A DNA stretch of 53,142 bases from Myxococcota bacterium (GTDB lineage Bacteria > Myxococcota_A > UBA796 > UBA9615 > JAKLKC01). Positions 1 through 53,142 of the stretch are shown here, in pieces; within the stretch, counting starts at the first letter, position 1; each line of letters starts with the position of its first letter. The stretch is taken from NCBI GenBank assembly GCA_023150875.1, contig JAKLKC010000047.1, positions 1 to 53,142 of the forward strand, written 5' to 3'. The translations under genes were made by a program, and so were the position numbers. The notes under the pieces are model-generated. The model was not told the DNA's origin and did not search any database. It was given only the letters and a program-made list of their open reading frames with translations.

Positions 1-78
1 CCCCCGCCCTACGTTCCGGATCGGGTGGGCCTGGGAACGGAGAAACTGGGGAGGAACCTTCGGAACGTGGTACTAGGG
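1..78 (-). repeat. Left-end copy of an inverted terminal element
   Basis: Read on the minus strand, positions 78 to 41 match positions 53065 to 53102 of the plus strand without gaps, 29 of 38 bases by hand count. Shared blocks are CCCTAGTAC, CGTTCC and CCCCAGTTTCT, with identical spacing. The TAG in the first block is the stop codon of the flanking nucleotidyltransferase gene. The element continues to the window edge, so its full length is unknown. Confidence 0.6.
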
Positions 79-699
79 CGCGGGGCCGGCGCGACGCCGC
101 CACGCCGCCACGTCGGCGGGGGCGTTCAGGTTGCCGACCACGGCGGCGTCCGGGACGTCCACGCGGATCACCGACCCCGCCAGGGAGGCGAGGGCGCGGT
201 CCGCCCGCGGCGGCACCTGGGCCCCCAGGGAGGCGACGAAGGCCGGGCGCGCCAGGACGGGGTGCCCCGGCCTCCCGAAGGCGACGGGAACGGCGGCGGC
301 GGCCTGCGGCCTCGCCTCCAGCGCGTGTCGGATCGCCTCCAGGGTGGCCCGGGAAGGGGGAGGGACGTCCACCGGGGTGAACCAGAGGGCCCCGGGAGGG
401 CGCTCGCCCCCCAGCAGGTCCTGGGCCCCCAACAGGAGCGACTCCCCCGGCCCGGTGGCCGAGGGATCGGGGTTCAGCACCACCCGGGCGCCCGCCGCCC
501 TTCCCCGCTCCGCGACCTCCATCGAGGCGCACACCACCACGATGGGATCGGCCCGCGCCGCCCGGAACGCCGCGATCCAGGCCTCCAGCAGCGTCCCGCC
601 TCCCCACGGCAGGAGGGCCTTGGGGCTCCCCATCCGGCGGGAGTTCCCCGCCGCGAGCACGATCCCACCGGTGGTCACCGGCACGCCCCCCCACTCCAC
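73..699 (-). CDS. MobA/MocA-like nucleotidyltransferase (NTP_transf_3 family)
   Basis: A 208-residue protein with the family's nucleotide-binding signature near the N-terminus: LAAGNSRRMGSPK at about residues 15-27, inside a Rossmann-like GT-A fold. Later 'FTPVDVPP' (about 107-114) fits the metal-binding Asp region, and 'GRPGHPVL' fits the substrate loop. Relatives transfer CMP or GMP to molybdopterin (MocA, MobA) or act on sugar phosphates. The short compact sequence and RMGxPK motif favour the MocA/CoxC-like branch, but no molybdenum-enzyme genes are nearby to decide it. The start used is GTG at 699; an internal GTG six codons later would also keep the motif. The stop TAG lies inside the terminal repeat element. 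It is transcribed away from the neighbouring lipoprotein gene. Confidence 0.85.
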   Translation of the reverse strand: MEWGGVPVTTGGIVLAAGNSRRMGSPKALLPWGGGTLLEAWIAAFRAARADPIVVVCASMEVAERGRAAGARVVLNPDPSATGPGESLLLGAQDLLGGERPPGALWFTPVDVPPPSRATLEAIRHALEARPQAAAAVPVAFGRPGHPVLARPAFVASLGAQVPPRADRALASLAGSVIRVDVPDAAVVGNLNAPADVAAWRRRAGPAP

Positions 700-906
700 G
701 GCCCCCCCGGAGCGCGGCGGACCCGGCGCCGGCGGGCGGGACGACGATCGGCCAGGACCGGCCGGTCGGGGGGCCGCAACGTAGAACCGTTCATTTCCGC
801 ATCCTTGCAGGTCACGGGCACCAGGATCGCCCCTCCCTCAACCTTGGCTGCCGTGCCCCGGCGCGAGCGCTGACACAACTTTCACAGCCCGCCGCGCCCG
901 GCCCCC

Positions 907-912
907 TATAAT
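907..912 (+). promoter_or_regulatory. Candidate -10 box TATAAT
   Basis: A perfect TATAAT lies 26 bases before the TTG start at 938. The best -35-like match, TTCACA at 881-886, would need a long 20-base spacer. The rest of the 238-base divergent gap (700-937) shows no other clear signal. Confidence 0.6.
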
Positions 913-937
913 ACGCCCCCTCGGAGCCGACCCCACC

Positions 938-1909
938 TTGCCACCCGACCTCCCCCGCCGACCCCACCCGCCCCCCTCGGCCTGGACCCGCTCCGCCACC
1001 GCCCTGGCGTCGCTGGCGGTCGCCGCCTCGTTCCTGGCCGGCTGCCCCCGCAGCGCCGTCCGGGAGCTGGGCTGGGGACTGCCCCGGGACGCCGTCCTCC
1101 GGTACTCATTCCAGACCGAGCACCGGATCTCCACGGAGCTCGGTGCGGTCCCCGCGGACGTCGCCGGTGACCCCGGGCTGCCGGCGCTGCGGGAGGGGCT
1201 GTCGGAGTGGACCTTCGTGCTGGGGGGCGAGCTGGAGCAGTCCCTCGCGCGGATCTTCCGGGACGGGACCTGGGGTCAGGTGATCCGGGTGGCCCGGGTC
1301 GAGGGAGGCCAGCGGGGCCCGGCGGGGCTCGTCCCCCTGGAGCCCGAGGGACTGCTCCGCAAGTCCGTGGTCGTCCGCGGCTGGCGGAGCGGCGAGGCGT
1401 TCGAGCTCGCTGGCTTCCAGCACATTTCGGGGATCGGCCGCATGGTGGAGCTCTGGGCGGACGTCTTCACCCAGCTCACCATCCGCCTCCCCCGGCGCCT
1501 CCCCGCGGGGGAGGGGGCGGAGACCGAGGAGCCGGCCTCCATGAGCCTGCGGATCCCCCTCGCCGACGGCGCGCACCTGGAGAGGTCCTGGACCATCCGG
1601 TGGCGGAGCGCCACTACCCAGCCCTGCGACGCCGGGACGTGTACGGCCCTCGCCTACAGCGCGCGGATCGCCGAGACCGGCAGGAGCCCCCGTCCCGACC
1701 GGCGCCTGGACGTCCGCGGGGCCGGCACCGTGGAGGGGACGGTGGTGCTCGACCCGGCGAGCCGCCTCGTCTCTCACGAGTACCGCACGGAGCTGACCCG
1801 GGACCTGACCACCTACGAGCTTCCCCGCGGCCCCAAGGAGGACGGCCCGGCCCGCGCCGCCGCCCGGGTGTCCGACCACGCGACCACCACCATCCGGAGG
1901 CTCCCGTGA
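938..1909 (+). CDS. Predicted lipoprotein of unknown function
   Basis: A 323-residue protein starting at TTG 938, just after a TATAAT box. The N-terminus has an Arg-rich n-region, a hydrophobic stretch and the lipobox FLAGC at about residues 31-35, so it should be lipidated and membrane-anchored. The body is beta-rich, with alternating hydrophobic segments (for example FQTEHRIST and GTVEGTVVLDP), and contains a possible disulfide pair in 'CDAGTC'. I do not recognise a catalytic motif. It resembles secreted 'DUF6263-like' beta-sheet proteins only in general style. Its stop overlaps the GTG start of the next gene (GTGA), so the two are probably translated together. Confidence 0.75.
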   Translation: MPPDLPRRPHPPPSAWTRSATALASLAVAASFLAGCPRSAVRELGWGLPRDAVLRYSFQTEHRISTELGAVPADVAGDPGLPALREGLSEWTFVLGGELEQSLARIFRDGTWGQVIRVARVEGGQRGPAGLVPLEPEGLLRKSVVVRGWRSGEAFELAGFQHISGIGRMVELWADVFTQLTIRLPRRLPAGEGAETEEPASMSLRIPLADGAHLERSWTIRWRSATTQPCDAGTCTALAYSARIAETGRSPRPDRRLDVRGAGTVEGTVVLDPASRLVSHEYRTELTRDLTTYELPRGPKEDGPARAAARVSDHATTTIRRLP

Positions 1910-2445
1910 CCCGGTCCATCCCCCTGGCGGCCCTCCTCGGCGCCGGACTGCTCCTCGCCCCGGCGGGCACCCGAGGGGCGTCCACGGAGGAGGACATCAT
2001 CGACCAGCCGGGCTCCCCCACCGACCGGTACCTCTCCGACGACGAGCTGCGCTCGGCGCTCCACGCCGCCAACCCCGCGTTCTTCGCCTGCTTCTCGGGC
2101 CGGACCATGAACCAGGACCCCGGCGACGTGAGCGTGTACTTCACGGTGCCGGCGGACGGCGTGCCGGTGGACGTCCGCGCGGAGGTTCCGAACCCCGTGC
2201 CGGGGCTCGCCGAGTGCCTGGCGACCGCGGTGGCGGCCTTGCGCTTCCAGGACCACGACGGCGACCCCGTGGAGGCGGCCTACCCCGTCGTGTTCGTGAG
2301 GGACGAGAAGGGGGCGCGGGTGATCCCCTACCCGACGGTCTTCACCCGGGACCGCGCCGCGGAGTTCGTGCTCTTCCCGGTCCCCCCCGCCCTGGACGAC
2401 GCCGACCGTTCCCTGCTCCACAGGGTCCTCTTCCCACCCGCATGA
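1906..2445 (+). CDS. Exported protein with AgmX/PglI- or TonB-C-like domain
   Basis: A 179-residue protein starting at GTG 1906, which overlaps the previous stop. It begins with a Sec-type signal peptide, probably cut near residue 25 (GTRGAS). The mature part has 'FFACF', then a DVSVYFTVPADG strand, a conserved-looking Cys in 'LAECLATAV' and an 'ALRF' strand. This pattern is seen in the AgmX/PglI C-terminal and TonB-like domains of myxobacteria, where each repeat holds two Cys and ends in a hydrophobic 'LrF' strand. Function is not assignable. The stop overlaps the next ATG (ATGA), so it sits in a three-gene coupled unit at 938-2997. Confidence 0.7.
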   Translation: MTRSIPLAALLGAGLLLAPAGTRGASTEEDIIDQPGSPTDRYLSDDELRSALHAANPAFFACFSGRTMNQDPGDVSVYFTVPADGVPVDVRAEVPNPVPGLAECLATAVAALRFQDHDGDPVEAAYPVVFVRDEKGARVIPYPTVFTRDRAAEFVLFPVPPALDDADRSLLHRVLFPPA

Positions 2446-2997
2446 GCCCCCGCCGCCCCCGCCGGCTCGGCCGCCGCGCCTCCACCGTCGACCTGGCCCT
2501 CATGACGGCCCTGGTCGCCGGCTGCGCCGCCCCGCCCGAGGACGACGACTCCGCCGGCCCGGCCGACGGATCGGCCTCCCCTCCCGTCGTCCAGGAGGTG
2601 GAACAGGTGGTCCCCGGCCCGGGCCTCCCCTCCGACGTCGCGGTGCAGGACGCCTCCAACAACCTCGACGTGACGGATCACGACGGCCGCCTCTTCCTCG
2701 CGTTCCGCACCGCCCCGAGCCACTTCGCCAGCGAGGACGCTCACATACGAGCTGGACTACTGGGTCCAGCCCAAGCGCTGCTCCCTCTGGCGGGTGGACC
2801 CGGACGCCCTCGCCGTCGAGTTCGTGCTGGACCTCCCATCGAAGGGGGACACCTGCTTCCCCGGCATGGTGCCCCGGGAGGAGGGGCGGTACCTGGTCTA
2901 CAACTACTCGTCGCCTATCGACGGGCCCGACGTGGACTGGGTGACCGGCCAGCACGGCGAGACCCGGATCTACCGGCAGGTCCTGGTCTTTCCCTGA
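2442..2997 (+). pseudogene. Decayed sialidase/BNR-like lipoprotein gene with frameshift
   Basis: The frame opens at ATG 2442 with a lipoprotein signal (lipobox VAGC). It continues through 'NNLDVTDHDGRLFLAFRTAP', which resembles the first blade of secreted sialidase-like propellers. Near 2739 the reading frame must shift by +1 to continue as 'TYELDYWVQPKRCSLWRVDP' and on to 'GDTCFPGMVP', 'YNYSSPIDGPDVDWVTGQ' and 'TRIYRQVLVFP', which resemble the last blade of the same kind of protein. The whole middle of the propeller (my estimate is over 200 residues) is missing. The coding look on both sides, in different frames, argues for a pseudogene formed by internal deletion plus frameshift, or an assembly error. 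The first frame runs on unshifted to 3047 but looks non-coding there. Confidence 0.65.
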
Positions 2998-3027
2998 GGT
3001 GCCTTGCGGCGCCCGCACGCCGGGGAC

Positions 3028-3033
3028 TATCCT
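3028..3033 (+). promoter_or_regulatory. Candidate -10 box TATCCT
   Basis: TATCCT ends 11 bases before the ATG at 3044. With a transcription start 6-7 bases after the box, the leader would be only 3-5 bases, so the message is close to leaderless. Confidence 0.45.
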
Positions 3034-3043
3034 GCCCCGCGCC

Positions 3044-3592
3044 ATGAGTCCCGCACCCCTCGCCAGCCTCCGCGCCTTCACCGCGGCCCCCTGCCTCGTC
3101 GCCCTCGCCCTCGCCTCCTCGGGATGCGAGAAGGAGGACGAGGTCCCGATCCCCGACGTCACCGGCGCCTACACCGTCCAGTACGGCACTCGGGCCCTCG
3201 GGGGTGACTGCCAGCAGGTGGACCCCGACCTTTCGGGCGGGTCCTACGCCTCGTGGATCGGCGGCTCCGTGCCCCCCATCGGTGGCCTGGACGTCACCCA
3301 GGACGGAACCAGCATCACGCTGCGGTTCGACGGCTGCGACTTCCTGGGCAACGTCGGCGCCGACGGCGCCTACTGGTTCGGCGGCGCCTGCGACGATCCC
3401 GATACAGGCGCCGTCCTGGACGTGTCCTCTGAAGGCACCATCACGATCGACGAGGGGGCGCGCAAGAAGGTGCTCCAGGGCTCGGTGTCCATGGAGGCCG
3501 ACTTCCAGGACTCCGCCGCCGGCCCCGGGCCGGACGGGACCTTCGACTGCACCCGCACCGGCAGCCTGGACGCCCAGGCCCCCATGATCTGA
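3044..3592 (+). CDS. Small predicted lipoprotein of unknown function
   Basis: A 182-residue protein. The ATG at 3044 was chosen because the TATCCT box immediately upstream would leave longer versions untranscribed, and because it gives a normal signal peptide. The lipobox is SSGC at about residues 25-28, followed by a charged stretch (EKEDE) typical of the tether after the lipidated Cys. The rest is a single beta-rich domain with Cys pairs (GDCQQ, DGCDF, GACDD, FDCTR), suggesting two disulfides. No known enzymatic motif is visible. It stands alone between the decayed sialidase-like gene and the beta-barrel gene. Confidence 0.75.
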   Translation: MSPAPLASLRAFTAAPCLVALALASSGCEKEDEVPIPDVTGAYTVQYGTRALGGDCQQVDPDLSGGSYASWIGGSVPPIGGLDVTQDGTSITLRFDGCDFLGNVGADGAYWFGGACDDPDTGAVLDVSSEGTITIDEGARKKVLQGSVSMEADFQDSAAGPGPDGTFDCTRTGSLDAQAPMI

Positions 3593-3684
3593 GTGCCGGC
3601 CGGCCCCGCCGCCGGCGCCGGCCACCCGCGTCCAGCCTCGTGGCCCTCCGGAAGTCCGGACGGCCTTCCACTCCGGGGCGCCGT

Positions 3685-3693
3685 TGCTATAAT
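3685..3693 (+). promoter_or_regulatory. Extended -10 box TGCTATAAT
   Basis: TGCTATAAT is a full extended -10 element. A weak -35-like TTCCAC lies at 3666-3671 with a 16-base spacer. Transcription would start near 3700, giving the outer-membrane protein gene a leader of about 150 bases. Otherwise the 3593-3847 gap shows no gene. Confidence 0.6.
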
Positions 3694-3847
3694 CCAGCGG
3701 TCCCCTGACCGGGCGGTCGGAGTCGGCGTGAAGGCCTCCGGGGCGGCGCCCGGTGGCCGGCGAGCGCCGAACGGACCTCGTGGCGGTGGCCGGAACATCC
3801 CGGTCCCACGGTCGAACCAGGGACTCTCTCACCTGGACGGAGGCCCC

Positions 3848-4618
3848 ATGCGCACGCTCCTGCTCGCCCTCCCCCTCCTCGCCGCCGCCGCCGGCGACGC
3901 TCGCGCGGCGGACGCTCCCTCCGGCGGCGAGACGGCGACGGTGGCCACCGCCCCCCATCGGTACTTCCGGCTCGGGCTGCGCGCCTACGCCACCATCGAT
4001 CACGACGGCGGGGACGCCGCGACCCTCAAGCCCGGGGTGATCGCCACCATCCCCCTGACCCTGGACTTCAAGTACGGGCTGGGCATGCGGATCGCCTTCA
4101 CGGCCGCCCACTTCCAGAACAGCGTCTTCGACGTCGCCTGGAACGAGGTCGCGGAAGATCCCGCCACCAGCAAGGAGCACACCTACACGGGCGCCGACAA
4201 CCGGTCCATCTACTACGGCGCCACCGTGGGCTTCAACTACGAGGTCACGGTGCCCGAGGAGCCGTTCTTCAAGGTCTTCCAGCCCTTCGTCGGCGTGGGC
4301 GTCGCCATCCTCTGGGTCCGCACCCATCCGGACGTGCCCGCCCAGGACTCGGTCCTGATCAGCAACGATTTCTACCGCGGGCCGGACCAGAAGGACTACG
4401 ACCCCTGGTCCCTCCAGGTCCGCGCGGGGCTCGACCTCTACGGCGGCTTCCACCTCAACGCCAGCCGCACGTTCCGCTTCCCCATCGAGTTCGGCTACCG
4501 GATGGTCCCGGTGCCCGAGCACGACCTCATGTGGGGGACCGAGGGCTACGACTACCGGCACCTCGAGTACCTCATCAATACCTTCAACATCGGGGGTGGC
4601 CTGGAGTGGCTCTTCTGA
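3848..4618 (+). CDS. Predicted outer-membrane beta-barrel protein
   Basis: A 256-residue protein starting at ATG 3848, preceded by a good Shine-Dalgarno (GGACGGAGG, 3836-3844). It has a clear signal peptide (MRTLLLALPLL…ARA-AD, cut near residue 20). The mature part alternates amphipathic strands such as 'YFRLGLRAYATIDHDGG' and 'LQVRAGLDLYGGFHLN'. It ends with the strand 'FNIGGGLEWLF', whose terminal Phe is the classic BAM-recognition end of outer-membrane barrels. About 8-10 strands are plausible. Ligand and family are unknown. The upstream promoter and long leader make it a single-gene unit, though DUF507 follows within 25 bases. Confidence 0.75.
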   Translation: MRTLLLALPLLAAAAGDARAADAPSGGETATVATAPHRYFRLGLRAYATIDHDGGDAATLKPGVIATIPLTLDFKYGLGMRIAFTAAHFQNSVFDVAWNEVAEDPATSKEHTYTGADNRSIYYGATVGFNYEVTVPEEPFFKVFQPFVGVGVAILWVRTHPDVPAQDSVLISNDFYRGPDQKDYDPWSLQVRAGLDLYGGFHLNASRTFRFPIEFGYRMVPVPEHDLMWGTEGYDYRHLEYLINTFNIGGGLEWLF

Positions 4619-4642
4619 GCGGCTGCCCCCACTGGAATTCTC

Positions 4643-5164
4643 GTGCGTCTATATCGTTCCCAGATCCCGCGCCTGGCCGAGGACATCCTCCGCACCCTGG
4701 TCGATGATGGCGACATCCAGGTCGAGCGCGAGGCGTTCCCCGAGGCCGAAGCCGACATCCGCGCCGTGATGGACGAGTACCTCCGGACCGAGTCCCGCAT
4801 CGTGCAGGAGGTGCGGGAGTACATGGAGAAGCGCCAGATCACCTACGACCAGTTCGCCAAGCTGAGGACCGAGGCGATGGAGGAGAAGGCCCACCCCCAG
4901 GGGGACGAGGGGATCCGCTTCATCGTCAACCAGATCCTCGAGAGCTTCATGATCTCCCGGCACGTCGACGAGGTCTTCAGCGACGACGCGGGCATGCGCC
5001 GGAAGGTCATGGGGATCTTCAAGCGCCACCTCGTGGACGACGCGGAGCTGGACCGGGAGGCCCGGGGCCGCCTCAAGCACCTCCGGGAGGGCACCCCGGC
5101 GTGGGACATCGAGTACCGCCGGGTCCTGGAGGAGGTCCGGCGGAAGCGGGGCCTCCAGTCCTGA
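4643..5164 (+). CDS. DUF507 family protein
   Basis: A 173-residue, highly charged helical protein beginning 'MRLYRSQIPRLAEDILRTL'. It has two similar halves: an N-terminal helical repeat up to about residue 90, and a second with 'HVDEVFSDDAGMRRKVMGI' and 'IEYRRVLEEVRRKRGL'. Length and the 'EVFSDD…MR' segment match DUF507, a cytoplasmic family common in delta-group bacteria and of unknown function. The start is GTG at 4643 with only a weak upstream GGAA. No signal peptide or membrane segment is present. The stop overlaps the downstream lipoprotein frame, so the two may be co-translated. Confidence 0.85.
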   Translation: MRLYRSQIPRLAEDILRTLVDDGDIQVEREAFPEAEADIRAVMDEYLRTESRIVQEVREYMEKRQITYDQFAKLRTEAMEEKAHPQGDEGIRFIVNQILESFMISRHVDEVFSDDAGMRRKVMGIFKRHLVDDAELDREARGRLKHLREGTPAWDIEYRRVLEEVRRKRGLQS

Positions 5165-5949
5165 TCCTCGTCATCCTCCTGGCCCTGGTGGCCGTCGCCG
5201 GCGGCTGCGGGACCGGCTCGCCCACGGCCCGGAGCATCCCGATCCTGGAGGACGGGCCACCGCCCCCCCCGGTCCTGCCCCGGAGCCCTGACCACCCCGC
5301 CGTGTCCCTCCTCCCGCTCCCGGACGGCGGCGCAGTCGACGTCACGTTCGTCCAGGACGGCCTCTCGGACTACTACGCCTACTTCTTTCGGTACTCCGAG
5401 ACCGTGGAAGGGCTGGAGGCATCCCTCGCCCCCCTCGTCGCCGCGCCGGAGGTCCGGATCCGGGGCCGCTACGACCCGGTGGACCGCGCCGGCTTCGTCG
5501 ACCTGCTGCTTCCCCCGTCGGAGCCCGCCGCCCTCGCCGTCGCCGCGGCGTGGGAGCGCACGGAAGTCCTGGACCTCGGCCCCCTCCGGCCACTCCTGGC
5601 CGCCCTCGACGGCTACCGCGACGCCGTCGGCGCCCGCTTCGACATGCGGATCTACGCCTTCCGCGTGGGCATCGAGGTGGCCCTCCCCGGCGGCGGATCC
5701 TGCGTGTTGGCGGAGGAGCCCGGAGGACCGCCCGTCCTGGCCTTCGCGCCCGTTTTCGACTGCGTCCGGGACGCGGGCGCCTTCCAGGTGCGGGCCCCGG
5801 AGGGCCGGACGTGGCCGACCCGGCCGGAAACCGATGGAGCCGCGGGGGTCGCGGCCCTCATCTCGGGGCTCGCGGCGGTCTCGACTCCGCCTCCGGGCGC
5901 TGCCCCTCCGTCGACACGGATGACAGACCCTCCGCCCCCGGGGCGCTGA
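5101..5949 (+). CDS. Predicted lipoprotein of unknown function
   Basis: The frame encodes an exported protein with a strong hydrophobic segment 'LILVILLALVAVAGGC' whose Cys is a lipobox candidate. The only standard in-frame start near it is GTG 5101, which overlaps the DUF507 gene by 64 bases and gives a 36-residue pre-sequence (282 residues in total). A CTG at 5161, overlapping the DUF507 stop as CTGA, is the alternative. The mature region has Pro-rich linkers, 'DGLSDYYAYFFRYSETVEGLE' type strands and a Cys pair (GSCVL, FDCVR). No family is recognised. The last 92 bases overlap the convergent propeller lipoprotein gene, which is unusual. The Pro-rich tail may be partly non-conserved. Confidence 0.6.
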   Translation: MGHRVPPGPGGGPAEAGPPVLILVILLALVAVAGGCGTGSPTARSIPILEDGPPPPPVLPRSPDHPAVSLLPLPDGGAVDVTFVQDGLSDYYAYFFRYSETVEGLEASLAPLVAAPEVRIRGRYDPVDRAGFVDLLLPPSEPAALAVAAAWERTEVLDLGPLRPLLAALDGYRDAVGARFDMRIYAFRVGIEVALPGGGSCVLAEEPGGPPVLAFAPVFDCVRDAGAFQVRAPEGRTWPTRPETDGAAGVAALISGLAAVSTPPPGAAPPSTRMTDPPPPGR

Positions 5950-6949
5950 GCAGACCCGCAGACACCAACCTAGGGGTCAGGGGGATCAGCACCAGGTTGG
6001 GGTGGACCTTCCGACCGCCGATCCCCGAGAGGACCACGCTCCCCCAGTAGTCCCGGGCGTCGTACCACTGGAAGCCCGAGCCCTCGATCCCCCCCAGGTC
6101 CATCCGCCGCCCATCCCCCAGGTCCAGCAGGTAGAGCTCGCCGGCCGTGGCGGCGGCGGCACCGCCGCGGGGCTCATCCGCGCTCGACGCCGGGCCTTCG
6201 GCCCCCTCGACGACGGCGAACCGCCCGTCCGCGCTCAACACCGCCCTGCGCGCGCCGGGGATCCGGAGGCGCTCCTCGCCGGACTCGGCATCGTGGATCC
6301 GCACCTCCTCCCTCCCCCGGGGCCGGAAGGCGACCAGGCGCTGCGAAGCGCGGTAGGTGAAGTCCTCCACCTCTTCCCGGAGCCACGGGAAGGCAGGCCG
6401 AGCCTGTCCGCTGCCCACCCGGACGCGGTGGGGGATCCGGGGCTCGCCGGGCGCGGGGGAGGCCAGGAGCAGGACCTCGTCGGCCCCCTCGCCCCGCTCC
6501 AAGGAACCCAGGTCCCCGACGGCGAGGGGGGTGGCCGAAAGCACGTTGCGCCGGACGTGGTAGTCCGCGACGCCGGACCCGGATGCACCCTCCTCGGGGA
6601 AGGCCAGACGCTCGTCGTCGAACCAGATCGCGCCTCCCACGGGGAGCCCGATGGGCAGGGGGTCGAGGGCACGGCTGCTCCCGTCCAGCAGCCACGGCCC
6701 GGCCCCGGTCTGGTAGTAGAGGCGCAAGCCCCCCGGAGACCATCGGTGGTGGAGGAAGTCGTTGCTCCCGCAGGCCTCGAACACCGGCTGCAGTCCCTCG
6801 GCCGCGACGAGATCCCGCTGCTCCCGGGGATCGCAGGGGGCGAGGAGGGCGGCAATGCCCTCCGCGACGGGGGGCGTCCCGGATGAGCAGCCCCAGAAGC
6901 AGGCGAGGAGCCAGAGGGGGGGCCGGTGCACGGATCCGAGCCGGATCAA
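5858..6949 (-). CDS. Predicted beta-propeller-like lipoprotein
   Basis: A 363-residue protein starting at TTG 6949, which overlaps the stop of the M23 peptidase gene (TTGA). The N-terminus is a signal peptide ending in a possible lipobox (FWGC, about residues 18-21). The body has repeated beta-strand units with WD/TolB-like phrasing: 'HHRWSPGGLRLYYQ', 'GAIWFDDERLAFP', 'RRAVLSADGRFAVVEG' and 'GFQWYDARDYWGS'. These suggest a propeller that binds a partner rather than an enzyme. The first 30 mature residues contain Cys pairs (APCDP, EACGS). Translational coupling to the peptidase suggests that both act in the envelope. The 3' end overlaps the convergent lipoprotein gene. Confidence 0.7.
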   Translation of the reverse strand: MIRLGSVHRPPLWLLACFWGCSSGTPPVAEGIAALLAPCDPREQRDLVAAEGLQPVFEACGSNDFLHHRWSPGGLRLYYQTGAGPWLLDGSSRALDPLPIGLPVGGAIWFDDERLAFPEEGASGSGVADYHVRRNVLSATPLAVGDLGSLERGEGADEVLLLASPAPGEPRIPHRVRVGSGQARPAFPWLREEVEDFTYRASQRLVAFRPRGREEVRIHDAESGEERLRIPGARRAVLSADGRFAVVEGAEGPASSADEPRGGAAAATAGELYLLDLGDGRRMDLGGIEGSGFQWYDARDYWGSVVLSGIGGRKVHPNLVLIPLTPRLVSAGLLSAPGAEGLSSVSTEGQRPEAESRPPRAPR

Positions 6950-8229
6950 CGCACGAACCCGCCGTGGCGTCCCGCGCCGCCCTCGTGGGCGAAGAAGGCG
7001 GCGACCTGGGCGGTGCCGTCCACCGACAGGAGCCGGGGGAGCACCTGGTCCCGAAGTCCCTCGAACGCGGGGCGCCGCGCCCCCTCGATGGCCTCGCCCC
7101 GGGGCACCTCCACCTTCGCGTAGTCCACCGGGCGGCCGCGGTCATAGAACTCGAAGTGGAGGTGCGGCCCGGTGGACAGGCCCGTGGAGCCCACGTATCC
7201 CACCACCGTCCCCTGGGAGATCCGCCGCCCCGCCTTCAGCCCCGGCGCGTATCGGCTGAGGTGGGAGTAGCTCGATCCGAAGCGGTCGGAGTGGACCAGG
7301 CGGACGTGCTTGCCGAAGCCCCCCCGCGTCCCCACGAACTGCACGGTGCCGCTGGCGACGGCCCGGACCGGGGCACCGGTCGGCGCGCCGTAGTCCTGGC
7401 CCCAGTGGGGCCGGGTGCTCTTGAGGATGGGGTGGAACCGCTTGAGGTTGAAGCCGGATCCGACGTGGCTGTAGGCGAGGGGGGACTTGAGGAAGGCCCT
7501 CGCCATCCGCTCCCCCGAGGGCGTGTACCAGGCGGTGCCACCCTCGGCGTCGTCGAAGCGCAACGCCCGGTGGACGCGGCCCGCGTTGACGAACTCGGCG
7601 GCGGCGAGCCCCACGATCCGGGATCCGACCCCCTGGACGGTGCGGCGGGCCGCCAGGAGCCGGAAGGAGTCCCCGGGCCGCACCTCGGTGTTGAAGTCGA
7701 TCTGCCAGTCGAAGATCCCGGCGAGGGTCGAGACCATGTCCGCGGGAAGACCGGCGCTCCGTGCGGAGTCCCATAGCGTGCCCTCGACGACCCCCGAGAT
7801 CCCCACGACCTCGTCCTCGAAGGGCGTGACCTCCTGGCGCGCGGCGAACCCCTGGCCCTCGCGCTCCACCACCAGGTCCCTCTCGGGGTCCAGGGGATAG
7901 CGGAGGGCGAGGAGGGTGGACCCCGACGGATCGAACGTGAGCTGGACCTCCCTCCCCATCTTGATCCGCGAGAGATCATGCAGGCGTGCCGCCTCCGCCA
8001 CGAGGGCGGCGACGTCGGCCCTGGGCACGCCGGCGGTACCGAGGATGGAACCGATGGAGTCGCCCTGCCCCACGGGATGGACCCGGAGCACCGGCCCAGG
8101 GGGAGGCTCGGGCGCTCCCTGGGCCTGGGGGGCGACCGCAGCGGGGACGGGCGCCACCTCGCCCTCGCAGCCGGCGAGCGGGGGGCCGGCGACCAGGGCA
8201 AGGAGGCCTGCGACGAGTAGGGGTCGAAT
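6946..8229 (-). CDS. M23/LytM family peptidoglycan endopeptidase lipoprotein
   Basis: A 427-residue protein if initiated at ATT 8229. It has a lipobox (PLAGC, Cys21), a LysM/OapA-like region (about residues 45-130) that may bind peptidoglycan, and a C-terminal LytM domain. The zinc-site motifs are present: HWGQDY (HxxxD) and, further on, GPHLHFEF (HxH), with HLS between them. The arrangement is like MepM-type DD-endopeptidases that cut cross-links so the wall can grow. No ATG, GTG or TTG lies in frame anywhere between the promoter-like TACAAT and the signal peptide. ATT (or the adjacent ATC) follows a good GGGAGG at 8 bases and gives a standard 20-residue signal, so a rare start codon is inferred. 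It is coupled to the downstream propeller lipoprotein. Confidence 0.9.
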   Translation of the reverse strand: MRPLLVAGLLALVAGPPLAGCEGEVAPVPAAVAPQAQGAPEPPPGPVLRVHPVGQGDSIGSILGTAGVPRADVAALVAEAARLHDLSRIKMGREVQLTFDPSGSTLLALRYPLDPERDLVVEREGQGFAARQEVTPFEDEVVGISGVVEGTLWDSARSAGLPADMVSTLAGIFDWQIDFNTEVRPGDSFRLLAARRTVQGVGSRIVGLAAAEFVNAGRVHRALRFDDAEGGTAWYTPSGERMARAFLKSPLAYSHVGSGFNLKRFHPILKSTRPHWGQDYGAPTGAPVRAVASGTVQFVGTRGGFGKHVRLVHSDRFGSSYSHLSRYAPGLKAGRRISQGTVVGYVGSTGLSTGPHLHFEFYDRGRPVDYAKVEVPRGEAIEGARRPAFEGLRDQVLPRLLSVDGTAQVAAFFAHEGGAGRHGGFVR

Positions 8230-8253
8230 GATCCTGACCTCCCGGAGGGCGGC

Positions 8254-8259
8254 ATTGTA
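8254..8259 (-). promoter_or_regulatory. Candidate -10 box TACAAT for the M23 gene
   Basis: On the minus strand, TACAAT lies 24 bases before the proposed ATT start at 8229 and is followed by the GGGAGG ribosome-binding site. It limits how far upstream the coding sequence can begin. Confidence 0.45.
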
Positions 8260-8303
8260 CGTGCCGGGGCCGGCGAGGCCAACAACGCTCGAGGGCGGCG
8301 TCT

Positions 8304-8309
8304 TATTCT
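8304..8309 (+). promoter_or_regulatory. Candidate -10 box TATTCT
   Basis: TATTCT lies about 80 bases before the helicase ATG at 8389, inside the 159-base divergent gap. No convincing -35 hexamer is visible. A second match, TACCAT, overlaps the start codon itself and is too close to serve. Confidence 0.3.
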
Positions 8310-8388
8310 CTCCGCCTCCTCCGCGCCCGTCCCACCGCCCCCGCCCTGTGCCCCACGAGGCCGATGGGCGACACTCCCATCCGCTACC

Positions 8389-10974
8389 ATGACCGCCTCC
8401 CCGTCCACCGACATCTCCCGCTACGTCGCCGACGACGCCCGCCGGGGCCTGCGGGAAGCCATCGCCGAGGCCGGGGGCAACGAGGTCTTCTTCCTGGGGC
8501 GGCTTGGGGAGGACGGCCGGGTCGACGAGGTGCGGGCGCTGTGCCGGGGCAACGCTTCGGCGGTGCCTGCGCTGCTGGACGTGCCCCGCAGCGGCGAGGC
8601 GGTCCTCCACAACCACCCCTCGGGCCACCTGGTGCCCAGCGACGCCGACCTGTCCCTGGCCTCGCGCTACGGTCAGGACGGGGTGGCCTTCTTCATCGTC
8701 GACAACGACGCCTCCCGGATCTACTGCGTCGTCGAGCCCCAGTCGAAGCGCCTGGTGCCCGTCGATCCCGAGAGGGTCCGAGCCCTCCTCGGGGCCGGCG
8801 GCGACCTCTCCCGGGCCCTGGCGGGCTACGAGGCCCGGCCCGCGCAGGTGGCGATGGCCGTGGAGGTCGGGCGCGCCGTCGGCGCCGGGGGCGTCGCGGT
8901 GGTGGAGGCGGGCACGGGCACCGGCAAGTCCCTGGCATACCTGGTGCCCGCGGCGGCATGGGCGATCCAGAACCGGCGGCGCGTCGCCGTGGCCACCCGG
9001 ACCATCAACCTCCAGCAGCAGCTCATGACCCAGGACATCCCCGTCCTGCGCCGGATGCTCCCAGAGGTCGAGGCGGCGCTGGTGAAGGGCAGGGGGAACT
9101 ACCTGTGCCGGCGGAAGCTCGCCGACCGGGCGCAGGACCTCCAGCTCTTCGAGGGCAAGGACCGGGAGTTCCTGGAGCAGGTGGTGGCCTGGTCCGAGGT
9201 CACCCCCGACGGATCCCTGGCGGACCTGCCCTTCGTGCCCGACCGCGAGATGTGGGAGGAGGTGAACTCCTCGTCCGAGGAGACCCTCCGGATCCGCTGC
9301 CCCCACTACGAGCGCTGCTTCTACTACCAGTCCAGGCGGCGGGCGGCGGCCTCCCACGTCCTGGTGGTGAACCACGCGCTCCTGCTGGCGGACCTGGCCA
9401 TCAAGGAGGACTCGGGCGCGGCGGGGGCGGGGGTCCTCCCCCGCTTCGACCTGCTGGTGCTGGACGAGGCGCACCACCTGGAGGACGCCGCCACCTCCCA
9501 GGCCGCCGTGAGGGTCCAGCTCGCCACGGTGTTGAGGCCCCTCTCGCGCCTCAAGCCGGCCCGGGAGCGGCGCCCCGGCACCCTGGGGAGGCTTCGGCGG
9601 GCCGTGGAGAGTTCCCCCCGGCACGACGATCCCCGCTCCCTCGCGGTCCTGTCCCGGATCGACGAGGCGATGGTGCCCTCGGTGGAGTCCCTCCGCACCC
9701 TCCTCCCCATGTGGTTCCAGGACCTGGCCGTGGCCGCGGTGGACGCCGTCGGCAAGGACGAGCTGGACCGCGTCGCCGAGGGCCGCCTGCGCCTCCGGGA
9801 GGGTGTGCCTCTCCCCGGCGCGCTGGACCCCGTGCTCCCCGATCGGGTCGCCGAGGGGGCATCCGCCCTGGCGAGCCTGGCCCGGGACGTGGACGTGCTG
9901 AGGGAGCTGGTCGCCCAGCTCCCGCAGGAGGTGAGGGAGCGCTGCGCCCAGTCCGGGATGGAGCTCGGGACCGCGTCGAAGCGGCTGCTGGGGCTCGCCC
10001 AGGCCATGAAGTCGGTGCTGGACCCGGATCCGAACCGGTGCCGCTGGCTGGAGATCGACCGCCCGAGGCCCCGGATCGGCGAGGCCCCGCCCCCGGGGGT
10101 GTTCCAGGTCCGCCTGTGCTCCAGCCCCATCGACGTCTCCCCCATGATCCGGGAGAGGCTGGTGACCCCGATGAAGGCCACGGTGATGACCTCCGCCACC
10201 CTCACCGTGGACCGGAGCTTCCGACACTTCAGGGAACGGGTCGGGCTTGGGGCCCACGCCCCGGAGGCGGAACGGGTCTCGGAGTCACGCTACGACAGCC
10301 CCTTCGACTACGGACGCCAGGTCCTGCTGGGGGTGCCGAGAGACGTGCCGGAGCCCGGCCGGCCGGGGTACCCCGACGCGGTGACCGACCTCGTCGTGCG
10401 CGCCGTCCAGGCCAGCGCCGGCCGCGCCTTCGTTCTCTTCACCGCCTACGGGATGCTGCGCCGGGTGGCCCGGGCCGCCGAGGCGCGCCTCGGACCTTCC
10501 TTCCGGATCCTGTGCCAGGGCGAGATGGACAGGGGCCGCCTGCTGGACGCCTTCCGGGCCGGGGGCCGGTCGGTGCTCTTCGGGACCGACTCGTTCTGGG
10601 AGGGGGTCGACGTGCGGGGCGACGCCCTGTCCCTGGTGGTCCTCACCCGACTGCCCTTCCGGGTGCCCTCCGAGCCCGTGCAGCAGGCCCGGGCCGAGGC
10701 CATCGAGTCCGCTGGGGGAGACGCCTTCCGGGACTACGCCGTCCCCCAGGCGGTGATCAAGCTCAAGCAGGGCTTCGGCCGCCTGATCCGCTCCCGCACC
10801 GACCGCGGGGTTGTGCTGATCCTGGATCCACGAGTGATCACGCGCTCTTACGGCCAGGCATTCCTTCGCTCCCTCCCGGACGCGAGGCCCCTGGTGGCGC
10901 CCGGGGACGACGTCGTCGCCGCCGTGGCCCGCTTCCTCTCGTCGCCCGGGGGCGGGGCCGGTGACCGGGGCTGA
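8389..10974 (+). CDS. JAMM domain-DinG/XPD-family DNA helicase fusion
   Basis: An 861-residue cytoplasmic protein. Residues about 15-125 form a RadC/JAB-like JAMM domain with a full metal motif: Glu32, His74-x-His76, seven residues, Ser84, two residues, Asp87. The remainder is a superfamily 2 DinG/XPD helicase: Walker A GTGTGKS (175-181), DEAH at 359-362, 'FWEGVDVRGD' and the arginine-finger motif 'QGFGRLIRS'. The iron-sulfur region has Cys240, Cys304 and Cys310, but the fourth expected ligand is Thr299, so cluster binding is uncertain. DinG proteins unwind 5'-overhang and R-loop substrates during repair; a JAMM partner could remove a peptide or ubiquitin-like tag or only bind DNA. This is one intact frame. 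It is followed, with its own promoter, by the phosphatase-superfamily lipoprotein. Confidence 0.9.
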   Translation: MTASPSTDISRYVADDARRGLREAIAEAGGNEVFFLGRLGEDGRVDEVRALCRGNASAVPALLDVPRSGEAVLHNHPSGHLVPSDADLSLASRYGQDGVAFFIVDNDASRIYCVVEPQSKRLVPVDPERVRALLGAGGDLSRALAGYEARPAQVAMAVEVGRAVGAGGVAVVEAGTGTGKSLAYLVPAAAWAIQNRRRVAVATRTINLQQQLMTQDIPVLRRMLPEVEAALVKGRGNYLCRRKLADRAQDLQLFEGKDREFLEQVVAWSEVTPDGSLADLPFVPDREMWEEVNSSSEETLRIRCPHYERCFYYQSRRRAAASHVLVVNHALLLADLAIKEDSGAAGAGVLPRFDLLVLDEAHHLEDAATSQAAVRVQLATVLRPLSRLKPARERRPGTLGRLRRAVESSPRHDDPRSLAVLSRIDEAMVPSVESLRTLLPMWFQDLAVAAVDAVGKDELDRVAEGRLRLREGVPLPGALDPVLPDRVAEGASALASLARDVDVLRELVAQLPQEVRERCAQSGMELGTASKRLLGLAQAMKSVLDPDPNRCRWLEIDRPRPRIGEAPPPGVFQVRLCSSPIDVSPMIRERLVTPMKATVMTSATLTVDRSFRHFRERVGLGAHAPEAERVSESRYDSPFDYGRQVLLGVPRDVPEPGRPGYPDAVTDLVVRAVQASAGRAFVLFTAYGMLRRVARAAEARLGPSFRILCQGEMDRGRLLDAFRAGGRSVLFGTDSFWEGVDVRGDALSLVVLTRLPFRVPSEPVQQARAEAIESAGGDAFRDYAVPQAVIKLKQGFGRLIRSRTDRGVVLILDPRVITRSYGQAFLRSLPDARPLVAPGDDVVAAVARFLSSPGGGAGDRG

Positions 10975-11019
10975 GCCGTTCCCCCCTCGCCCCGGTTCGC
11001 CCTCCCGGGCGCCAGCGGG

Positions 11020-11025
11020 TATCCT
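11020..11025 (+). promoter_or_regulatory. Candidate -10 box TATCCT
   Basis: TATCCT ends 20 bases before ATG 11045. It supports that ATG over upstream in-frame starts that lie before the box. Confidence 0.45.
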
Positions 11026-11044
11026 GCCCCGCCGGACCCCCCCG

Positions 11045-13975
11045 ATGACTCCCTCCCGTCCTCACCTCCGCCTCCGTCCCGCCCCCGCGTTGGCGGCCCT
11101 CCTCGCCGCCGCATCGGCCGCCTGCGCCCCGGACCCCCTGCCGGCCCCGCCGAGCCTCTACGAGCCGCCCCCCCTCGGCTCCCTCCCGCCCCTCCCCGCC
11201 CTGGCGGAGGACCCCGGTCCCATGCGCCGGGTCGCGCGCCTGCTGGACGCCCTGCCCGGCGCGGAAGTGTCCTCGCCGGCCCTCGGCCGCCCCGCGGCCA
11301 CCCGCCCCTGGGAGGACGTGGTGCCCGGGAAGCTCCTGGCCCGGCCCCGCAACTGGCTGGCCCTGGGAGATCTCCCCCCGTCCCGGGACGGCGGCGCGCT
11401 CCGGGTCGCCGACAACGCCTTCCTGGCCCTCCCCGCGATCCCCCTCGCCCGGTACCGCCTCAGCGGAAGGGTCCACCCCGGCGCGGGGGTCTCCGACGCC
11501 CTGGGCGACGAGGTCTCCGCCGTGCCCCTGGTCTGGGAGCTGGACTCCCCCTGGGACGCGGCGGCGGGGGGTGCCGACCACTTCGCGCGGACCTTCCTGG
11601 AGCTCCGACGCCCACGGATCGGTCCCCCGGACGAGGGGGGCTTCCGGAGCTTCGTCGCGGAGTGGACGGCCCTCAAGGCGTCCCGCCAGCTCGTGCTGGG
11701 CCTCGTGGCCGACGCCGAACTCCGGGAGCAGCGGGGGTTCTGGCCCCGGGGGCGTCCCCAGGGATCGGCGGAGGGCAGGCCATCCTTCGCCGACCTGAAG
11801 CTGGAGGTCGTGGCGGGGTCCGAAGGCGCGGATCCGAGCGAGATCAAGGAGATCGGTGGTTCGGTGCCGTCGGTGGACCACCCGCTGGCTGCCCGGATCG
11901 GCATCGGCAGGGACGAGAGGGACTCCCTGCTCCTGCCCTCACCGGGGCGGGCCACCTTCGAGATGGACATCCCCCAGGGGGCGGTCCTCGACGTCGCCAC
12001 CGGCGTGGCCCGGAGCCTCTCCCCCGATCCCTTTGCGCGGGTGACCTTCCGGGTCGTCCTGGAGGCCGCGGATCGCCCCCGGACCACGGCCCTCGAGGTG
12101 CGCCCCGATCCCGCCGCGGACGGCGCCCGCTGGACTCCCCACCGGATCGACCTGTCCGCCTGGGGCGGAGCCCGCGTCCGCCTGAGCCTGGAGACGGAAG
12201 GGCAGGGGGGCCTCGCCTGGGCGGCGTTCGCGAGCCCCGAGATCTGGGCCCCCGCGCCACCGGAGGCCGGCGCTCCCCCCGTCTTCCTGCTCGTGTCCGT
12301 CGACACCCTGCGGGCAGACCGCCTGTCGGCGTACGGCTACCCGCACCCGACCTCACCCGCCCTCGACCGGCTCGCCGAGGACGGCACCCTCTTCCTGGAG
12401 CACGTCACCGCCGCCAACTGGACCCTCCCCACCCACGCCTCCATGCTCACCGGCCTCAGTCCCTCGGGCCACCGCGCCGGGACGTGGAGCGCCTCGGTCC
12501 ACGAGCAGGTCCACGCCGCCATCCCCGACGGGCTGCCGACCCTGGCCGATCCCTTCCGGGACGCCGGGTTCCGGACCGCCGCGGTGGTCTCGGCCCCCTT
12601 CCTCTTCCCCGCCTTCGGCTACGGCCGCGGCTTCGACTCCTACGACTCCTCGGCGGTCCACTCCGCCCACCACGTCGCCGCCCACGAGGACGTCACCGCC
12701 GCCGACGTCGCCGCCCGGACCCTCAGGGCGCTGGAGGAGGGCCGGCACCGCCCCCTCTTCCTCTTCGTCCACCACTGGGACGTCCACTTCGAGTTCCTGC
12801 CCCCCGAGAAGGCGCTCCGGGCCGCCCGGCCCGACTTCACCGGGCCGATGCCCGACTACCAGGAGCTATACCGGGGCAAGGGGCCGCTGTCCGAGGCCCT
12901 GGACCGGGCCGAGGAGGCGGTGCGGAAGCGCCGCGGCGTGACCGCCTGGCAGGCGGCGCGGGACGCCTTCACGGCGGACGACCGGGCGTGGGCCGACCGG
13001 GAGCTCCTGTCCGCGCTCTACGACGGCGAGGTGCGCTCCGTCGACGACGCCCTCTCCCAGGTCTTCGACCTCCTGCGCCGCCAGGGCCGATACGACGCCG
13101 CCACCATCGCCGTCACCGGGGACCACGGCGAGGAGCTCCACGAGCGGGGACGCCTCGGGCACGGAGGGCCCCTGCTCTACCCCGAGGTCCACGGATCGCC
13201 ACTGATCCTCAAGCCCGCAGGGGGCGGCCGCGGCCTGCGGATCTCCGGCGCCACCACCACCATCGACGTCGCGCCCACCCTGCTGGACCTCGCCGGCCTG
13301 CCGCGCCCCAGAGAGTTCCAGGGGCGGTCCCTGGCCGCCGCCGTCCGGGGGGGAGCGCCGCCGCCGGGGGCGGTCCTGTGCGAGGACGGCGCCCACACGG
13401 GGCTGATGGTGCGGGACGGGGAGTGGGGCCTGGTGGCGGTGGGGAGCACCCAGGAGCTCTACAACCGGCAAGACGATCCCGCCTTCAGCCGCGACCTCGC
13501 CCCCGCGTACCCCGACAAGGTCGCGTCCCTGCGGCGTGCCGCGGCGGACCTGCTGGTCCGGGACGCCTGGGGCGGCGTCGTCGTCCTGACCGGGGCGGGA
13601 AGTCCGGGGATCCGTTGGGAGATCGAGGCGACCGGACTGCCCGAGGAGGCCCGGGTGTGGGGGTGGTCGTCGGGGGACGGGCGCCCCCTGCGGTTCGGCC
13701 GGGGGCGGGAGCGGCTCGGGGTGACCCTCGCCGCCGGGGAGGCCGCGGTGGTGGTGTTCGAAGCCGGCCTTCCCGCACCCTCCTCCCTGCGGATCTCCGC
13801 GGATGGCAGCGATCTGCCGGTGGGGGAGTGGCTCGTCCCCCAGCACGACGAGGCCCGCTCCCGCGCCCACGGGACCGCGCAGGCGTTCCAGCGGGGCCCC
13901 CGGGGCGACAACCGGCCGGCCGAGACCGCCGGGGCCACCCGGGACCAGCTCCGCGCCCTCGGTTACGTGCAGTGA
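11045..13975 (+). CDS. Large sulfatase/alkaline-phosphatase-superfamily lipoprotein
   Basis: A 976-residue protein starting at ATG 11045, with a lipoprotein signal (lipobox SAAC, about residue 27). Residues about 40-410 form an N-terminal region that looks like beta-sandwich modules. From about 412 there is a sulfatase-type domain: 'LLVSVDTLRADRLSAYGYP' with metal Asp420, the nucleophile loop 'WTLPTHASMLTG' with Thr460, 'HHWDVHFEF', and the metal site 'GDHGEELHERGRLGHGG'. The nucleophile position has Thr, not Cys or Ser, so formylglycine-type sulfatase chemistry is not expected. Thr is used by phosphoethanolamine and phosphoglycerol transferases of this superfamily. A C-terminal beta domain follows (about 830-950). 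The substrate is probably an envelope lipid or glycan. Enzymatic class is uncertain, superfamily is firm. Confidence 0.85.
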   Translation: MTPSRPHLRLRPAPALAALLAAASAACAPDPLPAPPSLYEPPPLGSLPPLPALAEDPGPMRRVARLLDALPGAEVSSPALGRPAATRPWEDVVPGKLLARPRNWLALGDLPPSRDGGALRVADNAFLALPAIPLARYRLSGRVHPGAGVSDALGDEVSAVPLVWELDSPWDAAAGGADHFARTFLELRRPRIGPPDEGGFRSFVAEWTALKASRQLVLGLVADAELREQRGFWPRGRPQGSAEGRPSFADLKLEVVAGSEGADPSEIKEIGGSVPSVDHPLAARIGIGRDERDSLLLPSPGRATFEMDIPQGAVLDVATGVARSLSPDPFARVTFRVVLEAADRPRTTALEVRPDPAADGARWTPHRIDLSAWGGARVRLSLETEGQGGLAWAAFASPEIWAPAPPEAGAPPVFLLVSVDTLRADRLSAYGYPHPTSPALDRLAEDGTLFLEHVTAANWTLPTHASMLTGLSPSGHRAGTWSASVHEQVHAAIPDGLPTLADPFRDAGFRTAAVVSAPFLFPAFGYGRGFDSYDSSAVHSAHHVAAHEDVTAADVAARTLRALEEGRHRPLFLFVHHWDVHFEFLPPEKALRAARPDFTGPMPDYQELYRGKGPLSEALDRAEEAVRKRRGVTAWQAARDAFTADDRAWADRELLSALYDGEVRSVDDALSQVFDLLRRQGRYDAATIAVTGDHGEELHERGRLGHGGPLLYPEVHGSPLILKPAGGGRGLRISGATTTIDVAPTLLDLAGLPRPREFQGRSLAAAVRGGAPPPGAVLCEDGAHTGLMVRDGEWGLVAVGSTQELYNRQDDPAFSRDLAPAYPDKVASLRRAAADLLVRDAWGGVVVLTGAGSPGIRWEIEATGLPEEARVWGWSSGDGRPLRFGRGRERLGVTLAAGEAAVVVFEAGLPAPSSLRISADGSDLPVGEWLVPQHDEARSRAHGTAQAFQRGPRGDNRPAETAGATRDQLRALGYVQ

Positions 13976-14078
13976 GCTCCGCCCGGGGACCGTCCGGCCC
14001 GCCCCCCGCGCCTCCCGGTGGCGGGCGAGCCACGGCCCTGCGGCTCCCCCGCGGCTGGAACGGGAGGATCTCCGCGGC

Positions 14079-14084
14079 TATCAT
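14079..14084 (+). promoter_or_regulatory. Candidate -10 box TATCAT
   Basis: TATCAT lies 48 bases before ATG 14132. The intervening leader holds a strong GGGAGGAGG ribosome-binding site at 14115-14123. Confidence 0.45.
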
Positions 14085-14131
14085 TGCACTGGCGTGAACA
14101 CCGGTTGCGCCCCCGGGAGGAGGCCGCCCCC

Positions 14132-14734
14132 ATGAGCCATCCGTGCGCCGACCCCCCCCTCCGCCGACGCGGACGGGGCCCCTCCGCCCTCGCGTCCCTC
14201 GCGGCCCTGGCCTTCGCGGCCTCCTGCGAGGGCACGATCCAGACCCACGATGGCCAGCCGGAGTGGGCCGAGCAGTTCGCCGTGGGGGCGACGGCCACCA
14301 GCTTCGACCTTTCGCTGCGTCCCGAGGACACCCTGCCGGGTCCCCCCGCCCAGGGGGACGAAGTCTGCGGCACCGACCAGGACGAGGCGTGGCGCGCGGA
14401 GTTCGCGGACCACCCCGAGGGCGACGGCCTGGTGACCCTCACCCTCGAGTACGCCGCGGAGTACCTGGTCCGGAAGATCCGGGTCTACGAGGGGGCCAAC
14501 CCCGGCGCCGTGGTGCAGATCCGCCTCTACGAGGAGGGCGATCCCAACCAGCCCCTCATCATCGCGGTGGAGGACCCCACCTCGGCCTGCCCGGGGGTGC
14601 TGGAGATCGAGCTGGACGAGGCGGAGCAGATCCCCTCCAGCCGCCTGGCCGTGGTGATCGACACCACCGTCCACCCCGGCGCCTTCGAGGAGATCGACAC
14701 GGTCACCCTCTGGGACTACGAGGTGCGCCAATGA
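14132..14734 (+). CDS. Predicted lipoprotein of unknown function
   Basis: A 200-residue protein. ATG 14132 was chosen because a strong Shine-Dalgarno (GGGAGGAGG) lies 8 bases upstream and because it yields a normal signal with lipobox AASC (about residue 31). The mature part is acidic and beta-rich, with phrases such as 'LVRKIRVYEGANPGAVVQ' and 'LIIAVEDPTSACPGVLE', and two further Cys that may pair. No enzyme motif is present. Its stop overlaps the next start (ATGA), and both products are exported lipoproteins, so they are likely co-expressed and may work at the same place in the outer membrane. Confidence 0.75.
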   Translation: MSHPCADPPLRRRGRGPSALASLAALAFAASCEGTIQTHDGQPEWAEQFAVGATATSFDLSLRPEDTLPGPPAQGDEVCGTDQDEAWRAEFADHPEGDGLVTLTLEYAAEYLVRKIRVYEGANPGAVVQIRLYEEGDPNQPLIIAVEDPTSACPGVLEIELDEAEQIPSSRLAVVIDTTVHPGAFEEIDTVTLWDYEVRQ

Positions 14735-16224
14735 CCCCCGCCACCCGGCTCGCGGCCGCGGCCGCGCTCTCCGCCCTCGCCGTCGCCTCCGCCTGCGACA
14801 GCTCCATCAGCGACACCAGCATCGGCGCCCTGGAGCCCGACATCGTCGTGGATCCCCAAGTCCTCGAGTACGGCTGGGTGGAGGAGGGCCAGGAGAAGGT
14901 CGAGACCCTGGTGGTGACCAACGCCGGCCAGGGGAGCCTGCGCCTGGAGGGCCTGAGCTTCGAAGCCGACGCCGCCGAGTTCTACGCCCTGGAGGGGATC
15001 TCCACCGAGGACCTGCCCCTGGTGATCTCCGCGGAAGACTCCGTGCTGGAGATCCCCATCTCCTTCGCCCCCGACCGCGGACAGTACGGGCCGGCGACCC
15101 TGCTCGTGGAGTCCGACGACCCGGACACCCCCGCCATCGAGGTGACGCTGAAGGGCAACACCGGGATCCCCTACGCTTCCATCGTGGCCGAGAGCGCGGG
15201 CACGGTGGCCCATAGCTGGTACATCGCAGGGGACCACGGCAAGACCGGTATGGACGCGGACCTGGGCGACGCCCGGGACCTGGACTGGGATGGCGGCGCC
15301 AGCGGCAAGTTCAACCTCGACCCCCACCTCGACCTGGCCCTCTCCTTCCCCCCCGCCGCCCCGGGCGCGCCCCGCACCTACACGCTGTACACGCGCACCA
15401 ACGCGGGCTCCTACCTGTCGGAGGAGTGGGATCCCGGCGAGGACGTGCGCCTCCGGTTCTCGGCGGACCTCGACGGGGACGGCCTGCTGGACCTGGTGGG
15501 ATCCGATCCCGACCCCGCCTACGAGGGGGGCGCCAACCCGGGGACCCGGATCTGGTGGATGAAGGGGACCAGCGCCCAGACGGACACCTACGTCCGCTTC
15601 GCTCCCGCCGAGCACTTCGGCGACATCGCGGACCTCGCCTCGCCCGGGGCGCGGGTGATCTGGCCGACCTCGGCGAGGGATACGGATCCCCCGAGTGCGT
15701 CGGACGGGGCGCGCTCGCCGGACCTCCTGTTCGGAGTGATCCGGTCGGGGGCCGGCGAGACCGAGCTGTGGTGGCTGCGGAACGACGGGGCGGGGGGCCT
15801 GGTGGAGCCGGTGCAGGTGGGCGTGCTCCCGGGGGTGGCGACCTTCGTGGAGGGGGTCGACTTCCTGCCGGGGGCGGAGATCGACCTGATGTGGTCGACG
15901 GCGGGCGATCCCGGCGAGGTCCTCGTCGCGCCGGGCAACGGCGACGGCACCTTCGACCTCTCCGCCGCCGCGACCGTGGCCGACCTGGACGAGGAGGCCG
16001 AGGGACCCGAGTCCGGCTGGCCGGACCTCCTGGGGACCGGGGCCACCCGCTTCGGGGACGAGAACTCCCTGGAGACCCTGGCGGTGGCCATCCCCCTCGC
16101 CACGGGCAGCTACGGGCTGATCACCCTCGTCACCGACAACGCCGGTGGCGGCGAGATCTGGCCCATCGGCGACTCCCTCCCCGGCGGGCGCATCGTCGTC
16201 CCCGACGACCACCCCCGCCCCTGA
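14731..16224 (+). CDS. Lipoprotein with ASH/HYDIN-type Ig domain and FG-GAP-like region
   Basis: A 497-residue protein with a lipoprotein signal (lipobox ASAC, about residue 22). Residues about 35-145 form an ASH/HYDIN-like immunoglobulin fold: 'VVDPQVLEYGWVEEG', 'LVVTNAGQGSLRLEGL', 'ISFAPDRGQYGPATLLVESD'. The remainder has calcium-binding, FG-GAP-like text such as 'FSADLDGDGLLDLVGSD', 'DLLFGVIR' and 'VAPGNGDGTFDL', typical of integrin-alpha-like propellers. Similar ASH modules occur in the second half of the giant MopE-repeat protein in this window. It is likely a surface or adhesin-type protein. It is coupled by ATGA to the preceding lipoprotein gene and ends 14 bases from the convergent PilZ gene. 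Confidence 0.75.
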   Translation: MTPATRLAAAAALSALAVASACDSSISDTSIGALEPDIVVDPQVLEYGWVEEGQEKVETLVVTNAGQGSLRLEGLSFEADAAEFYALEGISTEDLPLVISAEDSVLEIPISFAPDRGQYGPATLLVESDDPDTPAIEVTLKGNTGIPYASIVAESAGTVAHSWYIAGDHGKTGMDADLGDARDLDWDGGASGKFNLDPHLDLALSFPPAAPGAPRTYTLYTRTNAGSYLSEEWDPGEDVRLRFSADLDGDGLLDLVGSDPDPAYEGGANPGTRIWWMKGTSAQTDTYVRFAPAEHFGDIADLASPGARVIWPTSARDTDPPSASDGARSPDLLFGVIRSGAGETELWWLRNDGAGGLVEPVQVGVLPGVATFVEGVDFLPGAEIDLMWSTAGDPGEVLVAPGNGDGTFDLSAAATVADLDEEAEGPESGWPDLLGTGATRFGDENSLETLAVAIPLATGSYGLITLVTDNAGGGEIWPIGDSLPGGRIVVPDDHPRP

Positions 16225-16238
16225 GGGGCGACGCTCCG

Positions 16239-17021
16239 CTAGCTGCCAGCCCCGACGGCGCCCGCGTCCCTGAGGACGACCTGGACGAACCGTTCGTAGC
16301 GGCCCCGCTCCGCGGGCCCACCGAAGGCGAGGATCTGGACGCCGAACCCGCGGGGTAGGCCCAGGTCGGGCCGCTGGGACCCCCACCACTTGACCTGCCC
16401 CGACAGCCGCAGGGGAGCCATCTCCCCGTCCACTTCGAGCCCAGGGACCTCCACGTAGACGACGGAGCCCACGAGGGGCAGGGCCTCGGCTTCGACGTAG
16501 AGCCCTCCGGCGGACAGGTTGTTGATGGCCCCGCGGTGCCGATGGTCCGGCCGTCCCTTCTCGTGGAATTGAGCGGCGACCTTGCGGAAGACCCGCAGCG
16601 TCCGCTCCCGCCGCGGCGGCTGGGGCGGGATCGAGTCCCCGGGCCTCGGCGGCGCCCCGGTGCGCGCCGCCTCCGGCCTCGTCGTGGCCGCCGCCACCCG
16701 GGGCGGAGCGTCCCCCGCCGGCCGCGCCTCGGCGAGGAGCCCCCGGAACCGCACCGCGAAGCCCGGCTGCCTCTCCCCCGGATCCCCCGGGCGGACGACC
16801 CGCACCACCCGCCCCGTCAGGCGGACCTCGATCCGGTCCGAGGGCCGACGCAGGACCAGGGCGACGAGGGAGCCGAGGGGCACGGCGATGGCGCTGGCCA
16901 CGAACCCGCCCGACTCGCTCAGGTTGACGACCAGGCCGTCGAGGCGTACCTCCCCGGCCTCGACGCGCACCTTCAGGAGGCACGCGTGGCGGGGATACCC
17001 CCGCCGGTCCTGTGTGTCCAT
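16239..17021 (-). CDS. Double PilZ-domain protein (probable c-di-GMP effector)
   Basis: A 260-residue cytoplasmic protein. ATG 17021 was chosen because it follows GGAG and starts directly before the first domain. The N-terminal PilZ domain (about 1-100) has the cyclic-di-GMP signature: RRGYPR (RxxxR, residues 6-11) and 'NLSESGG'. A Pro/Arg-rich linker (about 105-150) follows. A second PilZ domain has 'HRHRGAINNLSAGGLYVEAE', with NxSxxG intact but a less clear RxxxR. Tandem PilZ proteins bind c-di-GMP and regulate motility or exopolysaccharide through partner proteins. No effector domain is fused. It lies just downstream of queE on the same strand, across a 133-base gap. Confidence 0.88.
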   Translation of the reverse strand: MDTQDRRGYPRHACLLKVRVEAGEVRLDGLVVNLSESGGFVASAIAVPLGSLVALVLRRPSDRIEVRLTGRVVRVVRPGDPGERQPGFAVRFRGLLAEARPAGDAPPRVAAATTRPEAARTGAPPRPGDSIPPQPPRRERTLRVFRKVAAQFHEKGRPDHRHRGAINNLSAGGLYVEAEALPLVGSVVYVEVPGLEVDGEMAPLRLSGQVKWWGSQRPDLGLPRGFGVQILAFGGPAERGRYERFVQVVLRDAGAVGAGS

Positions 17022-17154
17022 CTTCTCCGGCGCTCCGCCGCGCCCCGCCGCACCCCGCCGCTCCGCTGGGGGATCGCTCCGCCCCACCGCTCTCCGCCCA
17101 TCCTGCCGCAGCGGTGGGGACGACGGAAGCCCCACCCGTGGGATCGGCGCAAGG

Positions 17155-17793
17155 TCAGGGGATCCCGGCGATCTTGTGGACCTGGAGGCTCAGGCGCCAG
17201 CGGGGATGGGTGCGGCAGTACGCGATGGCCGCGGCGAGGTTCGCCCCGGCGTCGTCGCCGTCCCGAGGCTGGAGGAACCGGTGGGCGAAGTCCAGGTGCT
17301 CGACGCTCTCGGGGGTCACCTCCTGGGGGTGTACCAGCTTCAGCTCGTGCCCCGAGGTGACGACGAGGGTGGCCCCGGGTTTGGGGCTGACGCACACCCA
17401 GTCGACCCCCGCGGGCACCGGGAGCGTACCGTTGGTCTCCACCGCGACCTCGAAGCCGTCCCGGTGGCAGGCATCGATCAGGGCGGTGTCGAGCTGGAGC
17501 AGGGGCTCGCCGCCGGTGAAGACCACGTATCGGCCCGGCGCCTCTCCGGCGACCCGCCGCCACTGGGCCCCGATGGCGGCGGCCAGCGCGCCGGCGTCGG
17601 GAAAGCGCCCGCCTCCGGCGCCGTCGGTGCCGACGAAGTCGGTGTCGCAGAACCAGCACGCCGCGGTGGAGCGGTCCTCCGGCCGCCCGTTCCACAGGTT
17701 GCATCCCGAGAAGCGGCAGAAGACCGAGGCCCGCCCCGAGCGGGCCCCCTCGCCCTGGAGGGTGTAGAAGAGTTCCTTGACGGAGTAGGCCAT
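17155..17793 (-). CDS. queE: 7-carboxy-7-deazaguanine synthase (radical SAM)
   Basis: A 212-residue enzyme that contracts 6-carboxy-tetrahydropterin to 7-carboxy-7-deazaguanine, the ring-forming step of queuosine and 7-deazapurine synthesis. It carries the QueE-specific cluster motif CX14CX2C exactly (Cys31, Cys46, Cys49), 'YTLQGEG' at the N-terminus, 'VFTGGEPLLQ' (GGEP binds SAM), 'VETNGT', 'VSPKPG' and the typical C-terminal 'LSLQVHKIAGIP'. Length fits the proteobacterial type. ATG 17793 is the natural start. The other queuosine genes (queC, queD, queF) are not in the window, so it is a stand-alone pathway gene here. It is divergent from the propeller protein gene, with overlapping promoter sequences between them. 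Confidence 0.95.
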   Translation of the reverse strand: MAYSVKELFYTLQGEGARSGRASVFCRFSGCNLWNGRPEDRSTAACWFCDTDFVGTDGAGGGRFPDAGALAAAIGAQWRRVAGEAPGRYVVFTGGEPLLQLDTALIDACHRDGFEVAVETNGTLPVPAGVDWVCVSPKPGATLVVTSGHELKLVHPQEVTPESVEHLDFAHRFLQPRDGDDAGANLAAAIAYCRTHPRWRLSLQVHKIAGIP

Positions 17794-17833
17794 GGTCCCG
17801 ACCCCCGGGAGCGCGGGACGAAGCCCCGCCCGG

Positions 17834-17871
17834 AAAAAAAATGAGGACCCGAGCGCCGCCTAGGCTATATC
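17834..17871. promoter_or_regulatory. Divergent promoter: A8 tract and near-palindromic TATA core
   Basis: GGCTATATCC at 17863-17872 reads as -10 TATATC on the plus strand and as TATAGC on the minus strand. An A8 run at 17834-17841 falls at about -37 to -44 of the plus-strand start, the position of a proximal UP element. It could serve the gene starting at 17981, while the reverse reading could serve queE. Confidence 0.4.
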
Positions 17872-17980
17872 CTCTCGGACGTCACGGACAGCGAGCAGGG
17901 CCGACCTCGGGCCCGGCGGGCCGACGAAGGCCGCGCGACCCCCAGGATTCGAGGCCCGCGAGAGGGCCGGGAGCGTGTGG

Positions 17981-19435
17981 ATGTCGGTCTGCGATTCTTG
18001 GCCCTCGGGCCTCGGACGGAGATGTGTGGCGGGCGTGGCGGCGGGCGGTCTCCTGCTGGCGGGGGGGGGCGTGGCCTTCGCGGACGCAGACGCCGACGGC
18101 GACGAGCCGTACTCGGCGGGTGGCTCGGACTGCGACGATCGCGATCCCCTCCTCAACGGCCGGGACGTCGACGGGGACGGCTTCAGCTCCTGCGAAGGGG
18201 ACTGCGCGGACTCCGACGGCGCGACCTTCCCCGACCGCCCCGCCTCGTCGGGGTTCAACCGGGTGTGCACGCCGCTCATCAGCCAGGGAGCGGCGGGGAG
18301 CTGGAACGAGCGCCAGGTGGTCCAGCCCTCGGTGCTGTGGGACGGAACGCGCTACCGCATGTACTACCGGGGGCACTACTCCGCCAGCAGCACGGCCTTC
18401 GGCGTGGCGACGTCCATCAACGGGCGGTCCTGGGCGAACTCGCCCCTGAACCCTGTGTTCACAAAGGGGGCGACCGGGACCTGGGACTCCTTCGGGATCG
18501 CCGGCCCGTGGGTGGTGCACGACCCGGACGACCCTTCCGCCCCATGGAAGCTCTACTACCACGCCAAGGACCAGGTGGCGGGGACCCGAGCCATCGGCCT
18601 GGCGACGTCGAGCAACGGGTACAACTGGACGCGCTACGGCACGGGTCCCGTGCTCGACCACGGCGCCGGGGCGGACTACGACGCCAAGAGCGCCCACGCG
18701 CCGGCCGTCTTCGTGGTGGACGGCGTGTACCACATGTACTACAGCGCCAAGGACGCCACGAGCATCTACACCATCGCCCACGCCACCTCTCTCGATGGCG
18801 GCTACACCTGGAGCAAGGACGCGGACCCCGTCCTGTACGCCAACCCGGGCAAGTGGGACAGCCAGCGCGTGAGCCACGTGTGGGCCCAGCCCCTCGGCGA
18901 GGGCGTGCAGTTCCTCTACTCGGGGGCCAACAACACGGACTTCCTCGCCATCGGCGGCGGGATGGGGGAGGCCACGGACGATCCCTGGTCCCGGGACAGC
19001 GACGATCCCTACCTCTGGGACGGTCCGCCGGGTGCCTTCGACGACGCCGCCGTCTACGGCGGGCAGATCGAGCTCTTCTCGTCCGGGGAGTGGATGTTCT
19101 ACGGCGGCCTGGACGCGCCGGGGGACACCGCGAACGGCAAGATCGGCCGGGCGGTGAACTGGTTCCCCTCCCTCTCGGTGGACGCCGTGGGGGCGGTGAC
19201 CTACGGGCGGCAGGTGGCCATCACGGGCCGGGTCCAGGACACCGCGCCGGAGACCGCCGACGTCTACGTCCTCGATCATCGCCGCCGAGTCCTCGGCTGG
19301 GCCGCCCCGGACGAGGACGGCTGGTTCGAGGTCGTCGTCGACGACTGGCATGGCTACAAGATGTGGTCCGTCGAGGTGTTCGACGCCGGCGGACTCTCCG
19401 CCCGCCGGGACATCAGCCTGACCCTCTCCCCCTGA
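17981..19435 (+). CDS. Exported MopE-motif protein with glycosidase-like five-bladed propeller
   Basis: A 484-residue protein. ATG 17981 was preferred over GTG 17975 because GGGAG ends 7 bases before it. The signal peptide ends near residue 33 (GVAFA-DAD). Two short MopE-type metal motifs follow ('GGSDCDDRDP' and 'DVDGDGFSSCEGDCADSDG', to about residue 75). Residues about 95-385 look like a five-bladed propeller of the GH43/GH32/GH130 style: 'VVQPSVLWDGTRYRMYY', 'WVVHDPDDPSAPWKLYYHAK', 'HAPAVFVVDGVYHMYYSA'. A C-terminal Ig-like domain (about 395-480) has 'VAITGRV…GWFEVVVDDW'. Sugar hydrolysis is possible but catalytic acids cannot be fixed from sequence alone; it may be only a carbohydrate-binding surface protein. 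Confidence 0.75.
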   Translation: MSVCDSWPSGLGRRCVAGVAAGGLLLAGGGVAFADADADGDEPYSAGGSDCDDRDPLLNGRDVDGDGFSSCEGDCADSDGATFPDRPASSGFNRVCTPLISQGAAGSWNERQVVQPSVLWDGTRYRMYYRGHYSASSTAFGVATSINGRSWANSPLNPVFTKGATGTWDSFGIAGPWVVHDPDDPSAPWKLYYHAKDQVAGTRAIGLATSSNGYNWTRYGTGPVLDHGAGADYDAKSAHAPAVFVVDGVYHMYYSAKDATSIYTIAHATSLDGGYTWSKDADPVLYANPGKWDSQRVSHVWAQPLGEGVQFLYSGANNTDFLAIGGGMGEATDDPWSRDSDDPYLWDGPPGAFDDAAVYGGQIELFSSGEWMFYGGLDAPGDTANGKIGRAVNWFPSLSVDAVGAVTYGRQVAITGRVQDTAPETADVYVLDHRRRVLGWAAPDEDGWFEVVVDDWHGYKMWSVEVFDAGGLSARRDISLTLSP

Positions 19436-19710
19436 TCCCACGCCTTCCCGCGAGGATCCGCTCCTCCCCGGGAATCCCCTCCAGCACGCCATCGGCCCCA
19501 GACATCCCTGACGAGGCGGCCTTCCCGGCCTCGGTGGGACCGCTCTTCGTCCCGTGCTCCCGCCCGCGGGCGGATGGGGTCGGGGGCTGGCTACGGCTCG
19601 CCTGATTCGCCGAGCGGAGGCTCGGGCGCGTGCACGTCCACGGACGCGGGCACGGATCCATCATTGCCCATCCGTTTGCCGCCCAGAGCCCCAGGTCTCC
19701 CCGCTCTTCC

Positions 19711-19759
19711 CTCTGTGTTCTCTGTGGGCCCCGGACGGGCCGCTCTGTGCCTCTGTGGG
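19711..19759 (+). repeat. CTCTGTG direct-repeat block
   Basis: Two near-identical units (19711-19728 and 19743-19759) each consist of CTCTGTG, one or two bases, then CTCTGTGGG. They flank a GC-rich 14-base spacer containing a CCCG/CGGG hairpin. The block is non-coding and close to the hairpin array. Confidence 0.7.
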
Positions 19760-19865
19760 CGCGCCAAGGACGGCGAGCCATTTACGACCGCTGGCAGTCA
19801 TCTCGAACCGCGCTGGGTGGCAGCCGGACAGGCATGGAAGAGACCAGGAGGAAAATCAGGCCGGA

Positions 19866-19925
19866 GCGCGCCGGAGTTGGGAGGGGGAGGGGGAGGGGCC
19901 TTCTTTTATTGTTACCCCGGCGCGC
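19866..19925 (+). ncRNA. Hairpin copy 1 with G-rich conserved loop (candidate structured RNA/DNA element)
   Basis: GCGCGCCGG (19866-19874) pairs perfectly with CCGGCGCGC (19917-19925) and encloses a 42-base loop. The loop holds a 31-base core (19877-19907), four G-runs separated by single A's followed by CCTTCTTTT, that is identical to the core of copy 2. The stems of the two copies differ in sequence but both pair, as expected when structure is conserved. GGAAGAGAC lies upstream at 19836-19844. Transcription and strand are unproven. Confidence 0.5.
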
Positions 19926-19943
19926 ACCGACCTGAAGCTTGCA

Positions 19944-19984
19944 GCGACTCCGCCGGAGGGCCCCAAGGAGCCCTGGGGAGTCGC
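19944..19984 (+). other. Middle hairpin between the two G-rich hairpins
   Basis: GCGACTCC (19944-19951) pairs with GGAGTCGC (19977-19984). An inner stem AGGGC (19957-19961) pairs with GCCCT (19970-19974) around an 8-base loop. It sits almost exactly between the two G-rich hairpins and may belong to one structure. Confidence 0.45.
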
Positions 19985-20001
19985 GGACGACTGTGGGAAG
20001 A

Positions 20002-20072
20002 GACGGAACGCGGCGGTTTGGGAGGGGGAGGGGGAGGGGCCTTCTTTTTTGTTTTTCCCGCCGCGTTCCGTC
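20002..20072 (+). ncRNA. Hairpin copy 2 with G-rich conserved loop
   Basis: GACGGAACGCGGCGG (20002-20016) pairs perfectly over 15 bases with CCGCCGCGTTCCGTC (20058-20072) and encloses a 41-base loop. The 31-base core at 20018-20048 is identical to copy 1, 141 bases away, while the stem is different and longer. A second GGAAGAGAC overlaps the stem base (19996-20004). The T-run is inside the loop, so it is not an ordinary intrinsic terminator. Confidence 0.5.
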
Positions 20073-20123
20073 ACTGATACCTATCGGAACGGCCGCCGGG
20101 AACTGAAGCCCGCGGGACTCCCC

Positions 20124-20543
20124 TCAACCCCTTCCGGGACCGGGGCGGGCGAAGCCCACCGGCCGGCTGGGGCCGGCGGTCTCGCGGTGGGCCACGGACA
20201 CGATCCCGTTCTCCTCGTCCAGGAGCACGACCCGGGGGACGTGACGCCTCGCCTCCTCCTCCTCCATGTCCGCGAAGGTGGCGACGATCACCCGGTCTCC
20301 CGGGCGGACGTGATGGGCGGCAGCGCCGTTGATGCAGACGGTGCGGCTGCCCCTCTCCCCCTTCAGGGCGTAGGTCGCCAGGCGCGCACCGTTGGTCACG
20401 TCCCAGATCTCGACCCTCTCGTGCTCCAGGATGTCGGCGGCCTCCATGAGGTCGACGTCGATGGTGACCGATCCCTCGTACTCGAGGTCCGCCGCCGTCA
20501 CCGTGGCCCGGTGCAGCTTGCTTTTGAACATGCTCAGGCGCAT
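20124..20543 (-). CDS. panD: Aspartate 1-decarboxylase proenzyme
   Basis: A 139-residue pyruvoyl enzyme that decarboxylates L-aspartate to beta-alanine for pantothenate and coenzyme A synthesis. The self-cleavage site is present as Gly24-Ser25 in 'EYEGSVTID', with Lys9 and His11 in 'KSKLHRA' and Tyr22. Later '[11 protein letters not shown]', '[16 protein letters not shown]', '[12 protein letters not shown]' and '[10 protein letters not shown]' follow the family closely. ATG 20543 aligns with the E. coli start; an internal ATG at 20531 is less likely. A TATCCT box lies 17 bases upstream. The C-terminus carries about 20 extra residues rich in Pro, Gly and Arg. No other pan genes are nearby. Confidence 0.95.
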
Positions 20544-20559
20544 GGGGGCTCCGCGGGGA

Positions 20560-20565
20560 AGGATA
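20560..20565 (-). promoter_or_regulatory. Candidate -10 box TATCCT for panD
   Basis: On the minus strand, TATCCT ends 17 bases before ATG 20543, giving a leader of about 10 bases. It separates panD from the giant gene that ends at 20638. Confidence 0.4.
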
Positions 20566-20637
20566 GAGGGCGCGGGGCGGGCGGGCAACAGCGGGGGCGG
20601 GGAAGGGGGGTCCGGCTGCCGGCCGGGGGGGCTCGGC

Positions 20638-27666
<7,029 letters not shown>

Positions 27667-27701
27667 GACACACCTCCCGCCCGGCCCGCCGAGCAGGCGG
27701 C

Positions 27702-27707
27702 ATCATA
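27702..27707 (-). promoter_or_regulatory. Candidate -10 box TATGAT for the giant gene
   Basis: On the minus strand, TATGAT lies 36 bases before ATG 27666, with a possible -35 TTGCCC at 27727-27732 (19-base spacer). Confidence 0.45.
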
Positions 27708-27799
27708 GCCGACAGCGGGCGAGCCGGGGCAAGCGGAAAAGGGGCACACACGAGGGCGCTACGCGCGCCCCACCCGGCTCCCGTGCCCTGCCCCGGTGC

Positions 27800-27805
27800 T
27801 TGACA
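27800..27805 (+). promoter_or_regulatory. Consensus -35 TTGACA upstream of cysC
   Basis: A perfect TTGACA, but the bases 17 downstream (GACGCT) do not resemble a -10 box. It might belong to an activator-dependent promoter or be chance. Confidence 0.25.
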
Positions 27806-27874
27806 GGCCGCCGCCTTCCGGTGACGCTGCTCGTCGGCGCGCGGGCCCGGCCCGCGGCCGGGGAGCGCGACCCG

Positions 27875-28483
27875 ATGCCCTCGTCCCGTGGTGTCACCGT
27901 CTGGTTCACCGGCCTTCCCTCGTCGGGGAAGTCCACGGTGGCGCAGAAGCTCGCCCGCCTGCTGGCGGACCGGGGCGTGGCGACGGAGGTCTTCGACGGA
28001 GACCAGGTCCGGAGCCACCTCTCGAAGGGCCTGGGCTTCACCCGGGAGGACCGGGACTCCAACGTCGAGCGGATCGGCCTGGTGTGCGGCCTGCTGACCC
28101 GGAACGGGGTCGTCGCCATCGCCGCGTGCGTCTCCCCCTACCGCGCCGCCCGGGAGGCGGTGCGGGAGCGGATCGGCGACTTCGTCGAGGTGTACGTCGC
28201 CACGCCGCTGGAGGCGTGCGAGCGCCGGGACCCCAAGGGCCGGTACGCCGCCGCGAGGCGGGGGGATCTCGCCCGCTTCACGGGGATCGACGACCCCTAC
28301 GAGGCCCCGGACCACCCCGAGGTCCGCCTCGATTGTTCCGTCGACCCCCCTGAGCTGTGCGCCGCCCAGGTGCTGGCGTTCCTGGAGCGCCGGGGCTATG
28401 TGCCCCCCCTCGCCGGCACCCCTTCGGGCGGCGACGACGAGGACGCGCTTCGCAAGAGGCTGGAGGACCTGGGCTACCTCTAG
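27875..28483 (+). CDS. cysC: Adenylylsulfate (APS) kinase
   Basis: A 202-residue P-loop kinase that phosphorylates adenosine 5'-phosphosulfate to PAPS. It has Walker A GLPSSGKST (residues 13-21), the substrate motif 'FDGDQVRSHLSKGLGFTRED' (about 40-59), 'AACVSPYRAAREAVRE' and 'EVYVATPLEACERRDPKGRYA', all typical of CysC. ATG 27875 follows GGGAG; the upstream in-frame sequence does not look coding. The C-terminal about 25 residues (acidic 'GGDDEDALRKRLEDLGYL') extend beyond the core. The neighbouring SLC13-type permease and CysQ-like phosphatase fit a sulfate-assimilation or sulfation role. No ATP sulfurylase (cysD/N or sat) is in the window. Confidence 0.93.
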   Translation: MPSSRGVTVWFTGLPSSGKSTVAQKLARLLADRGVATEVFDGDQVRSHLSKGLGFTREDRDSNVERIGLVCGLLTRNGVVAIAACVSPYRAAREAVRERIGDFVEVYVATPLEACERRDPKGRYAAARRGDLARFTGIDDPYEAPDHPEVRLDCSVDPPELCAAQVLAFLERRGYVPPLAGTPSGGDDEDALRKRLEDLGYL

Positions 28484-28595
28484 CCCAGCCCCCGGCGGAA
28501 GCCGGCCCGATCCCTCGCGGACTGCTTCGACCTGTAGAGGCGCGCCCCCCCTGTCATCCCGAGCCCCCGACGCCCTTCCCGAGTCCCCCGAGCCG

Positions 28596-30062
28596 GTGGC
28601 CGCCGCCCCAGCACCGGCCCCCGGGCGCCCACCGCGGCCGGCGGGACCACCGGCGGGGCGGCCGGCGGTCTCTCCCCGGCGCCTCCTGAGCCTCCTGGTC
28701 GGCGTCGCCATCGTGCTTGCGGGGGTCGTGGTGCCACCCCCCGAAGGGCTCACCCCCGAGGGCTTCCGGGCGATCCTCCTTCTCTCCGGCGCCGTCACCC
28801 TGTGGGTGACCCAGCCCATCGACCTCGCGGCCACCGCCCTCCTGGGGATGGCGCTGATCCCGGTGCTGGGCATCCTGCCCGCCAAGGACTCCTTCGCCCT
28901 CTTCGGCAACCAGGCGGTCTTCTTCGTCCTCGGCGTCTTCGTGCTCGCCGCCGTGCTCATGAAGACCGGCCTCGCCACCCGCGCCGCCCTGTCCCTCCTG
29001 TCCCGCTTCGACAGCTCCCCCGCGCGCCTCGCCAACGCCGTGCTCCTGATGTCGGTGCTGGGCTGCGGCCTGCTGGTGAGCCACGCCGTGGCGGCGATCC
29101 TCTTCCCCATCCTGCTGGAGGTCTGCCGGGCCCTGGGGCTGGTCCACGGCAAGAGCGCCTACGCCCGGAGGCTGCTGCTGTCCATGGCGTGGGGGACGAT
29201 CGTGGGCTCGAACCTGACCTTCCTCTCCAGCGTGAGGGTGGGTCTCGCCCTGGGGCTGCTCGCCGAGCACGACGCGAAGGTGGGGGGAGGGGAGGGGATC
29301 TCGTTCCTCTTCTGGCTGGCGGGCTCCGTCGTCCCGGTGGGGGTGATGACGCTGCTGGTGATGGCCGTCCTCTCCCGGGCCCACCGCGGCGAGAGACTCG
29401 AGATGGGCCCGGCCGTGGACCTGCTCCGCCGCCGCGTCGAGGACCTGGGCCCCATGAAGAGGGACGAGTTCGTAGCCCTGGCGAGCCTGGTGGCGATGCT
29501 GGTGGGCATGGTGGCCTTCGGGCCGACCTACGGCTTCGGCACCATCGCGGTCCTCGCCGCGGGCGTGAACTTCGTCGGGGGATCGGTCTCGTTCGAGGCG
29601 ACGGAGAAGTACGTGTCCTGGGGGATCATCCTGCTGTTCGGGGGCGCGGTGGCCATGGCCTCGGCCCTGGAGCGCACCGGCGGCGTCGAGTGGATCGTGG
29701 AGATGGTGGTCCCCTCGGGGCGCGTGCATCCGCTGGTGCTGGTGGGGGTGATCGCCTACCTGTGCATCGTACTGACCGAGTTCGCCTCCAACTCCGCGGT
29801 GATCGCCGCGCTGCTGCCCGTGTGCATGGTGGTGGCGGACCGCCTGGGGCTGCCGGCGAGGGCGATGGTGTTCGCCACGGTGATCCCCGCGGGGCTGGCG
29901 TTCATGCTGCCCACGGGGACGCCGGCGATGGCGATGGTGCACTCGTCGGGCTACCTGCGGTCCCGGGACTCCGCGCTCCCAGGGCTGGTGTTGGTCCACC
30001 TCGCCTGGGTCGTGGTCATGCTGGTGGCGTGGCTCTGGTGGCCGGTCATCGGGCTGAGGTGA
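28596..30062 (+). CDS. SLC13/DASS-family permease (possible sulfate transporter)
   Basis: A 488-residue inner-membrane protein with about 11-12 hydrophobic helices, starting 'LLSLLVGVAIVLAGVVVPPP'. The DASS/SLC13 signature regions are 'TLWVTQPIDLAATALLGMALIP', here split as TLWVTQPIDLA then ATALLGMALIP, 'FVLTEF'-like 'IVLTEFASNSAVIAALLPV' and 'FMLPTGTPAMAMVHSSGY' near the C-terminus. Both SNT-like hairpins ('GSNLTFLSS' and 'TEFASNSA') are present and would bind sodium and the anion. GTG 28596 was chosen because upstream sequence is low-complexity Pro/Ala; the true start is uncertain. Adjacency to cysC favours sulfate over dicarboxylates, but this is inference. Confidence 0.85.
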   Translation: MAAAPAPAPGRPPRPAGPPAGRPAVSPRRLLSLLVGVAIVLAGVVVPPPEGLTPEGFRAILLLSGAVTLWVTQPIDLAATALLGMALIPVLGILPAKDSFALFGNQAVFFVLGVFVLAAVLMKTGLATRAALSLLSRFDSSPARLANAVLLMSVLGCGLLVSHAVAAILFPILLEVCRALGLVHGKSAYARRLLLSMAWGTIVGSNLTFLSSVRVGLALGLLAEHDAKVGGGEGISFLFWLAGSVVPVGVMTLLVMAVLSRAHRGERLEMGPAVDLLRRRVEDLGPMKRDEFVALASLVAMLVGMVAFGPTYGFGTIAVLAAGVNFVGGSVSFEATEKYVSWGIILLFGGAVAMASALERTGGVEWIVEMVVPSGRVHPLVLVGVIAYLCIVLTEFASNSAVIAALLPVCMVVADRLGLPARAMVFATVIPAGLAFMLPTGTPAMAMVHSSGYLRSRDSALPGLVLVHLAWVVVMLVAWLWWPVIGLR

Positions 30063-30074
30063 GGAGGGTCTGCC

Positions 30075-30530
30075 GTGTCGTCCCGCATCCTGGTCGCCCT
30101 GGCCACCACCCGGCACTCCGACGAGCTCGGCCCCCGGGCTGTCGAGGAGGCGAAGGCCCTCGGCCTGCCCCTCACCCTGCTCCTCGTCACCGAGCGCGAG
30201 GAGATCGACCGGGTCTACCAGCTCCGGTCCGATCCCCTCCTCCTCGGCCCCCGCCCCCTGGAGGAGATCCTGGGCGAGATTGAGGAGGAGCACCGACGGA
30301 TGCTGGAGCGCCAGGAGTCGGAGATCGAGCGGCTCGCCGTGCGGGAGGGGGTGGACGTGGAGACCATCGCCGTGGCGGGCCGCTACGAGGACGAGCTGGC
30401 CCGCGCGATCCAGGCGGGCGACTACCGGGTGATCTACTGGCTGAAGCTGAACCGGGGCTTCCTCGCCCGCTTCTTCCTGGGAGCCGACGCCGCGGAGGTG
30501 GTGCGGGTGGAGCGCCGCAGGGGAAGCTGA
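30075..30530 (+). CDS. UspA-like universal stress protein domain
   Basis: A 151-residue protein from GTG 30075, with a strong GAGGAGGG 6 bases upstream. It starts 'RILVALATTRHSDELGPRAVEEA', the first strand and helix of the Usp fold, and continues with 'LPLTLLLVTER', a long charged helix and 'VETIAVAGRYEDELARAIQ'. The usual C-terminal ATP-binding motif GxxGx(9)G(S/T) is not seen; the region reads 'KLNRGFLARFFLGADAAEVV', so it is probably a non-ATP-binding UspFG-unlike type. It is only 12 bases behind the permease gene. UspA domains often regulate neighbouring transporters, and a role tied to the permease is plausible. Confidence 0.75.
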   Translation: MSSRILVALATTRHSDELGPRAVEEAKALGLPLTLLLVTEREEIDRVYQLRSDPLLLGPRPLEEILGEIEEEHRRMLERQESEIERLAVREGVDVETIAVAGRYEDELARAIQAGDYRVIYWLKLNRGFLARFFLGADAAEVVRVERRRGS

Positions 30531-30537
30531 GGACCGG

Positions 30538-30552
30538 GGGGCCCGGCGCCCC
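30538..30552. terminator. Weak bidirectional hairpin between convergent genes
   Basis: GGGGC pairs with GCCCC around CCGGC in the 25-base gap between the UspA-like gene and the convergent lipoprotein gene. There is no T-tract, so it is only a possible terminator. Confidence 0.2.
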
Positions 30553-30555
30553 GAG

Positions 30556-31080
30556 CTAGAACCGCGGCAGCCGGAAGCGGCCCTCGGTGAAGTCCACGGT
30601 CCCCCCCTCGCCGTCCTCGGCGACGAAGTCGAAGCACCCCACCAGGACGTCCCCCACCTCCCTCGCCTCGATGCGGAGCTCCCCCTGGGCTTCCCCCCGG
30701 GTGAGGTAGGAGCCCCCGGGGGGGCTCCAGACTGCGGATCCCCCGTCCGCGGCGCCTTCTCCCAGGCTGAAGACCGCGGGGAGCCCCCCCTCGATCACGG
30801 CGGTGACCGCCTCCCCATCCGCGTCGGTCCGCACCGTCACCGTGAGCAGGCCCCCCTGGCCGTCGGAGGCGGCGATCTGGAGATCTCCCCCCAGGTCCCA
30901 GATCCCGTTCGTCCCCAGCCAGTCCTCGCCGTCCAGCAGGGCGGTGACGTCGCCCTCGGCGAGCCCCTGGGCCCCGCAGGCCCCCGCGCCGTCGTCCGCG
31001 CCGTCGTCGTCGCCGTCCACCGGAGCCGGGGTGCAGGCGGCGGCCAGGATGGGGATCGCCAGGATGCGGAGGCGGGCCAT
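30556..31080 (-). CDS. Small predicted lipoprotein (DUF6252-like)
   Basis: A 174-residue protein from ATG 31080. The signal peptide is short, with lipobox AAAC (about residue 16), followed by an acidic Asp-rich tether. The body has 'VTALLDGEDWLGTNGIW', 'LTVTVRTDADGEAVTAVIEGG', 'GELRIEAREVGDVLVGCFDFVAED' (one run, here cut in use to its first parts) and 'VDFTEGRFRLPRF'. Such a sequence of strands, beginning with a 'W.A' element and ending in a strand with a C-terminal Phe, is seen in DUF6252-like beta proteins of unknown function. It has its own TATGCT promoter box and points away from the CysQ-like gene. Confidence 0.7.
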   Translation of the reverse strand: MARLRILAIPILAAACTPAPVDGDDDGADDGAGACGAQGLAEGDVTALLDGEDWLGTNGIWDLGGDLQIAASDGQGGLLTVTVRTDADGEAVTAVIEGGLPAVFSLGEGAADGGSAVWSPPGGSYLTRGEAQGELRIEAREVGDVLVGCFDFVAEDGEGGTVDFTEGRFRLPRF

Positions 31081-31105
31081 GGCCGGGATCCTCGGGGAGG
31101 GCCCG

Positions 31106-31111
31106 AGCATA
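31106..31111 (-). promoter_or_regulatory. Candidate -10 box TATGCT
   Basis: On the minus strand, TATGCT lies 26 bases before ATG 31080 of the small lipoprotein gene. Confidence 0.4.
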
Positions 31112-31152
31112 GCCCAGGCGCCGCCGGCCTTTCCAATCGCCTCCCCCCCGAC

Positions 31153-31158
31153 TACCCT
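31153..31158 (+). promoter_or_regulatory. Candidate -10 box TACCCT, leaderless
   Basis: TACCCT ends 7 bases before GTG 31165, so transcription would begin at or next to the start codon. There is no room for a Shine-Dalgarno, consistent with a leaderless message. Confidence 0.4.
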
Positions 31159-31164
31159 TCCCCC

Positions 31165-32007
31165 GTGCCACCCCCGCCCCACGCCGAGCGTCCCCCCGTC
31201 GACCTGCGCGCCCTGGAGGCCGCCCTGCGCGGCGCCGGCCGGATCGCCCTCGCCGGCTTCAGGCGGGTGGCCCCCGAGATCAAGGACGACGGGTCCGTCG
31301 TGACCCAGGCGGACCGGGACGCCGAGGACCACCTCCGGGCGGCGCTGGAGGCCCTGCTCCCCGGCGTGCCCTTCCTCGGGGAGGAGTCCCCGCCGCCCCC
31401 TCGGGACGACGGCTGGCTGTGGGCGGTGGACCCCATCGACGGGACCCAGGGGTACGCCACCGGGTTCTCTTACTTCTGCAACGTGATCGGGCTGATGCTG
31501 GGCGGCCGGCCCGTGCTGGGGGCGGTGCTCCTGCCGGCCCTGGGCCCCGCGGGGGACCTCTACCTGGGTGGCCAAGGGGTGCCCGCCACCCGCAACGGCG
31601 TGCCCATCGAGGTGGTGCGGCCCGACTCGAAGGTGGCCCCGGCCTTCTTCGCCCCATCGGACGTCCACCGCCGCAAGGGTTTCCGCTTTCCCGGGAAGAT
31701 CCGCTGCGTCGCCTCCACCGCCGCCCACGTCACCCTGGTCGCCGATGGCGGTGCCGTCGGCGCCCTGGTCACCTGGGCCTACCTCTGGGACGTCGCGGGC
31801 CCCCTGGCGATCCTCGAGGCGGCCGGGGGAGCCGCCTGCCACGACGACGGATCCCCCCTGGACCTCGCGGCGCTGCGGGGCGGGGCGCCCCTGCCACGTC
31901 CGGTGCTCGCCGGCCCCGCCTGGGCCCTGGACTCGCTGCGGGCGTCACTCGGGGACGTGACCCGGGGGGCGCCGCCTCAAGACGCGGGGGACGACGCCGA
32001 CCGGTAA
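31165..32007 (+). CDS. Inositol monophosphatase/CysQ-family phosphatase
   Basis: A 280-residue magnesium-dependent phosphatase of the FIG superfamily. The metal motifs are all present: 'GEES' (72-75), 'DPIDGT' (89-94, the DPxDGT box) and 'WDVAGP' (WDxAG) in the C-terminal half. Members hydrolyse inositol phosphates, histidinol phosphate, fructose bisphosphate or 3'-phosphoadenosine 5'-phosphate (PAP). Location near cysC suggests a CysQ-like role in removing PAP left after PAPS use, but the substrate cannot be read from these motifs. GTG 31165 is the first start, directly after a TACCCT box. The Thr-Gln-Gly-Tyr after DPIDGT, instead of the common Asn-Phe, is a mild variant. Confidence 0.87.
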   Translation: MPPPPHAERPPVDLRALEAALRGAGRIALAGFRRVAPEIKDDGSVVTQADRDAEDHLRAALEALLPGVPFLGEESPPPPRDDGWLWAVDPIDGTQGYATGFSYFCNVIGLMLGGRPVLGAVLLPALGPAGDLYLGGQGVPATRNGVPIEVVRPDSKVAPAFFAPSDVHRRKGFRFPGKIRCVASTAAHVTLVADGGAVGALVTWAYLWDVAGPLAILEAAGGAACHDDGSPLDLAALRGGAPLPRPVLAGPAWALDSLRASLGDVTRGAPPQDAGDDADR

Positions 32008-32043
32008 GGAGGGGGAGCAGGGGCGGGGGCTCCGGTCCTCGCG

Positions 32044-32238
32044 GTGATCCACTCCCTGAAGTCCGCCGCATCCACCCTCGGCATCGCCGCCGGGCTCGCG
32101 CTCGCCCTCGGGCAGGCGGGCTTGAACCCCACGGAGGGCCTCGCCCGCGCCCGGGCCATGGCGGCGGACCTCCAGCGGGCCATCGACACCGCCCACGCCC
32201 GCCTGGCGGCGGTGGACGTCGAGCCCCTCCCGCCCTGA
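32044..32238 (+). CDS. Small Hpt-like frame (possible truncated histidine phosphotransfer domain)
   Basis: A 64-residue frame from GTG 32044. It begins 'IHSLKSAASTLGIAAGLALA', which resembles the phosphohistidine helix of Hpt domains (consensus HxLKGxxxxLG), and continues as a helix-rich stretch ending 'DLQRAIDTAHARLAAVDV'. Usual Hpt domains are about 100 residues with two helices before the His; those are absent, because the frame is closed upstream by the TAA of the preceding gene. A strong AAGGAGG at 32006-32012 is 31 bases away from GTG, too far to serve it directly. It may be a gene remnant or a small genuine protein. Confidence 0.4.
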   Translation: MIHSLKSAASTLGIAAGLALALGQAGLNPTEGLARARAMAADLQRAIDTAHARLAAVDVEPLPP

Positions 32239-32299
32239 AGGCCCGGACCCACCCCTCGGCCAGACGCCCCGCACCTTGCGCGCCCCCACCCCCGCGGCC

Positions 32300-32305
32300 T
32301 ATCTT
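32300..32305 (+). promoter_or_regulatory. Candidate -10 box TATCTT upstream of carB
   Basis: TATCTT lies about 105 bases before the carB start, preceded by a C-rich stretch. The leader would be long enough to hold regulation, but no riboswitch or attenuator is recognised. Confidence 0.35.
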
Positions 32306-32410
32306 CCGCGCGGCCTCCCGGCGGCCCCCCGCGCCCTCCCGGGCCCCGCCGCCGGGAGGGGGAGCGCCCCGCTCCCCCGCCCTCCTGCCCTCCCCGGGGA
32401 GTGACCGCCC

Positions 32411-35710
<3,300 letters not shown>

Positions 35711-35824
35711 TCTCGGGGACGGGCGGCGGCGGCCCCCGGGGGACCGGGATGCTTGCTCGGCGCCCCACCCGGCGTTAGGCATTCCCTCGCAGACGGAAGG
35801 GCGCGCGGGCCGCCTCGGCCCTGC

Positions 35825-35830
35825 TATATT
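35825..35830 (+). promoter_or_regulatory. Extended -10 box TGCTATATT
   Basis: TATATT at 35825-35830, with TG at 35822-35823, forms an extended -10 for the radical SAM gene at 35863. A GGGAGA ribosome site lies just before the ATG. Confidence 0.5.
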
Positions 35831-35862
35831 CCGCCGGCCATCGATCCCCTCGGGAGAACCGA

Positions 35863-36984
35863 ATGCAGTACGCCTTCGAGAAGCGCATCTACGACGCCGT
35901 CCGGAACCGCCGGGTCAAGAGGATGGCGCACGGGATGGCGAAGGGCCTGGGCGCGAGGCACCTCTACATCCGGATGGACCTGAACAACTCCTGCAACCTC
36001 CGTTGCCGGATGTGCTTCCTGACCAAGCCGGAGATCTCGAAGCTGCCCAAGGAGGAGATGCCCACCTGGCTGCTGAACAAGATCGCCGCGGACCTGTTCC
36101 CGCGCACCAAGTACCTCTACCTGAGCTGCGTCTACGAGCCGCTGATCGCCAAGCAGTTCGACCGCGCCATCGAGTTGGCGCGGCGCTACGGCGTCACGCA
36201 CACCAGCGCCTACTCCAACGGCATGGAGCTGAGCGAGGAGAAGGCCCGCCGGATGATCGACGCCCAGATGGCGGAGATCAGCGTCAGCATCGACTCCCAC
36301 ACCGAGGAGCGGATGAAGTACTACCGCGGCGCCGACCTGCCGCGGATCACCCACAACATCCGCACCTTGAACGACCTCAAGCGGCGCGCCGGGAGCGCCC
36401 GGCCGGTGCTCCGCATCAACTTCACGATGATGCGGGGCAACGTGGAGGACATCCCGGGGGCCCTGCGCCTGGCCCGGGAGCTGGACGTGCGGATCGTCCA
36501 CCTGCGCCACGCCATCGACTTCGACTGCATGGAGGACTTCCAGCGGGAGAGCCTGCTCAACCACAAGGAGCTGGCGAACCGGATGCTGGACGAGGGGCGC
36601 GCCCTGGCGAAGGACCTGGGGATCTTCCTGGACGCCCCGCCGAACTTCGACATGTCGACGGAGGCGGACCGCAACGCCATGGAGTTCAAGCCGTCGATGA
36701 CCCAGAGCCAGTGCTTCTACCCCTGGTTCCTCCTGGTGGTCGACTGCCAGGGGCGGGTCCGGCCCTGCTCCTACTGGCGGGACGGGTTCCTGGGCAACCT
36801 CCAGCAGAGCACCTTCGACGAGATCTACGAGAAGCAGTACCGGCCCCTCCAGGAGCGCCTGCTCTCGGGGGACCTGCCCGCCTCCTGCCAGACCTGCCCG
36901 CCCTGCGGCGGCGACAAGGCCGTCGACCGGGGCACGAACCGGGTCGACCAGTGGCAGGAGAAGGAGCCCATCATCGTGTTCTGA
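35863..36984 (+). CDS. Radical SAM/SPASM-type enzyme
   Basis: A 373-residue cytoplasmic protein with the radical SAM cluster motif CX3CX2C (Cys44, Cys48, Cys51, in 'SCNLRCRMC') and typical strand 'EISVSIDSHTEERMKYYRG'. The C-terminal region has a SPASM-like auxiliary cluster set: 'CFYPWFLLVVDCQGRVRPCS', then 'GNLQQSTFDEIYEK' and 'LPASCQTCPPCGG'. SPASM enzymes modify peptides, proteins or small molecules, and some are partners in cofactor or lipid-sugar assembly. No precursor peptide or transporter is adjacent, so the substrate is unknown. The start ATG 35863 follows GGGAGA. It is a single-gene unit with an extended -10 promoter, convergent with the acyltransferase gene. Confidence 0.88.
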   Translation: MQYAFEKRIYDAVRNRRVKRMAHGMAKGLGARHLYIRMDLNNSCNLRCRMCFLTKPEISKLPKEEMPTWLLNKIAADLFPRTKYLYLSCVYEPLIAKQFDRAIELARRYGVTHTSAYSNGMELSEEKARRMIDAQMAEISVSIDSHTEERMKYYRGADLPRITHNIRTLNDLKRRAGSARPVLRINFTMMRGNVEDIPGALRLARELDVRIVHLRHAIDFDCMEDFQRESLLNHKELANRMLDEGRALAKDLGIFLDAPPNFDMSTEADRNAMEFKPSMTQSQCFYPWFLLVVDCQGRVRPCSYWRDGFLGNLQQSTFDEIYEKQYRPLQERLLSGDLPASCQTCPPCGGDKAVDRGTNRVDQWQEKEPIIVF

Positions 36985-37010
36985 CGCTCCTCGGGCCGTC
37001 CTCTGAAGGT

Positions 37011-37136
37011 CGGGCGCGTGCCCGTGCCCGAGCCCGTGCCCGTGCCCGAGGGCTGGTGGGCGACGGCACCTCCATCGGATGCCGCAGCCGGGAACGGGCA
37101 CGGGCACCGGCCTTCGGCCTGGGCTCGGGCTCGAAG
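37011..37136. repeat. Dispersed hexamer-arm repeat, copy A
   Basis: Left arm of CCCGTG/CCCGAG hexamers, a unique middle, then a right arm AACGGGCACGGGCACCGG, a GGCCTTCGGCC hairpin and GGGCTCGGGCTCGAAG. The arms are complementary, so it can fold back on itself. It lies between convergent genes and is clearly homologous to copy B. Confidence 0.75.
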
Positions 37137-37153
37137 AGACGCCACGGGTCGGG

Positions 37154-38293
37154 CTACGGACCCTCGGTCGGGTAGTCGTCGAAGAAGGGCATGCCGTCGG
37201 TCCCTCGGGAGCGGCGGCGGTGGCGCAGGAAGTACACGTAGTGATCCGGGTGCAGGCGCACCTGCTCCTCCAGGATCCCCATGTACCGCTGGGTGTTGCG
37301 CTGGAGGTCCGCCTCGCGGTCCCGGGTGCGGTCCATCGGCATCTCCGGAGCGATCGCCATGCGGTGGCGGCCCCGGGGGAGGCGGTGGACGAAGGCGGGG
37401 AGGACCGGAGCGCCGGTCTTGGCCGCCAGGGACATGGGGGTCGCGGCGACGTTGCACGCGCGGCCGAGGAACTGGACCCGCGTCCAGCGGTTGCCCCCGC
37501 CCCCGTCGATGGCGAGGCAGAGCACCTCGCCCCTCTCCAGGCACTCGAAGGCCGGCCGCATGAAGCCGAAGACCGAGATGTGCCGAGCCGGGAGCTTCTG
37601 CTCCAGGTCCCAGATCAGCCGCCACTTCGCCTCCTGGAGGGGAGGGGTGCGGGCGCCGAGGATCTCGGCCCACGCCAGGGGGGAGGCGCTGAGCTGGTTC
37701 ATGGGGTAGCCCCGGTGTCCCAGGGCCGCCATGGTGAGCTGGTTCATGCCGAAGTGGCCGATCAGCACGATGGCGCCCCGGCCCCGGGCCAGGGCCGCGT
37801 CCAGGCGGTCCCGGCCCTCCAAATCGATGTACCCGTCGATGTTCTGGGGCCCGAGATGCGGGTACAGGTTGGTCTCCAGGTCCCCCAGCCAGAAGTTCTT
37901 GAAGGCCCGGGCGACGATCCGGTCGGCGGGCTCGGGCAGGGGATCCCCGCCGTAGCTCCGGCGCAGCTCGTCCCGCATCACCCCGGCCTCACGCCCCAGG
38001 ACCCTCAGGCTGACCTCGCCCAGGGCGGCGCCCAGCCCGTCCCGGGCGGTGGGGGGCACATAGGGGATGGCCGTCTTCATCACCCGCATCAGGGCGTAGG
38101 AGGCGGCGTCCTTCAGCATCTGGCGGGGGGGAGGCAGCTCCCGCTGGCCGGCGGCGCGCTCCTCGGCCCCCCGGGAGGCCATCGCCCGGTGGTCCATGAC
38201 CTTCCTGGCGGTGCGGGCGGCGGACTCCGACCGGACCGTCGTGTCGGCCGCCGCCGTCGGGGACTCTGGAGCGGGAGGGAGGGAAGGGTCCAT
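37154..38293 (-). CDS. LpxL/HtrB-like lysophospholipid acyltransferase family protein
   Basis: A 379-residue protein from ATG 38293. Its core (about 90-360) is of the LpxL/HtrB/MsbB type, which add secondary acyl chains to lipid A or related lipids at the inner membrane. 'GAIVLIGHFGMNQLTMAALG' (about 173-192) is the catalytic HX4(D/E) loop, but the acid position is Gln185 rather than Glu or Asp. 'AIDGGGGNRWTRVQFLGRAC' fits the second acyl-donor motif, and 'PRGRHRMAIAPEM' and 'HPDHYVYFLRHRR' fit the end of the family. The Gln may mean a different acceptor, altered chemistry or loss of activity. The N-terminal 60 residues are unique and Ala/Arg-rich. It has its own TATCTT box upstream. Confidence 0.82.
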   Translation of the reverse strand: MDPSLPPAPESPTAAADTTVRSESAARTARKVMDHRAMASRGAEERAAGQRELPPPRQMLKDAASYALMRVMKTAIPYVPPTARDGLGAALGEVSLRVLGREAGVMRDELRRSYGGDPLPEPADRIVARAFKNFWLGDLETNLYPHLGPQNIDGYIDLEGRDRLDAALARGRGAIVLIGHFGMNQLTMAALGHRGYPMNQLSASPLAWAEILGARTPPLQEAKWRLIWDLEQKLPARHISVFGFMRPAFECLERGEVLCLAIDGGGGNRWTRVQFLGRACNVAATPMSLAAKTGAPVLPAFVHRLPRGRHRMAIAPEMPMDRTRDREADLQRNTQRYMGILEEQVRLHPDHYVYFLRHRRRSRGTDGMPFFDDYPTEGP

Positions 38294-38354
38294 GGGCACC
38301 ACTGCGTTCCCCGCGGCGTCCCCGGTTCGTCCTGGGGGGCTCCGGGGCGGCGAG

Positions 38355-38360
38355 AAGATA
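38355..38360 (-). promoter_or_regulatory. Candidate -10 box TATCTT
   Basis: On the minus strand, GCTATCTT lies about 62 bases before ATG 38293 of the acyltransferase gene. Confidence 0.35.
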
Positions 38361-38405
38361 GCCGCCCCTCCATCGGCCGCGCAATCCACGCGCTGAAGGG
38401 CGAGA

Positions 38406-39368
38406 TCAGGGGGCCGGCGGCGGGGGGGCGAGGGGCCCAGGAGCGCCCTCGGCCGGGGCGTCCCGGGCGGGCCGCGGGGCGGTGAGTCCCTCCATGCGGC
38501 GGACGAGGCGCTCCCGGACCCGGGCCTCCCGGGCCAGCACCGCGTGGGAGATGGCGACGAAGACCCCCGAGACCGGGAAGCACACCAGGGAGAGGAGCAC
38601 GACCAGGAGGACGCCGGGCCGGTTGTCCTCCCAGCCCAGCAGGGCCGAGAGGGCGGCCAGCGCCGCCAGCGCCGGGAGGGCAAGGTCCAGGGAGCCGATC
38701 CCGGCGGCCACGTAGAGGGCGGCGGTCGCGCCCAGGGAGGCGACGGCCGCCGCCCCGTGGGAGACCGAGGACAGCGGACGTCGGCGGGGGGTGCGGGACA
38801 TCCCGGGTGCTTGTAGCGCCGGGCCCGCCTCCCCGCAAGCGCGCGGCGCGATCGACCGACGGGGATGGCGGAGCGGAGCGGGGCGGAGGCGGCGGCCGGG
38901 GCCCGAACAGGCGTCCACGCGGCTGGGCTTCGTCAGGATGAACCAGGCGCCGTAGGCCATGAGGGCGGCGGCAGCGGCGATGGAATACCAGGGCGCGCGG
39001 GACAGGAGGATCAAGCCCGCGAGGCTCGCCGCCATCGTCGACACCGCCGCCACCTTGGCTCCCGGCGGGATCACCCGGTGCTGGTCCCAGAGGCGCAGGC
39101 GCGGCCCGAACCGCGGATGGTGGTAGAGCCAATCGTGGAAGCGGCGGGAACTCCGGGCGAAGGCCCACAGCGCCAGCAGGAGGAAGGGGGTGGTGGGGAG
39201 CACCGGGAGCGCGAGCCCCAGGAGCCCCAGCCCGACGCAGGTCCCACCCAGCGCCAGCAGCAGGAGGCGGCGGCCGCCCCGGGCGGGGTCTTCGGGCGAC
39301 CTCGCTCGTCCGGCCTCGGGGTCCAGGCCCCTCGCCGGCCCGCCAACGGAGGGAGGGAGCCTCCTCAC
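38406..39368 (-). CDS. DUF454 (YbaN-like) membrane protein joined in frame to a second membrane segment
   Basis: A 320-residue frame from GTG 39368, which overlaps the histidine kinase stop (GTGA). Residues about 25-150 are a DUF454 inner-membrane domain: 'VGLGLLGLALPVLPTTPFLL', 'WAFARSSRRFHDWLYHHPRF', 'VIPPGAKVAA', 'AYGAWFILTKPS'. About 35 residues of Arg/Pro-rich text follow without any stop. Then comes ATG 38801 and a 131-residue segment with about three helices ('AAVASLGATAALYVAAGIG', 'LALPALAALAALSALLGW', 'LLVVLLSLVCFPVSGVFVAI'). The linker looks like translated non-coding sequence, so two genes may have fused, or the second may be initiated separately at 38801. Function of both parts is unknown. 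Confidence 0.7.
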   Translation of the reverse strand: MRRLPPSVGGPARGLDPEAGRARSPEDPARGGRRLLLLALGGTCVGLGLLGLALPVLPTTPFLLLALWAFARSSRRFHDWLYHHPRFGPRLRLWDQHRVIPPGAKVAAVSTMAASLAGLILLSRAPWYSIAAAAALMAYGAWFILTKPSRVDACSGPGRRLRPAPLRHPRRSIAPRACGEAGPALQAPGMSRTPRRRPLSSVSHGAAAVASLGATAALYVAAGIGSLDLALPALAALAALSALLGWEDNRPGVLLVVLLSLVCFPVSGVFVAISHAVLAREARVRERLVRRMEGLTAPRPARDAPAEGAPGPLAPPPPAP

Positions 39369-41308
39369 CCGGCCACCGGCAGGTCCACCGTGAACGTCGT
39401 CCCGCGGCCGGGCTCGCTGTCGCAGCGGATCGTCCCGCCGTGTTCCACCACGATCTGGTGGGTGATGGGCAGGCCCAGCCCGGTCCCCGATGCCTTGGTG
39501 GAGTAGAAGGGGTCGAAGATCCGGGCCAGGCGCTCGGGCTCGATGCCCGGGCCGTCGTCGGCCACCGTCACCCGGACGGTGCCCGCCCCGTGCCCTCGGA
39601 CCGAGACGCCCACGGTCCCCCCCGCCCCGGGTTCCAGGGCCTCGGCGGCGTTCCGCACCAGGTTCAGCAGGGCCTGCCGGAGCTGGCCCGCGTCCGCGAG
39701 GACCGGGGGGAGGCCCGGGGCGACGTGGAGGTCCACCTTCGCCCCCTTCGACTCCCACTCGTGCCGGTGGAAGCCGACGAGGGAGGCCGCCAGCTCCCCC
39801 ACGTCCTCGGGCTGGAGGTGGGGGCTGGGGAGCCGGGCGAGGGTGAGGTAGGTCTCGGCCACCTCGTTGAGCCGGTCGATCTCCCTGCGGACCGACCGGA
39901 GGATCCCCCGCGCCTCGCCGGGGCCGGGGGCGAGGAGGGAGGCGACCTCGTCCTCCAGCATCTCGACGTTGAGGGCGAGGGCGTTGAGGGGATTGCGGAT
40001 CTCGTGGGTGACCTGGGCGCTCATGCGGCCGATGGCGGCCAGGCGCTCGGCCTGGATCACCCGCTCCTTGGCCCGGGCCGCCAGGGTGGCGTCGTCGGCG
40101 ATGAGGATCACCCCCCGGTGGGACCCGTCGTCCCCCCTCAGGGGCACCAGCGCGGCGTCCAGGACCCGGCGGGCGCCGTCCGCCGGCCGGAGGTGGTCCA
40201 GCCCCAACACCCGTTCGGAGCCGTGCTCCCGGGCGGCCCGGGCGGCGGCCTTCCGCAGCGCGTCGGGCAGGGCCACGGCGCCGGCGCCGAACAGGTCCTC
40301 GGCGGCGGGGTTCACGGTGACCACCCGTCCGCCGGGATCCCACACCACCAGGGCCTGGCCCATGGACCGGATGATGCGTTCGTGGTGCAGCCGCAGGCGG
40401 TCGAGGTCGGCGATGGTGAGGCGGAGGTCGTCGTCCCTCGCCTTGAGGGAGCGGGCCATCTCCTCGAAGCGCGCCGCGAGCCGGCCGATCTCGTCCCCGG
40501 TGCGGATGTCCAGGCGCAGGTCGAACTCCCCCCGGGCCACCTGCTCGACGCCCAGGGCGAGGCGGTCCACGGGCTTGAGGGTGAAGTGGGCCAGGGTCAT
40601 CATCAGGGCGCCGAAGGCCACGGAGAGGCCGGCGAGCATCCCCGCGACCCGGGTGGCGCCGGCGTGGGCGGCGCGGCTGGCGTCGAGTCCGTCCTCGACG
40701 AGGTCCTGGAGGTCCTTGCCGAGCTGGTCGATGGCCCGGGACAGGTCGGCGCGCCGCTGCCGTAGGGGCGGGACGAGGGCGTCGGCGGCGGCGAAGTCCC
40801 GGCGCTCGACGGCCTGCCCGAGGACCTCCTGGTCCCCCTGGTAGGAGTCCAGGTGGGCCAGGGCGGCGTCGACTCCGTCCAGGACCGCCCGGAGCGGTGG
40901 TGGCCCCCGCCGGTGAAGGATCGACTCCACTTCCCTCGCGCGGCGCCGCGCGTCCTCGAGGAGCCGCCGCTTCTGGTCCAGGTACAGCCGGTCCAGGTTC
41001 GGCCGGTACCGCCGCCAGTCGGGGGTGTCCTTCTCGAGCTCGTAGCCCAGGGGGAAGGCGTTGACCTGCGCGACGTCCTGCCACAGGCGGAAGTATCCGT
41101 GGCGCACGACGGCGAGGTCCCGGTCGGTCTCGGCCATCTTCACGTAGACGGAGGCCAACACGAGGAAGGGCACCACCACCAACCCAAGGTAACCACTCAG
41201 GATCTTGGCGCGGAGGGAGACGCCCCGGCGGGGCCGGCGCGGAGGGGGCGAGGCGGCGGGGACGGCCGGTCGGGGCGGAGCGGGTCGGGGGAGGGGAGGG
41301 GAGGCCAA
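39365..41308 (-). CDS. Membrane sensor histidine kinase (HAMP-PAS-HisKA-HATPase)
   Basis: A 647-residue protein from TTG 41308, placed 7 bases after GGAG and 22 bases after a TATACT box. The order is TM1 (about 36-56), a periplasmic helical sensor region (57-220), TM2 (221-242), HAMP (243-295) and PAS (about 305-410, 'GQALVVWDPGGRVVTVNPAA'). HisKA follows with phosphoacceptor His435 in 'THEIRNPLNAL', then HATPase_c with N-box 'LLNLVRNAAEAL' (Asn553), 'DDGPGIEP' and 'GTGLGLPI'. It is a complete, active-looking kinase of the NtrB/AtoS style. No response regulator is near, so it is an orphan. It is coupled to the DUF454 gene downstream. Confidence 0.92.
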   Translation of the reverse strand: MASPPLPRPAPPRPAVPAASPPPRRPRRGVSLRAKILSGYLGLVVVPFLVLASVYVKMAETDRDLAVVRHGYFRLWQDVAQVNAFPLGYELEKDTPDWRRYRPNLDRLYLDQKRRLLEDARRRAREVESILHRRGPPPLRAVLDGVDAALAHLDSYQGDQEVLGQAVERRDFAAADALVPPLRQRRADLSRAIDQLGKDLQDLVEDGLDASRAAHAGATRVAGMLAGLSVAFGALMMTLAHFTLKPVDRLALGVEQVARGEFDLRLDIRTGDEIGRLAARFEEMARSLKARDDDLRLTIADLDRLRLHHERIIRSMGQALVVWDPGGRVVTVNPAAEDLFGAGAVALPDALRKAAARAAREHGSERVLGLDHLRPADGARRVLDAALVPLRGDDGSHRGVILIADDATLAARAKERVIQAERLAAIGRMSAQVTHEIRNPLNALALNVEMLEDEVASLLAPGPGEARGILRSVRREIDRLNEVAETYLTLARLPSPHLQPEDVGELAASLVGFHRHEWESKGAKVDLHVAPGLPPVLADAGQLRQALLNLVRNAAEALEPGAGGTVGVSVRGHGAGTVRVTVADDGPGIEPERLARIFDPFYSTKASGTGLGLPITHQIVVEHGGTIRCDSEPGRGTTFTVDLPVAG

Positions 41309-41330
41309 CGGGGTCTCCGGGGGCCCGGGG

Positions 41331-41336
41331 AGTATA
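41331..41336 (-). promoter_or_regulatory. Candidate -10 box TATACT for the histidine kinase
   Basis: On the minus strand, TATACT lies 22 bases before TTG 41308. The same hexamer serves the divergent HEAT gene, with repeat copy B in between. Confidence 0.5.
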
Positions 41337-41390
41337 CCCACGGGACCCACCCAGGGTGGCCCGGGGCCCCACCATCGTCGTCGCCCCACC

Positions 41391-41510
41391 GAGCCCGTGC
41401 CCGTGCCCGCGCCCGCGCCCGAACCGTGGCGGGCAACGGCACCGCGGTCGGACGCCCCAGCCGGGCGCGGGCACGGGCACCGGCCTTCGGCCTGGGCTCG
41501 GGCACGAAGG
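41391..41510. repeat. Dispersed hexamer-arm repeat, copy B
   Basis: It closely matches copy A: a left arm CCCGTGCCCGTGCCCG, a homologous middle (GCGGGCAACGGCACC, GACGCCCCAGCCGGG) and a right arm GGGCACGGGCACCGG, the GGCCTTCGGCC hairpin and GGGCTCGGGCACGAAG. It lies in the divergent gap between the histidine kinase and HEAT genes, so it is not tied to gene ends. Confidence 0.75.
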
Positions 41511-41624
41511 GAACCCGTCCGGTTCCGCTCCGGGAGCTTCGCTCTTCGGCTCCCAGCCCAAGGGAGATCAGGTCGTCTTCGACGGCGGCCTGAAGGGTCC
41601 CCGGAGGGCCGGCTCCCGGCCGCG

Positions 41625-41630
41625 TATACT
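41625..41630 (+). promoter_or_regulatory. Candidate -10 box TATACT, leaderless
   Basis: TATACT ends 9 bases before ATG 41639, so the transcript would start 1-3 bases before the start codon. There is no Shine-Dalgarno. Leaderless translation is the simplest reading. Confidence 0.5.
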
Positions 41631-41638
41631 GGGCCGGC

Positions 41639-42910
41639 ATGTCCTCCATCCTCGGCCGCATCCGCGCCCGCCTGCCCGCCGCGTTGGGCCCCGATCCGGT
41701 CCGCCTCGCGGCGAGGGGGGACGCCGGGGGCCTTGCGCGGGAGGCGCGCGCCGCCGACTCCGACCGGGCTGCCCGGGCGGTGGCGCCCCTGGGGAGGGTG
41801 GAGCCCCGGGCGGCGGCGGAGATCGCCCCGTCCCTGCTGGCCCGCCCCGAGGCGGGAGTGCGCCGGGCGACCCTCCGGGCCCTGCTGGACGCGGCGCTGG
41901 CCCGGCCCGACGCCGTGCGGCCCCTGGCCCCCCACCTGGGGGAGGTCCTGGCGGGGGACCGGCGCCGCGAGGTGCAGCTCGGCGCCGCCGCCGTCCTCCA
42001 CGCGCTGGACGACGGCGGGCAGAAGGCGCGGGCCTGGGCCCTCTCCCTCGGCGACGAGCGCCTGCGCTCCTGGGTGGGCGAGGAGGAGACCGGCCCCCTC
42101 ATGGAGTTCGACCCCGAGGGGGCGGCGATGCGCCTCGCCCAGGTGCTGAGGCCCGGCGAGGGGCAGGCGTCCTGGAGGCGCTCCGCCTCGGACTGGATCG
42201 CCGGCCGGGGCGAGCTGCGGGTCCTGGGGGCCGAGGAGCGCCTCGCTTCCGTCGGGGCCCTGCGGGCCCGGGCACTCCAGGGTGGGCACGACCGGGAGGG
42301 CTGGGAGGCCCTGGTCAACCTGGTAGCCCTCGGGGATCCCGCGGACTTCGACCTCCTGGTGGAGAGGCTGCGGTCCGCGCCGGGCCCCGCCCTGGTGCAG
42401 GGGGTGAAGGCCCTGGGGCTGCACGGGGATCCCCGCGCCGTCCCCATGCTGGGGCACCGGATCTTCGACCCCGACGCCGATCCCGAGCTGGGCTTCGCCC
42501 TGCGACGTCACGCCGCCACGGCCCTCGGGCGGGTGGGGTCCCCCCGGGGGGTGCCCTTCCTGCTGCCGGCCATGCGGATGGAAGAGGACGAGTGGGAGGG
42601 ACGCCCCGGGGCGGGCTGCGGCGTGATCTTCCCGGTGCGCGCCAACCTGCTGTGGGCCCTGGGGGAGGTGGGCGCCTCGTCCGCCGCCGAGGCCGTCGCC
42701 TCCCAGCTCGCCGACGAGAGCGGGCCGTCCACGGGCGGCTTCTACCTGTACGCCATGGACGCCCTCCTGAAGATGGGCCCCGGCGCGGTGCCGGGGATCC
42801 GGCGGGCCTTGGAGCGGGGGCCGCCCCGGACCGGGGAGTCCCGCCACGCCGCGGAGCGCATGCGGGTCCACGGGGCCGAGGTCATCCGGATCCTCTCCCG
42901 GGGGAGGTGA
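41639..42910 (+). CDS. HEAT-repeat protein
   Basis: A 423-residue, Ala/Leu/Arg-rich helical protein without signal peptide. It shows repeated pairs of helices typical of HEAT/PBS-lyase-like repeats: 'ALVQGVKALGLHGDPRAVPM', 'RRHAATALGRVGSPRGVPFL', 'RANLLWALGEVGASSAAEAV' and 'AMDALLKMGPGAVPGIRRAL'. Such scaffolds bind other proteins and carry no chemistry of their own. The motif 'GDPRAV' matches the HEAT_2 style. It is divergent from the histidine kinase and is followed by a 236-base gap before the ccm operon. The regulated partner is unknown. ATG 41639 lies right behind a TATACT box. Confidence 0.8.
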   Translation: MSSILGRIRARLPAALGPDPVRLAARGDAGGLAREARAADSDRAARAVAPLGRVEPRAAAEIAPSLLARPEAGVRRATLRALLDAALARPDAVRPLAPHLGEVLAGDRRREVQLGAAAVLHALDDGGQKARAWALSLGDERLRSWVGEEETGPLMEFDPEGAAMRLAQVLRPGEGQASWRRSASDWIAGRGELRVLGAEERLASVGALRARALQGGHDREGWEALVNLVALGDPADFDLLVERLRSAPGPALVQGVKALGLHGDPRAVPMLGHRIFDPDADPELGFALRRHAATALGRVGSPRGVPFLLPAMRMEEDEWEGRPGAGCGVIFPVRANLLWALGEVGASSAAEAVASQLADESGPSTGGFYLYAMDALLKMGPGAVPGIRRALERGPPRTGESRHAAERMRVHGAEVIRILSRGR

Positions 42911-43010
42911 CGGGGAGGTCGACTCCTCTCCGGAGTCGACCCGGGCCGGGTCAACGTGGCGGGTCTCGTGGTCCCCCGCTCGTGCCCCGGGGCCGCGGCC
43001 CGGCCCTCAG

Positions 43011-43040
43011 CGGGCACGGGCACGGGCACGGGCTCGAAGG
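43011..43040. repeat. Dispersed hexamer-arm repeat, short copy C
   Basis: GGGCACGGGCACGGGCACGG followed by GCTCGAAG: the right arm and conserved CGAAG end only. It sits in the gap between the HEAT gene and ccmA. Confidence 0.6.
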
Positions 43041-43082
43041 GGCGAGGGCAGCGGCAAGACACCGGCCGGAAGGCCCCGGGCG

Positions 43083-43111
43083 TTTACATCCAGGGGCAAA
43101 GTTCTTAGAGT
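43083..43111 (+). promoter_or_regulatory. Promoter of the ccm operon
   Basis: TTTACA (43083-43088) and TAGAGT (43106-43111) are separated by exactly 17 bases. The start site would be near 43118, about 29 bases before the ccmA ATG. This is one of the best two-box promoters in the window. Confidence 0.55.
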
Positions 43112-43146
43112 GCCGCCGACCCGAGCCCGCTTCCCCCCGATCCCCG

Positions 43147-43908
43147 ATGCCCCCCGGTCCGAACCTCGCCCGCAGCCCGCAGGAGTCCGCCGGAGCGCCG
43201 GCGGCCACGGCGGGAGTGCCCGCGGTGGAGGCGGAGGGACTCGGCAAGCGCTACGGGGCGAGGTGGGCGCTGGCCCACGTGGACATGCGGCTGGCCCCGG
43301 GGCGCTCCCTCCTCCTGCTGGGCGCCAACGGATCGGGCAAGACCACCCTGCTGAAGCTCCTGTCCACCGCGGTGACCCCCACCCTCGGTCGCATCCGCCT
43401 CTTCGGCCTCGACGCCCGGCGCGACCGGGAAGCGGCGCGGCGGCGCCTCGCGCTGCTCAGCCACGGGGCCTACCACTACGAGGCGCTGACCGCCCGGGAG
43501 AACCTCCGCTTCGCTTGCGACCTCACGGCCGTGCCCGACCCCCGGCGCGCGGTGGACGAGGCCCTCGCCCGGGTCGGCCTGGCGTCGCGGGGCGACGACC
43601 CCGTCCGGACCTTCTCGGCCGGGATGCGGAAGCGCCTGGCCCTGGCCCGCCTCCTGGTGCAGTTCCCGGACCTCGCCATGATCGACGAGCCCTACGGCGC
43701 CCTGGACCAGTCCGGCTTCGCCCTGGTGGACTCCGTGGTGGCCGACCTGAGGGCGGCGGGGAGGACGGTGATCGTGTCCACCCACCTCGCGGAGCGGGGG
43801 GCCCGGCTCTGCGACGAAGCCGTGGTCCTCGCCGGGGGCCGTGTCCACTGGCGGGGCCCCGCCCGGGAGGCCCCGGGGGTCTTCCAGGCCCTGGGGGCCT
43901 TCGAATGA
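43147..43908 (+). CDS. ccmA: Heme exporter ATP-binding subunit
   Basis: A 253-residue ABC ATPase that, with CcmB, C and D, drives release of heme-loaded CcmE during System I cytochrome c maturation. It has Walker A GANGSGKTT (59-67), the ABC signature 'FSAGMRKRLALARLL', and Walker B 'LAMIDEPYGALD'. The N-terminal about 28 residues (Pro/Ala-rich) extend beyond the ABC core. It is the first gene of a nine-gene operon. Its stop overlaps the ccmB start (ATGA). Confidence 0.93.
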   Translation: MPPGPNLARSPQESAGAPAATAGVPAVEAEGLGKRYGARWALAHVDMRLAPGRSLLLLGANGSGKTTLLKLLSTAVTPTLGRIRLFGLDARRDREAARRRLALLSHGAYHYEALTARENLRFACDLTAVPDPRRAVDEALARVGLASRGDDPVRTFSAGMRKRLALARLLVQFPDLAMIDEPYGALDQSGFALVDSVVADLRAAGRTVIVSTHLAERGARLCDEAVVLAGGRVHWRGPAREAPGVFQALGAFE

Positions 43909-44591
43909 CCGCGGCCGAGCGCGTCCGGCAGGCGGTCACCATCGCGCGCAAGGACGTGCTCCTGGAGTGGCGCGGGCGGGCGCGGATCAACGCCATCGCG
44001 TTCTTCGGGGTCACCACCCTCCTCATGTTCAGCTTCGCCATCGGCCCCGACGCCCGGACGGCCACGCTGTATGCCGGCGCCTTCCTGTGGCTGGGGCTGC
44101 TGCTCTCCAGCGTACTGGCCCTGGCGGAGTCCTTCCGGGTCGAGGCCGAGAACGACGCCGTCGAGGGCCTCCGCCTCCTCCCCGTGGACGCGCTGGCGAT
44201 GTTCCTGGGCAAGGCGGTGGTGAACGCGGCCCTCCTCTTCGTCCTCGCCCTGCTGCTGCTCCCCCTGGCGGTGGTGCTGTACGGCGCGAAGCTGGACGCG
44301 GGGGTGGGCCCCATCGCGGGGGTCTTCGCCCTCGGCGCGGCGGGGGTGGCCGCCCCGGGCACCCTCTACGCCGCCGTCACCTCCCGGATCCAGGCACGGG
44401 AGGTGCTGCTGCCCCTCCTCCTGTTCCCCCTGGTCGTCCCGGTGCTCCTGGCGGCGGTGAAGGCGACGGGCCTGCTGATGCTGGGGGATCCCATGGGGCA
44501 GGTGGGCTCCTGGACCCAGCTCCTGGTCGGCTTCGACGTCGTCTACTGGATCCTGGGAAGCTTGCTCTTCGCCCGGGTGATCGAGGAGTGA
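43905..44591 (+). CDS. ccmB: Heme exporter membrane subunit
   Basis: A 228-residue inner-membrane protein with about six helices, starting at ATG 43905 over the ccmA stop. It opens 'AVTIARKDVLLEWRGRARIN', the characteristic CcmB N-terminus, and contains 'GAFLWLGLLLSSVLALAESF', 'DAVEGLRLLPVD', 'PGTLYAAVTSRIQAREVLLP' and 'LLLFPLVVPVLLAAVKAT'. These match the CcmB family. It pairs with CcmA as the membrane part of the transporter. Confidence 0.93.
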   Translation: MTAAERVRQAVTIARKDVLLEWRGRARINAIAFFGVTTLLMFSFAIGPDARTATLYAGAFLWLGLLLSSVLALAESFRVEAENDAVEGLRLLPVDALAMFLGKAVVNAALLFVLALLLLPLAVVLYGAKLDAGVGPIAGVFALGAAGVAAPGTLYAAVTSRIQAREVLLPLLLFPLVVPVLLAAVKATGLLMLGDPMGQVGSWTQLLVGFDVVYWILGSLLFARVIEE

Positions 44592-44606
44592 AATGAGAGG
44601 AGAACC

Positions 44607-45296
44607 ATGCGCCACGCGGTGATGGTCGGCACGGGGGTCGTCGGACTCGTCCTGCTCGCCCTGGGCCACGGGCTGGGCCTCTTCTGGGCCCCCACGGACA
44701 AGATGATGGGTGACGTCCAGAGGATGATGTACGCCCACGTCCCCACGGCCTGGACGGCCCTGGTCGCTTACCTGATCTCGTTCGTGGCGTGCGTCGGCTA
44801 CCTCTTCTTCGGGGACTGGACCTGGGACCTGGTGGCCGAGGCGGCGGCGGAGGTCGGCCTGGTCTTCAACGGGCTGCTCCTCGCCACCGGCATGATCTGG
44901 GGTCGGCCCACCTGGGGGGTCTACTGGACGTGGGACCCGCGCCTGACCACCGCCGGGGTGCTCTTCCTGCTCTATGGCGGCTACCTCGCCCTGAGGCGCT
45001 TCGTGGACGATCCCGAGCGCCGGGCGAGCCTCGCCGCGGTGGTGGGGATCCTGGCGTTCGCCGATGCCCCCATCGTGTACTTCTCGGTGCGGTGGTGGCG
45101 TGGCCTTCACCAGATCCAGTCCACCCCCAAGACCGTGGACCCCGAGATGGTGCTGTGCCTCAGGCTGTCGGCGTTCGCGATGCTGTTCCTGATGGTCCAC
45201 TTCGTCCTGCGCCGGGTCCAGATCGGCAGGGCCCGCCTGGACCGCGAGCTGGCGCCGCCTCCGGCCGCGGCGGCGGGCTGGGGAGGCCCCCGATGA
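44607..45296 (+). CDS. ccmC: Heme-handling membrane protein with WWD domain
   Basis: A 229-residue inner-membrane protein with six helices. The heme-binding tryptophan-rich domain reads 'WGVYWTWDPRLTTAGVLFLL', the WWD motif of CcmC/CcsA. 'YAHVPTAWTAL' and 'FADAPIVYFSVRWWRGLHQ' carry the flanking His residues that ligate heme. CcmC passes heme to CcmE. ATG 44607 follows AGGAG by 3 bases; a 15-base gap separates it from ccmB. Its stop overlaps the ccmD start (ATGA). Confidence 0.95.
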   Translation: MRHAVMVGTGVVGLVLLALGHGLGLFWAPTDKMMGDVQRMMYAHVPTAWTALVAYLISFVACVGYLFFGDWTWDLVAEAAAEVGLVFNGLLLATGMIWGRPTWGVYWTWDPRLTTAGVLFLLYGGYLALRRFVDDPERRASLAAVVGILAFADAPIVYFSVRWWRGLHQIQSTPKTVDPEMVLCLRLSAFAMLFLMVHFVLRRVQIGRARLDRELAPPPAAAAGWGGPR

Positions 45297-45439
45297 ACCC
45301 CTACTGGGAGTATGTCCGGGCCGGGTACATCCTGGTCTGGGTCGTCCTCGGCGCGTACTCCGTGTCGCTGACGGCGAGGCGGAGGGAGGCGAGCCGGGGG
45401 AGCGGCGGGCCCGTTCCTCGGGGAGGCGCAGGTGGATAG
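45293..45439 (+). CDS. ccmD: Small heme exporter protein
   Basis: A 48-residue protein with one membrane helix, 'YVRAGYILVWVVLGAYSVSL', preceded by 'MNPYWE' and followed by a basic tail 'TARRREASR'. This is the typical CcmD form: one helix, then a charged cytoplasmic end. It stabilises the CcmABC-CcmE complex. It is assigned mainly by position between ccmC and ccmE and by length. It overlaps the ccmC stop and runs 8 bases into ccmE. Confidence 0.85.
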   Translation: MNPYWEYVRAGYILVWVVLGAYSVSLTARRREASRGSGGPVPRGGAGG

Positions 45440-45883
45440 GCGTGCTCGGAATCGGATGATCGCGGTGATCGCCCTGGCGGTGTGCCTCGGCGCGATCGTG
45501 TGGATCGCCCGGGGGAGCATGGGCGACAACCTCGTGTACTACTGGAGCCCCGCGGACCTGGAGGCCCAGGGGGAGAGGGCCTTCGGCACCCCCGTGCGCC
45601 TGGGGGGCCAGATCGAGCCGGGCTCCATCGACTGGCGGCCCGAGACCCAGGACCTCTACTTCGTCGTCACCGACGGCGGAGCGAAGGTCAAGGTCCACAG
45701 CAAGGGCACGCCGCCCCAGATGTTCAGCGAGGCCCAGGGGGTCGTGGTGGAGGGCACCATCGACGCCGGCGGGGTGTTCGAGTCCACGAACCTGATGGTG
45801 AAGCACGGCAACGAGTACCGCGCCCCCGCCCCGGGCGAGGAGCCCCAGCAGGTCTACCGGAGCCTGGTCCAGGAGGACGGCCC

Positions 45884-45887
<4 letters not shown>
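45432..45887 (+). CDS. ccmE: Periplasmic heme chaperone
   Basis: A 151-residue membrane-anchored protein (helix about 9-25) with an OB-fold. The covalent heme site is 'LMVKHGNEYRAP', with His125 and Tyr129 in the HxxxY layout. The usual motif is HDENY, so this is a slight variant with the key residues kept. 'YYWSPADLEAQGERAFGTPV' and 'LGGQIEPGSI' are normal CcmE strands. It receives heme from CcmC and delivers it to CcmF/H. Start GTG 45432. Confidence 0.94.
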
Positions 45888-47943
<2,056 letters not shown>

Positions 47944-47947
<4 letters not shown>

Positions 47948-48477
47948 AGTGGGGGTACGTGGTGGGGGCCGCGGCCCTCGGGCTCCCCTTCCTGGCCCTG
48001 CTGGCCTCGGGCTTCGGCAAGGATCCCAGCGCCATCGTCTCGCCCCTGCCGGGCCACGAGGCGCCCGACTTCACCCTGTCGGACCTCGACGGGAAGGCGG
48101 TCCGGCTCTCCGAGCTGCGGGGCGCGCCGGTGGTGATCAACTTCTGGGCGACCTGGTGCATCCCCTGTCGCCAGGAGCACGAGGTCCTGGCCCGGGGCGC
48201 GGCGCACCACGCCGCGGATGGCGTCCAGTTCCTCGGCGTGGTCTACCAGGACGAGCCCGAGTCCATCCGGCGCTTCCTGGCCCGCTCCCCGGTGGACTAT
48301 CCCACGCTGGTGGACGTGAAGGGCCAGACCGCCATCGACTACGGGGTGACCGGCGTGCCCGAGACCTTCTTCGTGAGGCCCGACGGAGTGATCGACTCCA
48401 AGAAGGTGGGGCCCCTGGATCCCCAGGACCTCGAACGCCGCCTGGGGCCGCTCCTGGCCACGGGAGGGGGGTCGTGA
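47944..48477 (+). CDS. ccmG: Thiol-disulfide oxidoreductase for cytochrome c maturation
   Basis: A 177-residue membrane-anchored thioredoxin-fold protein (DsbE/CcmG). The active site is WCIPC (Cys72, Cys75) in 'VVINFWATWCIPCRQEHEVL'. The cis-proline region is 'YGVTGVPETFFV', and the CcmG-type acidic loop 'GVVYQDEPESIRRF' follows the second strand. It reduces the haem-binding cysteines of apocytochromes. ATG 47944 overlaps the ccmF stop (ATGA). Confidence 0.94.
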
Positions 48478-49055
48478 GGCGCGCCCTCGCCCTGGCCGCC
48501 CTGGCCGTGGTCCTCGGACGGTCCGTGGCCGCCACCGAACCGGCCGCCACCACCGAACCGGCCGCCGCCATCGCCGCCGGTGAGGACCACCCGGCCCCCA
48601 CGCCGCCGATCCTGCTGGCCGGGGATGCCCTGGAGCGCCGCACCTCCGCCCTGGCCTCGAAGCTCCGCTGCCCCGTGTGCCAGGGCCTCAGCATCGACGA
48701 CTCCCCCGCCCCCTCGGCCCGGGACATGAGGGCGGTGGTCCGCCAGAAGCTGGCCGAGGGCATGAGCGAGGAGGAGATCACCGCCTACTTCGTGTCCCGC
48801 TACGGCGAGTTCGTCCTGCTCCAGCCCGAGGCGAAGGGGGTGAACCTGCTCGTTTGGCTGGGCCCGGTGGCGATCCTGCTCGGCGGCGTCGCCCTGGCGG
48901 GGGGCTTCCTGCGGCGGCACTCCCGCGTGGGCCGGCCGGAGGGGGGTGCGCCCCGCGGGACCGGGGGGACGGAGGGCGGGGCCCCGGCGACCGTGGAGTC
49001 CGATCCCTACCTCGCCCGTGCCCGGGCGCTCCTGGAAGGGGAGGGGAAGCCGTGA
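48474..49055 (+). CDS. ccmH: Cytochrome c maturation thiol reductase subunit
   Basis: A 193-residue protein with signal sequence, the 'KLRCPVCQGLSIDDSPAPSA' motif (LRCXXC, Cys66 and Cys69), 'MRAVVRQKLAEGMSEEEITA' and 'FVSRYGEFVLLQP', then a C-terminal membrane helix 'LLVWLGPVAILLGGVALAGG'. It matches the CcmH/CycL family. A region of about 25 residues rich in Thr/Pro/Ala lies between the signal and the domain. GTG 48474 overlaps the ccmG stop. Confidence 0.94.
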   Translation: MRRALALAALAVVLGRSVAATEPAATTEPAAAIAAGEDHPAPTPPILLAGDALERRTSALASKLRCPVCQGLSIDDSPAPSARDMRAVVRQKLAEGMSEEEITAYFVSRYGEFVLLQPEAKGVNLLVWLGPVAILLGGVALAGGFLRRHSRVGRPEGGAPRGTGGTEGGAPATVESDPYLARARALLEGEGKP

Positions 49056-50041
49056 GCGAGTGGTTCACCGGCGTCGTCGCCATCGTCGCCGGCCTCTCGG
49101 GAGCGGCCATCGCCGCCTCGCGCCTCAAGGACGGGACATCCCGTCCCGCGGGGTCCTCCGAGGGTCTTGACGACCTGCGGGAGGCCCAGGCCTTCCTGAT
49201 GGAGCGGGTCGGCGAGCTGGATGCGGACCGCGCCAAGCTCGATCCCGGGGAGTACCGCGCGCTGCGGGCGGAGCTGGAGCGGGAGCTGGCGGACCTGCTG
49301 CGGGAGCTGGACACGCGCTCGACCCGCGCCGCCGGGGAGGCGGCGGGGGAGGGGGCGTCCCCCCGCGCCCCCGCGGCCCCGGGATGGCTGGACCGGCGCC
49401 CCGTGGTGCGGGGGGCGCTGTGGGGGGGCGGCACCGTCGCCTTCTTCGGCGTGCTGGTGTGGGTGCTTACGATGTCCGTCGGTCCCCGCGGGCCGATGAT
49501 GACAGGGGGGGCCCCCCCCGATCCGGTCCCTCCCACGGGCTCCGCGGGCGGCTCCGGTGACGGGGCCAACCGGCAGGGAGCGGCGGAGGACCAGGGACGG
49601 GTCGCGGCGCTCCGGGCGAGGCTGGAGGCGGACCCGGCGGACCTGGACGCCGCCCTGGCCCTCTCCCACGCTCTCCTGGCGAGCCAGCAGTTCGACGAGG
49701 CCGCGCGGTACAACGACCGGGTCCTCGAGAAGAGGCCCGACGACCCGGAGGCCCTGGTCCACCTGGGGCTGATGCGCTCGGTCTCGGGCGACCTCGACGG
49801 AGGGGTGGCCCAGGTGGACGCCGTCCTCCAGGTGGACCCGAAGATGCCCGAGGCGCTCCTCTTCCGAGGGATGCTCGCCATGCAGGGCAGGGACCGCTCC
49901 GCGGCCGTGGCCTACTGGCGCCGCTACCTCGAGGTCGCCCCCCCCGGGGCGCGAACCGACCGGGTCCGCGCCGCGGTGTCCGCCTTGGGCGCCGGGCCCG
50001 GCGACGTCGAGCCGGGCACCGGGGGCCCGGCTCCCCCGTAG
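49052..50041 (+). CDS. ccmI: Cytochrome c maturation TPR protein
   Basis: A 329-residue protein, the apocytochrome chaperone of System I (CycH/CcmI). The first helix (about 5-25) and a cytoplasmic coiled-coil helix ('ELDADRAKLDPGEYRALRAE', 'LERELADLLRELD') are followed by a second helix ('GALWGGGTVAFFGVLVWVLT'). A periplasmic TPR domain comes next: 'ALALSHALLASQQFDEAARY', 'ALVHLGLMRSVSGDLDGGVA', 'ALLFRGMLAMQGRDRSAAVA'. GTG 49052 overlaps the ccmH stop. It ends the operon. Confidence 0.88.
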   Translation: MSEWFTGVVAIVAGLSGAAIAASRLKDGTSRPAGSSEGLDDLREAQAFLMERVGELDADRAKLDPGEYRALRAELERELADLLRELDTRSTRAAGEAAGEGASPRAPAAPGWLDRRPVVRGALWGGGTVAFFGVLVWVLTMSVGPRGPMMTGGAPPDPVPPTGSAGGSGDGANRQGAAEDQGRVAALRARLEADPADLDAALALSHALLASQQFDEAARYNDRVLEKRPDDPEALVHLGLMRSVSGDLDGGVAQVDAVLQVDPKMPEALLFRGMLAMQGRDRSAAVAYWRRYLEVAPPGARTDRVRAAVSALGAGPGDVEPGTGGPAPP

Positions 50042-50078
50042 GGCGGGGCCGTGGCGGTGCCGGCTCCTCAGGGTGATC

Positions 50079-50145
<67 letters not shown>

Positions 50146-50191
50146 AAGGAGCGGCGGTGATGGCGGGGATGCTGGCCATGCGGCCGGTGAC

Positions 50192-50220
50192 TTGAGTCGC
50201 GGGCCCCCGGGGGGTATTTA
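50192..50220 (+). promoter_or_regulatory. Promoter TTGAGT-17-TATTTA
   Basis: TTGAGT (50192-50197) and TATTTA (50215-50220) are separated by 17 bases, upstream of the glycosyltransferase GTG at 50287. A GGGAGG site lies 5 bases before the GTG. Confidence 0.5.
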
Positions 50221-50286
50221 GGGGCTCGCGGAGGTCACCCGTCGCGCCGGTCCACGGCGGGGTTCCACCGCGTCCGGGAGGCGTCG

Positions 50287-52125
50287 GTGGCGGCGCGGGT
50301 GCCAGCGAGTCGGGGGACTCCGGCCGAGCCCGGCCCCAAGGAAGGGGGGCCGGACGGTCCGCCCGCCCGCGCCCACGCTCCGCGCCGCCCCTCCGGGTGG
50401 GCACCCCGGGCGTGGGCCTGGATCCTGGGGACGACGGCGGTCCAGGTCATCCTGAACGGCGCGTGGCTCGCCCTGGACGACGGCGACCTCCTCTTCGACG
50501 CCTTCTGGCATCAGGTCCGGGTGTGGAGGATCCAGGAGGCGATGGGCCTGGCGGTCCCCGCCCTGCACGACGCCGGCGGCCTTTCGGACTCCCGGTACGG
50601 CCTGCTTCCCGCCGCGGCCCTGGCGGTGCTGAGCGCTCCCTTCGGGGGCGATCCCGCGGCGTCGGTGTGGGTCCAGGCGGGGGTGACGAGCCTGCTGGTG
50701 CTGGCGGCGACCTACGGGATCGCCCACGCCCTCGCGGGTCACCGGGCCGGGGCGGCCGCGGTGCTGACCCTCGCGTGCTTGCCGGCCTTCGGCGCCGCCC
50801 AGCGCACCCTCCTGCTGGACCTGCCCCTGACCGCGGCGGTGGCGTGGACCGCGTTCCTCTGCCTGGTGGCCTCGGCGCGGGAGCGGGCGGCACGGCGGGT
50901 GCCGCTGCTCCTCCTGGCGGCCGTCGCGGCCGCGGGGATCTCGGTGAAGGCGAACTACGTCGCCTTCGCCTCCGGTCCGCTGCTCTGGCTGCTGCTCGCG
51001 GACCTCCGGCGGGATCCCCGCGGCCCGGCGGGCTCGGCGCGGGGCGCTGTCCGCCGGATCCTCCTCGGGTCCGCCATCGCGGGCGCCGCGGGCGCGGCCG
51101 CGTGGACCCTCCTCATCGCGGACGCCCGCAAGGTCCACCTCGCCCGCACCCTCGCGGAGGCCACCTGGCCCGGGGCGTGGCCGGCCTACCGGCGGGCGGG
51201 GTCTTCGGACCTCTTCCTGTCCCACTGGGCCGCGGGCGCGGCGTTCAACGCCTGGGAGATGGGGAGCTGGGCGCTCCACTCCACGTTCTCGCTGCTGCCG
51301 GGCCTCATGGCCCTGGCCGCCGTCGCGGCCTTCCTCGCGCGCCCCCACTACCGGGGACGCGGCCTCCTGGCGGCCTGGGCGGGTCCCCCCGTCATCGCAC
51401 TGGCTCTGCTGATGAGGGGCCGCTACGACGAGCGTTACGTGCTGCCCCTCCTCCCCGCCGTGGCGGCGGCGTGTGGCGTGGTCTTCGCCGGCCTGCGGCC
51501 AGGCTGGGGCAGGCGCGCCGTCACCGCGGGCTCCGCGGCTTTGGGGGCCGCCACCGTCGCCGTCGTCACCTTCGGCGCCTTCGCCTCGGTCCGGCCCTTC
51601 GGGTGCCTCCAGGTGGACCGCCCTCCCTTCGTCCGGGAGGGCTACTTCAGCGACGTCTTCTGCGTGGCCGAGGAGAGTTACAAGCAGTTCTATCGGTCCG
51701 CGGCACCCCGCCACATCGACGTCGGGGAGGGCCAGGTCGCCGCCCTGCTGGGGCGCCTCGCCCCGGGGCGTCCGCCCCGCGTGCTCTTTGGTCCGGGACT
51801 GAGCCTGCTGTTCTATCGCCTGGCGGAGCAGGCGGTCTGGGGCAGGGTCCCCCTCGACGTGGGCGACAGCGTCAACCTCCAGGAGTACCGGGTCCACCAC
51901 CCCCAGGGATTCGACGTCCGCGCCCTGCCCGCGGACGGGGTGGTCCTGCTCGTCCCCGAGCCCCGCCCGAGGCCGGGCCCGCTGGCCTCCTGGGCGGACG
52001 AGGCCAGGGAGTGGCGGATCCTCGATCTCTTCGACAACAGCCTGGATCTCGCGGGGGGGGTCGAGGTGGACGGGCTCGGCGAGATCCGCCTCTACCGGGT
52101 GCGGGTGGACCCCAGCCCCTGGTAG
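50287..52125 (+). CDS. PMT/ArnT-like membrane glycosyltransferase
   Basis: A 612-residue protein with about ten hydrophobic helices, from GTG 50287. The N-terminal 45 residues are Pro/Arg-rich. Then 'WILGTTAVQVILNGAWLAL' and the luminal loop 'DDGDLLFDAFWHQVRVW' follow, the place where GT39/GT83-type enzymes hold their catalytic Asp. 'RTLLLDLPLTAAVAW' resembles the second conserved 'DxP' loop, and 'RGRYDERYVLPLLPAVAAAC' the later 'RYxLP' motif. Such enzymes move a sugar from a lipid carrier to protein, lipid A or a glycan. The C-terminal about 180 residues are soluble. Acceptor and sugar are unknown. Confidence 0.78.
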   Translation: MAARVPASRGTPAEPGPKEGGPDGPPARAHAPRRPSGWAPRAWAWILGTTAVQVILNGAWLALDDGDLLFDAFWHQVRVWRIQEAMGLAVPALHDAGGLSDSRYGLLPAAALAVLSAPFGGDPAASVWVQAGVTSLLVLAATYGIAHALAGHRAGAAAVLTLACLPAFGAAQRTLLLDLPLTAAVAWTAFLCLVASARERAARRVPLLLLAAVAAAGISVKANYVAFASGPLLWLLLADLRRDPRGPAGSARGAVRRILLGSAIAGAAGAAAWTLLIADARKVHLARTLAEATWPGAWPAYRRAGSSDLFLSHWAAGAAFNAWEMGSWALHSTFSLLPGLMALAAVAAFLARPHYRGRGLLAAWAGPPVIALALLMRGRYDERYVLPLLPAVAAACGVVFAGLRPGWGRRAVTAGSAALGAATVAVVTFGAFASVRPFGCLQVDRPPFVREGYFSDVFCVAEESYKQFYRSAAPRHIDVGEGQVAALLGRLAPGRPPRVLFGPGLSLLFYRLAEQAVWGRVPLDVGDSVNLQEYRVHHPQGFDVRALPADGVVLLVPEPRPRPGPLASWADEAREWRILDLFDNSLDLAGGVEVDGLGEIRLYRVRVDPSPW

Positions 52126-52150
52126 GCTACCTCTCGATGCGAGGCTGCCG

Positions 52151-53038
52151 TTGACGCGCGGACGGGACGGCCGGTGGAGGGTCGCCGTGGGGATCCTCCC
52201 CGTCCTGTTCGTCGTGCAGGCATCCCTCGCCCCGGGCGTCCCGGGGGCCTCGACCCCGACGGGGGACGGTCCGTCGGGCCTCGCGACCCGGATCCAGGAG
52301 GCCCTGGCGGAGTTCGGGGCGGGCGCCCGGTTCCCCCTCCCTCCCCTCGGGGACCGCCGGGTGCACCAGCTCCTCCGGGGGGAAGTGGTGCGGATGCGGG
52401 ACGTCCCGGAGGACCCCGAGCGTCCCCAGAGGGTGATCGGCCTGAGGATCGCCGACCTCCCCCGGGACCAGGTGTGGGTGGGCTACCGCGACCCCCACTT
52501 CGTCCTGGACGAGGAGGTGGCGGAGCGGCGCCTCGGCCCACCGGGACCGCGGGAGCGCTGGTACGGCTTCCTCGACCTGCCCTGGCCCTTCGCGGACCGC
52601 CAGTGGGTGGTCGAGGTGGAGGACAACGTGGCCCTTGCGGAGGCGACGGGGAACCGCGCCTGGGAGCGCACCTGGACCCTGGCGGCCGACGGACCCCGGG
52701 CGGTGGCGGCGGCCGTGGCGGACGGAGGCGTGCCGGGGGTGACTCCGGACATGGCGGCCAGGGCGATCTACACGCCGGTGAACCACGGCGCCTGGCTGGC
52801 GATCTCCCTCCCCGGAGGGCGGTGCCTGCTCGGCTACCACGTGACCTCGGTGGTGGGGGGCGGGATCCCCGACCGGCTGGTGGCGGACTTCGCCCTCGCC
52901 CGACTGCGATCGGTGCTGGGGGGCATCGTCGCCCGGGGGCACCGGGCGCCCGGGCACTACGGGGCGGGACACGCGCCGGTGCTGGGGGGAGACGGCCGCG
53001 CGATCCCGCCGCTGCTCCTCCCCCCGGGCGGACCCTGA
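52151..53038 (+). CDS. Exported START/SRPBCC-like protein
   Basis: A 295-residue protein from TTG 52151, with GAGG 6 bases upstream. The N-terminus is a likely signal peptide ('WRVAVGILPVLFVVQASLAP'). The body resembles the lipid-binding START fold: 'LLRGEVVRMRDVPEDPE', 'RVIGLRIADLPRDQVWVGYR', 'FLDLPWPFADRQWVVEVEDN', 'LAISLPGGRCLLGYHVTSVV' and 'PDRLVADFALARLRSVL'. The strand order is that of SRPBCC proteins, but this one seems exported, which is less common. It follows the glycosyltransferase by 25 bases and may be part of the same unit. Ligand is unknown. Confidence 0.7.
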   Translation: MTRGRDGRWRVAVGILPVLFVVQASLAPGVPGASTPTGDGPSGLATRIQEALAEFGAGARFPLPPLGDRRVHQLLRGEVVRMRDVPEDPERPQRVIGLRIADLPRDQVWVGYRDPHFVLDEEVAERRLGPPGPRERWYGFLDLPWPFADRQWVVEVEDNVALAEATGNRAWERTWTLAADGPRAVAAAVADGGVPGVTPDMAARAIYTPVNHGAWLAISLPGGRCLLGYHVTSVVGGGIPDRLVADFALARLRSVLGGIVARGHRAPGHYGAGHAPVLGGDGRAIPPLLLPPGGP

Positions 53039-53064
53039 TGGGGTCCCGGGCCGGGGCCGAGGCC

Positions 53065-53142
53065 CCCTAGTACGTCGTTCCAGAGCGAGTTCCCCAGTTT
53101 CTGAGTCCGCCTTCCAGCTCATCGGCGTCGCGGTCCCGCGAA
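53065..53142 (+). repeat. Right-end copy of the inverted terminal element
   Basis: Positions 53065-53102 match 78-41 read on the minus strand. CCCTAGTAC, CGTTCC and CCCCAGTTTCT have the same spacing in both. It begins 27 bases after the last gene's stop and runs to the window end. Confidence 0.6.

Follow-up and report, generated by a model that had tools for sequence, protein, structure and literature searches.

Two neighbouring hairpins that share one long loop, on stems that differ in sequence while still pairing, raise the question of whether the locus encodes a structured RNA and, if so, from which strand. An earlier note on this DNA had proposed a structured element, either an RNA or a protein-bound DNA hairpin. 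We examined the hairpins within the window (the whole stretch of 53,142 nucleotides), and genome-wide statistics on hairpins and T-runs were based on 400 kb of genome plus the window (453 kb). The hairpins are intergenic, between two convergent genes: an open reading frame on the plus strand (17975-19435), for which no Pfam match was found, and panD, a vitamin-synthesis gene, on the minus strand (Table 1). The structured element described here is real and well formed, lies at one site, and is most likely a minus-strand RNA of putative function.

One duplicated unit with compensated stems

The positions, the numbers of perfect pairs, the loop lengths and the identical 31-base core (TTGGGAGGGGGAGGGGGAGGGGCCTTCTTTT) given in the earlier note were all confirmed (Table 1). 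When mismatches are allowed, the inverted arms measure 22 bases in copy 1 (19856-19877/19914-19935, 86% complementary) and 18 bases in copy 2 (19999-20016/20058-20075, 94% complementary), and on the minus strand the perfect pairs of hairpin 1 form part of a more extended stem that counts 21 pairs with 3 mismatches. On each of the two strands, shuffled sequences fold less well than the copies do (z -3.5 to -6.5). Perfect arms of at least 15 bp with loops of at most 80 bases occur in five cases in the 453 kb.

Table 1. Coordinates of the hairpin locus and of the adjoining panD gene in the window
Feature	Position	Strand	Evidence or remark
GGAAGAGA ahead of copy 1, part of the duplicated unit	19836..19843		alignment of units
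UUUU immediately 3' of the hairpin 1 stem, terminator-like	19852..19855	-	best of 32 T4+ sites, 453 kb
Hairpin 1 (copy 1)	19856..19935, perfect arms with loop 19866-19925	-	9 perfect pairs, 42-base loop
Identical 31-base core, copy 1	19877..19907	-	sequence comparison
C-rich tract with three CCUCC, copy 1	19879..19898	-	plus strand: G-quadruplex motif
Middle hairpin, between both copies, unrelated to them in sequence	19944..19984	-	z -3.0 minus, -2.2 plus strand
GGAAGAGA ahead of copy 2, part of the duplicated unit	19996..20003		alignment of units
Hairpin 2 (copy 2), first in minus-strand order	19997..20076, perfect arms with loop 20002-20072	-	15 perfect pairs, 41-base loop
Identical 31-base core, copy 2	20018..20048	-	sequence comparison
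C-rich tract with three CCUCC, copy 2	20020..20039	-	plus strand: G-quadruplex motif
panD (aspartate 1-decarboxylase), 3' end precedes the hairpins	20124..20543	-	PF02261, E 1.5e-49

Judged by their alignment, the hairpins are two diverged copies of one unit, with homology that reaches past the hairpin itself into the shared GGAAGAGA. The claim that the stems had changed and yet still paired was borne out: the copies differ at 13 of 36 stem positions, while standard pairs are kept at 16 of 18 places in copy 1 and 17 of 18 in copy 2. Four pairs have changed on both sides and still pair (C-G/A-T, A-T/G-C, G-C/A-T and C-G/G-C), and two places that are mismatched in the stem of copy 1 are paired in copy 2, which in turn has lost one pair. 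When 13 substitutions were placed at random in the copy 1 stem, at least 17 pairs remained in 3 of 200,000 trials; with random bases at the very positions that are substituted, at least 17 pairs were obtained in 2.6% of cases. The core shows 0 differences over 31 bases, compared with the 13/36 of the stem (Fisher P = 1e-4). These statistics on compensation and core are indications, as both structure and alignment were chosen post hoc and concern one sequence pair; within the limits of two copies, the proposed structured element, its loop conserved and its stems altered yet still paired, is upheld.

Template switching could also compensate the stems. A local duplication may have produced a neutral or selfish palindrome in which template switching during replication converts both arms in one event, keeping the stems perfect, so that covariation needs no selection on RNA. 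The confinement to one locus and a genome rich in palindromes and repeats agree with this explanation, which leaves unexplained the unchanged 31-base core beside diverged stems and the T-run right after hairpin 1; we regard it as possible, if rather doubtful. A second pair of long-loop hairpins in the window (37018-37107 and 41397-41480) is 85% identical over 123 bases, with arms made of GTGCCC repeats of unequal length and CGGCCTTCGGCCTGGGCTCGGGC after both.

Further copies and genomic surroundings

The check proposed in the earlier note, namely that a covariance model should return many matches with covarying stems, failed. In the 6.9 Mb of its own genome the element has two copies, both at this locus, and two additional matches of the model there have E of about 1. 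The same two copies were all that the model found among 71 genomes of the class (70 besides its own), and no further copy appeared among 379 genomes of the phylum (378 besides its own; a sample, searched with stricter filters). No copy was found in phages, plasmids or viral contigs. The lists of relatives and of the class contain no genome of the same family; because of this, an element specific to the family or genus would have gone unseen, and the failure to find it elsewhere counts only weakly against the element. The Rfam search that had also been suggested gave no family at the gathering score, release 15 possibly being without an alpha-r14 model, and matches at a lax threshold (eukaryotic microRNA, small nuclear and small nucleolar models) were rejected as chance-level.

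A 19-base pattern of the core was searched in about 85,000 species genomes and occurred once in Neobacillus soli and once in a metagenome-assembled genome (MAG) of Deltaproteobacteria (L042), two unrelated species. We rejected both matches as relatives, as about two are expected by chance from length alone (an estimate) and the model matched them in the core only. In L042 (2060-2180), a CTCTGTG-type motif that resembles one in the repeat described below stands about 65 bases ahead of the core match, and the joint occurrence of the two is probably a coincidence.

A MITE-like repeat of about 175 bases lies to the left of the hairpins (19662-19837; loci L008-L036) and has about 40 copies in the genome, with inverted ends CATTGCCTATCCG/CGGATAGGCATGG and CTCTGTG motifs inside. 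Its insertions show target duplications of 6 bases, with agreement in five or more of the six in 22 of 32 copies versus 0.46 expected; a search on both sides of the copy beside the hairpins found none, which suggests local rearrangement and is consistent with a template-switched palindrome. Another palindromic repeat, GAAACACGCGAAAGGCGCGAAAC...GTTTCGCGCATTTCGTAGTTTC, flanks several copies of the MITE-like repeat (L016, L031, L033 and L034). The idea that the hairpins are part of the MITE-like repeat was rejected, as none of its other copies examined has hairpins alongside. Like REP palindromes and MITEs, the hairpins are intergenic palindromes, here with a MITE-like repeat adjoining; unlike them, they are not dispersed, both copies in the 6.9 Mb being here. 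Integron attC sites, retrons and IS200/IS605 ends were considered as well; what such elements conserve is stems or ends rather than a long loop.

Downstream of 12 panD orthologues of the class, no comparable hairpins were found after the stop, and a link between hairpins and panD across the class was rejected on this ground. The same observation bears on the suggestion that the locus serves as a site where a protein binds, or where Rho loads onto the panD message; its C-rich unpaired loops would then recruit Rho while the stems keep the loops open. The unpaired tract downstream of panD is indeed C-rich and G-poor; such a site needs neither identical cores nor compensated stems, and its absence after panD orthologues likewise makes it improbable. 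Also on the minus strand, the open reading frame at 20638-27666 (2342 aa) carries 21 MopE-like metal-binding motifs (PF11617), FG-GAP repeats and an Ig-like domain.

Strand of the putative transcript

The minus strand is favoured because the loop is C-rich and open there and because UUUU directly follows hairpin 1. The C-tract has a predicted unpaired probability of 0.82 on the minus strand, whereas that of the G-tract on the plus strand, calculated without quadruplexes, is 0.26-0.46, the G-tracts pairing with the T-tract. TTTT is infrequent here (6e-5 per base per strand), and hairpin 1 with its UUUU ranks first among the 32 T4+ runs with any upstream stem on both strands; the second-best is a G-U stem within the hairpin 2 loop on the plus strand. 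No T-run follows hairpin 2, nor either hairpin on the plus strand. As a candidate Rho-independent terminator, hairpin 1 with UUUU is the best such site in the 453 kb, yet it has a long loop (34 bases) and a short T-run. No promoter-like site was found, the sigma-70 consensus being a poor guide in this genome.

The earlier note had considered the plus strand, with its G-rich loop; the quadruplex that it thought possible in each loop is predicted there, while the strand evidence favours the minus strand. When quadruplexes are allowed, the G-tracts of the plus strand form one, which folding strongly favours (about -61 versus -45 kcal/mol), and their arrangement as four G-runs with single-A loops belongs to a rare class (8 in 400 kb). 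The G-runs are followed at once by CCTTCTTTT(TT), in a genome nearly without T-runs (runs of at least six T or A are very rare, 3 in 400 kb), and thus combine quadruplex-capable runs with a T-tract, as the CSB 2 type requires. In CSB 2 of human mitochondrial DNA, G-runs likewise split by single A bases and followed by a T-tract stop transcription through a quadruplex (PMC5027508); the element here differs in being bacterial, duplicated and inside a long paired stem. On this precedent, an RNA or RNA-DNA hybrid quadruplex with a U-tract in each copy might halt RNA polymerase on the plus strand, between genes that do converge, the duplicate adding efficiency. Such a stop would account for the core; it does not explain why pairing was kept in the outer stem, whose 3' arms come after the T-tract. 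In addition, the plus-strand gene ends about 440 bases upstream with the repeat in between, and no bacterial precedent was found, so that we consider a plus-strand stop unlikely.

As the best explanation, which we put forward tentatively, the locus would encode a structured RNA on the minus strand, either as the 3' untranslated region of the panD mRNA or as a small RNA processed from that message, with loops that block Shine-Dalgarno stretches. Its parts would follow in the order hairpin 2, middle hairpin, hairpin 1 and UUUU end, and hairpin 1 would both end and protect the transcript. Each of the identical loops would expose an A-rich stretch and then three CCUCC(C) motifs, able to pair with the Shine-Dalgarno stretches (GGAGG, GGGAG) of messages and so to block the entry of ribosomes; the two loops might thus serve as redundant pairing sites on replaceable stems. 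The minus-strand loops carry CCCCUCCCCCUCCCCCUCCC, the complement of the GGAGG/GGGAG motif that occurs at start sites in this genome: GGAGG precedes 17% of likely ATG starts versus 2.6% of internal ATG codons, and GGGAG 9.7% versus 1.7%. This amounts to a roughly six-fold enrichment of both motifs ahead of likely ATG starts, and the loops could therefore pair with Shine-Dalgarno stretches. The sole near match to the 16S 3' end was rejected as rRNA, the stretch holding no RNA family. Transcription, its strand, its termination and the pairing with messages are what we infer from these features. The points against this minus-strand RNA are the two copies at one locus, the lack of any relative in the genomes searched, panD orthologues without hairpins, the missing promoter-like site, a long loop with a short T-run, and the absence of a match to Hfq or DUF1127.

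Resemblance to alphaproteobacterial RNAs and possible significance

The locus resembles the alpha-r14/CcsR ("cuckoo") RNAs of alphaproteobacteria. Alpha-r14 RNAs (NfeR1; cuckoo RNAs in related work) act by pairing their loops with Shine-Dalgarno stretches; they have three hairpins whose stems differ strongly while their unpaired regions carry an identical C-rich anti-Shine-Dalgarno motif, CCUCCUCCC (PMC10746234). Different but paired stems, by which alpha-r14 RNAs are recognised, are found here as well (13/36 positions differ, 16/18 and 17/18 paired). Unlike alpha-r14, the element carries CCCCUCCCCCUCCCCCUCCC in loops of 41-42 bases beside an A-rich stretch, has its motif in two of three hairpins, occupies one locus and lacks an Rfam match, and its transcript is putative; CCUCCUCCC itself is absent from the hairpin loops.

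A similar likeness extends to CcsR1-4 of Rhodobacter sphaeroides (CIN1 locus), a tandem array after a protein gene (PMC10253847) that is cut from one co-transcript with the upstream gene and has a Rho-independent terminator at its end (PMC10253847, PMC7866481); its counterpart here would be the terminator-like hairpin 1 with UUUU. The upstream gene is panD here and a DUF1127 gene there. Neither DUF1127 (PF06568) nor Hfq (PF17209), both companions of the known RNAs, had a match in the genome of this bacterium, which is 98% complete. Membership in alpha-r14/CcsR is not claimed because the exact motif, an Rfam match, a DUF1127 partner and an Hfq match are all absent.

A bolder interpretation, to which we give little credence, would see here a multi-hairpin RNA of a new class, one that lies outside the alphaproteobacteria, in an organism with no detectable Hfq, and has loops that are anti-Shine-Dalgarno on one strand and quadruplex plus T-tract on the other. 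Depending on the direction, one duplicated element could then either regulate many messages or act as a transcription stop.

In conclusion, the element looks like a candidate small regulatory RNA, so far at one locus only, whose C-rich loops could cover ribosome-binding sites. If it is merely a palindrome kept by template switching, it stands as a caution that covariation between two copies is no proof of RNA. Two copies in one locus with compensated stem differences also offer a natural experiment, on a small scale, as to where selection acts in such an RNA. If the locus is transcribed from the minus strand, the alpha-r14/CcsR design of identical C-rich loops on interchangeable stems would also exist in another GC-rich lineage, apparently without Hfq.
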